From the NCBI RefSeq assembly GCF_964355755.1, contig NC_092672.1, positions 9,606,501-9,670,500 on the forward strand: 64,000 nt of DNA, written 5' to 3'. Positions 1 through 64,000 of the stretch are shown here, piece after piece (the stretch's first letter is position 1; each line of letters opens with the position of its first letter). This stretch comes from Antedon mediterranea (lineage: Eukaryota > Echinodermata > Crinoidea > Comatulida > Antedonidae). The position numbers were made by a program, and so were the translations under genes. The notes below the pieces were generated by a model, which was given only the letters and a program-made list of their open reading frames with translations, was not told the origin of the DNA and did not search any database.

Positions 1-885
1 GACTTACATAGTGCCAGTATTCATAATAGTAAAGATCAAAGGTTAAACGTTAAACAGGAAATGCTTTGCAGAGGTTATTTACAATTACACTAGAGATGTT
101 TCCTTAACCAATTCATCAGGTAGTTGTTCAGTTCCGTCTATACAAACCAGCTGAACCTAAAAGTGAACCTCTCATGTCTGAAGACACTGACCCATCACCA
201 ATCAACTGCCAATTTACTGACAGTGTCAACTCTGATATTATTTAATAAAAAGCTCTGAAATAAACAATTGTTTACTAATTTACTACTAATAGTAATTTTA
301 TAATATATATATATATATATATAATAATAATTATAAAGTTTTATCCGTTCAATTTAAACAAACTCATTATTTTAATTTTATTGTATGTCTTTAGGCAATG
401 TGGCCAAGGATTACCAATAGTGAATTAATCACTGTCCTATCAGATAGGTGGTAATCCCCCTGGTACAGGGGCTATTTTGTGAACCAGTTAACCGGGGTAA
501 CCCCCTACTCTTTTTCGAATAATGAACTGGGTTCTTTAAAGTGCACACAGGTTATAACTGTGTGCACTGGACCTACGGTTTATAGTCTTTATCCGAGAAG
601 ACTTGTTCCACCACCAGAACTAGGAGCGAGTCGGCCTCGTACCCTTGCCGATGTTGTTGGCTCTTTAGGTACGGTAAACGGCGCCCCTGCCTTAACCGTT
701 CGGCCATTAGACTTAATAATAAAATGCCAAATTTTATATTTATGATAAATATCCTTTATTTCAGAAGGATTTTAAAGAAGTTAACAGATTTCTTCTACTA
801 AAAACACTGCCTTAAAAAATAATTATATTAACAAATCCCAAACTGTAGTTGCAATATACATGCAACTCTCAATTAATTTTTTTAG
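1..885. other. Intergenic or intronic DNA, no gene recognised
   Basis: AT-rich sequence with a short (TA)n tract near 301-323. The only long open frame (from about 479) starts at a non-ATG codon, has no recognisable domain and no convincing splice context, so it is not called. Confidence 0.5.
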
Positions 886-1347
886 GAAAGAAATCACAGT
901 GGTCTGAATATTTTTATTGTAACATTATTACGGAATATCAACAGGGTACAGTTGTAGACCATTGGTATGCCAATAGGCATTATTATTTTAATAAACCATG
1001 CCATTGTTGTAAAGTACGCACAAAGGTGAGAGTTTATAGTTTAATTTAATTAAAACCAAAAAAAAAAAACTTAATACATTTTATTTATTATTATATATTT
1101 TTGTTAAATTTATATTTTTATTTATTTTATGTTGAATTGTGTGTTGTGGAATGATTGATAGTTACAATCATCATCAAAATATGAAACATTCTTATTGGTA
1201 CAAAAGTAGATCTTTACCATTAGATTGGTTGGATTTAGATCATATTTTAAACACAGGCCCTGTGATTGGTCACCTCACTTGTATTGTGCCTAAATCGTTA
1301 CGTTGCGCCCAATGGGAAAAAACACTCAATAACTTAAAATTAAATAC
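886..1347 (+). other. Two coding-like segments, possible exons of an unknown gene
   Basis: A first segment (886-1025) follows a T-rich tract ending in AG and runs open to AAG|GTGAGA, a good donor. It encodes a Trp/Cys/His/Tyr-rich stretch. A second open segment (about 1160-1347) ends at a GTAATA donor-like site and encodes a stretch with the short motifs DWLDLDHIL and PKSLRCAQW. I recognise no family. The phases of the two segments do not match directly, so they may not be consecutive exons. Most of the second segment (from 1231) is repeated at 2373-2460, where a TGG codon has become TAG, so the downstream copy looks non-functional. Confidence 0.25.
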
Positions 1348-1425
1348 GGTAATACGTAGGTTGATACTTTACATGTGAAAGTAACTTATAAATATAAATG
1401 GTAATACACCTTAGTACGTATATAA

Positions 1426-1760
1426 AGCCCGGCGCACACTAGAGCTTCCGGCTGAGCCAACTGGCACGAGTAACACTTGGCTCACTAAAAAATTTGCCGC
1501 AAATTGTGATCGCGTTCTATCAGACGCACACTAAACGCTTTTCTGATTGGATAGTTACTTAATATACGGCACGCGCTGACATAATAAATCAGAACATGTC
1601 ATGCACAGTGGAATCGGCGCACACTTGAGGAAAATGGCACGCGTGCCAACAAATATTAAACATGATAGATATTTTCCTCACGAATTCCCCGGCGCACACT
1701 GTGAGTCAAGTGTTACTCGTGCCAGTTGGCTCAGCCGAAAGCTCTAGTGTGCGCCGGGCT
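1426..1760. mobile_element. Harbinger-type MITE, copy 1
   Basis: Long terminal inverted repeats of about 70 bp start AGCCCGGCGCACACTAGAGC and end with the reverse complement. TAA is repeated at both sides (1423-1425 and 1761-1763), the 3-bp target duplication typical of PIF/Harbinger. The element is 335 bp with no coding capacity, and the motif GGCGCACACT recurs inside it. Confidence 0.85.
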
Positions 1761-2852
1761 TAAGACAATTCAGGGTATTTTCAACTATTGTAAAGGGACA
1801 GTTAGTTTTTAAGATTCAGATTCAAACTTTAAGTTGATTGAATCAAAGTGTTATCCTCCTTGACGTTGTTTATGCTACAAACATAAAATAAATCTTGATC
1901 AAAGTATACTGCCAATTTACATATTTAAAAAAATAAATAAATGTTGTTATTTTTTTTGGACAAGATCCAATGATAAAGTTAAAAAAAAAAGGCAATTATT
2001 CGATAAGTTGTATTTAGAAATCTATAGATAAGTAAATAGAACACATCTGTACTAATTATATATTGACTCAACGAATGTGTTTAGTATTGCATTTAATGTA
2101 AGGAACAATTATAATATAATATTAATAAATCATTTTATTGTCTTGTCTATATTTAGTGAGTATGATTATTAAATCAGTTACGCTGTAATGTAGATTTTGT
2201 CGGGAACAATGTTCGAGGTACGACAGTATATTACAGTATGTTCAGTGCATTCAATACACCACGCTACAAATAATGTCGCATATCTGTTTCGCAGTATAGT
2301 TGCGGGTAAAATGCGATATTTTGAAATAAGTCTCGTCATAAACAGTGTACAGATAGTGTTAACATTATCGAAGGATTTAGATCATATTTTAAACACAGGC
2401 CCTGTGATTGGTCACCTCACTTGTATTGCGCCTAAATCGTTACGTTGCGCCCAATAGGAAAAAACACTCAATAACTTAAAATTAAATACGGTAATACGTA
2501 GGTTGATACTTTACATGTGAAAGTAACTTATAAATATAATGGTAATACACCTTAGTACGTATATAAAGCCCGGCGCACACTAGAGCTTCCGGCTGAGCCA
2601 ACTGGCACGAGTAACACTTGTCTCACTAAAAAATTTGCTGCAAATTGTGATCGCGTTCTATCAGACGCACACTAAACGCCTTCAGTACGCGATTTTCTGA
2701 TTGGATAGTTACTTAATATACGGCACGCGCTGACATATTATAATAAATCAGAACATGTCATGCACAGTGGAATTTGTTAAGCCTGGTTTCCAGTCGACGT
2801 AAGAAATTAGAATTTCTTACGATTGCGTCGTTTTTACATTGGAAATTGAAAA

Positions 2853-2998
2853 TCGACAGGAAACCGGTTGAAAAAAGCTATATGTCAAAACGACGTAACG
2901 CAAGTAGAAATCGTCGTAGTACAAGTGTTTGACAGGAAACCGGTGACTGAAGCTTCCGTCTGTTACGTCGATATTCGACGGTTCGACAGGAAACCGGT
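2853..2998 (+). repeat. Subterminal repeats of the Harbinger element
   Basis: The motif GACAGGAAACCGGT occurs three times (near 2855, 2931 and 2985). It resembles the reverse complement of the TIR end (GACTGGAAACCAGG), so these may be internal transposase or partner binding sites. They are seen only near the left end. Confidence 0.7.
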
Positions 2999-3043
2999 GA
3001 ATTTCTGGATGAACATGCCTTACGATTCGATTTTATACCCTTC

Positions 3044-3094
3044 CGCTTACGCTTACGAAAGTTGACTTGAAGTCAACTTTCGTAAGCGTAAGCG
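3044..3094. repeat. Perfect 24-bp hairpin in the Harbinger left end
   Basis: Arms 3044-3067 and 3071-3094 are exact reverse complements separated by three bases. The arms carry repeated CTTACG units that also occur in the TIRs. Confidence 0.85.
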
Positions 3095-3952
3095 CAATGA
3101 TCGTAAGAACCAGCCAATCAGTGACGAGGATTATGTGACGTTGGCAAGAAGGTCAAAGCTTGGAAAGGTGATAGAAAGTAGAAAATACCGTATATATTAA
3201 GAATTGTTGACAATAAATTTGTTTTCAATTCGTGATAGAATGTAATAATTTAGGTGGATGAAATACGAAATAGATGTAAGAACTATACAAAATTGTCTTG
3301 CTTGTTACTTATTATAATTATATAAACATAGTAAAAATACGATATAATGGGTAAAAATAATACACACAGACGGACTAAATTAAAAACGTTTAAATGGCAA
3401 TAACATTTCATAAAATGTTAGAGAACAGTGTCATCATCAGGATCATCAGGATAACAATACGTTCACCTGGCATAGTTGGCGTTCAAAAGCAGGTGGGGAA
3501 AAGTTTCGTAATGATTTTGTTTTAATTGCATGATGAAGGTAGGTTGGGTAATAAATTAATAATATATATTTATTAAATTCACCGTAGTGTTTGCTTGAAT
3601 CTAAACACAATTTATAGGCATATGATAATTCATTTGATAATGAAAATAAATAATTATTAGCCTACATCATTTGAATTAGGCCTATCTATTTATAAAAAAG
3701 GAAATAAAAACCGGGTAAAAAAATCCAATAGATGAACTGTATATGTAAATAACATCGCCGGGTAAAAAAGTCCATTAGATGAACTTTATATGTAAATAAC
3801 ATCGTGGGCAAATCATAATTCAACGTTCAAAAAAAGATCATCATCATCACATCAGGAATAAAAAAAATAATTCCAAAAAAGCAGGCAAAAAGCAGGGTGG
3901 TACGCGTACGCGCGCGTTTCTGCGTCCTTTTTTGAGGACTTCATTTCACAAG

Positions 3953-6900
3953 ATGCCTTCATCTACAGAAGTCCGTGTGTTTGACGCTATTCAAGCTTAT
4001 CTTTGTCTATATGACAAAAATACCAAAGAATACAAAAGTGGAAAACGGGAAAAAAAAAATGCCTGGGAAGCTGTTTCTAAAGAGGTTAACGTCGCAGTAG
4101 AAGAGTGCCAACGAATTTATAACACTCGAAGAACAGCATTTTCCAGGTAGAGTGTAAGGCCTAGCTAGCTAGGCCTACCTAGCCTAGTAGGCCTACTACT
4201 AGTACTAAGCTAGGCCCTTATTATTATTATTATTATTATAATCATAATTATAGTTATTATAATAATAATCGTTATTATTATTATTGTAATAATAATTATA
4301 ATTATTATTACTTTTGTAGACATCTAAAGAAGGTTAGGGCTAGTATCCGTAGTGGTGCAGGCAGGGATGACATCCTCCCAATTGGCCATGAGTGGGAACA
4401 CATGAGATGGTTGATTAAACATATAAATCATAGGAAGACACTAGAGTCTGAAGAAATGTCAATTTCATTAACCGAGTCAGAAGCTTCATCTGAATGCATA
4501 CGGCTTCTTTCCGAAACTCAACAAGTGTTGGAGCTGGACTTTGACGACTCAGGTAAATAATTGTATTTATCAACCAGCACACACTAAATTTTTTATCACA
4601 CTATTTGAAAGGAGGATAAACTAATAAAAGTAATTTTACATCTCAATATCTCATTAACAACATTTAATAACATCTTCAAGTAGCAATCAAATATAAATAT
4701 TTATTAACGTTCTGCAACATCAGCAATATATTTAAATAATTTTTGCTCATGTAAAATCTATTTAGCAAAGATAGGAAAGAAATAACTATTTTATTTGGAA
4801 TGTTTGGAAATGTAAACCATAGTACTAGGACAAAAAAACAAAAAATAATTATGAATGCAAGTTATAGCAAGCATAAACTACAACATTGTTATTTTTTTCT
4901 TCAATAAACAAGATTCGTCAATATTCAAAATTACACAGACGACCATATTTGAATATAGATTAAAAAAAAGGTCATATAGATTATTTACAAAACAGGAAGA
5001 TTATTTTTAACAAATACTTATTTTAAACAATTTACTAACAACACTTTTAAGATGCCAAAGGACCGCAATTGTGTACCACATCATACTGCCAAGGAACAGC
5101 ACCTTCCTGGCTGTTAAAGTAGTCTCGAAACCTATCTCTTGTTTCTTTGGCAGTAGCCGTATAATTGTTTGACCCCACCCTTCTTATATTTTGAAGGCCA
5201 GTTTCATCATCTTGCACAACACTGCGCCATTCCCCTTCTTTAAATTCTCCATTGCTCCAGCTGTCAACAAACCCGCTGGGTATGTAGTGTGCATTATCAG
5301 TTTGCATTAGGTAATTGTGTAGGCAGATTACAGCTTTTGTAATCTGGTCAACAGTTTCAATATTTGCTCTTATAGGACGCCTAAATATGCGCCACCTTGC
5401 AGCCATTACACCAAAGGTGTTTTCGATGGTTCGGCGTCCTCTCGATGTCCTATAATTTGCCACTTCCTCTTCATCAGTCAAATTGTTGCCACCATATGGT
5501 TTTATTAACCAAGTTTTAAGAGGAAATATATCATCCCCTAATAAAACATAAGGCAATTGTTGACCACCCACAACCGATGGTGGTGGCAGCTTTAGCGTTC
5601 CAAAATCAGCTCTTTTGAAAAATGATGACGCACCAAAAATAGCGGCATCATTATCCCGCCCATATGAGCCAATGCTTGTCCATACAAATGAGTAACTGGC
5701 ATCACAAATTGCCATTAATACTGTACTATGAAAGCCTTTATAGTTATAGTACATCGAGCCGCCAAATTTGGGACACTCGATAGCAATGTGCTTACCGTCT
5801 ACTGCACCAATCGCATGAGGGACATTCCAATCACTTTCAAATTTTTCTGCAATTGCCATCCATTCACTCTCACTTGATGGTAGCCTTAGGTATTTCTTAT
5901 TTAAAGCTGTCCAAATTGAATCACAAACTTCCCGGATTATGTTAGAAACTGTTGCACGACCAACCCGAAAGTTAAATGTTTGTGATGCCATCGAGTCACC
6001 CGTTGCCAGATAACGCAAAGTTATCACAAGCCTTTCTTCTGCTGAAATTGCAGTACGACCTCTGTCTTGTCTTATCTTTAGATAGGGCTCAACCGCAGAC
6101 AGAAGATGACTAAATCTTTCCGGCGTCATCCTTAAATACCTGAAGACAATAAACAAAATTATAAATAACAAAAAATGACATTTTACATTCACATTACTAC
6201 AAAATAGTTTGTACCAACACTACATACTTTTAAGGCTTAAAAATAAAAAAGAAACATTATTTATTGTAATTTTAGGAGAAGGTACTGAGTTGCAAAATGA
6301 AACAGAAGAAGCCGACTTATTGGATAATGTCTCGGACGACTTGGAAGGGGCTTTTGCAGGATATGAAGGAAGTCTGGAAGAAGAAGGTTCAGCAGATGCT
6401 GCCCAAATAAAAGCTGATGTTACAAGAGGTAAATATTCAATCATGATAGTTAACAATATAATACAAAGTGTTATTATGCTAGAATGGGTGGGCAGGTGCA
6501 CCACTATTCCTAGGCCATCACCTATTCAAGAAATTCATGTATATCTGAAACTACACTTTAATTTGTTTTTCTTTTTAGTAGTCAAGAGGACAGTCGAAAG
6601 ACCGAACCGTAAGTATTTAAATCATTACTATATATCAATATTGGTAATTTACTATTGTACTAAAAAGTTGTGTGTTGATAATGATAAGCAGTACTATGGC
6701 GTTTCCAGACATAATGTCATGCCAAGCTGCAAAATTACCGAAGCTTTTTTGTTTTAATTTTCAGCAGTGGTTAAAAAAGCTTGGTCAAAGACGCCAAAAG
6801 GAAAATGTTCCAAAACAGAAAAGCATGTAGGTATTCTCACATAGCATATTAAAATAATCATGAATTTGCAAAAGCATACCTATTTTTTGTTGTTGAATAA

Positions 6901-7162
6901 ACAGTGCTAGAAGAGTGTGGAAAATTTGAAATTTGTTTTTAGATAGAAATGTCAAAATCTTTCATTAATTTCAATTGTTCAGGTTGAGAGTGGGGTAACA
7001 GACAGTGACCTTATAGATCTGATTAAGGGAAGCGGAGAAGAAGACGAAGCCGATACATTCGGCACGATGGTAGCAAAGAAAATGCGAAGAGTAAACGAGG
7101 AAGACAAGGAAGATATGGAACTACAAATTATGCAATTGTTCCGTGACTATTTTAAGAAGTAA
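3953..7162 (+). CDS. MADF-BESS-like accessory protein of the Harbinger element
   Basis: Six exons are proposed: 3953-4146, 4320-4552, 6276-6428, 6579-6608, 6765-6826 and 6983-7162, giving 852 nt (283 residues) with consistent phases and GT..AG introns. The ATG at 3953 is chosen because the frame upstream has only a TTG. Residues 1 to about 95 resemble a MADF DNA-binding domain (aromatic N-terminal helix, NAWEAVSKEV, then RIYNTRR and SGAGRDD). The middle is acidic. The C-terminus (from about DTFGTMVAKKMRRV to FRDYFKK) resembles a BESS motif used for protein interaction. Harbinger elements usually pair the transposase with a Myb/SANT-like protein that binds the ends and imports the transposase; here a MADF-BESS protein probably fills that role. 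Exon 4 is only 30 nt. The transposase exon 2 lies antisense inside intron 2. AATAAA at 7233-7238 is a likely poly(A) signal. Family assignment is from pattern only. Confidence 0.8.
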
Positions 7163-8045
7163 TAACAGAATTGATTTGCCAAATGTCAAAGTTAATTCAT
7201 GATTTGTGATTATGTATTCAATCTTCTATGGCAATAAATGCACTTTGTTTGGGATATTTTATTTAGACTACAATTGTTCATTGTGTACTGTATGCACTAT
7301 TTAATCAATTTAGATTTTAATTTTTCAACAAAAAAACAACAGTAGGAGTAATACATACTTCCTATCCGTTTAGTACTTCTCTAGGCTACCACTGTAGATG
7401 GGTGTACAGTAGTAGTAGTGTAGACCATGTGTGGACTGGATTCTAGTTGTAGTAACCTACCTACTTTACTAGCCTAGAATAAAGATCTGTCTAGGAGTGT
7501 CTTGATCATAGCATATAGGCCTGAATACTGTAAGCCTATATAGGCCTATCCTAACCTAGCTAGGCCTATTTTACTCACCATCGTCTTTATATAGACGCCA
7601 GCTCGGCGGCTGAAATGAACTGTGACCTTCATCTTTAGCCAGGTCCATGTATGATGTACTCTACTAACTAGGCCTAGCTAAATATAATAACTAGGCCTAG
7701 CCTAGACCAATCCATGGCCTTAAAAAATCCATATATCCTAGGCCTAGACCTAGGTAAACATTATAATTATAAATGCAAATTACAATTAAACATCTAGACT
7801 AGGCCTAGGCCTAAAAAGATAGTATAGGCCTACCTAAAAAACCATTCTCTGTCGTTTTTTATCAGTGTCTTAAATAATGTATGGTACTGCCCGAACTCTA
7901 TTCTTTCTTTTAGCACTTTCCTCTCCCAGAACTTGTGGATTCTTGGTGCTTTGTTCAACTCCTTTCTCCTCTTAATCCTTCTCGTTAATATTCTTAAATA
8001 AAGTATCTTTTTGGCCAACTCACGTCCTCTCCTACGAATAACCAT
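5047..8045 (-). CDS. Harbinger DDE transposase (HARBI1-like)
   Basis: Two exons: 8045-7834 and 6139-5047 (1305 nt, 434 residues). The donor is AG|GTAGGC and the acceptor TTCAG|GTATTT; the split codon gives Arg71. Exon 1 encodes a basic N-terminus ending FGQYHTLFKTL..EWFF, and exon 2 starts RYLRMTPERF, the usual run-in of PIF/Harbinger nucleases. The DDE_Tnp_4 catalytic residues are all visible: Asp185 in AVDGKHIAIE, Asp273 in LLGDDIFPLKTW and Glu310 in RRTIENTFGVMAARW. A helix-turn-helix-like region (TFNFRVGRATVSNII) precedes them. Length and motifs fit an intact enzyme that cuts and pastes the element at TTA/TAA sites. Its intron (7833-6140) contains exons 3-6 of the partner gene on the other strand. 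The start at 8045 is the first ATG of the open frame; an earlier non-coding exon cannot be excluded. Confidence 0.93.
7233..7238 (+). promoter_or_regulatory. Poly(A) signal of the MADF-BESS-like gene
   Basis: AATAAA lies 71 nt after the stop codon of the plus-strand Harbinger gene, in AT-rich sequence. Confidence 0.55.
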
Positions 8046-9173
8046 ATTGAAATCTCACTGCTCACTGTTTATGTTTTGGAAAATGGCCTCCTCTCTTTTC
8101 GCGAGGAATGTATGAGCCAGTGTTGTCGCAAGGAAAAAATTCAACTCGACGTAAGCGCAAGAAGGACAGACTTGCGATAAATTCAACTTTCGTAACGACG
8201 GAATCAGCACATGTAATAATCTAAATGTTTGCGGTCCAACGCGATTATGACAATTTTGTGTCGACGTTAGTTTTTGGTCTACTGATCGGAACGCAAGCGT
8301 AATCGTAAGAAAACGACGCAATCGTAAGCGGAAGCAAGTCTTACGTCGACTGGAAACCAGGCTTTAGTGAGCTATCTGCTCGCGTTCGGCGCACACTTTA
8401 GGAAAATGGCACGCGTGCCAAAAAATATTAAACACGATAGATATTTTCCTCAGAGCGGCACGCGTGGCCGATTCCTCACGAATTCCCCGGCGCACACTGT
8501 GAGTCAAGTGTTACTCGTGCCAGTTGGCTCAGCCGAAAGCTCTAGTGTGCGCCGGGCTTAAGACAATTCAGGGTATTTTCAACTATTGTAAAGGGACAGT
8601 TAGTTTTTAAGATTCAGATTCAAACTTTAATTTGATTGAATCAAAGTGTTATCCTTGACGTTGTTTATGCTACAAACATAAAATAAATCTTGATCAAAGT
8701 ATACTGCCAATTTACATATTAAAAAATAAATAAATTATGTTATTTTTTTTGACAAGATCCAATGATAAAGTTAAAACATGTCATAAAAAGGCAATTATTC
8801 TATAAGTTGTATTTAGAAATATATAGATAAGTAAATAGAACACATCTGTACTAATTATATATTGACTCAACGAATGTGTTTAGTATTGCATTTAATGTAA
8901 GGAACAACTATAATATAATATTAATAAATCATTTTATTGTCTTGTCTATATTTAGTGAGTATGATTATTAAATCAGTTACACTGTAATGTATATTTTGTC
9001 GGGAACAATGTTCGAGGTACGACAGTATATTACAGTATGTTCAGTGCATTCAATACACCACGCTACAAATAATGTCGCATATCTGTTTCGCAGTATAGTT
9101 GCGGGTAAAATGCGATATTTTGAAATAAGTCTCGTCATAAACAGTGTACAGATAGTGTTAACATTATCGAAGG

Positions 9174-9478
9174 CGTAATGATAGGCGAAAATTAGTATAT
9201 TGAAAATTCCCTCCAAAGGTATTCATAGTATAAATAGGAATGCATTTTCTTCAACATACTGTATCTATTATGAATATGAATGACGTTTCGTGTGTGTTTT
9301 GTATAAGAATTGTGATGAGCAAAACAAATCATATTTAAACACCACCAGCTATAAATTTATTTTTAAAAGCCTAGGTCTAAAATCCCGTCTAAAATCAATA
9401 ATGATTGTTTTGATATGGTTTATAAACAACGTTCGGTTTAAAAAAAAAAGTAGTTCTGAGTAGCTAGAACTATAAAGG
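9174..9478. other. 3' flank of the TSP1 membrane-protein gene
   Basis: No gene seen. On the minus strand an AATAAA (forward 9356-9361) lies about 120 nt past the stop codon at 9479 and is a plausible poly(A) signal. Confidence 0.5.
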
Positions 9479-12400
9479 CTAGTCACTGCAGTCACTTTCA
9501 ACTTCATCTAGTTCTTTAAGAAACTGGTCAATGTTGATGTTTTTCGTTGTTGTATCGGTTTGTGGCTGCTTTTTACTTTTCATGGACGTTCCAAATTCCT
9601 TCAACCATTGGGCGTGTTTCTTGATGAGACCTTTTGGTTTTCCACTGAACTTGCTAATTCGAGATATTTCTATGTCTGACTTATCGTCCATCATCATTAT
9701 AGATCGGATCCGAATGGTAACAAATATAATAAGCAACGCAATGAATACTACTACAATGGTAATGATTACGTCTACAACCTGGATTTCTCGTTTCTCTTTC
9801 TTCATCTCATTGATTATCCAATCAGTTGTATTTGTAGAATTAAAATATTCATAACTCGCTGTGGTTTGATGATCTTTCGACAAAGGACCTGTAGAAGAAA
9901 TCGGTTTAAAACAATATTATTTGGTGGTAGGCCTACAGTAAAGCTTTGTCTACACTATCAAACTTTATGTGTCAACAAAATGTGATGTGCCCATTATGGA
10001 CATGATGATGTCATATCACTACCATATTTAAGCATAGCACTACCATATATAGGCACATCAGACTTTTTTGACACATAAAGTTTGATAGTGTAGACAAGGC
10101 TTAAGAATAATCATGATAAAATGAAACAAAATATTCTATTTCTCATTTAAGTTAACGATAAAGTATTCTTTTTCCGCTCCTATAATTTAACTGTTCTTAA
10201 ATGTATTTTATTTTAGAAAAATATCCAACTAAAGTGCATGCTCTAAAGCTCTGTCTACAATACCAAACTTTGTGTCAAACTTTATGTGATGTGCTCATTA
10301 TGGACATGATGATGTCATATAATTACCATATTGGTGATATCACTACCATATTTGAGTATATCACATTTTTTTGTCAAACTAGTTTGATAGTTTAGAATTT
10401 AATACAGACGCTTTGATCGTTTTTCAGCTCATACCGAAGCTATACTGAGATTGGGTGCAGGTGAAGCGTCACATATGCAAAAAACGATAGTCGATGTAAA
10501 AAATGTTGATGACGTATTAGAAAGATACAAACTTACAATACGACTGCACGCACTCGTCAACTTTCGTTGCATTGCCTTTGCACAGGTTTGATTTAACTTC
10601 AAGCGACTCAATGTAAAGTTTACATTCTCTGGTTGCAACTTTGATACCTTTACCACAAGTCACCGAGCATGCCTGCCAGCTTGCCCATTCAGACCATTTA
10701 TAAGGAGTTTTCGTCGTAAATATTGGCTCTAAGAAGAAATAAGAAGCGCCAATTATCAAGAAATAATATGATCTGTCACTAATCTGCCATAGGGAGCTTT
10801 CGATTTGTTGATTGTTGTCTAAACAAGAACTCTGTCGAGAGGATTCAAGTGAGGAAGCACGTCCCACTGTTTACACATGTTCACAACTAGTTCCTAAGTC
10901 TCATCAAGGCAATCTATGATCTCACAAAGGTCGTCGCAAAAACTACCTATTGTACGCTTTTGTAATCATCATCTCTCCAGCTGCAGCTGCGTGGATTAAT
11001 TGGTTCTTTTCAAAGATACTGAATAACCTAACCGAGTTAGAAATGTAAGCATGATGTCTTCATTAACGTCTTGTTCTTCTGAATTATGCCTAGTATCACA
11101 AAGATTATTTTCTATACTTTTAAATATAAATTCTACATTATAGGAAAGTGCTATAATTTAGGTAAAATGTCGAGGTTTTATTTCGACGATTGACGGAAGG
11201 AGACGTGAATTTAGTTTTAAGTGGATTCATTGTTGGTCCTTCGTCTACAAAAAGACTTGATATTATTAACTATGAAATGTTACCCGTTTCTGCAGTTGTC
11301 AGCACGTCACTATGTGTCGATAAACGATCGTCTGAACCTCTCATATTATAATCCAGTTGAGTTTTCATTGTATCTATGTTTGCCAGTGTCCGTGATGACA
11401 CATCTGATAAGTCGGAACTCTGTGTAGTTGATGTTTTCGAGGCTGTTATTTTGTAAGGCAAGCTGTCGTTTTCTTCAGCATTTCGGTTATCTGACTGAAA
11501 TTGCACTTCATTCGTGGTCACTGCTGTAAATTCTTTTATTGTCAGTTTTGTTTTTGTATGATCACCAACTTCTTTTGATCGACCATGTTTAGTAACATTT
11601 AAAACATTTGTTAAGGTGTCAATTAGATTCCTAACTTTTTCTCCTGATGCGGCCATGCTAAAGTTTTTAGCCAAAAATAAATCAAGATCTAAATTGGTAA
11701 CATGTTTATTTTTTGTTATAGAAGAATTAATAATATTGAGAAAACTATTTAGTATCTCTGTGTTAGTCTGCATTGTATTTACTGTGTAATTCTCCAAAAG
11801 GTTCGTTTCAAATTGTTGAATAAGTGCCTGTCCATTTAGATTGACTGTTGACATTACAACTTGACGATTTTCTCCCGGTGTTCTCAGTCTCTCCAGCGTG
11901 TCTGGTTTAGTTGCTTCCCAAGTTGATGTTTGATATTGTTTTAAAGAAAGTTCATCAAGATTTTTTCCTGGTGTTCTCAGTATCTCCATCGTGTCTGGTT
12001 TAGTTGCTTCCGTAGTAGATATTGAGATAGATGTTTGATAGTCTTTTAAAGAAGATTCATCAAGATTTTTTCCTGGTGTTCTCAGTCTCTCCAGCGTGTC
12101 TGGTTTAGTTTCTTTCGTAGTTGATATTGACGTAGATGTTTGATGTTCTTTTAAAGAAAGTTCATCAAGATTTTCTCCTGGTGTTCTCAGTCTCTCCAGT
12201 GTGTCAGGTTTAGTTGCTTTCGTAGTAGATATTGGCGTAGATGTTTGATGTTCTTTTAAAGAAAGTTCATCAAGATTTTCTCCTAGTGTTTTCAGTCTTT
12301 CAAGCGTGTCATGTTTAGTTGCTTCTGTAGTTGATATTGACGTAGATGTTTGATAGTCTTTTAAAGAAAGTTCATTAAGATTTTCTCCTGGTGTTCTCAG

Positions 12401-15209
12401 TATTTCAGGCGTGTCAGGTTTAGTTGCTTTCGTAGTTGATATTGACGTAGATGTTTGATAGTCTTTTAAAAAAAGTTCATAAAGATTTTCATAATCCGCT
12501 AGATCAATTGCATCGTTATTAACATTAGTCGTCATGTTATAAATAAGCGACATAATATCATCTGTTGATATGGAAATGTTAAAGTTTTTAGCCAAAAATA
12601 TATCAAGACCTAATTTCGTGGATTCTTTATGTTCTAAATTTGAAGAATTAATAAAGTTGTGTAATGTGTTACCATCCACTGTGTTATTCTTTAAACGGTC
12701 CTTTTTATATTGGTACGTAGTTAGCTCTGCCTTTGATATTACACCATGATAATCTTCTTCTGGCATAGTTCGTTCTTTCAGAGTGTTGTATTTTGCTGCA
12801 TTCGTAGGCGCAGTAAATGTTGACTTGGCTCGATAGTCTTGTGAATGATTGATGTCGAGTAAGCTCTCATTAGTTATCACCCGGTGTGCTTGCACAATAT
12901 TCACCGTGTTGTTCTTCAAGATTTCTTTCTCAGATTGTTCCGTAGTTGTTCGAATGAATGGATTGTTATTTAATATGTCAACTTGTGCATTTTCTGATGA
13001 TTTTATCTGTCCCTTTGCGTCTGCTGATTTTTTTGCTTCTGGTTTAAATTGTGCCTTAGCTTTTGTTTGGTAGTCATTTAAATTAAAAACTTCTGCGATA
13101 TTTCCAAGATTCTTTACATCGTGAGTAACATTTAAAACAGTCGTCATATTGCCAATTAGCCACATGATATCCTCTTTCGATACAGATATGTTAAAGATGT
13201 TAGCCAAAAATATGTCTAGATCTAATTTCACAAAATCTTCATTTGTGAAGTTTGAAGAGGGAAATATGTCGAGTAAATTCTTACCATTAGGTATCTTTGG
13301 ATTAGGCTGCAAAATATCCACTGTCTCATTTTCCAAAAATGGATGTTCCGTAGTTGTTTGTATGTTTGGATTTTCCTTTTCTGTATTTTCTTCTAATTTT
13401 GTCAGTTCTTGTGTATATTTTGTTACAACAGGAGTAAATGTTGTCTTAACTTGTATTTGATAATCTGGTAAATGAGAACCTTCTTTGGCAGTATTATTAT
13501 TTGTAAGATTCATTACATCGTTATTAAAATTTAGAACAGTCTTCATGTTATTAATTAGCCATCTAACACCCTTATCTGATGCGGATATGTTAAAGTTTTT
13601 TGCAAGAAATATTTCCAAATCTAATTTCACAAAATCTTCATTTTGGATGTTTGAAGAATACAACAAGTCAAGTAAACTTTTATCAAGAAATGTCTTTGAG
13701 TGACTTTGCAAGGCATTCACTGAGTTATTTTCCAAAATGTGCTTGTTAGTATATCCTTCCCTAGTTGTCTGTATGTTTAGATTGTCTTTTAAGGTTTCAA
13801 CTTGTGTATTTTCTGTTTCCTGTGCTGATTTTGTTACAGCAGGAGTAAATATTGACTTAACTTGTTTTTTATAGTCTTGTGATTGTGAAACTTCTTTGAA
13901 AGTAGGCTTACTATTATTTGTAAGATTCATTGCATTTTCTAAGTCTTTGATATTTGAAAACACTTCAAACGTGTCAAAACTATCGTCAATGGGTTTAATC
14001 AGCCATTTCAGTCGATCGATTTCTCCTTTCGAGAACTCAACATTGCTTTGATAAAGAAATCTCAGAATATTTGTTAGCGATTCAATGTTTTGTAAATTTG
14101 TTGTTTCAGCTTCATCGTTTCTTGAAAAGTTATCCTTGTTCTTTAAAGATACTATTGTATGAACGATTTCGGCAATCAATTCAAAGTTATTTGTACGAAA
14201 TTTTCCTTCGCTTACTGTAATTTTTTGTAACAATTCATTCAATAGATTTAGTTCTGCGTCTGTAATGTGCATGTAGTTCTTCGTAATTAAAGAATCTAAT
14301 ACTTCCGTTATAAGATTCACCGATGTACTACTAGTATTATTTGTTGATGGTGTATATGTAGGAGGCCTATACACTTCATCTGTTTCACTTCGGTCTGCGT
14401 AATAACCATCAGTTGTTCGCATATTATTGGCTGCTGTTGACATATAGACGGGCACTGTTTCTGCTGTTAGGCGAAATGATGACGGTAGTGGCGTTACACT
14501 TGTTTTAAAACGTGTACTTTTTTCAACATTGCTTAGATTTGCAACCAACAAGAGACTTTCTTCCATCATCTCTTTAACTTTGTAGTCATGATCAGCAACT
14601 GCAATGTTGTCAAGAACGTCATTAAAACTTTCTAATTCATTATATTCGTCTATGCTACTCAATTGTTCTTTTATTTTTTCCATTAAATCTAGTGTTTGCA
14701 GAGAAGATTTTCGGTTTATTTTATCTTTTCCATTTAGGCCTAGGCCATGGCCATACTCCAAGCTTCCTATTAAGATAAAATAATTGATAAACTAATTGAT
14801 GAATTGAACGACTTAAAGCATAATTTTTACCATTCACAATGAATGTTATAAAGATGTGATGAGGCCAAGTTACTAATAATTACCGTACTGTAGGGCATAT
14901 ACACTGCATACCACTTTAGACCATGGAGATGACTTAGACTAAGCATACGGGCTAGATTCCTTTCTATTAGGAAGAAAAAGTCTACCTAGCCTAGGCCTTT
15001 GGCACTAGACCCTGGGTATACCTGAGGTAGGCCATAGCCTAGGCTAGCCTAGACTTACTAGGCCTAGCCTAGGCCTAAGTCTAGCCTAGGCCTAGGTCTA
15101 GCATATGCCTAGCCTAGCCTAATAAGACTAATAACATAAACAAAATAACAAACTTACCACCAACATAAGCAGAGAAAAAGACATACAATATTAAACGGTA
15201 AACGTTCAT
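9479..15209 (-). CDS. Large type I membrane protein with repetitive ectodomain and TSP1 domain
   Basis: Four exons: 15209-15158, 14766-11284, 10728-10537 and 9888-9479 (4137 nt, 1378 residues), all junctions in phase 1. Exon 1 encodes a signal peptide (MNVYRLILYVFFSAYVG). The 3.5-kb exon 2 encodes an Asn/Thr/Ser-rich ectodomain with two repeat types: about five copies of a 45-residue unit built around LDLDIFLAKNFNIS, each followed by a W/LI..M..VLN helix, and six copies of a 35-residue unit with YQTSTSISTT and DTLERLRTPGE. Exon 3 plus the first codon of exon 4 encode one thrombospondin type 1 repeat (about residues 1190-1243; WSEWASWQACSVTCGKG, six Cys). A membrane helix follows (about 1279-1301, VVDVIITIVVVFIALLIIF), then a basic stop-transfer and a 75-residue tail ending in acidic residues. 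Many NxS/T sites suggest heavy glycosylation. I know no named homologue; an adhesion or receptor-like surface role is inferred. The start lies 881 bp from the divergent MASP-like gene. Confidence 0.85.
9942..10101. mobile_element. MITE of the AGCTTTGTCTACACTATC family, copy 1
   Basis: 160 bp in intron 3 of the TSP1 gene. Inverted ends AGCTTTGTCTACACTATC... and ...GATAGTGTAGACAAGGCT are flanked by TAA (9939-9941, 10102-10104), which fits a Harbinger-type MITE. Confidence 0.85.
10247..10399. mobile_element. Same MITE family, copy 2 (degraded right end)
   Basis: The left end AGCTCTGTCTACAATACC is preceded by TAA (10244-10246). The interior shares TTATGGACATGATGATGTCATA with copy 1 (in two shorter matching blocks). 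The right end retains TAGTTTGATAG and a TAA at 10400-10402 but has lost bases. Confidence 0.75.
11873..12487 (-). repeat. Six tandem 105-bp coding repeats in the TSP1 gene
   Basis: The repeats encode 35-residue units that begin NLDELSLK and continue with YQTSTSISTT and RLRTPGE. Six units are visible; the last is four residues shorter. The nucleotide copies are very alike, so recent expansion and length variation between individuals are likely. Thr/Ser density suggests an O-glycosylated stalk. Confidence 0.9.
14770..15157. other. Intron 1 of the TSP1 gene, rich in CTAGGCCTAG palindromes
   Basis: Apart from the splice sites, the intron is filled from about 14980 to 15120 with overlapping CCTAGG, AGGCCT and TAGCCTAG words, as at 4160-4210, 7500-7830 and 39655-40470. 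Confidence 0.7.
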
Positions 15210-16090
15210 ATTTGCACGTGGACGGAGATGCCTAGCCTCAGAGGCCAACTAATAATAATTTTACTTATTTTAAGCGATTTCTTTTTAATAAACTTGTGTG
15301 ATTACCTATTTTTTGTTTAAATAGCTTTTAAAACTTTGATTCCTTAAATTCTAAATTACGCGCAAAATTCTAAGCGCGCAATTTCGTAGTGAAGTTAGAC
15401 GCACTTATCCCTGACAGCATGATACACATGTGATTTCTATAATTTATTCTTCTAACAACGACCCATTAAACTTTCTTATTTATTATATTCTGGTAATTTT
15501 TCAATTCAACTTTTATTTCAGACAATTGTCCATATGGTACAATACATTACACACACAACAAGAAGATGAAGGAGAGAGGACCAAAATATCATTTACGCCT
15601 CATGTTAACTGATAATAATGTTGATCCTTTGTGTTGCATTAAGTTTTACAAATAAAGACAAATAGAAAGTGCTTATATTTTCATTAAGGGTCGTGAAAGG
15701 GCAATTTATAGATGAGCGGTAGCGTGCTTTCTCACGTATAATCTGTATCTAACCTGAGCTGGTTTCCGCGCAACCACCGTCCGCTCAGCAGCGGAAATAA
15801 CGAATCTATTTTGTTATTCTGCTTACAGCTTACCATTACCGTTAGTCTGTGTAAAGTGGCATTCGGATGACATTATTATTATTCTTTTTCTTGGACTATG
15901 TACCCGAACACATTAAGGAAACAAAAACGGAAATATTAAATACAATCACGGATGTATTCCTGTATACACTGAAAGGAAAGTCTCATTTTACATTATGTTT
16001 CGATAGGAGGAACAGTTAATTGTAAAGAATAGTTACACTTCTTCCTTGTTGGTCGATCTACAGTTCTCTTGTGAATTTCATGGGTGGAAA
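15210..16090. promoter_or_regulatory. Divergent intergenic region between TSP1 and MASP-like genes
   Basis: The two start codons face away from each other, 881 bp apart, so this interval must hold both 5' UTRs and promoters and may act bidirectionally. A GC-richer stretch near 15700-15810 contains inverted GCGGAAA/TTTCCGC words. No clear TATA box or initiator can be assigned by eye. Confidence 0.5.
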
Positions 16091-19000
16091 ATGAAGATCT
16101 TTACAATGATACGGTAGGCATTATTATTTAACATGTATTTGTTTATTTTTTAACATAATTTTCGAAAATCCTAATGAGAAAATCTCGTTTTGGTCAAATG
16201 ATAAAGATGCTCAATATATTTCTGATCAAATGATGAAGGTGATCATCCATGTATTTCTGATCAAATGATGAAAATGATCATCAATGTATTTTTTATCATT
16301 AATTATGAAGGTGATCATCAATGTATTTCTCATCAAATGATGAAGGTGATCATCAATGTATTTCTCATCATTATGATGAAGGTGATCATAATGTATTTCT
16401 GATCAAATGATGAAGGTGAACATCAATGTATTTCTTATCAAATGATGAAGGTGATCATAATGTATTTCTGATCAAATGATGAAGGTGATCATAATGTACT
16501 TCTGATCAAATGATGAAGGTGATCATCGATATATTTCTGATCAAATGATGAAGGTGATCATAAATATATTTCAGATCAAATGATAAAGGTGAACATCAAT
16601 GTATTTCTCATCAAATGATGAAGGTGAACATCAATGTACAGTATTTCTCATCAAATGATGAAGGTGAACATCAATGTATTTCTCATCAAATGATGAAGGT
16701 GAACATCAATGTATTTCTCATCAAATGATGAAGGTGAACATCAATGTATTTCTAATCAAATGATGAAGGTGAACATCAATGTATTTCTAATCATATGATG
16801 AAGGTGAACATCAATGTATTTCTCATCAAATGATGAAAAACTAAATTATGGTCTTCAATGGCGAATCATATATTTAAATTCTAGAACCCTGACGTTGTTT
16901 CTATCACTGAATTTGGTCCGAGCTACCGAATTTATTAATTCTGGTGGATTGTTTGGCAAGCTATCCAGTCCGAATTATCCAGACGCCTACACGGATAACA
17001 CCGATAAAGTGTGGAATATCACGGTCCAGCGTGGTTTAAGAATAGAACTAACTTTCCAAGACTTTGATCTTGAGTACTCCAATAATTGTGCATATGATTA
17101 CATTAAGGTGAGTAGAAGAAAACGCAGAGGAAACAAACTCAAACAAATACAATTTTAATTTTATCAAGAAACACAATTTCTTTAAAATGGCTTGTTATAT
17201 TATTTATTTTGTGTTTTAATTAGTGTTAATCACACAAAATATGATAAAAAAATCATAAAAGTGGTATGACCTCACAAAAAAGTAAAGCTATGTGTATTGA
17301 TGGTAATTTTGACGGCGCTAAGCTTGGTTCCCACTAGAACGCAGCGCACCGATGACAACCGACTGTCAGTTCTTTCATAACTTACGTCCTTGCGCTACGT
17401 CCTATTGGTAACCAATCTGAAGTTAATGATATTAAACGGTGACGTGACGATAATGAAAAAACAGGTCACCACTTATGCTTTTAATACCACAAACCAACAC
17501 GCTATTCTTTTAAACATTTTTATTTCAGATTTCGTCTAATGGCAACGAACTGGCGAACCTTTGTGGAGGAGACAACATCGGTGCTCGCAGTACACCAGGT
17601 GACATCCTATACACGTCATTGGACAACCAACTTACAGTTGAATATCACTCAGATTTTTCGAATGAGCTCAATTTCTATGGTTTTTATGCGCACTATATTG
17701 CGAAGGATATTGATGAATGCCAAGAACAAAATGGCGGATGTGATCATTACTGTCGCAACTACTTTGGAGGATTTTATTGTTCCTGTCGCCGGGGATACGA
17801 GTTGCACTCGGACTTATCATCATGCACAGGTAGTAATTGGTTATTGATATGGAGAGGAATATATCATTATTATTAATCTAGAACTGGTTGGAAGAGGGTG
17901 TTTTACAATACTGTACCCGATATGTAAGAATGTAAACGTTTGTTCTATTATAATAGCCATTGAAACGCTCAGAACTTTTGTTTGAATTAATAACATAGAA
18001 AAGTAAATTGCGGTGGGCATTTGTTAAATATCCCGCAATCTCTCAGAAAATAAACCATTGTAGGCTAGGCGCTCGTGATTATACCACGTGTAAACATATA
18101 CGACATAAAAAAACCACGATTTTCTGCTTTCTTATTTGCTGTTGCAACTAACTAATAAAAAGGTCATTTTTCATATGCTGGGTTCAATAGCTACATTTTT
18201 AGCCAAAAAAATGGAGCGAAAGAGATTAAAAAAATATATATTATATATTTAAAAAATGCTTAATTTTTTTTTTATAACAGTGGAATGTTCAGGAAACAGG
18301 TTGTATTCCAATGAGGGTGAAGTCAATTCTCCTGATTATCCCATAAAATACCCTCGACAACTTGATTGTGATTGGACAATCAACGTGGATCAAGGTTACG
18401 TCATCAATTTGAATTTCATAGACTTTGAGTTAGAAGACCATCCCGACGTTGAGTGCCCCTATGACTTTTTAAAGGTAGGTGTCTATCAATATTTTGATTT
18501 TGGTTTCGGAGACGTTATTTATTCATGAAATTATTTGTACCATCGCACTCATTATTGTCATTCATTATTTGTATACTGTACAAATTACTACTAAGTTCAC
18601 TCACTAACAAAGGTTGAATGTTTACTAGTCTTGGCTCCAGGCGGAGTTTTGTCTTAATTTTAGTAAAAATATAAATATTTTTGCACATCTGGCGTTTTAT
18701 ACGTGTTTTAGGCTACTTGAGTTTTCAGACTAAAATTAAAACGACGACGTGTGGAATGACATAAAAAAGACAATAAATACTGACTTGGAGCAAGTCTAAA
18801 TGTTTACCAAAACATGTATATTTTTTAGTTTGTGCTGTTTTAAGATACCAATAAATAAAAACTACTGTGATCTGTCTTGGATGCTTTCTATTTACATTCA
18901 AACGGGCCGATACATGACACCCTTTACATTTTTACAGATTGAAAATGGTGGTGGCAACGTTGTTGGTCCTTTCTGCGGATCTGAGATTCCACCTAACATT

Positions 19001-21694
19001 ACTACTACAGACAATGTTCTCAGGTTATCGATGCATTCTGATGGTCTATTATCAGGGCGTGGATTTAAGGCTGTTTATAGTACTACAGGTGAATATAGAT
19101 TTAAAGTGGTAACAAATATTGTCATATTCTTAAAAATTGAATTCTAAAATTGTTTATGCTGTCGTGACACCTTTTCAGATGTAATAATCGAAAGGTCCAT
19201 TTTTAAAACTTGAAGTACGAAAGTATTAACTATTAATTATACTACAATCAATGAACTATTACTGGCCCGTATCCAGGGAGTTGCTTTCAACTGTGTTCGA
19301 ACACCCAATCATGGTGTTGTGGAAACCTCTCACTCACCACTGAAGTCCGCCTTAGATATTATATTTTTCACATTTATTAACGCGTAATTGATTGGTTCAT
19401 TAAAAAGGCTCTACTTTCGAACTCCACCTTCGAACCCCTCCATAAAAATCCTATACATGGTAGTTACGGGCTTCTATCGTGATTTAAAGCTAACGTCTAA
19501 CTATTGAATAAAATGCTATTACTCGTGTAGTTCTAATGAGTATTGGTTTAAACCATTTAGTAGAAAGTAGGCCTAACTAATAAAACTGCAGTGTTCAGAC
19601 ACCGTAAATTCTGGAACAGAAAACATAGGACCATGATAATAAAATGTCATATCATAGGTTCTTCCATTCACAGGCAAACCATGTGTTGATATAACGGCAC
19701 CCAGCTACGGAGTACTAATCGGTGACGATTTTACATACCCATCTACGGTTACATTTAAATGCAACGAAGGCTATATTCTAAGAGGATCAGCAGCAAGGTC
19801 CTGTAGAGCAGATGGCAGCTGGTCAGGTGAAGTAACAGAATGCCAAATTGTTGAATGCAACAGGCCAGCGTCCATTCCTCATGGTACATGGAGAAGTCGT
19901 AAGAACAACTTCACTTTCGGAAATAACGTGTTGTATGAATGTGACACATATTATGATTTGACTTTAGAAAGTGAAAGTAGTCGAGTCTGTACTGCTAAAG
20001 GTGTATGGCGTCCTGAAGAACCAGTCTGTGAACCGATTTGTGGTGAAGCTGATGTTCCCCCGAACCCTCGGCCACGGGAAGAAGGTATATTAGGTCGTAT
20101 TTATGGAGGAAGAGCAGCAGTCCCAGGATCATGGCCATGGCAGGCCTTACTGAGAATTAGAAGACAGAAATATCAATATTCGGAGAGCATTTGTGGAGGA
20201 ATTATACTAAACGAACAGTGGATAATGACAGCCGCACATTGTCTAAACGATACTAAAAAACAATTCGGTAGATTGATACTCCCAATCACTTCAGTTGATA
20301 TCTATCTTGGATCGGCTCAACTGTCAAGTCAACCAGATGATAATAGAATAGAGGTAAGCAGATAATCGTCAATGATACAGAATTTCATCCATGATATAAC
20401 TTTCAAAATAATGACATTTTAATCCACGAGCCACCAAGAAGGAACATAATAAAAATATCTAGTACATAAATGTACTTTGAAACGTTAGTTTGATAAATGT
20501 CAATTTAGCAAACACAAGACAAGTTTTTATAACCATTTTCTGTTTCTTTTAGGCTCATCCAGAAAAGTTTGTAGTTCACCCACAATTCGATGTCAACGCT
20601 TCATATGATGCCGACATTGTTCTTATTAAACTAAACCAATCTGTGCAGTTCTCCCGTGTAATACGTCCCATCTGTCTCCCTGAACAAAGTAACACAACCG
20701 ATAACAATAAAACAAATATTGACCACGCTGATGCACCTTCACGAAAAGGTATCGTAATCGGATGGGGAAGAGTTTCTCAATATCAATCGATTTCAAATGA
20801 CCTACGAGAGGTGTACGTTCCTCTTGTTTCAAGAAAAGAATGTGCCGATGCGTTCCGACCACTGGAAGAAAACATAGAAGAAGAATTAGAAGTCACGGAA
20901 AACATGGTGTGTGCAGGAGAAAGAGATGGTATGAGTATTTATTACTGTATCGACAAATAAACACAATACAGTCATTAGTAGGTGTAACAGCAAAACAACT
21001 TTAGAAAAATGTGAAGTCATGTAGAATTAGTTGCCAACGTGCGTTTAAGTTATTGAAAGTTGTTTGTTAGGTTGGTCGGTCGGTAGGTCCCCATTTTGTT
21101 GAACGCATCTAAGCCATTTTCTTTTGAATCTAAATGATGGTAGATCTTAATACGATTACAGTATGGTGATAGTAGTTCGGATTACTGACAAGATTGAAAT
21201 TGAACGATTCAAGGTACACAGATATAATGTTAAACGTAAAGACGATCGACCAACCCACTAACAACAAAATCGACAGATTGATTGACTGACCATACTTTTT
21301 TTTCATTCCTCCTGCAATCAAAGACCGTTGAAAAAACATTCCGTCTATACAAATTCTTATCATTCATGTATTCATTATTATCAATACTGATTGATGACAG
21401 TAGGATTCTACAGTATGTCATGATGATTGTTTTTTATGTACATCATTTTATTGCAACCAGCATCAATTATCACACGTATGTTAATTTATTTTTATATACT
21501 GGACTGTAGGAGGCAAAGACGCTTGTGAAGGAGATAGCGGTGGGCCTTTGATGTTCAGAAATCATGACCTGGCTTATTTTGTGCATGGAATTGTATCCTG
21601 GGGCAACGGTTGTGCCAAACCTGGTTTCTTTGGTGTTTACACTCGTGTTGAAAACTATGTCGATTGGATAAGAAATACTGTACAAGCAGGTTAA
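16091..21694 (+). CDS. MASP: MASP-like complement serine protease (CUB-EGF-CUB-CCP-CCP-SP)
   Basis: Eight exons: 16091-16113, 16885-17107, 17529-17829, 18281-18474, 18938-19088, 19674-20353, 20553-20928 and 21510-21694; 2133 nt, 710 residues, close to vertebrate MASPs. The signal peptide is split over exons 1-2 (about residues 1-21). Then come CUB1 (about 23-140), a calcium-binding EGF ([15 protein letters not shown], about 143-181), CUB2 (about 185-297), CCP1 (Cys301-Cys354), CCP2 (Cys359-Cys416), a linker with Cys420 for the interchain disulfide, the activation site Arg439|Ile440 (GRIYGG), and a trypsin domain with His486 (TAAHC), Asp545 (DADIVLI) and Ser659 (GDSGGP). Asp653 predicts cleavage after Arg/Lys. 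The family is secreted, binds lectins through CUB-EGF-CUB and starts the lectin pathway by cleaving C4/C2 or factor D/C3. CUB1's second half and the EGF share one exon. The protease domain is split over three exons, keeps the histidine-loop Cys pair (471, 487) and uses an AGC Ser codon. Orthology to MASP-1, -2 or -3 is undecided. Confidence 0.93.
16190..16845 (+). repeat. Minisatellite of about 34 bp in MASP intron 1
   Basis: About 19 head-to-tail copies of a unit containing TCAAATGATGAAGGTGA and TCAATGTATTTCT. The array ends about 40 bp before the exon 2 acceptor at 16884. Copies in the right half are almost identical, suggesting recent expansion. There are no spacers, so it is not a CRISPR array. 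Confidence 0.92.
17322..17425. mobile_element. Small degraded MITE in MASP intron 2
   Basis: The left end AAGCTTGGTTCCCACTAG..CGCAGCGCA is mirrored by TGCGCTACGTCCTATTGGTAACC at the right, about 100 bp in all. Mismatched ends and no clear target duplication make it an old copy. Confidence 0.5.
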
Positions 21695-22236
21695 ATAGAT
21701 AATACAACAGATGAAAACCCAACGTGATAGGCTAACGAAAGAGAGGACACAAACTGAAAATTGTTGCCGGCAAATTAGGCAACATTGCATTGCTTGAAAA
21801 TAATATTGGAAGCCTGTAACCAAGATTGACAAATGTAGGCCTACTTAATATATGCTTATAACACACGAAGTATAGCTTTTTAGAACTTGTATGTAAAAGT
21901 TAGATTAAAAACTACCCTCTATCATAATATTCTAATGATTATCTATTTTGGTTTTACTCCTGTATCGGAAATAATAACATGTGGAAAGTCTTTCATATTA
22001 ATTGCTACAGATGTAGGAACATCCAAATACCGGACCACATGGATAGGCAAACATTGGTGTGTGGATATTGGTAAAACAGAGAATTTGGAACTTTAATTTA
22101 ATTTAGACTTTAAAAAGTCTGGTTTCGGGAAAGTTTTCAGAAAAGCTGGTATTGGCAAATCCGAATATATTGTGGCCTAATACAACACATGATAGAAATA
22201 TTAAACCTATTTTAACCTAAAAATATTAATAATAAT

Positions 22237-22242
22237 AATAAA
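22237..22242 (+). promoter_or_regulatory. Possible MASP poly(A) signal
   Basis: AATAAA in AT-rich sequence about 540 bp after the stop codon; a weak assignment because such words are common here. Confidence 0.3.
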
Positions 22243-22423
22243 TGTTTATGAGTTTGTGGTAAGTCAAACGGCACGTGATGAGTAAATTACCAATCAAATT
22301 TGAACAGGTTTGTTATAAGTGATAATTCACATTATCTATATCTAATCAATGTTTATAGAAATACTTAATTACAATACAGTAAAGGCCAATAAATACAATA
22401 AGTTAATTACTACTACTTCTTTG

Positions 22424-22580
22424 ATTTGCTTGATGCTCTTCCGCTAAACTTTGTCTGGCTAGATTTTCCATCAATGGCAGACAATTTTTCATATGATGTA
22501 TTATTTTATGTTAATATTTTCGAGGGTTCATCATCATTTGATTGTATCTGGTCACTGATGGACAGTTGATCTGTTTCAAA
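22424..22580 (-). pseudogene. Truncated copy of the last CFAP119-like exon
   Basis: The forward sequence from ACTTCTTTGATTTGCTTGAT matches the 3' end of the CFAP119-like last exon at 29135-29300, including the segment for SAIDGKSSQTK. The match is broken by about 40 bp of unrelated sequence and then resumes with CATCATTTGATTGTATCTGG. No other CFAP119-like exon lies nearby. Its place just beyond the MASP stop codon mirrors the order at 27.6-29.3 kb, so it is probably the left-hand remnant of a segmental duplication. Confidence 0.85.
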
Positions 22581-23030
22581 AGTCCGTATAACACTTTAGA
22601 CTATACGGTACTTTTTAATAGAAATTTTGTTGTCAATTACTGATAATATAATTGTATATTGTACAATTAAACCAACGTTATCACATTATTAGTTATTAAT
22701 AGATTCTTGCTGGATTAAAAATGACATGACGTAATGGTGATTGAACAAACACAGATTGGAAAAACGACGCAAGTTGTGGACCGACCGACATACCCCAAAA
22801 CTAAACTATGTGACTCAATCAAAATCTTTATTATTTTATTCTCAAAAAAGTACAACATACAAGATAAAACACTCGTTTCGCAAAAAGCTGCTGTTATAGG
22901 CCTACCCCGACCGAGTTAGTAAATACAAATTAATAATGTATAATATATAGGCTACTCGGTTTGGCGCATTTTTTTCATTCTCAGGTTTCCTCCGATCCTC
23001 TTGTCGTGTCAAGCGTTCATAATTACATTA

Positions 23031-24525
23031 CAACTATCTGGTAACAGGAATAAGGATCGGCAGGATATATTTGTACGTAGAACTTCCTTATTTTAACAAG
23101 AAGACATCGTGTTTTTATAGTATAAATTAATGATAGAACATACGCTCCATCGATTATTTCCGCATCGTTTTGTTCACCAGTTCGGAAGATCATTAACAAG
23201 GCCAGTCGCGTGCTCAAGTTAGTGTTTACCGACCAATCGACCAACCAACCGACCGACATATTGAGCTTCAGAATCGCGTTGCACGTAACTAAAAACCTTG
23301 AAAACTAGTATGACATGCATTTAGTAGATGTTATCTAACGGCGTAATTCAGATGGCATCATAATTAACCAAATCACCAACGAAACAACTTACAGTCAAAT
23401 AATAAACTCGGATTTCAAATGACTTCAATCTTGCTTGTTTTTATATCCACTATGATTGTTCAAAGGAAATAGTTAACATATCATCATATCAAGTTAATTT
23501 ATTGGATGGTATGTAAACAGTTATTTGCGAAACTTTCATTAAAAATATCAAAGACAATTTTGTTCTAATCTTGAAGATGGCGATTGGAAGAAATGCTGTC
23601 CATAAACTATTTATTATTTATATAGGACTAGTGTTGATTGTTTTCTTTGTAGCACTAGGCGTACTTCTTTCGACAGGTAGGTAATTTTCTATTTCTTGTA
23701 TTAACATTTATAATGATATGTTGACTCTTCAGTAAACATTGGAAACATGATACAAATAATACGCATTGAGCCATTCAATCGTGAGAATCGCTTCTTTGAC
23801 TATAACGCAATTGTTCAAAAAGTGGTTCATAATAAGATGATTTGAATTTAGTACCAGATGAAATATTTGTTTCTATAGAAACGTTTGCCAATCCATCGTT
23901 TTACCATAATTGATTATCTTTATTGTTCATTTTTGTTTAAGAGTGTGATGAATGGTCTGAATGGTCACAGTGTTCTAAGACATGCAGCGTCAGTATTCGT
24001 TTCACGATCACGATATTGCTACAATCATTTACCAGTATACAACGTAACGACATATACGCAAATGAAAGAAGAGTGCGTAGAAGTACAACACTGTCATAGT
24101 ATGTATGAACGGATCCAGTGTGTACCGTAGCACCATGGGCGTACTCTCCTTCATTTGAAAGCAAAAACAATGAAATTATTATATATATATTATTATATAT
24201 TATATTATTATATATATTATAGAAAGTCGGCGGGTTATTTAATGAATAATCATCATTTGTGTTTTGATTAGGTGTTAGCCTATATTATTTCCTAATTCTT
24301 AACACTTAATTATTTTCAGTAAATATACATACAGAAATACTACAATTCCATAATAACAAACGATATTATATTAAAGATTAAAAGCGTTCATTGTTATATA
24401 AAAACTATCTGGTAACAGAAATAAGGAAACAAGATCGGCAGAATATTTTTGTACGTACAACATTCTTATTGTAACAAGAACACATCGTGGTTTTTTATAA
24501 GCTGATGATAGAACAAAAGCTCAAC
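23031..24525 (+). repeat. Direct repeat pair of about 120 bp flanking the TSP1 fragment
   Basis: 23031-23155 and 24408-24525 share ACTATCTGGTAACAG, TTTGTACGTA and TAACAAGAA..ACATCGTG in the same order. The two copies bracket the broken TSP1 gene. Confidence 0.75.
23577..24130 (+). pseudogene. TSP1-domain gene fragment with a frame break
   Basis: A first exon (23577-23676) has ATG followed by a short hydrophilic start and a strong hydrophobic helix (KLFIIYIGLVLIVFFVALGV), ending at a GTAGGT donor. A second exon starts at 23942 in the matching phase and reads ECDEWSEWSQCSKTC, the start of a thrombospondin type 1 repeat. The second half of the repeat (SRSRYCYNH ... EECVEVQHC) is in another frame, so a one-base shift lies near 24000-24010. 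The fragment is related in domain type to the large TSP1 membrane gene at 9.5-15.2 kb. It is a decayed paralogue unless the shift is a sequencing error. Confidence 0.7.
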
Positions 24526-24591
24526 CTAATTAAATTACCTCAGCTTAATAAATAATTACTTGGTTAAACTTTGATATATGTTTCATATTTC

Positions 24592-25856
24592 GAGGGTTAA
24601 AAATTCCCCATATTAAGAGTTACTGTACATCTCTCAAATCATGTTGGGTGAAAAGATATCTTGATGGAAATCAATCCAAGTGGAAAGTGTTTTTAAAAAG
24701 TAAGATTAAAGAGGTTGGAGGAAATATTGTTTTCGAAACCAACTTTTCTAAATCTTCAAAAATATTAAAACAATTTGAAAGGTTCCATAAAGATATACTC
24801 TCTGCGTGGAGTGAATACAATTTTGTAGAACCGTATACGATAGAGGACATCTTAAATCAATCTTTATGGAACAACTCATGTTTTGATAAAAGAGAATTTA
24901 AAGTTGAAAAAAATTGGTTGGTTAAAAGTGTAAACTATGTAAAAGATATCGTGAACAAAGAAGGGAAAATATTAGAACTAGACGAATTTAACCAAAAATA
25001 TAATTTTAAACCAGACTTCTTATTATATCACCAGATTGTAAATTCAATTCCAAAGCTCTGGAAACAGAAATTAATTGAACAAGGTATAAACACAACTAAT
25101 GAAGTTGAATCCAAATTACAGACATTCATTTCTGTGAAAACGAGAAATTGTCATTATATATCTATAAACACATTATATTAAAAAATGTTGAAGAGCCAAT
25201 TGGAATTGAATCCAAATGGGAAAAGGAGTTTGACAACAAACTTAATTGGAAAAACCTTTTCTCAAATTTACACGCCTGTACAAATGACACTAAGCTAAAA
25301 AATGTTCAATTTAAATTTATTCATCGTATAATTTATACAAATACAATGCTCTTTAAGATGTCAAAGGTCGATTCACCAATGTGTAGTTTTTGCAAGGAAA
25401 AGCAGGAAACACTGCTACATATGTTCTTTGAATGTGATCTGGTAAAGAACATTTGGGAAAATGTAAAACAATATATGTATCGAAATATCAACAATAACTT
25501 AATTATCACCAAAGAAAGTATATGTTTTGGTTTTGGAAAAACACACAGTGATGCAAACATTTTAATTTTAATTACAAAGTGGTACATATTTAGTTGCAAA
25601 ATCAAAAAACAATTACTTAATTATAATCATTTATTTCACATTTACCAAAAATACAAGGCAACCATATTATTAGCAAAATGATTATTATTAAGTGTATTTT
25701 TGCGATACATTATTTTTTTTTTCTTTAATTTCATTACTCTCTTATTTTTGAGAGAGTATTATATCGTTTTAATTGTTACGTTGCCTTTATATATTAATTT
25801 TGTATTATGTATGTGATGAAATGAAATAAAAAAAAAAAAAAAAAAAAAAAAAGTAA
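24592..25856 (+). mobile_element. 5'-truncated LINE (ORF2 C-terminus) with poly(A) tail
   Basis: It carries the C-terminal part of a non-LTR retrotransposon ORF2. The open frame 24648-25181 continues in another frame from about 25148 to 25681, so there is a frameshift near 25150. The second part has the zf-RVT-type zinc knuckle (CSFCKEKQETLLHMFFEC). A run of about 27 A ends the element. The 12-bp target duplication GTTTCATATTTC is at 24580-24591 and 25857-25868. The style resembles the L1/Tx1 group. The element is dead and sits just upstream of the acceptor of the duplicated MASP exon. Confidence 0.88.
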
Positions 25857-25877
25857 GTTTCATATTTCAATTAACAG

Positions 25878-27654
25878 GTAAACCGTGTTCTGACATAACC
25901 GCACCCAGCAACGGAATACTGATAGATGTCTACGAATTTACGACGATTACATTTAAATGCAACGAAGGCTATACTCTGAGAGGCTCAGAAGCAAGGTCAT
26001 GTAGAGTCAATGGCAGCTGGCCAGGTGAAGTAACAGAATGCCAAATTGTTGAATGCAATAGGCCAGCGTCAATTCCTCATGGTACATGGAGAAGTCGTAA
26101 CAACAACTTCACTTTCGGAAACAACGTGTTGTATGAATGTGACATATATTATGATTTGACTTTGGAAAGTGTAGGTAGTCGAGTCTGTACTGCTAAAGGT
26201 GTATGGCGTCCTGAAGAACCAGTCTGTGAACCGATTTGTGGTGAAACTGATGTTCCCACGAACCCTCGACCACGTGAAAGTGGTCAAAAAGGTCGTATTT
26301 ATGGAGGAAGAGCAGCAGTCCTTGAATCATGGCCATGGCAGGCCTTACTGAGAACTAGAAGACAGAAATATCAATATTCGGAGAGAATATGTGGAGGAAT
26401 TCTAATAAACGAACAGTGGATAATGACAGTCGATCGCACATTGTCTAAACGATACTAGCAAAATATTCGGTAGAGCAATACTCCCAATCACTTCAGTTAA
26501 TATCTATCTTGGATCGGCCAAACTGTTAAGTCAACCAGATGATAATAGAATAGAGGTAATCAGATCATCGTCACAGTGTCACTTAACAAAATAATGCCAT
26601 TTTGAATGGAAGAGAATATGTCTTCTGTCATTTGTACTTAGAAACGTTAGTTTGATAAATGTCAATTTGGCAAACACAAGACAAGTTTTTATAAAAATTT
26701 TCTGTTTCTTTTAGGCTCATCCAGAAAAGTGTGTAGTTCACCCACAATTCGATGTCAACGCCTCATATGATGCCGACATTGCTCTTATTAAACTAAACCA
26801 ATCTGTGCAGTTCTCCCGTGTAATACGTCCCATCTGTCTGCCTGAACAAAGTAACACAACCGATAACAATAAAACCAATATTGACCACGCTGATGCACCT
26901 TCACGAAAAGGTGTCGTAATCGGATGGGGACTTGAATCTCCACATGAATCGACTTAAACTTACTTACGAGAGGTGTACGTTAGTCTTGTTTCAAGAAACA
27001 CATGTCAAGAATCGTTCCGACTACACCAAATAGAAGTCACTGAAAACATGGTGTGTGCAGGAGAAAGCAATGGTATGAGTATTTTATTTACAAGTCTTTT
27101 AACTTTGCATATGTATGTGCGAGCAATTGATGTGCGTACCGTATAGAAACTTCAATTCTTAAAAATGAGTAATATTTTTCAACCGGTAGTTTCAATATAC
27201 CGCATTATAACCACCAATACAGAGAAAACGACAGCTAGTAGAAAGGGCCAACATGGAAAAAAACAGATCATTAAAACAGTTACATTATTATGCTAAGCCT
27301 ACTGTGTTTACGGATTGATTTTTAGTGTCATCAGTAACCTATTATTAAGGTATTGCCGAACAAAATTATTACCATGATATTTTATATATTATAGGAGGCA
27401 AAGACGCATGTGAAGGTGACAGTGGTGGGCCTTTGATGTTCAGAAATTATGACTTGACACATTTTGTTTATGGACTTGTATCATGGGGCCTTAATTGTGC
27501 CAAACCTGGTGTCTATGGTGTTTACACTCGTGTAGAAAACTTCGTCGATTGGATAAGAAATACAAACAGGCTAACAGGCAGGCTAACAATTGCCAGCCAT
27601 ATTGCATGTTGCCAGATTAAAAAATGGTATATATTGTATATAAATTATGGTTAA
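25878..27654 (+). pseudogene. Broken tandem copy of MASP exons 6-8
   Basis: Exon equivalents are 25878-26555 (CCP1, CCP2, linker, start of protease), 26715-27072 and 27395-27654. Splice sites are kept and identity to the MASP gene is high even in introns. In the first exon four extra bases at about 26430 shift the frame exactly at the catalytic His motif and lead to a stop at about 26456. In the second exon a TAA arises near 26955 and a short deletion follows. The last exon still reads [12 protein letters not shown] and runs beyond the normal end to 27654. No CUB or EGF exon precedes it. It therefore cannot make a protease, though a transcript with CCP modules is imaginable. Confidence 0.92.
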
Positions 27655-29131
27655 TTCTGACATAGGCGAGCACAATGGAAAAACTTAGGGACAAATCTCC
27701 GCCTTGGATACCTACCTGATCTTTCGCAGATTTACCGCGAAACGTAGATTTGATAACATTAGTTTTCACTATTACGATATGGTTCCATATTTCCATATTA
27801 GGAAGATATTATAAAGGGTTTTGAAACAAAATTCATGATTTCATCGGTAGATTTTCAACTGTGCGCGGTAGAAGAAATTTCCGGGTTCACGGTGTGTCCA
27901 CGGGTTCACCGTGCAATTTCCTGGTTTCAACTAAGTTGGCCATTGGTGCCGATAGTCATTTTAGTTTGTTGTATATTTTCGGACCGCGTGTGTGACGGTG
28001 CAGTAGCAAAATAAAAATTATACTGCAAAGTAATCAAATTAAATATACGCCATAAAGATGTATATTGTGGGGAATAGTATATATAAATTACATAGGGAGA
28101 ACTGTTTATAAGAATGTTTGTTCATTTTGTTTGAAATCGAGTGAAACCTCGATAGCCGAGATATTGAGTATAAGCTGACAGGAATAACTGTGGGCTATCT
28201 GTGTCCCATTAGGACCCTGAGACACTTCTGCCCATGTTGCAAGCCGTTTAAAGCGGGTTTTTTTCTTAGGCCGAAACGGGCCACTCTGTCGCGGAGTTAG
28301 TTTTAAAAGAAGCTTAAACTAAATTATGTATTAATTATACCAATTAGGATGGTATTTATTTGAATAAACGCCGAACAATAAAACATCACTTAGAATAATA
28401 ATCGCATTTTATATTATATTTATAACACAATTATACTATTTGTAGTAGAATTCATCGGACTGTTATCTACAATTTACCAAGCATTTGTTATTCTTTTTTA
28501 GCACTTTTCATATCTATTAGAGGATTTTATTGGATTGGAAATGTTACCATATTATTAAAACTAAAACAGCAAACGTATTCCTCGAATAAAGCACCTCACT
28601 CAAATGAACTCCGCCTCCCCACCTTTGCCCTACAAGGGCCCTACCAAACAATAAATACTATACTTTAAAATGTTATTACTCATCTAAGACACTGTGAAAC
28701 AGAGTAGGTTTAGTTTTACGAATATCAAGCATTTTATAATGGTAACCGACAGAAAACGTCCAAGATAGTCCTTCTAAAACCTTTTTACCCGAGTAATTAT
28801 CATTCCAAGAATCATCCGTCTTCACTTCCTAGAGGGGGAGCAAGCGAAGCGAGCTCACCCTCTAGTTACTGTACAGTAAATAGCGTTTTCAGCAACGAAT
28901 CAATTTGAAATAACCTCTAAATTTAATGTAATTATTCCGGATCATTGTAGGCCTACCGAAGTAACAAAATAAGGATCTACCTTGCTACGCTTACACTATA
29001 ATACAATTAAATAAACAAGTATAATATATTAAGTCCTTGTTAAAATCTATCTTATAATACAAAAATCAATATATTTCATAGCAAAACGTATAGTACAAAG
29101 TATGGACAATGAATACAATATAAGAACTGTG
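27655..29131. other. Intergenic region between the MASP copy and the CFAP119-like gene
   Basis: No gene seen. It contains a palindrome-rich stretch at about 28830-28860 (CTAGAGGG..GAGC..GCGAAGCGAGCTC..CCCTCTAG) and otherwise AT-rich DNA. The corresponding interval after the first MASP copy is only about 730 bp. Confidence 0.5.
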
Positions 29132-32100
29132 CTACTTCTTCTTTGATTTGCTTGATGCCCTTCCACCAACCTTTGTCTGGCTAGATTTTCCATCAATGGC
29201 AGACAATTTCTTTTGAAGTTCCTCATCATTTGATTGTATCTGGTCACTGATGGACAGTTTTAGTTTCTGAATTTCGACCGACAGTTGATCTGTGACAATC
29301 TGTCGCAGCTCACGTTCAACGGCATTTTCTTCCTCCGTAGCTGTAGAAATAAAGTGATATCCTTTCAAGGCCATATACACGTTTCTATTTCAGGTACAGA
29401 TAACAGGACACTACAGTAAAACCCTCCTTTGTGACACCGCTTTTTTTGGACACATCTATTAAGGGTTTTCATGCGGCTATGCGCATATTTTAAATAATTA
29501 CTCTGCTACAAGCCAATTAGTCAAGCCAATTTTTTTTTCCAATTGTGTGTCTTTATTTTAAACAATTTGTAACTCATTTAAAACAGAAATAACCAGCAAT
29601 TGGAAATGAACTTATGTGCATATGCGCACATGAGCTAAGGCTTCCGATGGACACTCCAGCCAAATTAGCGTTGACAGAATCCATTCGAAAAGTTAAAAGA
29701 CCAGTTGGCAGACCAAAAACTACCTGGATAGGAAACATAAATACAGAAATCAAAAAAGCAAATGCATCGATTGCAAAATTAATGACAGACCATCAGACCA
29801 CCGAAAGAGAGTCATGGAAACGATTAGCGTACGCAATGTCTACCGAAGACGAATAGCGTAACGGATGATGATGCGCATATCGATTGCCGCATAGCCGCGT
29901 GAACCGTCGTGAAAACGAAACATAGGTCCTGTTTCTGCTGCAAAGTAACTATTTACTATTAACTATTCAATTTGTTGGTATATTTATTTCAGTGGAAACG
30001 GCGCTCAGAAAATATACCGTATTTTGTGTACCCACCAAATTTGTGGATAAAATATGGTATTTATAAATATATACCGTATATTTTGATAAACCATTTGATA
30101 AAATTACATAAGGCCCTGTTTCTGCTGCCAAGAAAATACCGTATTTTATACGGTATTTTTTGAATACCGTATTTATAACGTATTTTTTTGGGCAGCAGAA
30201 ACTGCGCTCATAAAAAAAATACCGTATTTTGTATACCGTATTTTCCCCACAAAATTTGTGGATAAAATACGGTATTTACAAATTTATACCGTATTTTTTG
30301 TACCCTTTTCTGCTGCCAATATAAAATACCGTATTTTTTTTTACCTGCGACATGAGGTCAACATCGTGTTTTTATTTTCTGTCGCTGTCAGCTGTTTTAC
30401 ACATGTGTATAGATATATTCGGCGAAAATGTGGAGCGAAGACGTCACAGTATTTACTATATAAATCTGTGTGGGGAAGGAGGGGGAGGGGAAGCTAAAAT
30501 GTCCGGCCAACTAAAAGGTAATAAAAGGGACAACCACATTTATAAAGCCATTTCTAAAAAATAAAGCAGGAGTACGGAATAGACTTGTCTCCAAAGCAAG
30601 TAAACTCAAAGCTGAAGAGCCTGCGAAAGCAGTACAACATTGCAAAAGACAATAACTCGGGAGGGAACGAATTAGGCCTACTTGTCCCCATTACGATGTT
30701 TTCTGTGCTCTCACAACATCTCTATCACTAGGGCTAGGCTGTTGAAAGTGAGAGGTAAAACTTCCTTTATTGCGACTTTTAATTATCGACCAAATAAATG
30801 AATGGCAATTTGGGTAAAAAGGATGAAATTTAACACGACCACCCAAGACGTATTGTTAGCAGAAACGGGGTACTAAAAACTACGGTATAAAAAATACCGT
30901 ATTTTATACCGTATTTTTATACCGTATTTTGAGCAGTTGCAGCAGAAACAGGCCCTTAAGACGCATGAACTACTACTACCACAGATTGTTTTTATTACTG
31001 TATATATTATTTACAAAAACACCAAAAAATGTTTAAAAGGTTAATTTCCAATCATTGCTGGTGATTTCTGTTTTAAAGGAGTTACAAATTGTTTAAAATA
31101 AATACACACAATTGGAAAAAAAATCTGACTAATTTGGCTTGTAGCAGAGTAATTATTTTAAAAATGATATTCATATTTTGTTGCTCCATGCTTAAATCTT
31201 GTTATTTTATTGATTTATCTATGGGACATGATGATAATACCTCAAGCACAATATCCTGGTCTACGCCCTTTTCAAAACAGATTTCCTATTATTTCCAATG
31301 ACCTTTTTTTAACAAAAGATAAACACCTAAAACTTTTTTTGAATGACTGGAGTAAGTACGGTACTTTCTTTGTGGACAATATAAGTATATGTCATTAATA
31401 TGCATGCTTGAATCTTATTACTGGTGGTTTTAACAAACTGGACAAAACAAACAAAAAAAGGGCATTGCCTCCAGCATAATGGACTACGCCCTGTTAAAAA
31501 ATTCTTACTATTTCTAATACCCTTTAATAACAAAAGTAAACAGCAAAACTTTTGACCCCTTCAACAACTGGACTGGCACTGGTATAATAGCTATCGACGC
31601 GGCAACGTTTGCCATTTAAGCCTTTTATTTTCAGGTGGAGACAGAGAAATATAATTTCCAAACTATAGAGAGAACTGATGATGTAGCAATTGACATTAAT
31701 ACTTAATGACATCAAATTTATTTGCGGGTGAATGATAAAACATCTTGACCAGTTTGTCTTATTGCCTATGGGCAATTTCCCTGTACCTACCTAAGAAATA
31801 GAAAATGAATCCATGCTTGTTTCAAAAGCTTCCTAATCAGATTAATACACATGCTTGAACCTTATTAAGTGATTTAACCTTGGGAAGCAAAGGCACACAG
31901 AATCCAGGATATTATTCTACGCCCTTTTAGAGGTCATTTTTCTTTATTAAAATACTCAAACTTTGACCAGGGTTCTAATAACAACTCCCTGCTTTGACTA
32001 GGCTAACAGGCTGAATTGGATAAATCTGACAAAAAAATGTACGCAATGCATTTTTCTATTTCATCAGAATGGAAAGTTGCTTGCATGAATCAAAAGAAAC

Positions 32101-35100
32101 AGAGAAATTAGTAGCACCTACTTTTTGTGAAACAAACTCAGTATACATGTGACCAAAATTAAAACTCTATTTGCTTTATAACACAAACTTTTACTTTGGA
32201 TGCGCACAAATTAATTAGTGGACGTTTCAGTATAAAAATAGTTTGTTTCCCTTCAACTGTTACTTTAATGTATCCAAAATCATTCCCCTAGGGGCCTCCT
32301 ATGTACACTCAAGAATAAATATTATATATAAATAAAACATTGTTTCTACAGTATTATTTGCAACATGCCCACCTTTAAAAAAAATATCAAACAATTTATT
32401 TTAAGCTCTGTTTACACTATTAAAAATTAATGTTACAAACATATGTGATGCACCCATATACATGGACATGATTATGTCATATTAATATCATATTTGGGCA
32501 TCACTACCATATTTGGATACATGATACAGGTAGTTTGATAGTGTAGACAGAGCATTAAACATCAAGAATAAATTCCTCTACCTGGTTTAGCTGATTCTTC
32601 TACTTCAACACATTCTCCTTGAACATCTTCACTTTCTTTTATAGCTTCTGTCTCAAATTCTTGAGTTTCTTCACAAACTAGAAAGAAACATATTTTAGAA
32701 ATTAAACCCAAATTAGGAAAAAAACTTTATTGTTCTTTCTTTTTTATGAATTTTAGAAATCGATATATATTCTGATGTGTAGACTTAATTAAAGTGAAAA
32801 TGTTTTAGTTGCAATGTTAATGGAAAACTTATTTAATTCAAACATGCTCTCCAGGTGGAATGCTATCCTGAAGAGATATTGCATCGTATTGTAGTAATTA
32901 GTCAGTACAGTTTGTTTTTGTTGTTTATACGTAATTTTACTTTTTATCGACCAGAGATTCTGAAATAAAAGATTGAATTAGTGAATTTTGCTTTGTTTCT
33001 GCTAAGCAATCAGACAAAAATAGAAATTAGTTACCAAGAATAAAAAGATACATACATGTACAAGATAATAAACAGTTTTTACCAGTTTAAGATTCATATT
33101 GCCATAAGATAATAAACAATTTAATTAAGATTTTACCAGTTTAGGTAAATTGGATTCGTATTGCCAATTTTTTATATAGTATAACATATTGCACTGAGGA
33201 AAGGCTTAGACTAGAGTTGCCAGAAAACTTTTCAATTGATTTCTGGTTGTTTTACTTTATCGTTTTTATTTAGATTTTGTTATCATCAATATTTGTATCA
33301 TCATGATCTATTAAGTAATTTGCATTTGGATTTATATATATATATATATATAAATGTTCGGTTCAATGTAACCGTCTAAAAAGTGCTTAATACGGTAAAG
33401 TAGAGCTAAAATATACGTTAAGTCTGGAAAAGAAGTAAAAACTACAGTTTGGTCTCTACAGGCTTGTTTCGTGAGTCGTGCAACTCACTCATCAGGAGAC
33501 TATAATGAGAACAATCAATTACAACGTTGCTTATAAGCACATTTACTTGTAGAATTAGCATTTACAGGTGATATGTTTTGGAATGTTAGCTGTTATGTAA
33601 CAATGCTTTCTTTCTGTGCCGGCAGGCACAGGCATATATATATATATATTGATAGCATAAATGTTGTTGATATGAATTTTATTTTTACTGTATTTTCAAT
33701 GTTTAAGGCAGGCCCATTTACACTAGGACGATAATGATCGACGATAAATAAACAAATATGCATTGCTCATACATAAAACAAAAGAAATTTAAAAAGTTTT
33801 TATTCTAGGACTATTTAGGAACCATCTATGCTTCCTTTGATGAAAATGATATTTTCAGAGACGTCCAATCAAATGACGTCATGATTAGTAAGAGCAATAA
33901 TATCGTGACAATACAACGATATTTTTTGTTTATTGATCATGACGTCATTTGATTGGTTTAAAAAAAAAAATTATTTTATCAAAGACAGAATAAATGATTA
34001 TTCTATAATTCTAGAACGAAAAACTTTCTAAATTATTTTGTTTTATATAAGAAAAATGCATGCTTATCTATTTATCGTCGATCGTTATCGTCCTAGTGTA
34101 AATGGGCCTTTATTCTGTGTCATACAAGACAATGCTGTTAGACTAGCTTAGAGGTTATCATGCTTTAAAAGTTTGTATCTGTATCATTTACGAGTGAAAA
34201 AATGACCCCTGTAGAGCTTATACTAAGTAATTGAAAAGTCATAGCATGGAGTAAACATAGGTTTTATCCCATGTTCTAACTATGCTCTACTGTATATCTG
34301 GGTCGCAAGATTATTTCAAAATTACAATGTAGTGGAAAAGAGAAATATCGTAAAAATAACACTCACCATCAACTGGTTCTGGGGTTAAAGGCACACCGTC
34401 ATATGAAATAGACAAGTCCAATTTGACGAGTGGAGTGAAAGCATACTTGTACAGTTTGTAATGTTTAAAGTATGTTGTAAGGACATACTCAGTCACTAAG
34501 TGTACTTGTTCTGGACTGAAAATATTTACACTCCATGGTGGGCGCTGAAAGAAATTCAAAAGTCTATGTGCAAATGGCCGTATCCGGATATTCACCCCCT
34601 GGACATTTACCCCCCGGACAACTACCCCCCGGACAACCACCACCTGGACCACTACCCCCTTAGGACAACTACCCCTTTAGGACAACTACCCCCCGGACAA
34701 ATACCCCCCGGACAACTACCCCCTTAGGACAACAACCCCCTTAGGACAACTACCCCCTGGACAACTACCTCCCGGACAATTACCCCCTAGGAACAATTAC
34801 CCCCTAGGAACAATTACCCCCTAGGAACAATTACCCCCCGGACAATTACCCCCCGGACAATTACCACCCAGAAAACTATCCCTTTAGAACACCCTAACCA
34901 CCCAGACCATTCAACAACCTGACTCTGCAACAGTGTATAATAGGAATTAATAACTATATTTTAATTCGTTACTTTGACGAATTACTATTCATTATTGTAA
35001 ACAAAAGTAAAAGATTGAACATAAATATAGCCTGGTATAAACTGAAGATTGTCACACATGATCATAGGATAGTCGAACGTATTATATAGTACTCCCTGTA

Positions 35101-38100
35101 TTTACTGTAAAGACTGGGTTCGCTAATAATAATAATAATTTTTGCGTCAGGACAATGCTTCGATAACCACTGGTCTTAAAAGAATTAATTTTTGTCTCAA
35201 ATTTGTCATATATGTATTTTTGTACACTTGAAGAATAATATCACTTTTGATATTTGACCTCAATGTTCACTCACCGAATAAACGTCGATCTTTAAATAAA
35301 TTCCCCTCAAATAAACGGTGACCATGTCACTCCCATGAAACATCATATGGAATAATTGGCGTCTATTTCCATTAGATTATACCCCCTCCCATTGAATAAA
35401 CAACTTTCTTCCAATAAATGTCCACCTAAAAACCACCTAAACAATAAACAGCCCAGGCCGTTTTTTCAATAAATACGGTACTTTAAATCTAGCACATGTA
35501 GGGTCTAGCGTGCTGTTAAACAGAATAATCGGTTAAAAACGGGTGTTTCGAAACTAGAGACCCGAGACCAGAGACCCAATACAAAAAGGGAGACCAAAAT
35601 ATACGAAAAGGGAGACCCACGTACGAAAAGGGAGACCCCACTATACGAAAAGGGAGACCCCACTATACGAAAAGGGAGACCCTAATATACGAAAAGGGAG
35701 ACCTAAATATACGAAAAGAGAGACCCAATTATACGAAAGGGAGACCCAAATATACAAAATGGGAGACCCAAATATACGAAAAGGGAGACCCACTATAAGA
35801 AAAGGGAGACCCCACTATAAGAAAAGGGAGACCCCACTATACGAAAAGAGAGACCACACTATACGAAAAGGGAGACCCTAATACGAAAAGAGAGACCCAA
35901 ATATAGGTCTCCCTTTTCGTATTGGGTCTCGTGTCAGGTCTCTGGTATCGGGTCTCTAGTTTCGAAACACCCGTTAAAAACAGATGATTTCATTTTTACA
36001 GAAACCGGTCCTATATATTTGTCTACTTTTGGATGGGGGGGAGGGGGGGGGGTAGTTGACCGGGGGTTAGTTACCCGGGGGTTAGTTGTCCTAAGGGGGA
36101 GGTTGTCCGGGGGGTTGTTATCCTAAGGGGGTAGCTGTCCTAAGGGGGTAGTTGTCCGGGGGGTAGTTGTCCTAAGGGGGTAGTTGTCCGGGTGGTAAAC
36201 ATCCGGGGGGTAACTGTCTAGGGGGTAGGTGTCCTAGAACCGCAAATGGCAATTAAAAAAATTAGCGTCAAAAAGGTCACAAATCCTATAAACTTTGAAC
36301 ATTGAACAGGATTTTTTTTTGTCAGAAAAATGATACTAGAGTACACATCAATATCAATTAGCAATTCTCTCTCTTTTAAAACAAAATATTTATGTTTTAA
36401 AATTATAAAATAGGTCCTATGAGTAGATATATATATAATATATATAAATAGGCACAGAACAAATTATAAACTTAAACCACTTGGTGATATATGTATATAT
36501 ATATAAACACATTAGGCATAGAACAATAATTCTAAACAGAAATTTAATTAATGAATTTGAAACGATAAGATGAAGAAATCTGTGAGAATGCAAAAAAAAA
36601 CGCCCCAACCAAGATTCGAACCTGGACCTTCTGCTTGATATGCAAATGTCCTAACCATTAGACCACTGGGGCTTTCATGTATATATATATATATATATAT
36701 TATGCCGCTCTCCAATCAAATTTGAACAATACCATAATAAACCCCAGTGGTCTATAGGTTAGGACATTTGCATATTATCAAGCAGAAGGTTGCGACTTTG
36801 AAACCTGGTTGGGGCGGCTTTTTCTCATTCTCACAGCTTTATCTTTATCGTTTCAAATTAATTAATATTCAGAATTATCACTGAATATTATATACTTTAC
36901 AAAGAGATAATTCTGAAACTGAACACTCTTTTACCTTTACAGCATGACACAAAATAAGTTCTTTGAAGTAATTGTAACATATTTCTAAGTTATCAAATGG
37001 TGTTTCTGTAGCAAAAATAAAATCACATTTTAGTAATAATGAATAATTAGACTTTTAGAGTTATTTTATCTTTATTTCATCCAAAAACCAATGAGTTGGA
37101 TACCAATCTTATCACAGCTTTAACCCAGCCCAGAGTTGTATGGTAGTTGGAATGTTGGCGGTGTATTCTCAAGCTCAAGTTTAATCTCACCGACTAATTT
37201 AGCCTATATTCAGAAATCAGATTCTATTGTTAAACTTGAGTATAATCCAACCCTTTAACATATTTATCCCAAGGCACTATACTCTATCACACTGGACTTA
37301 ATTTCTTCAAATTGACTAAGTCCAATCCTGGCTACAATTCCCTCAGGGTTAAACCAAACCACTGCCTGTCCAGTAGAACTTGCTACGGTACAACTACAAC
37401 TAATCACGCTGGCTAAAAAGTCTAATCTGAATGTGCGACTTGGGTAAACAGTGCGAACAATGGTTAAATAAACCAATAACCTCGGGTAAAATTACCTTGA
37501 TTAAATTTACCTTTTTTCAAGTCCAGTGCAAACAAGTCTTTAGTAAAAGTAGTATTTATCATTATTCTTTATACATTTCACTATAATGTGAAATTCTTTG
37601 ATTCTCATTAGAATGCGACTTACCTGTGCATACCTCATGTGTCTTCTTCACAATAGAAAAAAACGCTGATGTTTGTTCTTTGGAAAAATGATGGTCAATA
37701 GCAAATTGAAGTGTGTAATAGAACAAGTCTAACACTATGGCAGACCGGTAGTTATCATGCCAATCAGCTAAGCCAAAAGACTCTGCTATAAAACTATAAA
37801 GAGTACAAAAATTATTTATACATATTGCAACCAAGATTACAAAAAAACATTGAAATATGTGAGCTAGTCTAAGTTCTAGACCATGTTTCGAATTAATATT
37901 AGTAAAAAACATAAAAAAAACAATTTCAAATAGTATTGTTGATTATTACCTCTGTATTTCTTCCATAGAAGTGCAATTTATTATTGTATCCATGTGCGTC
38001 ATGGTAAGATCAGCCCTAAATTAAAAAAAAAATATTATTCAATTTTTTTTTTGAATGGTCTTGTTTTTTTATACTTTAAGCCTGGTTCCTATTAAAATCG

Positions 38101-40642
38101 CTACAGCGTTTCCATTAAAATCGCTACACGCACAGATGTCGCCGACGCAATCGGGAAGGCTCCCTGATTCATCGCAGTCAAATCGGCAAAGTTCAATCAT
38201 GTTCAACTTTGCCGATTGTGTCGGCGATGATTCGTATACACGTACCAAAGAATATTTAGCGCTCGCGTACTAGATCCCCGATAAATTCTAGCGTTTCCAT
38301 AGAATCGCTACGCTCTGTTGTGTTGCGATTTTATGGAAACCAGGCTTTATGTAGCCAGTTGACTTCTGTTCTAATTTTTTTTATTATATAATTGCTAGCT
38401 TATTATTACAGACAGAGAAAATTTTCATTTAAAAATTTTGTTTAGCAATATTGCTAATCAAACTGATTTTTAAGTCGAGAAACATAGTTTTGTATAAGTA
38501 TTTTTTGCTACACAATTTTCAAAATGTGTAGCAATAAGGTTGTTTTGTATAGCTTTTTGCTATGCTACACTGGCGAAAATGTTCCCTGACAGAGGTTCAA
38601 TATTAGCCTAATTATTTAAAATAGGCATATAAAATACTGCAGAATGAAAAAGCAACAAAAAACAAGTCAAATTTGCTAGCCTTACTAGGCCTAGAGTAGT
38701 AGCAGGCTATACATACATACAAAAAAGTAGAACATTTGACCTTTATTTACTTACCATATACAAATTATAGCTTTATGTTCTTTTGTAGGCTGTAAATAGA
38801 ACAAAATAGAAATAGAATTTAAACTAGAATTTAATTTGTCACTTTGATGAATTATAGGTGGTCAGTTTGACAAATTTTTATTTGATTTAATTAAAAAAAA
38901 TGATGCATGTACGTTTAAATATGATCGCAAAATGCCATGACCTGATGCATGCTTATACTATAGTCCTGAAGTTTGCCTATTGTGTGTGATATACTAGAAT
39001 ATACAGTATACTGTAATATAGCATAGGTGATGAAATTACGGGACCCAAATATGTTCAAATATTTCGATACAATTTCTTTATCAAAATCACTCACAATTTC
39101 GAAAGATAATGATTTACCTTTTGTTTAACAAATTTTTTTTGTTTGCATTTAGAATACATAGCTTTTTATCTAGACAAAGACTACAACGCCCATAAGCGGC
39201 GTTCTTAGTGGAGGAATATTTAATTACTTTCCATTTAATTGTGAACACTACGTCATTACTTTTCAAAGACCATACGTACTTTGAGAGCTCGGATTCTTTA
39301 CTGTACGTTTCTTTTTTGAAAGATTTCTTGTGATTGTTAAACCTAGTTTTAAACTGCCCACCCGTCATACCAATATATGTCTTAGTTTCGTTATTGGTTA
39401 TGACGTCGGCGGAGTAGACAATTTCAGATGCGAGGCATATTTTTACCGGAGAAATCTTATGTAGGAGAATTTTACAGTAGGCGGAGCTATGCACTCTCGG
39501 AGTGGCTTTCTAGTTTACACATTTTTTTCACTTTTAACGTGCTCGCATAGATTTGAAGTCGGAATGAACTCAAATCCGGTAAATGTACTAACTAGCCTAG
39601 AAGGAAGATGAGTAGAAATGCGCAAGTATCGGGCACGTAATCTTTCAAACACGCAAATGGCCTACTAGGCCTAGGCCTAATTCATGTTCTAACTTGATAA
39701 AAACATAATTTTAAGCATTTTAAATTGTTTACATGCGATAACCTTTTGTAAGTATGCGTACATTTTTAACTGCTAATTAATATTTTTACCATCTAGTCTC
39801 TTGAATTTGAATTGATTAACCTGATCTGAAACTGAAGTTTATGTAGGCTAGGCTAGGCCTGGACTGCGGGCATAGACTAGCTAGGCTATAGCGAATTTAA
39901 TTGATAGTAGGGCATAGCCTAGCTAGGCTCTAGGCCTCTCTAGTACTTAGTTAGTAGCTAGGGCCTAGCCTAGAACTACTATCTAGCCTAGGCGCGGCCT
40001 AGCCTACTAGGGCCTTACCTATAGGCCTACTAGAGTAGTAGAGCAAACATGACATCCTATATAATAAAATAAAGGCCTACTAGGCCTAGCCTCTACACTA
40101 GACAAGCCAGGAGAGAGGCCTAGTTAGCCTAGCCTAGCTAGGCCTAGCCTATCTATGTGGGATGACTACCTAAGTATGTGATTACGATTTAAGGAGATAT
40201 GATTACGATTCAGATTGATTGTGCTTTCACAAAATAGGTAGGCCTAGGCCTAGGCTAGGCCCCATACTAGAGGCCTAGCCTAGCTAGGCTAAGAGGGCCG
40301 CCAATCTTAACTAGACTAGCCTAGGCCTAGCCTTGATTGTGACGTGTATAGCCTATATAGCAGCCTAGCCGGATTCCCGCCTAGCCTTCTTGGCCTCCGA
40401 GTCCTAGACTAGGTCTAGTAGTAGGCTAGGCTAGGTAGGCCGGCCTACGTAGGCTAATTAATAACTTTAATAAACTAAAAAGAGGTCTTGCTGCATCTTG
40501 TTTATGGTGGGATAAATTAATCCATTTTTACCTGAGAAACTTTCGGCAAATCTTGAGGCATAGCCATAGTGGTGAATGAAGTATCGTTTTTTAAAAGGAA
40601 GTTACTTTGTTCGCCTTTTAGGCTTTGGTGGTAATTGTACAT
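29132..40642 (-). CDS. CFAP119: CFAP119/CCDC189-like cilia and flagella protein
   Basis: Eight exons on the minus strand: 40642-40532, 38789-38755, 38015-37950, 37793-37624, 37005-36935, 34544-34367, 32677-32582 and 29340-29132; 936 nt, 311 residues, every phase consistent. The core reads ICIWADLTMTHMDTI, then LADWHDNYRSAIVLDLFYYT, HHFSKEQTSAFFSIVKKTHE, NYFKELILCHAVKRPPWSV and TTYFKHYKLYKYAFTPLVKL, the pattern I associate with the CFAP119 (CCDC189, C16orf93) family of axonemal proteins. An acidic stretch follows, then a C-terminal coiled-coil region (about 245-290) and a basic tail ending KSKKK. Length is near that of vertebrate CFAP119. The start at 40642 is the first ATG of the open exon; an internal ATG nearby is possible. 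It is convergent with the MASP gene, and a fragment of its last exon is duplicated at 22424-22580. The 11.5-kb span is mostly transposon-filled introns. Confidence 0.85.
29614..29856 (+). pseudogene. LINE ORF2 C-terminal fragment
   Basis: An 80-residue frame contains KVKRPVGRPKTTW followed by a helix and ESWKRLAYAM, typical of the extreme C-terminus of some non-LTR retrotransposon ORFs (PRGRPKTTW..D motif). It is followed by a short GATGATGAT tract like a 3' microsatellite tail. The RT domain is absent, so this is a 5'-truncated relic. Confidence 0.65.
30111..30956 (+). mobile_element. Harbinger-like relic with broken Myb/SANT-like gene and ATACCGTATTTT repeats
   Basis: The left end has GGCCCTGTTTCTGCTGC and the right end GCAGCAGAAACAGGCCC, with further copies of the end at 29926 and 30182. 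Inside are many copies of ATACCGTATTTT (about 30010-30335 and 30885-30935). A coding relic at 30428-30690 starts MWSEDVTVF, has DNHIYKAISKK, then after a frame change EYGIDLSPKQVNSK and LRKQYNIAKDNNSG, the signature of the Myb/SANT-like partner of Harbinger transposases. Stops and frame changes show it is dead. Confidence 0.7.
31166..32403. other. Intron DNA of the CFAP119-like gene, no gene seen
   Basis: AT-rich. Three loosely similar blocks near 31200-31330, 31430-31540 and 31850-31940 share words such as CTACGCCCTTTTAGA/CTACGCCCTTTTCA and look like old degenerate repeats. Confidence 0.4.
32404..32554. mobile_element. MITE of the AGCTCTGTCTACACTATC family, copy 3
   Basis: Ends AGCTCTGTTTACACTAT and ATAGTGTAGACAGAGC are flanked by TTA (32401-32403, 32555-32557). 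The interior matches the copies at 9942 and 10247. It lies 25 bp from exon 7 of the CFAP119-like gene. Confidence 0.85.
33451..33501 (-). ncRNA. Hammerhead ribozyme, minimal type I, Penelope/retrozyme-like
   Basis: Read on the minus strand: stem I GTCTC (33500-33496), core CTGATGA (33495-33489), stem II GTGAGT/ACTCAC with a 6-nt loop (33488-33471), core GAAA (33470-33467), a 3-bp stem III A-U/C-G/A-U with loop AGCC (33467-33458), then H17 = A (33457) and stem I GAGAC (33456-33452). Every conserved core base of a hammerhead is present and the predicted cut is between 33457 and 33456. The tiny stem III is typical of hammerheads in Penelope-like elements and animal retrozymes. It sits in a unit of about 290 bp bounded by (TA)n tracts (33333-33356 and 33635-33650). 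Confidence 0.88.
33706..34109. mobile_element. Foldback MITE with TTA target duplication
   Basis: Ends AGGCAGGCCCATTTACACTAG and CTAGTGTAAATGGGCCT are flanked by TTA (33703-33705, 34110-34112). The element is nearly palindromic throughout, with inner arms AATCAAATGACGTCATGA and TCATGACGTCATTTGATT. Non-coding, Harbinger-like by its target site. Confidence 0.8.
34573..36235. mobile_element. Foldback element with inverted minisatellite arms (TU-like)
   Basis: The left arm (about 34590-34880) is a tandem array of a 14-15 bp unit like CCCCCGGACAACTAC. The right arm (about 36035-36230) is the same unit in reverse orientation (GGGGGTAGTTGTCC). A second palindromic unit (35537-35985) is nested between. 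There is no coding capacity. Terminal inverted repeats made of roughly 15-bp tandem units are the hallmark of sea-urchin TU foldback elements; the assignment here is by architecture only. The left arm starts about 30 bp from the exon 6 acceptor of the CFAP119-like gene. The G-rich strand could form quadruplexes. Confidence 0.75.
35537..35985. repeat. Nested foldback with 21-bp minisatellite
   Basis: Inverted arms of about 60 bp (GGGTGTTTCGAAACTAGAGA at the left, mirrored at 35925-35985) flank about 15 copies of a 19-22 bp unit like ACGAAAAGGGAGACCC. The repeat unit also occurs inside the arms, so the array probably grew from the arm sequence. Confidence 0.85.
36601..36672 (-). tRNA. tRNA-like gene, anticodon AUC (Asp type by codon), possibly pseudogene
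   Basis: A full cloverleaf can be drawn: acceptor GCCCCAG/TTGGGGC, D arm GTCT..GGAC, anticodon stem TTTGC/GCAGA with loop ATATCAA, T arm CCAGG TTCGAAT CTTGG, discriminator G. The A box (TGGTCTAATGGTTAGG) and B box (GGTTCGAATC) are good. The transcript runs straight into nine T residues, a pol III terminator. The loop gives anticodon AUC; eukaryotic tRNA-Asp normally has GUC, so this may be a mutated or tRNA-derived repeat copy. Confidence 0.65.
36741..36816 (+). tRNA. Degenerate tRNA-like copy, pseudogene
   Basis: Inverted copy of the neighbouring tRNA-like gene. It keeps the CCCCAGTGGTCTA start and the acceptor 3' side, but has two extra bases in the anticodon loop and a damaged B box (GCGACTTTGAAAC). 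TTTTT follows at the 3' end. Confidence 0.6.
38079..38346. mobile_element. Harbinger-type MITE sharing the AGCCTGGTT end
   Basis: Ends AGCCTGGTTCC and GGAAACCAGGCT match the first bases of the autonomous element at 2780-8363 and are flanked by TTA (38076-38078, 38347-38349). The interior contains a hairpin (TCGGCAAAGTTCAA.. mirrored) and inverted TCGCTAC/GTAGCGA words. It could be mobilised by the intact transposase. Confidence 0.85.
39114..39494 (-). pseudogene. GIY-YIG endonuclease fragment of a Penelope-like element
   Basis: The 126-residue frame carries EIVYSADVITNN, KTYIGMTGGQFKTRFNNH and SELSKYVWSL, then GRCSLCLDKKLCIL and LLNKR. This is the GIY-YIG nuclease module with its Cys knuckle found at the C-terminus of Penelope-like retroelements. 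No RT domain is visible upstream, so it is a fragment. It is on the same strand as the hammerhead at 33.45 kb, 5.6 kb away. Confidence 0.8.
39655..40470. repeat. CTAGGCCTAG-rich cryptically simple DNA
   Basis: Most of this stretch consists of overlapping TAGGCCTA, CCTAGCCTAG and GGCTAGGC words without fixed period. The same words appear in smaller clusters throughout the window. The origin is unknown; it lies in the first intron and just 3' of exon 1 of the CFAP119-like gene. Confidence 0.8.
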
Positions 40643-40904
40643 ATATTTATTGTTGCCGTAGTAATCACGTGAACTATGGGAAATAGTATGGCACGCCGAC
40701 AAATAGACAGGCAGCCCAGAGACATTTGGTTAGATGAGCTAGGCCTAGGTACCAATACCTGACTATTTCAGTGTTTTGGGGGGTCACTTGAAGTCAATGA
40801 AAATGGGAGTCTGCCGGGTACCCTCGGCTGCGTCTAGACCGGGGGGACCCCGAAACGTGCTAAAAAATCGACCCAAGTTAGATGAGACTGAGAGAGATAC
40901 CACG

Positions 40905-43089
40905 CAGTGGCGTATCCAGGATTTTGAAGTTGGGGGGGGCCGGGAATTGCCAATTTGCCGACAAAATTGGTGTACATACACGACGTCTCTGATCAAGGAT
41001 TACATAGTCATATTGTCTTATATCCGGGGATAACGATGCAAAATTAAAACCAAACCAACATTATCTGTTTAGATGTTGTAGGCCTATTCATATTACAATA
41101 AAGAAAGAATTAGGAAAATCTGATTTGTAGTTTTCGAAATATAGGGTCTAAAACATCGCCGAAAATGATCGTTTTTAGCCACGAAAGAAGTAAAACAATT
41201 TGCGGCCTCAGTCGACAATTCTATTAACTACGCCATTTTTGGTTAAAATAATTACATATAATTACGTTTTTTAGTAATTTATTTTATATATCACCATTGG
41301 AAATATCAATAAAACATGTTATTAAATGCTTATAAAATATATAAAGTTGTTTACTTAACGGAATTCGGACAAATTCATTGCTCTAACTTTGTGTAGGTAA
41401 CGATCAGAGAGATTCATGCTACACGCGCGAGAGAGAAAACATTCCGCTGCGGGTGATTCGCATCCACCAATCAAATCAGCTAGAATCCTAAATCATTCAA
41501 CCGTGAGCAATGCCAATCGCGAAAAAGCTCAGCTTTGATTGGCTTACGATGACATCATATCACAAAATGGTGGTTTTGTAGTTGAGCCTCACGGAATATT
41601 CTGTTCCAAAAATGAAATACATGGATATTTTTTATGGTATATGTGCTTTTTCTTTAAACATTTTGAATAATAAAGGCCTCATATCGAGAAAAAAAACCGG
41701 GTTTTTTGCACTAAATATAAATAATTTATATCTTAGACAAAAAAGCACATGGCATGTGGAACTATATAATCTCTTAGCGTAGGAAGACATACAAATCCCA
41801 GGTCATGAGAGGCTCAACTGCATGCAAAAACAAGGTTTTAGGGTAAGGTCAGGTCAAAGACTTTTGAGTAAACAATCTACCGCGTACGGCCGTACGTACG
41901 TGCTACACATTTTTTACGTGTTTCGTTAGATGTAATGAAAATAAAAAATAGTTGATCTGAAGGGATCAATGATGATATGATATGTAAATAAACAAACACT
42001 CAAAAGAATTATGTTTACAGTTCAATTATTGTCAGAATGAATAGAATAAATTTTTTTCCCCGGCACCTTTGTTTGCCGACGGCCGCGATGATGTGCCGAC
42101 GGAAACGAAATCAGGGGGGGCCCGGGCCGCGATTTTTTTTTTCGTACATAAGTTGGGGACCCCCTCATGAAACGTCACAAAATAAACATGAATAATTCAT
42201 CAGTTAAATTTTCTTGTTCCGTGTGCACCCAAGCGTATAGCAACAAGAAGTGATTACACAAGTGCGGTACGATTCTAGGCCTATCTCCGCTGTTGTTGCG
42301 GCGTGCGATTTCATAGAAGAATAATCAGCCTTTAGTTTATGGTGTTTTTAATATATTTTTTTACTAAAGAAGTACGTGTTAAAACTATAGTTTCTATTAA
42401 TACTATTAGGCCTAATTATTAGTCTCTAAACCCATGTCTATTCTAGTACCGTAGTAGCTAGCTGTGTGGGTGTGTGTGACGTGTGTGTGTGTTAGGTATG
42501 ACCAAAGATAGTTACACTTACTATCTTTGGTATGACACAATCCGAGTAATAAGTCAGCAAAATTAAACAATAAACATTACACAAAAATACATTTTCATTC
42601 TCGTGGGTCAAATCTTCCCATCTCATGTGTTCATATACGCGCATTTTTAAAGTTCCTTTGAGTACATGCATATTGTTTGATAATAAAATAGCAGAATTAA
42701 AAAAATACAGTACACAAATTATACACATTCTTTATTCTTGTGGGTCTAAGCTTTCTTTGGGCTATGTCCAGTGAATTAGGCCTACTACTTAGTTTAATGT
42801 CTTGCCGTACTTGCCTAGCTGTCGATTAACCTCGACTCGACACATTTTGTGTGAAGAAGAGTGCGCGAAGGCAATCACGTGAATTGACTTATAATCCTAG
42901 GCCTACTGTAGAAAGTATCGTATCGCAGTTGTGTAATCACTTCTTGTTGCTATACGCTTGGGTGCACACGGAACAACAAATTTAACTGATGAATTATTCA
43001 TGTTTATTTTGTGACGTTTCATGAAGGGGTCCCCAACTTATGTACGAAAAAAAAAATCGCGCCCGGGCCCCCTACTGGATACGCCACTG
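40905..43089. mobile_element. hAT-like composite element, ends CAGTGGCGTATCCAG
   Basis: The left end CAGTGGCGTATCCAG (40905) and right end CTGGATACGCCACTG (43089) are exact inverted repeats of a type common in hAT elements. No matching 8-bp target duplication is seen, so the two ends may belong to different insertions. Inside lies the long-TIR unit 42118-43070. No transposase was recognised. Confidence 0.6.
42118..43070. repeat. Long-TIR foldback unit, copy 1
   Basis: 42130-42280 is mirrored by 42930-43065, including CTCATGAAACGTCACAAAAT and AGCGTATAGCAACAAGAAG. A second member of the same family is at 52045-53225. A 12-bp-stem hairpin (ACCAAAGATAGT..ACTATCTTTGGT) lies near 42500-42530. Confidence 0.85.
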
Positions 43090-43689
43090 AAGAGGGGACT
43101 TGTATTGATTGATAGGATGTCAGGAGAAGAGTGTTGCGATCCCACAGTTATTTCTTTACTTGGTCACTAATGACCTACTTTTTGAATAGAATGTCAATAA
43201 GCTTGCAATTTAGGGACAATCTTTGTATACTGTATATTCAGAAACAAAAAGCATATAAATGTATCTTTCTTATATATTTCTTTTTTCTAGGCAACACTTA
43301 TTCTTATTTAACGCCGCTGTTCGTTTATCTCTGTCCTTCAGAATCAGAATATGCCATTAACATTCTTCTTCCCGATAATAATCAATTAGTTCTGTAGACA
43401 ATTTTAATTTTGCCATTCTGATTTTATCTGAACTGTGCTAAAAGCAAGTGTATTCACTGGTCACCAAACCAAGAATGTTAATTGTCCTGTGGCTGTACTG
43501 TACAGTACCCCATGTAGGTCACTAGTAGCCCCAATGGGATTAATAATAATAAATAAACAACCTGTTTATCTATAATTATATATAAATATATAATATATTT
43601 GATTGATTATGACTTTTAATAACACTTTATAATCTTTGTATTCTATGGAACGCCGTTTACGCAACATTTCGATGATATGAATTTTATGA

Positions 43690-43905
43690 CGCGATATGTG
43701 AATGAAATGCATCGATATGAATTGAATGGCGTGATATATGAATGAAATGTTTTGAATTGAATGCTTTGAATTGAATGTTTTGAATGAAATGTTTTGAATG
43801 AAATGTTTTGAATTGAATGTTTTGAATAAATGTTTTGAATGAAATGTTTTGAATGAATTGTTTTGAATTAAATGTTTTGAATGAAATGTTTGAATGGAAT
43901 TGAAA
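43690..43905 (+). repeat. Degenerate GAATGAAATGTTTT tandem repeat
   Basis: About 15 irregular units of 11-14 bp such as GAATGAAATGTTTT and GAATTGAATGTTTT. Open frames across it are a by-product of the repeat. Confidence 0.85.
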
Positions 43906-43913
43906 AGTCAACT

Positions 43914-44190
43914 ATTGGCGGCGTATGTCATTCCCGCTCGCGATTTTTTTTCAACCCGGCTTAATAGGCCTAAGCATGGGTACCCTCATCTCCTTTCAAC
44001 GCTGTCATCAATATGAATCCTTTACAGAGACTCCCTAACAGACCTGAAACATTGGAATACATATTTCCGAACCCAGGTCTGTTAGGATTCTCTGTAAAGG
44101 CAGCGTGGAAGAAAGGAGATGAGGGTACCCAGGCTTAGGCCTAAGAGGTTGAGAAAATAATCGCGAGCGAGAATGACATACGCCATCGAA
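43914..44190. mobile_element. Foldback MITE, ends GGCGTATGTCATTC
   Basis: The left end GGCGTATGTCATTCCCGCTCG is mirrored by CGAGCGAGAATGACATACGCC. Inner arms include GGGTACCCTCATCTCCTTTC and its complement, leaving a loop of only about 20 bp. Non-coding. Confidence 0.8.
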
Positions 44191-45099
44191 AAAAACAGTA
44201 ACAATACTGATTACTAAAAAGTTTAACAATATTAATATTTATTTTAACTTGTTTCTTGAAAGAAAAATGTATAAGTTAAATTTTAATATTAATGTACTAG
44301 ATACTATATCTATTTATATCATAGATTAATGTGAGCATTGTAGCATCTCTTTTACTGTAAATTAGTATTATAACTACCTACTACTAGACCTATAAAATAG
44401 ATTGTGAAGTAATTATTGGTCGTGTTGTATTTAAAAAAAAAAAAAAAATTAATTATGGTATAATTAATATTCATATCATCATACTCGTCAGAACAAGTGC
44501 ATAGGTGTGTTATTTGTATACATGTTGCAGACTTCTATATAGAATATTTTATTTTATGATTTTTTTTTCTTTTTACCACAGGGTAATAAAAATCTGCTGT
44601 ACCAAAACACTTTCCTGACCTTGATTGGACTTGCAGTTGATAATGCCGTAAGAACTTGTGATTTTACCCAAGAAATTTAAATACATTTTCAGGTAAATGG
44701 ATTTATAATATCAAAATCTCCTACAATAAAACCTGGTGAATAAGAATGTTTAGTTTTATTTATAATGATATTAAGAGAAACTGTGGCTGATATGATACTT
44801 TTGTTTTTTGGTGCTCAATCTAGTTCCTGGTTGACATTTAATATTTGTTTGTTCTTAGAGTGTATGGTAGCTGAATTATTTTGTCTTGCATAGCTTGTTG
44901 GCTCCTTAACAAACTGCAGCACCTGTTGAAAACAAATTTGCAATGATATAAAATATCAAGGTGCAAGATGTTATATATTTGTCTGTTACTCTACAGTATT
45001 ATTTAATCGGGTCAATTTATGTACAGTATCTTTTATTCACATATTATAAATATTAATATAACACACTATCAAGGAAAAATTATTATTATATATATATTT
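44191..45099. other. AT-rich DNA, nothing recognised
   Basis: No coding signal, RNA gene or clear repeat seen apart from A and T runs. Confidence 0.4.
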
Positions 45100-45570
45100 T
45101 GGTTCCATGTGATGAACACTAATAAAATCAAGCTTATTTGAGCAATTGAATGCTGTTTAATTAAACAGCATTCAATTGCATAATTGCATTCAATTACGTA
45201 ATTTCTGTGATTTTCCCTAAGAGCGTGTTTTTTAATTAAACAGAATTCAATTGCTTAAATAGACTTGATTTTTTCTTGTTTAAGTTTACTTTAGTTCCAT
45301 GTGATGAACACTAATAATTTCATTCAATAAAAATAAATTTAAAGGTACAGTTACGTAATTTCTGTGATTTTTCTTGAGAGCGTGTTTTTTAATTAAACAG
45401 CATTCAATTGCTTAGATAGACCTGATTGTTTCTTGTTTGAGTTTACTTTAGTTCCATGTGATGAACACTAATAATTTCATTCAATAAAAATAAATTTAAA
45501 GGTACAGTTATGAAATTTCTGTGATTTTTCCCTGAGAGCGTGTTTTTTTAGTTAAATAACATTCAATTCA
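45100..45570 (+). repeat. Three tandem copies of a unit of about 165 bp
   Basis: Each unit starts near GTTCCATGTGATGAACACTA (about 45104, 45293 and 45451) and contains GAGAGCGTGTTTT and TAATTAAACAGCATTCAATT. The first unit also has the palindrome around TGCTGTTTAATTAAACAGCA. Confidence 0.85.
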
Positions 45571-45749
45571 AATCTCCATTTTTTAACCACCATGAGTTCG
45601 GGTCCATTTAAACAAGCTGGGCAAGCTGTAAATTGTATTAATCCACTATGTATGCATATTGTTTGTATTATTCAATAATTTTGTAATTAATCGATACCAT
45701 TAATTCCAACAAACAAATGGTAGGGCTACTGAAAATTATTTATGTGGTC

Positions 45750-46451
45750 CATAGTTACCAACCGTCTCGCATTGTTCGGGACGGTCTCGCATCGTTCGGG
45801 ACGGTCCCGCATTTCAAGTGATTTTTAATGAAACACGCGTTTAAACCTAAGTAGGCCTATATACGATGCGTTATCATTTTTTAACACAATTTGAGAGGAA
45901 AATGCATTCAAATTAATTGGTATATTTTAAAAGTATAGAACATTATACGAGTAGGCCTATTTATATTATTACACCACACATCAATAAAATACGTAATATC
46001 AGGGAAAGTTACAATTAATGTGTCCGTGGTCGCTCGCCGTGACGAGGATGGGCCTATAACCATGTGGCGTTTGTCATGATCACAATTACACATGACATGG
46101 TTTTGTGTGCGTTTATAAAAGGAAACCCGATTTTCTTGCTATTGGTTGGTGGATCAGTTCAATTTTTACCCTCCAAAAAATGTTTTTTAATAAATAAATT
46201 CATGAATCTGCATGAAAAACGTTTAATTATAGATTAACAAAAAAGGAGTAATATACAATTTAATAATATTTGCATCGTTTACCGTACCGAAATACAAGAG
46301 GTGCCATTCATCATGAATTTTACGATTGAGAGTAATATTTCCGGAGTGCCAGTGAACTAAATTTGTTTCCGTCGCAAGTCGCCACGAGGGGGTGGGGCCT
46401 GTAAATACGTATGTGTCCGATCACGCATTTTAAACAGGTTGGCAAGTATGG
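45750..46451. mobile_element. Probable DNA transposon remnant, ends CATAGTTACCAACC
   Basis: The left end CCATAGTTACCAACCGT resembles the reverse complement of the right end (ACAGGTTGGCAAGTATGG). TGGT flanks both sides. Near the left end CGGGACGGTCTCGCAT is repeated. No transposase frame. Confidence 0.5.
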
Positions 46452-47140
46452 TGGTCATCGTTAAATTGGTTGTTATTACAACAATTAAATACTTTTAAGT
46501 ATTTAATTGTATGTATTAAAATAAGTACAACAAAACAAACTCGCTCTAAAAATAACAAAAATTGCATATTTAACTTGGGACTTTGCAGTAAAGAGAGCAT
46601 GTTAAAAAGATGAATCTGTCATTGAGTAAGATGAAACTTAAAGTGAGTTAAAACAGATTTTCTTAATAATCATACTTAGAGATGCAATTCATCAAAATAA
46701 TATTTATATGAAATTTAAACACTTTTATAGCCTATGCATGTACGCCTGTGCCATGTTATGCTTTACAAAAATTATCCAGTATAGTATGACCCGTGCCGGG
46801 TATTTTCTTTTTAATACCGTCTATGGAAAATTGCCTTGATCATTTCGAATTTATATCTCCATATTTTGACCTCGTGTTATTTCTTGTATACGGCAATTGA
46901 AATAAAACCTTAAATCATACTACAAAAATACACCGTAATTTATAAAAGTAGAAATGTGAAAGAAAACACGAGAGAGAAAAAAAAAAACTTTACAGTAGGT
47001 TTCTACAATATACAGCAAATAGTATCTTTGAATACAGTTACAAATCCACGGAATAAAATATATAGAGGGCATGGCAGCAATCAGGAAATCGTTTGTATAT
47101 ATACCTGCAGTTTTTCAATTATTATTATAAATTTGACTGC
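46452..47140. other. AT-rich DNA, nothing recognised
   Basis: No gene or structured repeat was found. Confidence 0.4.
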
Positions 47141-48019
47141 AATAGACACGTTTCGCGCTCGCGAGGTCACCGTCAGTTTGACCTTTTAGTGGGTATACAA
47201 ACAAACACAGCGAGAGGTATGTTAAAAGCATGGATGGGAGAACTGAGAGATGATCATCTTAAAAAGCAATCGTCAAAACTAGCCTTTGATGGAATGGCAT
47301 GGTAAGGATGTTATTTATTTTCTAAACTTATGTTTTATATTCACTGTAGAATTATTTGAGCATTTGGTTCGGAATCATCGACTTTATTTATGTAATGTAT
47401 TGTCATTTTTGGTTTGACACATATTACTATTAGTAATTACGGTGCATTAATACATGTTAACTGTTGATTTTATTTACAAATGTTGCGTAAATATATTAAT
47501 TATTATCTTTCATTCTTCTTCATGCTCCTATTGCATCTTCCATGTATTATGTGATGTTCTTCGGCGCTTAAACAGACACCCAAACCTCCGAGTCCTAGGC
47601 CTAGTAGTAGACGAAGTACCGCATCAGGCAACGCCACCGGGCCGGGCGGAGAGACTCGAGCACGTACAATCGTGGACGTACCTTTCCTTGAAAAATGTCC
47701 AAGATTTTGCGTCACTATCCTTCGGAGCCGACGCAAACCACTCAGCAAGTGTTTGAAAATTAAAAACAGGAATATTATTCAGTGATTTTGTGTAGTTAAA
47801 TTCACGATTTATCCAACATATACAACATTTATGATGCACCTTGCAACAAAAGCACTCGGCAGTCGCCATTTCGCTATGCTTCAACACGCACTAGGCATGG
47901 AGGTATAAAATAGAATAAAATATTTTTATACCTCCATGCACTAGGCGAGAGGTGTTCGGTTTGTTTACAAATCTATACCCACTATTTCTGATTGGTCGCG
48001 AGCGCGAAACGTGTCTATT
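47141..48019. mobile_element. TIR-bounded element with two possible exons
   Basis: AATAGACACGTTTCGCGCTC at 47141 is exactly mirrored at the right edge (48019). The similarity extends further inward (TAGTGGGTATA). No target duplication is visible, perhaps because a LINE abuts the right end. On the minus strand a Cys-rich frame starting near 47870 (MATAECFCCKVHHKCCICW ... AEWFASAPKDSDAKSW) ends at a GTACGT donor. On the plus strand a short frame (MLKAWMGELRDDHLKK...) ends at a GTAAGG donor. Neither matches a family I know. Confidence 0.55.
47880..47940. repeat. Hairpin with CATGGAGGTATAAAA arms
   Basis: CATGGAGGTATAAAAT near 47896 is mirrored by ATTTTTATACCTCCATG near 47923. The same word occurs again at about 61051 inside a different MITE. 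Confidence 0.75.
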
Positions 48020-50138
48020 ACCCACAGTAAAATGGAATAGCCATTCTTTAACAGGCAATACCTCAAGACAAATACAATATAATTATGTATGCCTCATAAA
48101 TATTTCATTTGATGATGTCGCTTATGCTATATCAAAGGCAAAAAATAACAAAAGTCCAGGTATTGACTCTATAACAAACGAAATGTTAAAAAACGGAGGT
48201 AATCTAATCACATTATCACTCCAAAAATTGTTTACCAGAATTTATATACAAACTGAAACTATACCGAATGAATGGAATGAAGGGATAATTATCCCAATAT
48301 TTAAAAAAGGAGATCGACGTGATCTCAATAATTATCGAGGTATCACACTTAATTCATGTGTTTCAAAAATCTTTAATCGAATTATTGCATATAATATTTC
48401 TCAATTTTTAGAAGAAAATGGCATCCTTGGTGAAGTCCAAGGGGGCTTTCGGACAGACAGAAGATGTGAAGACCACATTTTTGTCTTGAAAAGCATTATC
48501 GCCACAAGGCGTGCTGAGGGTAAAAAAACATTTCTGGCCTTTTTGGACTTTAAAAAAGCCTTTGATTCAGTCTGGCGACAAGGGTTAATTACGGCTGCCA
48601 AAAGAATTGGTATCCGTGGTAAACTCCTTAACTTACTAAGAAATATATAAGATGATGTTAAATGCAAAGTTTTGTTCAATGACATAGAATCTGATAAGTT
48701 TAGCATTAATGAAGGAGTGAAACAAGGCTGTTCATTGTCACCAGTTCTTTTTCTATTTACATTAACGAACTAAATAATCTAATCAAAAGTCATAAACTAG
48801 GTGTTCAAATCTATGGCACACAAATAGGTGCACTATTTTTTGCTGATGACGTGGTTTTAATCGGTGACAATGAGTCTGAACTTGTGAAACTACTTAAAGT
48901 AGCAAGTGATTATTCACAAGCATGGAAATTAGAGTTTAATTTTGACAAATCAAATGTGCTGGTCACAGGGCAAAGAGTAAATCCACATAGAACATGGAGC
49001 CTTGGTAATCATTATATCACAGAAATAGAAAGGTATAAATATCTTGGTGTAATAATATCACGTTCATATACAGATTCTGACAATATCAATGAAGTAATCA
49101 AAAAGGGAAATAGGATAATAGCCTATATTACCTCTATTATAAACAATCAGAATGATTTCAATAGGGTATACTATGGTGATCTTTTATGGAGAACGATAGG
49201 ATTACCAACAATTAATTACGCCTCTGCAATATGGTTATGTAACTCTAAAGGTTCACTAAATAAGTTAGAAAATTTACAATACCAAATGGCTAGAATTATT
49301 TTGAAGGCACCAAGAAACGTTGCGAAAGCGGCATTGATTGGTGACCTAGGATGGGAGACACTCTACACCATCCAAAATAAATTTAGGATGTCCTATTGTA
49401 ACAGAATTAAAAATATGGACGACCAAAGGTGGCAAAAACTACTATGTAGATCTATAATGGATGTAGAAGATAAGGTGAAATGGAAGTGGATTAACCATAT
49501 CAAAGATTTATTATGTAAATTTGATTTAGGAAATAAGTTTAATTTAATTCCGGAAAGTCAATGGTTCAAGAGTTTTACACATGCCAACTCTCTAGAAAAT
49601 ATCAAGGAATGGTTAGAAGGTGCAAAAACAAAGTCAACCCTCTCCGAATATTTGAAATATAAACATGAACCTAAAGCAGAGACATACATGTTTGATATGG
49701 TGAATTTTGCTTCCATTAGTTTAAAGTTTAAAGCGAGGTCTAACTCTCTTGATTTAGAAGGTAGAAAAAATACATGGTCAGAAAATGAGACTGGTTTTTG
49801 CAAGCTATGCAACAATCAGTTAATTGAAACTACAGACCATTTTCTACTTGAATGTTCAAACCTTAAAAATGTAAGAGAAACACATTTTAACTTACTAAAA
49901 ATGGATTTATTGTATTGTGGTTATGATACATTCTGGGAGAATTTTAGAAGTGGTACAATCGAATACCAACATCATATTTTACTTGATGACCTTTATTTAG
50001 AATTTCCATTTGAGAGAATCGGTGAAATTGTAGACATAGAAAGACTACACTTAATATATAATATATAAATATTTACCGCCCACCATATTATCTACTAACA
50101 TTATTTTACCATTTATCTAATTCAATAATATATTATAT

Positions 50139-50173
<35 letters not shown>

Positions 50174-50701
50174 CTTCAAAATTATATAATGTAACCTAAA
50201 TCTAAATAAAATAAATAAATAATACAGTACTAAAAATAAGACTAAATAGTATAATAAAAATTGTATCACATTTAATTAAATTACAAATAACTATTAATAT
50301 TAAATATAATAAGAACAAATAATCATATAAAAGTTGCATTTATTTTAATAATAACAGTATAATAAATCAATTAGCAATTATATATATATATATATATTTT
50401 TTTTTTTAGTAATAATAATGATAATATATTCGCTTAAAACTTGAAAATATTAATAATACTGATAATAAATAGATAATAACATTAACTCCATCATATAGGT
50501 TAAGTATTGTTCGATATGTAAGATTACCTTGTTTTTACTAATTTCATTTTACTTGTATAATTCGCTTCTTAGTTAAGACTTAAATGTTATTTTTTGATAC
50601 TTTTCTTTTTGTTTTTACATTACCTTGTAAATGAACGCACCGTCTTATAAACGTGTGCCGCTGATACAAAAGCGTTCGTTCAATAAATTTATCTTATCTT
50701 A
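48020..50701 (+). mobile_element. Non-LTR retrotransposon with broken reverse transcriptase
   Basis: From about 48100 the frame shows an RT domain: AISKAKNNKSPGIDSITNEM, GIIIPIFKKGDRRDLNNYRG, LDFKKAFDSVW, GVKQGCSLSP, then the catalytic FADDVVLIG and a C-terminal Cys-His knuckle (CKLCNNQ...DHFLLEC) ending at 50068. The frame is interrupted by TAA at 48648 and a one-base shift near 48750, so it is inactive. The endonuclease domain is missing (5' truncation). The 3' end is AT-rich and finishes with a TTATC repeat near 50690-50701. The clade is uncertain (I/CR1/RTE-like group). Confidence 0.9.
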
Positions 50702-52040
50702 TCACTCTCAGCGCCGACGTGTTGCAGCAAACCGCAATTGAGTTGAGTAGCCCTACGAAGGAGGCCTAGGCCAGGGCTGAACAATTAATAAACAAAACAA
50801 CTTGGCAAGACGATTTTATATTTCAACAGTTGTTCAGTCTCGATCGTACATTCAGCACTGTACGTACTCGATCTTTTTCATTTTGAAACAAAATGATCAT
50901 TGGTTTATTCGAAATCCATATTTACATACCGCCCGCCCCATGTAGCCGGTATGATAACCTACGTCATTCTTATCGGATGTTTGCGGTCTGCAAATCGATT
51001 TCTATACGTGTTTCACAAGTCTGTATTTTCACACAAAAATCGCGGTCGAAATAAAAACAAATAAATTTAAAAAAAAAGACATTAAATGCAGACTTGGGGC
51101 AAGTCTACATTAGAGGTAATAATCTGTGATAGTTTTTATTGCTTTGTAGGCCTATTATAATACAAGTTCATTAAATTATAGGTCAACACTGTAACTAATC
51201 CCTCACTATTCAATAGAAATATTATTATACTACTACTGTATATTGTTGAAAAATGGATTGCGTGATATCAAAATTGATTGATGTAAAACGTAACCAAGAT
51301 ACGATCTTGTCTGGTATTCATGCACTGATGAAGCGGAGGATTGTTTTTGTACATGTAAATGTTGTTACAAAGATATATTTTGGTTGTGATCGGTCGATAA
51401 ATTCGTTGGCGCCAGCATTTTAGGCTTACTTCTTTTACCAATTTTAACAATAAGCTAACAACAAAACATTGAACAATGATATAATGCCGTAAAACTCCTT
51501 TAAAATATGACTAAGTCTATCAAGTTCCGAGTTTGCTCAGCTACCGACGCGGTATAATTCTCTGTTAATTCTGAAATTCGGCCTAATATTACGGACGTAT
51601 ACGGAAATGAAGATAAACTGGGTACTACACGGAAAAATAAAACTATACGCAAAACTATGATTTGGCCTTAATTATGGAAAAACGCAATAATTGGGAACAA
51701 ATTGACGACCCATATGACGGGTTTTTCCCGAACACAGTGTGTGTTGGCCTCCTTTCGTACCTCTCATCAAGAGGGAGATAAATCTCCCTGCTCTCTGACG
51801 CGCGCATCACAAGAAACTTAGTCAATCCGTTTTTTGATCTGCGTCGTATGCTCAGAAACTTATCTACTCTTATCTGTGCGCGGTATAGTAGGCCTATTGG
51901 TGACTGCTGTGCCAATTTACAAATATTCTCTTCCAGACTGGACTTCTATAACGTATAAATATGGATATTGTATACGAAGAAATGGGACTCAATTTTAATT
52001 TAGTGGCAGAAACAACATTTAGTATGAAATTAAGGGTGTT
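50702..52040. other. Intergenic DNA, no gene recognised
   Basis: Only short frames without domains. A segment near 51180-51230 (AACTAATCCCTCACTATTCAA) recurs at about 61780-61800, so an unnamed repeat is present in both places. Confidence 0.4.
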
Positions 52041-52044
52041 GCCC

Positions 52045-53225
52045 GGGCACGATTTTTTTTTCGGACCCCCTCATGAAACGTCACAAAATAAACATGAATA
52101 ATTCATCAGTTAAATTTTCTTGTTCCGTGTGCACACCCAAGCGTATAGCAACAAGAAGTGATTACACAACTTCGATACGATACTTTCTACAGTAGGCCTA
52201 GGATTCTAAGTAAATTCACGTGATTGCCTTCGCGCACTCTTCTTCACACACACACACACACCACTATGCAAAATGTTTCGAGTCGAGGCTAATCGACAGC
52301 TAGAGGCAAGACATTACACTAAGTAGTAATTCATTGGACATAGCCCGGGTGTCACGAAACCTAAGACCACGAAAGCTAAGACCTCCTAAGACCTAAGATC
52401 ACGAAAGCTAAGACCCAAGACCTAAGATTTACAAATATTTATCTTTCGCACCTGCCTTGTATTTTAACTCCCAACATTTATTCTGAATACCACACCTTAG
52501 AATTAGCACTTTATGAAAAAGAATCACATAAAAAGTAACAAATACATTTTCAAATTGATGATTTTACAGACGTTTTTCTCGCACACATACTCTTTGCGAA
52601 TTTCGCATGGCCTACACTACAGTTAGGCCTACATCATGTTAAATGTTTTTGTTTCTATGGAACGTCAATAGAGCAAAAATTATATAGAGGGCTGAAAACT
52701 CTGTGGAGTCCATCTACAGTGTGGATGGAACAATGTGAAATTAAAATTGTAATAATAATAGTATAATCATGCTAGTACGAAGAAATAAATACTCGCAAAT
52801 AAATTTTAATTTAAAAATCATGATTGTGGATAATAAATTTGTTTGTTTCGTTTTCTTTCTGTTTTTATACTTGTACTATTATTGTTGCTCTTTTGGCGCT
52901 TCATAGAAACAAAAACATTGAGCATGAGGAGTTACAGTATACAAAGAAACACGTCTGTAAAAACATCAATTTAAAGGATTTATTTATTTGTTTTTATGTG
53001 TTCATAGTGGTGTGTGTGTGAAGAAGAGTGCGCGAAGGCAATCACGTGAATTGACTTAGAATCCTAGGCCTACTGTAGAAAGTATCGTATCTCAGTTGTG
53101 TAATCACTTCTTGTTGCTATACGCTTGGGTGCACACGGAACAAGATAATTGAACTGATGAATTATTCATGTTTATTTTGTGACGTTTCATGAGGGGTCAC
53201 CAACTTATGTACGAAAAAAAAAATC
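52045..53225. mobile_element. Long-TIR foldback unit, copy 2
   Basis: 52049-52260 and 53010-53220 are reverse complements over about 210 bp (for example GATTGCCTTCGCGCACTCTTC and its mirror), the same family as 42118-43070. The interior is AT-rich and non-coding, with the ACGAAAGCTAAGACC array near its left arm. Confidence 0.88.
52340..52432 (+). repeat. Short array of ACGAAAGCTAAGACC units
   Basis: Irregular copies of a 14-17 bp unit preceded by GGGTGTCACGAAACCTAAGA. That start resembles the arm of the nested foldback at 35537 (GGGTGTTTCGAAACTAGAGA). Only one arm is seen here. Confidence 0.65.
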
Positions 53226-53647
53226 GCCGGCGGGTAAGGTTTGACCGTAACGTATACAATATATGTGTGAAATGTAAAGCTTTCTTATGGCCCTCCCATG
53301 CACATGTTCGCAACACGCTGCTTGGTAGGCCTATAGTGTTCGTTATAAGAAGACGAGATGTAATTATACGTCCATGGTTTAACCATGTAATGTATAATAT
53401 TTATTTCTTTTTAATTTATTTTTAATATGTCGAATGCAGTTTTTAAATGATGCACTCTTGGCGTTCCATATCTGTTCGTTTGTTCGTGTCGACACATGAT
53501 CGTAGTATCAAATGGCGATATTTCTGTATTTTTTCAATCAATTGCTTGCTTGCGAGTATTATATAAGGTATGGTTTAAAGATCTTTGGCTATGTTCGGCT
53601 TCGGGATGTTATACCACACTTAGGCCTAGGCTAGGCTAGGCAAAAGG

Positions 53648-53742
53648 GGTCGTCGGTTTCGTGTTATATGGGTCGTCAAATTCTAGGTCGTCCAATTCGA
53701 GGTCGCCCGGGTCGTTGGGGTCGTCCAATTCGAGGTCGTCGC
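53648..53742 (+). repeat. Short array of GGTCGTCCAATTCGA units
   Basis: About five irregular units with GGTCGTC and AATTC(G/T)AGGTCG, followed by a G-run and a C-run (53758-53800). Frames across it are by-products. Confidence 0.7.
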
Positions 53743-54235
53743 TTCAGGCCCGTATCCAGGGGGGGTGCGTTGGGTGCAGATGCACCCACCCCCCCCCCCC
53801 CCAAGTCCCAAAAGGTCCACTATTTCCTCGGTTGGTATTTTTTCCTGTCTTGTTTAACTAAAGACAATATCATTATATATATACAAAATTTACATTATCA
53901 ATGGTATACAAACAAAAATATGCTAATATAAAATGAAAAAATACCGGTAATTAAATTACGGAATCTGAACTGACTACAAACTCGATGTAAAACATGCGCA
54001 GTCGATCATGTGACGACAAGCAATAGCTTAGCGCTTCATGTACGCGGTACGCGGTAAAGTGTTTGCTGGAGAAATACAGACAACTTAACGTCAGGGAACA
54101 CGTGTACTTTTTGTCGGGGAATATAATATACAGTAAAAAGCGTTCGCGTTCACTTCGTAGCTAGCTTCAGCGCCTAGAAAACCGCGACGTTTCATTGACC
54201 ATGAGAGTACGTCAGAGTGATATTATGCACTTTAT

Positions 54236-55045
54236 ATGTGTTATGCGCGATTTGAACGATTTGCGCAATTTGAAATTGCGCAAAAAAATCCTTGCGCAAT
54301 TTGAAATTGCGCAAAGAATTCTTGCGCAATTTTAGATTGCGCAAGGATTTTTTTGCGCAATTTGAAATTGCGCAATCAACTTGCGCAATTTCAAATTGCG
54401 CAAGAAAATCTTTGCGCAATTTTAAATTGCGCTGCACAATTTGTAAATTGCGCAAGATAGTTCTTGCGCAATATGACACCTTTGCGCAATTTGAAAACGA
54501 ACTGTAAATTTTCCCATACATGGCTAGGCTAGGCCTAGGCAGAGGAGTTTAAAATTTAGTATTTGATTATATAAATAAGACCATTTCAATGAAGATAATG
54601 TTTAATACTCACTTTTTAAGTTTTTAATATTAGTTTAAGCTAGGCCATGTAACCTAGTCAGTATCAGTAGTCCAGACCCTAGCTAGGCTAGAGTAGTATA
54701 GCCGGCCGCCCGCGCCGCGCCCGCCTGGTGGAACACCACCGCTTCGTTTTCCTTCGTCGGTTCTTCGACGGTATGCTAACTTATAACAATATTTGCACTA
54801 CTAAAATAAGGAAATGCGATATTTATCTTTAATTTTGAATCATTCTTAGAAATTACTATAAAAATATGGGTGTGCATGATTTCACAATCTGTCGAAAAAC
54901 CTTGCGCAATTTACAGATTACTTGCGCAATTTAATACGTTGCTTGCGCAATTTGAAACACATGTTTCAATTCAAATTGCGCAAGGATTTTTTTTGCGCAA
55001 TTTCAAATTGCGCAAATCGTTCAAATCGCGCATAACATATGCATT
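54236..55045. mobile_element. Foldback element carrying 20 TTGCGCAA palindromes
   Basis: The left end TGTTATGCGCGATTTGAACG is mirrored by CGTTCAAATCGCGCATAACA at the right; TATG flanks both sides. The left arm (54258-54495) holds 14 and the right arm (54900-55015) 6 copies of TTGCGCAA, mostly paired as TTGCGCAATTTGAAATTGCG units. ATTGCGCAAT is the consensus site of C/EBP-type bZIP factors. The centre (54500-54890) is unrelated filler with TAGGCCTA words. Non-coding. Confidence 0.85.
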
Positions 55046-55900
55046 CATTATTGCCAGCGATCTAACTTACTACTAAACAATAGCTAGGTACGCACTTGTC
55101 TGGCGGTATCCCAATGTACGAATCGTTCAACGTTGGGTCGAGACGCGTGATATCAAGTTTCATCCAGGGACCAAAATGTGTAATGTGTTATTTTCCAGGC
55201 GAAGTTTACCGACGGTTACGTCGTGTACTGCGTCGACGTACGCTATACTACAGCAAAAACGAATTATGTTAATTGTTCGTTTGTTCACCAATTTTTTAAT
55301 TTACAAGTAACCTTCTGTACCGTGGGGCACCTAAAATAAATTTTTCATCCATTACTAAACAAAAAAACATGCCATTTTCGCTTAGCCAACATTATAGCTA
55401 TAGTTATTACATTTTCAATATCCTGTATGTCATGAATTTCTCGCCACTTGGAAGTCCAGATGGTACGCATGCATACACCTGGGAGGAATAAACTTTTTTC
55501 CCCGACTGAAAAAGGTCTACGCTTGCGTTTTTTAAGCCTCTAGGCCTGATGTTTCCAAAGTATAAAATGCAATTTTTTGAAGACCTGCAGCTCTAGTTTT
55601 AAACATTTTCTTAGCTCAGCCCCAACAATAAAGCTGGTCATATTTCGAAGAACAAGAAGTACATTTTCCGGGACCTAACATCTCTATTTTTCAAACATTT
55701 CTTAGCTCAGTCACAACCCATGATAGGGACTTATATTTTTTTTTTCATGTTTTGAAGTATAATAAGTCCAATTTCCGGGACCTCCAACTCTATTTTTCAA
55801 AATTTTCTTTGAACTTTTATTTTTTAAATTGAAAAATATGGATTGAAACCGTCATCGCGCATCGTTTTTTTGCACGCAGTATTTTATTTATGCATTATAA
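55046..55900. other. Intergenic DNA with short degenerate repeats
   Basis: No gene seen. Three related blocks near 55550-55830 share TTTCCGGGACCT and TTTTCAAACATTTCTTAGCTCAG-like words (in shorter pieces), an old tandem repeat. Confidence 0.45.
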
Positions 55901-55919
55901 AAAATGGAAAAAATGGCTA

Positions 55920-56330
55920 CCCTAAATCTGATTAAAAAGACCTCAAATGACGCTAGAACGCGTTGCTTCCGGGGGCTTCGCCCCCTGGACCCCCACCGGG
56001 GGCCCTTGGCGGCCCCTGGCCCTCAGCCTAGTGATGCTCGCTTCGCTCGCATAGCCCCCTCGTCGGGGAATGTAGCCCCGCGTCGGGAAGATCCTGGCGC
56101 CACCCCTGCTGAGTTGGCCTCATCATGAAAGCGTTAAGTTCTGGTGTCCATCGTTCAACTAGCCCAAGCCACAACAGAGAGTCTTACATCAGTCTTTAGA
56201 ACGTCAAATAACGCAAATTTTCCAGGGCCTTCGGCCCCTGGACCCTCACCGGGGGCCCTTGGCGGCCCCCTGGCCCCCAGCCATTGTTGCTCGCTTCGCT
56301 CGCACCCCCCCATTATAAATGCTGCATACG
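55920..56330 (+). repeat. Two copies of a GC-rich palindromic unit
   Basis: 55940-56065 and 56195-56310 share CCGGGGGCCCTTGGCGGCCC, GCTCGCTTCGCTCGC and small hairpins such as GGGGGCTTCGCCCCC and GGGCCTTCGGCCC. Open frames across them arise from base composition. Confidence 0.8.
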
Positions 56331-56534
56331 GGCCTGCGCTTTCTGTCCGACATGACAGTGCATGCCCTACACACAAGGGATCCCACACAAGCTGGCATGT
56401 TTCAGTCCATCACGTCTCCTTGTGTTTTCGAGGAAATAATTACCCCGGGGGTGGGGGCTGCAGGATACAGTCCAACAGTCGTATAAAACGTACTACAGTC
56501 GTACAAAACAAGAAATAAGGCCATGGCCTAACGG

Positions 56535-59500
56535 ATGCTAGTCAAGTCGCCCCATCGCAAAGTCGTACCATATAAAGTCGCCCTTTACAAAGTCGCCCCC
56601 ATCTCAAAGTCGCCCCAAAACAAAGTCGCCCCGACACAGTCGTCCCATTGCAAAGTCACCCAATCGCAAAGTCGCCCCAACTCAAAGTCGCCCCATCGCA
56701 AAGTCGCCCTAACACAAAGTCGCTCCATCGCAAAGTCGCCCCAGAACGTTAAAATAGTTTACAAGTGCGTAAAATGTCCCAATGATACATAAAATAACAC
56801 GGAACGTTTAGGGATGATAAAAGGGGAGGGGGAGCCCCGTCATGTAATCTCAGGTCACACGATCGGCACCCTCCCATCAGAGAGGAAGCCCCCGACTAAT
56901 CACTCCGAGGTCGCACTAACGCGCTAGCTCACCAGAGGGAAACCCCGTAATTACTCCGCCATTGTCGCACTCTACTACAAAACAACGCACCATCTGAAAA
57001 AGGGGGAAGCCCCACCGGAGTCACTCCGACTTTTACGATGATATTGGTTGCGTTATTTTTGGTCGCGATAAAATGATGTTACGATCTCTAGATCTACTTT
57101 GGTCGATGAATATTTATTATTAGGTGATCATTTAGAATAAAATGATCACCTATTGTTATTGTACAAAATCTTTATTATTGGTTATCCGCACTTGGCGGAT
57201 AACCCCTTGTTATTGTTAGGATCTTTTTTTTTTCTTTGGTTATCCGTCATCAGAATTAAAGGAGACCTTGAAAATTAGAGTATATAGTGTACACTGTATA
57301 TACTTTGACGTGACGCAAAATAGAGAGCGCACTAACATTTTTTTCAATGGCATAATCATTTTTTTCTGTGCGCCATATTCTAACGTATGACGTGCGCGTG
57401 GTGTCACGTCTGCGCTGCGGATAACCTAACTCGTCCGTAGTGGCGAGTTCAAATCTAGTTGTTTTCCTTGTTGTTATTCTTCTTTCTGTACACTTTTCTG
57501 TAACAATTATCTCAAAAAGTTAAATAGCAATGATCTAAAAAATTACACAATGTCTTTCAAATACTTTAACTTAGACATAATAAGCTTTTCAGCGTGATCA
57601 CTCATCCGTTTGAGTCCATTCTGACTTAAAATAACACTATACGAGCACTTTAAAAATGACAAAATGCGCACATTAATTGTACAAAAGTGCTAAAAATGGT
57701 AACAATTTATTTTTATTTTAAAATGAATATAATTCTTCAGAATGGAAAGTGACCCCCAATGTTTTTAACTTAATATGGAAGCCAATAAGTTGTAGATATA
57801 AATGTATATACACATTAAACGTACAAAATGGTATGACGTCATCAAATGGCCACTTGAATTTAAAAATTAGGAATTTTTTTCGTTTTGTGTAGGTTATCAC
57901 ATTCAATAGAGCGCATCTCCGCTATTTGAGCCCGATTTTCGCACAAATTTCAGTATGTGCTTGCTTAATTATTTATCTTTCTCATGAGTTGTCAGCGTTT
58001 TCATTTTGACGACGTTATCACGTGTAAAAACTTGAATAACGTGAGTCGTATAATTTCACCTACACCATACAGTTTAATATCTTACCGCTCATCAGAATTA
58101 AAGGAGACCTTGAAAATGTTAACTGATTAAGAAAGCTGATAAAATGTAGATATGAATTCATAACAAAATTAAGCCGATCGGATGTTGTGATGGTATTATA
58201 TGGCCAGTTGAAGTTAAAAAGTAGTTTTTAAATTTCTTTAGTCCAAGTTATACAAATTTCAATGAGCGGGCTTTGCGCTTCTACATGTCAAATTCTCTTC
58301 CAATTCTTATATTTATTTGCTCAATTCATTATCTGTCGAAATGATTATCTTTGAGTTTATTTTGATATATCCATCATACCAAAAAATCAGAACATGGTGT
58401 GTATCCCGTAATTTCCTCTATGCTACACTGTATATAGATATACAGTATATACTGTATATTGTATATATATGGCATATAATAGGCACAACTCAACACTATA
58501 AGCATATAATATTAGGATGGAATATATCATCATTTTCCGATCGTATGATAACGTACGTGCATGTTTAAAAAAAATTATTTTCAGTAATTAATTAATTAAT
58601 TAATGCCAATAAAATGATAAAAATGATCACCTATAATTCGTCAAAGTGACGAATTAAATTCTAGTTATTATATTAATAATTTACTTTTTTTTAATTTTAC
58701 AGATCTCTGAGAAAGATGTGTGCCTTAAAAAATGAAAATTTGTAAAAATAGTTTAAGATTATAGTATTATTCGGCATAATGTCATTTAACAATACATACT
58801 TATTTAAACGTGAAATATTTTATAGAGAACGTAGGCTACATCTGTGTCTTTATTTTATATACAACAAATTACGCATTCAGTTTACTATTAGTATTACAAT
58901 GAACATTTGATTATAAGCCTGGAAAGGCAATCCATCAATCATTATCCATTATAAATTGCATCATATACTCACTATATATGTCGTAAATGATGACGTGCGT
59001 GTGTGTATTCGTCGTATGTCCGTGGTTCTTCACTGTCTTGTTTAATTTAAAACACCCGATATGAGGATATTTATTAGGTATGGTAATTAGAATGTTCTAT
59101 AAACAAAAGGGTTGAAAGAAATTTCTTCAGTAAAACGATCATTTTGCTGTTGATTAAAAGGCGACTCACAATCTGAAACCAATCTGTTTCTTCACAGCTG
59201 CTACGTCTTTCTGCTGACCGTCGGGGATTCCCCTTTTGAAAAAAGATGCACACGATACTGTACGATGGTTTTTCCATAGACAAAATGTAGCGTTTTAATA
59301 TTACTAAAATACCTGCATGTAAAACGATCATATCGGCGATGAAATCCTTTTTTTTTAGTATTTTTTATTTCTTCATTTTGAAAAGTCATAATAAAATTTA
59401 ATAACAATAGACACATAACTTGTCAATAAATGCAAAATGATCAATAAGTAGCCTATAACACTCATTGTCTACACAGCTGTACTGTTTGTTTTAACTAATC

Positions 59501-60035
59501 TAAGCCTATACGAAGGCCTACTACACATTTATACATTTATTATATGATCCTAAAAGAATGATTGATCTGGTCCACTAGTAGGTTGAAGAAAAATTGGCCT
59601 CTGGTAACTAATTTTAAAATCATTATATATTAACATTTTCGAAACTATAAATCAGGGATAAACTTTTTAGAAACTTTTAAACAAGGAACTATTTTTATGA
59701 ATGATTTTTAAAAAGCACATTACTCCATTAAAACCTGTAAAATAAAAATTAAAACACAAATTATGTATTCATAATAGGATAAACATTATAATGTATACGA
59801 CATTTAGCGCGCCCAAAGTAACAACGCGATCAATATCAAACGCAAAACCGATATGATTAAAACTTCGTACTACTAGCGGCGGCGCTTCATACCGAATTAA
59901 AACCGTGGGCGACTTTGCGTTGGGGCGACTTTGTGATTGGGCGACTGTGTCGGGGCGACTTTGCGATGGGGTGACTTTGTATCGGGCGACTTTGTATGGG
60001 GCGACTTTGCGATGGGGCGACTTGACTGGATCCCG
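56535..60035. mobile_element. Second foldback element with inverted minisatellite arms
   Basis: The left arm (about 56540-56745) has about 12 copies of a 15-17 bp unit like AAAGTCGCCCCATCGC. The right arm (59905-60030) has the same unit inverted (GCGATGGGGCGACTTT), and both outer ends read AGTCAAGTCGCCCC outward. The 3.1-kb interior holds other repeats but no recognised gene. The architecture matches the element at 34.6-36.2 kb with an unrelated repeat unit. Confidence 0.78.
57238..58117 (+). repeat. Direct repeat ATCAGAATTAAAGGAGACCT, 840 bp apart
   Basis: The word plus flanking TTGAAAA occurs at about 57250 and 58090. The region between contains a palindromic GGTTATCCGC..GCGGATAACC (about 57179-57206). 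Probably an unnamed repeat inside the foldback element. Confidence 0.6.
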
Positions 60036-60562
60036 GCCTAACTTGGCTGGGAGTCATTGGACAACTAGGTCTACTTGACCTGTCTGGGCTAACCTATTAT
60101 TTTGGGCCTAGGCTTAACCTTACTAGTTAAAGTAGGTAGGGGCTAGCCTAGCTAGGCCTAAAATCGGACAGAAAATGTGGAGTTATTTACATGTATTTGA
60201 CAGTACAGATATAACAAGCAAAATAGTCAACAAAATATTGATAATAAAATACAATCATTTTAAAGTTAATATTGTGCCTTAAAAGGGTTATTTGATTGTT
60301 GTCAATTGGCTGTGTTGTGACAAAGGGCTGCCACACACGCTATGGCTATACCATATTCTTTGAAGAGCAGCAGCTGGAAAGATGACAGCACATGTTTTTC
60401 CACTGTATTTTAGTAACCAAAATGGTTGACATTCGGGGAAAAGAATCATCAAAGACAGAAGTGAAGAATCTCTTTCTCCAATTATTACACATTATTTAGG
60501 CCTACTATTAAATATTGTTTTTTTATTAACTATATTTTTTGCATAAAAATTGCTTTGTTTAA
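60036..60562. other. AT-rich DNA, no gene
   Basis: Contains a cluster of CTAGGCCTA words near 60060-60165 and nothing else recognised. Confidence 0.4.
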
Positions 60563-61134
60563 AGATGTATTGTCCCTTTGAGTAATTCCAAAAAAAATTT
60601 AAAAAAAAGATTTCGAAAAAAAGTAGGTCATTTTGAAGTATCAAAATAGTTATAAACTTTCACAAAAAATTAGTCGAAAAAAAATTGTTTAACTGAAATA
60701 TATACAGACGTTTGTTTTTGTTCAAAAAATAACTTTGACTTCCAGTCAAAGTTTTTGATCAAGACATATCTCATAATGCAACGCGCTTGTTTGGCTAATC
60801 TATATGCATAATCATAAAACTTCCTACGATCTGTGTGAAAACACCTTCTCAACCGTGACGAGTTGTAAACAATCCTAATTAGCATCATGCAAAATGCATA
60901 CTCGTGGTTTGAAATCTTTGTTTACTTTTGCTCGTGACGATTTTCCAGATGAAATGTAATCAAACTAATTTACCTGTTAATTATGTAAACTTGTTGTTTT
61001 TGGCTTAAATTTTCGACTTAAAGTGAATAACTAATATTACTTTGATCATGGAGGTATAAAAAGCTTTGATATGGCCAATTTAAATAAAACATATTTTGAC
61101 ATTCATTTTTTGTGTTTCAAGGGACAATACATCT
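60563..61134. mobile_element. TTAA-flanked MITE, ends AGATGTATTGTCCCTT
   Basis: AGATGTATTGTCCCTTTGAG at the left is mirrored by AAGGGACAATACATCT at the right, with TTAA at 60559-60562 and 61135-61138. A TTAA target site points to the Kolobok or piggyBac groups. 572 bp, non-coding. Confidence 0.85.
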
Positions 61135-64000
61135 TTAATAAAAGAAACCATTTGGTCTAGCGACGTTAATTGCTGGTTTGAGGAACGCGATCGCGCAGGC
61201 GCTCCTTAAAAATGACTGATCGCTTTCGGAAATTCCCTTTTATTGTGTAAAAAGAGTGATGGTCACAAAGAGGAGACCTACGCAAGAAGGATCATGTGTG
61301 CAAGGAGTTCTTAATTAGAACTCCATATGTAAGCAGGCCTAGAATAACCATACCACACACCACAAGTGGCGAACGTCCACTACAAAAAGCAACACATGCG
61401 CAGTGTAACTAAAATGAACTAACTTTTTTTGCGGGGCTATACTAGGCCTACTAAAGTCAGAGACGGCAAATGATGTAAAATCACGAATTTTCTTTGTAAA
61501 ATAAATTTGAAAATTGAAAATACACTGGAAACGGCGGGATTACTAGCCTAGCTATTTTATGATACGATCTTGCTATTTAGTAATAAAAGTAACATTTGCC
61601 TGCTGGCTATACTACAGAAAAGGCAAACAATCATCATATGGGCTAGGCTTATGCCTAGGCTAGTCTGGTTTGAAAGGGCACTTCATGAAAAAGGGGGTTC
61701 GTTCGAACCCTACGAACCCCCCTGGCCACGGGCTTGTAATAATCTTCAGATTTTATGTTTTTGTTGGAAAATACTTTTAACTAATCCCTCACCATTCAAC
61801 TATTTTTGTAAAGTGGGTTGCATTTAGTCTTTATAATACATGTTTTTTTTTCTAAACACGTGCTATTAATGTATTGATATTAACACACTGGGATTACTTT
61901 TTATATCTACTATATTTTTTTTGTAATCATTCCTAAAAGAATAAAATTAATAACAACAATTATTTTCAAACAAAACATCAATTTTTTTTTTAAAATTGCC
62001 GATATTATGGACAGGATTTAATTTTATTCGTTTTTTTTAAGCGGGACATTAGGCGGCGAGGCGAGACACTGGATATACAAAAACAAGGAATAAAGTGTTG
62101 TATTGTCTTCTGTATTGGGTTCAAAAAGTTGTATTTACCTAAATAAATTGTAATTTAAAGCAAACATAATTATTCATTATTTTTTTTAACGGTACATTTA
62201 GGCGGCGGGACGTCTCGAGTCGACTGGACATACAAAAACAAGGGGCAAGGAATCAAGTGTTGTGTATTTATTGTCTTTTTTATTTACATGGTATAGTCTC
62301 CCAGTAAGCGTTGGAGGTTTTTGCCTGAAGCTCGATTAAACGTATGTCTGTGCAAAATATTTATCTTTTGCTAATGATTCGAAACATTTTCAAGTTTATT
62401 GTTTACATAATATAATACCATATATATAGAACATTTGATTAATAAATATGATTGTGTGAGGAGGACGCATTACGCCAAGGCTTTAAGTGTGGTCCTCCAG
62501 ATAAAAGATATTTATATATATAATATTAAGTGAGAGAGAAAAAAATAGAAAAACACTGAATTGTCTAGTACTGTAACTTAGACTAATGGAATCTATAGAC
62601 CTAGATGAATGGGGAAAAGTGCATTTACCTTGTACATGACCCCGGCACAAATACATTCATCGATCCATTCTAATAACATGACGACAATCTTAATGCCTTT
62701 GGTTCTCGCGAGGATGTAACCCACCGTAAGTAATTGAAAAAATGGGAAAATGTAAAAAACCATTGCCTGTCACTAATGCTTTTATTCTTTGAGTTATTAT
62801 CTCTGTCAGTTTAAGTTGTTTGATGTTTTCTTAAGGGGCGGCATGACTTTGTAACAACATGGCATTGAAGAACACAATATCAGAAGGGCTGCTTGTTTTC
62901 GATTAGATAGAAATATGAAATTAACGATGTATAAACAATAATGTCAATCCTGCTTTTAGTAGGCTTACTAGAGGCTCATCCTTAGTAGGCCTACTAAATG
63001 GTTTGGACAATAATATATGAAATTTAAAATGTATACAAATTAAATAATATTTGTATCATTCCTACGATGGGCGCATCCTTAGTGCCCGGCCTTATATGTT
63101 ATTTTGTTTAAATTTGACTATCATACAGGTATAATAATCCATTAATACATACATAATGCAATTCGATCCTTACCATGATTAATGTTTGTTACAGTTTTAA
63201 TATTTGTACATATTTCATTTAACCTACCATCATCATAAACTTTCTGGGTCTGTGTGCGTGTCTTTAAAAAAAAAAAAATTCAAATTAGCAAATATTTTTA
63301 TATAGGCCTAAATAACATTATAAAAACATTTCTTTTAATTTTCGAATTATTTGTTTAAAATTAAAAATTTAAAGAAATGTCTAAAAATGATATAACTTTC
63401 TTACAATGTAAGCGTGATACACTAAAAAGTATATTCAACTGGCCAATCCGAATAAAACTTGTTGCGCAAGACATAAACAAAAAACAAACAAAAAACGATG
63501 CCAAGATACAAACAGAACATAAAACAATGGACAGAAACAGAAAAGTAAATGGGAAAACAAATTTAGACTGTAAAAATTAGTAATTTTAGATAATAATGGC
63601 GTTTGGTTATGGGAAAATATTATGTTCATCGATGTGCAATTCTAGGTAAGGTTATTCCAACGTTTCATCACTGATTCATGTAAGCGAATAAACACAATGC
63701 AAATTATACACAAAGGCCATAAATATTTTGACCATTTTTTTTGTTTATATAGTGTGTTGGTTTGTCTACGAGCCTTAAAGTTTGGTTCTCCCAAGGACGG
63801 AAAGCTAGCCCACTATAAGTAATTTGAGCAATCATCCAAAATGTGTCAAGGAGTTGAGTTTTCCAACTGAGAACAACTCAGTTTTAACACGCCACTTTCG
63901 TCTGACCTTGAAGTGGCTTAATATAATTTATTTAAAATAATAATAAATATGCTGTAACTGACACAAATTAGCAAAATCTTCGATGGAATTCTACTGAAAC
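61135..64000. other. Intergenic DNA, no gene recognised
   Basis: AT-rich with short frames only. Related words occur near 62670-62740 and 63770-63825 (GGTTCTC, CCCAC..TAAGTAATT), suggesting an old dispersed repeat. The last frame on the plus strand (63377-63580) is a Lys/Asn-rich composition effect. Confidence 0.45.
62015..62290 (+). repeat. Tandem pair of a unit of about 165 bp
   Basis: 62030-62115 and 62190-62275 both contain TTAGGCGGCG.GACG/GCG, CTGGA(C/T)ATACAAAAACAAGG and AAGTGTTGT in the same order. Confidence 0.75.

Follow-up and report, generated by a model that had tools for sequence, protein, structure and literature searches.

A PIF/Harbinger element of the crinoid Antedon mediterranea whose transposase and MADF partner genes are predicted to interlock, a layout that recurs in related families

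Introduction

The closest described systems are Harbinger elements that work with two proteins. In zebrafish Harbinger3_DR, as summarised in PMC9710019, one of the two proteins is Myb-like: it binds a subterminal motif 9 bp long, and its interaction with the transposase serves nuclear localisation. The same paper uses MADF as one name for the domain of PIF gene 2, reports its repeated co-domestication, and treats insect PIF/Harbinger elements, in which a single element encodes both a DDE transposase and a MADF gene 2 and has a 3-bp target-site duplication (TSD), together with their co-domesticated pairs. The two-gene layout and TSDs of 0, 2 or 3 bp have been described for Harbinger relatives (PMC9179366, PMC12730594).

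The element reported here lies in a 64,000-nucleotide stretch of the A. mediterranea genome (NC_092672.1, positions 9,606,501 to 9,670,500), the whole of which is called the window. Like the insect elements, it combines a DDE transposase with a MADF protein and a 3-bp TSD, and like Harbinger3_DR it is a two-protein system. The zebrafish partner is described as Myb-like in PMC9710019, whereas the partner in the window is a MADF protein whose DNA binding is predicted. The insect genes stand side by side according to the figure legends of PMC9710019, which do not mention interlocked exons, whereas the two genes in the window interlock. An initial sequence-only reading of the window had suggested that a MADF-BESS partner would be a different solution from the usual Myb/SANT-like one; the MADF solution is not new, as PMC9710019 already records it for gene 2 of Harbinger elements. 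Full-text searches of open-licence literature found no account of Harbinger genes that interlock, are nested or lie on opposite strands. The interlock thus appears undescribed, and its novelty within that literature is provisional.

Results

The element and its insertion site

The window contains a complete PIF/Harbinger element of 5584 bp, delimited by its terminal inverted repeats (TIRs), its TSD, paralogous unoccupied sites and a full-length copy at C1:33.03 Mb. Its ends comprise the following features, in window coordinates.

2780..8363, complete PIF/Harbinger element
2777..2779, target-site duplication, left (TTA)
8364..8366, target-site duplication, right (TTA)
2780..2804, + strand, left TIR, 25 bp, 100% complementary to the right TIR
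8339..8363, - strand, right TIR, 25 bp, 100% complementary to the left TIR
2816..2834, + strand, left arm of a 19-bp inner inverted repeat, 100% complementary to the other arm at 8310-8328 (repeat search)
2853..2997, - strand, three subterminal repeats CCGGTTTCCTGTCRA matching the TIR core, at 2853-2867, 2929-2943 and 2983-2997, candidate binding sites

The repeat search returns complementary arms of 26 bp (2779-2804 and 8339-8364), and with TTA given to the flanks the ends are 25 bp long. Together with the paralogous sites, it bears out the element coordinates, the 25-bp matching ends and the intact TTA duplication proposed from the sequence alone. Short TIRs, a 3-bp TWA duplication, a DDE_Tnp_4-type transposase and a second gene of DNA-binding type make this a PIF/Harbinger element.

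The element inserted into an older repeat, whose 61-bp arms at 2566-2626 and 8499-8559 are 97% complementary. The unoccupied site, GTGGAATTTkTTAGTGAGCTATCTGC, with a single TTA, occurs at 32 places in the genome at three mismatches or fewer, all in paralogous copies of the repeat; one of the 32 is exact over the 26 bases, and a reversed-pattern control gave 0. These single-TTA sites in the host repeat demonstrate insertion and TTA duplication against paralogous sites. Tandem copies of one segment occupy window positions 1238-1910 and 2380-8690, and the Harbinger sits in the second. The first was ruled out as a clean unoccupied site: it is a deleted relative, missing 26 bp at the point of insertion as well as further short stretches. 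The left end of the element also holds a near-perfect 28-bp palindrome with a 1-bp loop (window 3041-3097).

The 15-bp TIR-core motif has five matches in the window, all of them in the element (both TIRs and the three subterminal repeats), against 0.03 expected. We regard GGTTTCCWGTCGA as a candidate target sequence for the MADF domain. A further motif, CGNNNTCTTACG, showed no enrichment and was dropped.

The two genes and their interlocked layout

The exon joins of both genes are predictions from open frames, splice consensus and conservation. The exons, with what each rests on, are these.

7834..8045, - strand, transposase exon 1, basic N-terminus (spliced-frame translation, N-terminal exon search)
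5047..6139, - strand, transposase exon 2, catalytic, with D185/D273/E310, inside partner intron 2 (Pfam, alignment of relatives)
3953..4146, + strand, partner exon 1, start codon and first part of MADF (spliced frame, Pfam)
4320..4552, + strand, partner exon 2, rest of MADF (spliced frame, Pfam)
6276..6428, + strand, partner exon 3, acidic region, inside the transposase intron (frame and splice consensus)
6579..6608, + strand, partner exon 4, inside the transposase intron (frame and splice consensus)
6765..6826, + strand, partner exon 5, basic region, inside the transposase intron (frame and splice consensus)
6983..7162, + strand, partner exon 6, C-terminus and stop, inside the transposase intron (frame, dN/dS)

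The predicted transposase has 434 amino acids in two exons joined across one GT-AG intron (6140-7833), and its spliced frame is open. It covers the whole DDE_Tnp_4 profile (PF13359, E 4.1e-27), and the catalytic D185, D273 and E310 are retained in 23-25 of 25 related rows. An AlphaFold2 model of the catalytic exon alone was discarded at a mean pLDDT of 39.9.

The predicted partner has 283 amino acids in six exons with five GT-AG introns, again with an open spliced frame. Pfam finds MADF in it (PF10545, E 3.1e-10, 40.7 bits against a curated cut-off of 22) and no Myb/SANT family; four relatives with both MADF halves match PF10545 at E 3e-16 to 2e-21. BESS (PF02944) was not detected by Pfam, and against BESS profiles made from other Harbinger partners of this genome the protein scores -2.1 and 0.6 bits, values equalled by many shuffles. 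The motif is present in relatives from other Harbinger families of the same genome. The proposed identification as a MADF-BESS rather than a Myb/SANT-like protein therefore stands for MADF and against Myb/SANT, and is rejected for BESS. Drosophila MADF-BESS proteins share the N-terminal position of MADF with the window partner, but they have the BESS that is undetectable in it. A PDB sequence search with the partner gave no meaningful match.

The transposase intron (6140-7833) encloses partner exons 3-6 (6276-7162), and partner intron 2 (4553-6275) encloses the catalytic transposase exon (5047-6139), in each case on the opposite strand; exons of the two genes nowhere overlap in the predicted models. 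This is the interlock as the sequence-only reading had it, with full spliced frames in both genes and GT-AG at all six introns.

Copies and recent activity

The copy at C1:33.03 Mb differs from the window element by 5 substitutions in 5532 aligned bases (0.09% diverged) and by 54 gap bases. Both its genes are intact and both proteins identical to those of the window element, so that not all other copies are old and broken, and the family moved recently. Between the window element and the C1 and C4 copies, dN/dS is uninformative for want of changes. Two copies at 95%, C4:16.83 and C4:18.63, have common flanks; they were rejected as two insertions and represent one, later duplicated segmentally. 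In both, damage to the partner gene affects the region of exon 1 and the first donor site.

The copies at C3:7.71, C5:3.99 and C8:5.34 Mb have in common a deletion of the partner start region (window 3782-3960), a deletion of 6348-7098, with which most of partner exons 3-6 are lost, and a stop codon at residue 380 of the transposase. The C6 copy (14.35 Mb) has one stop in the transposase exon and lacks the same middle segment. Such defective copies may have moved in trans, or been copied before they decayed; we favour movement in trans, since the defects are common to copies at different sites.

Most copies are flanked by TAA/TAA, TTA/TTA or TGA/TGA. A minority, which includes the C1 copy, has inverted rather than direct flanks, with a left TAA and a right TTA (L061, L062, L063, L065 and C6:14345128-14358124); these flanks could also be read as a 2-bp duplication of TA plus an extra A/T pair. 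A pattern search at up to two mismatches finds 251 TWAAGCCTGGTTTCCAGTCGACGTAAG ends genome-wide (control 0), many of them paired at about 1.4-1.5 kb with the variant end AAGGCTGGTTTCCTGTCGACGTAAG, a large non-autonomous set.

Layouts of related families and the number of changes

Families were sampled in this one genome by searches for MADF, DDE and BESS and for the N-terminal transposase exon, and relatives were compared partly via coordinates and short stretches. In the sampled two-gene Harbingers, partner and transposase lie on opposite strands, the start of the partner being turned towards the 3′ end of the transposase. Two states appear in the exon maps, simply convergent (tail-to-tail) and interlocked; the profiles behind the maps were built partly from the same sequences, and their positions are informative whereas their E-values are not. 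The convergent loci are L022, L023, L024, L025, L026, L027, L030, L032, L033, L037, L038, L039 and L040, in families that include those at C6:14.61, C5:16.13, C2:22.63, C5:13.70, C2:4.99 and C7:11.57 Mb. The interlocked families are A (the window element), B (L029/L068), C (L069), D (L031) and E (L034-L036), those other than A lying at C10:13.93/C7:0.67, C9:22.54, C3:33.46 and C7:11.29/C3:5.42/C4:12.73 Mb. Family B has its first transposase exon at C10:13933194-13933487; its transposase intron contains BESS and the second half of MADF, and its catalytic exon splits MADF; in C, D and E the BESS exon lies between the transposase exons.

In a single transposase tree of 307 columns, with some long branches, the interlocked families occupy three separate places and the convergent ones two. 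AU tests reject forcing the interlocked rows together (p 0.00035) and likewise the convergent rows (p 0.00035, the same split), as well as A with C-E (p 0.015) and B with C-E (p 0.0096). Since neither state forms one clade and the transposase introns differ in each place, the layout would have changed at least twice, appearing or disappearing more than once, to judge from this one tree.

Such counts are compatible with three gains or with two losses. An interlock ancestral to this Harbinger lineage, with convergent families derived by two losses and intron positions that drifted, would need two changes on the tree against three for repeated gain, and it suits the agreement of C, D and E in both partner-intron and transposase-intron placement and of A in partner-intron placement (after MADF). 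Against this, the transposase intron that holds the partner exons is at residue about 70 in A, about 113 in B and about 157 in C-E, and family B splits MADF itself. Moreover, exons must be relocated for either layout, so that a loss is no simpler than a gain. We therefore consider ancestry of the interlock a serious contender that falls somewhat short of being probable, and we lean towards separate gains, to which the different introns point.

Discussion

We hold with good confidence that the window contains a young, probably autonomous Harbinger with an interlocked MADF/transposase pair, from a lineage that alternates between convergent and interlocked layouts. The element itself is structurally complete, with ordinary biochemistry. 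One gene would give the 434-residue DDE transposase and the other the 283-residue MADF protein. By analogy with the Harbinger pairs treated in PMC9710019, the MADF protein most likely binds to the terminal and subterminal repeats and delivers the transposase to the ends, to the nucleus, or both. The two pre-mRNAs would be antisense to one another, and ordinary splicing would turn them into two mRNAs without overlap.

How might a lineage switch between convergent tail-to-tail and interlocked layouts, as ours seems to have done at least twice? A simple route would be a tandem duplication of the middle segment, which holds the partner 3′ exons and the transposase 3′ exon, after which one of the two copies of each gene part would be lost. 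A neutral rearrangement of convergent genes is enough to explain the interlock. The stronger proposal, that interlocked pairs arose from convergent ones in Harbingers repeatedly and independently, and were kept because the layout ties together or regulates the expression of the two proteins, seems to us unlikely. Somewhat more doubtful still is that the layout is a selected device in which antisense pre-mRNAs regulate both genes, by limiting dose or by feeding small RNAs. The opposite-strand order of the sampled pairs and the repeated changes of layout would fit such a device; convergent families, however, multiply without any interlock, and neutral rearrangement accounts for the layout as well.

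Purifying selection on partner exons 1, 2 and 6 supports their coding status: dN/dS is about 0.3 for exons 1-2 against C4:23.82 Mb, and 0.15 over 46 codons for exon 6 against the diverged relative at C4:13.71 Mb. Exons 3-5 (30-153 nt) have little independent support and are predictions from frame and splice consensus. That exons 3-6 form a small gene of their own, or are frames left open by chance, is highly improbable, for all that they match no domain and that exons 4 and 5 are very short, given intact frame and splice consensus at every partner join, the low dN/dS of exon 6 and a C-terminal BESS exon at the corresponding place in families B-E.

The sequence-only reading is thus upheld in part; it overlooked that the interlock recurs in different families, which we judge the more interesting part. 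The type of element is known, and its gene architecture is unusual and recurrent. Co-acting genes interlocked on opposite strands of a compact mobile element, in a genome that has both convergent and interlocked relatives, form a natural series suited to studying the origin of nested antisense genes and the relevance of their overlap to transposon regulation, and the pair of near-identical intact copies is a good candidate for an activity assay.
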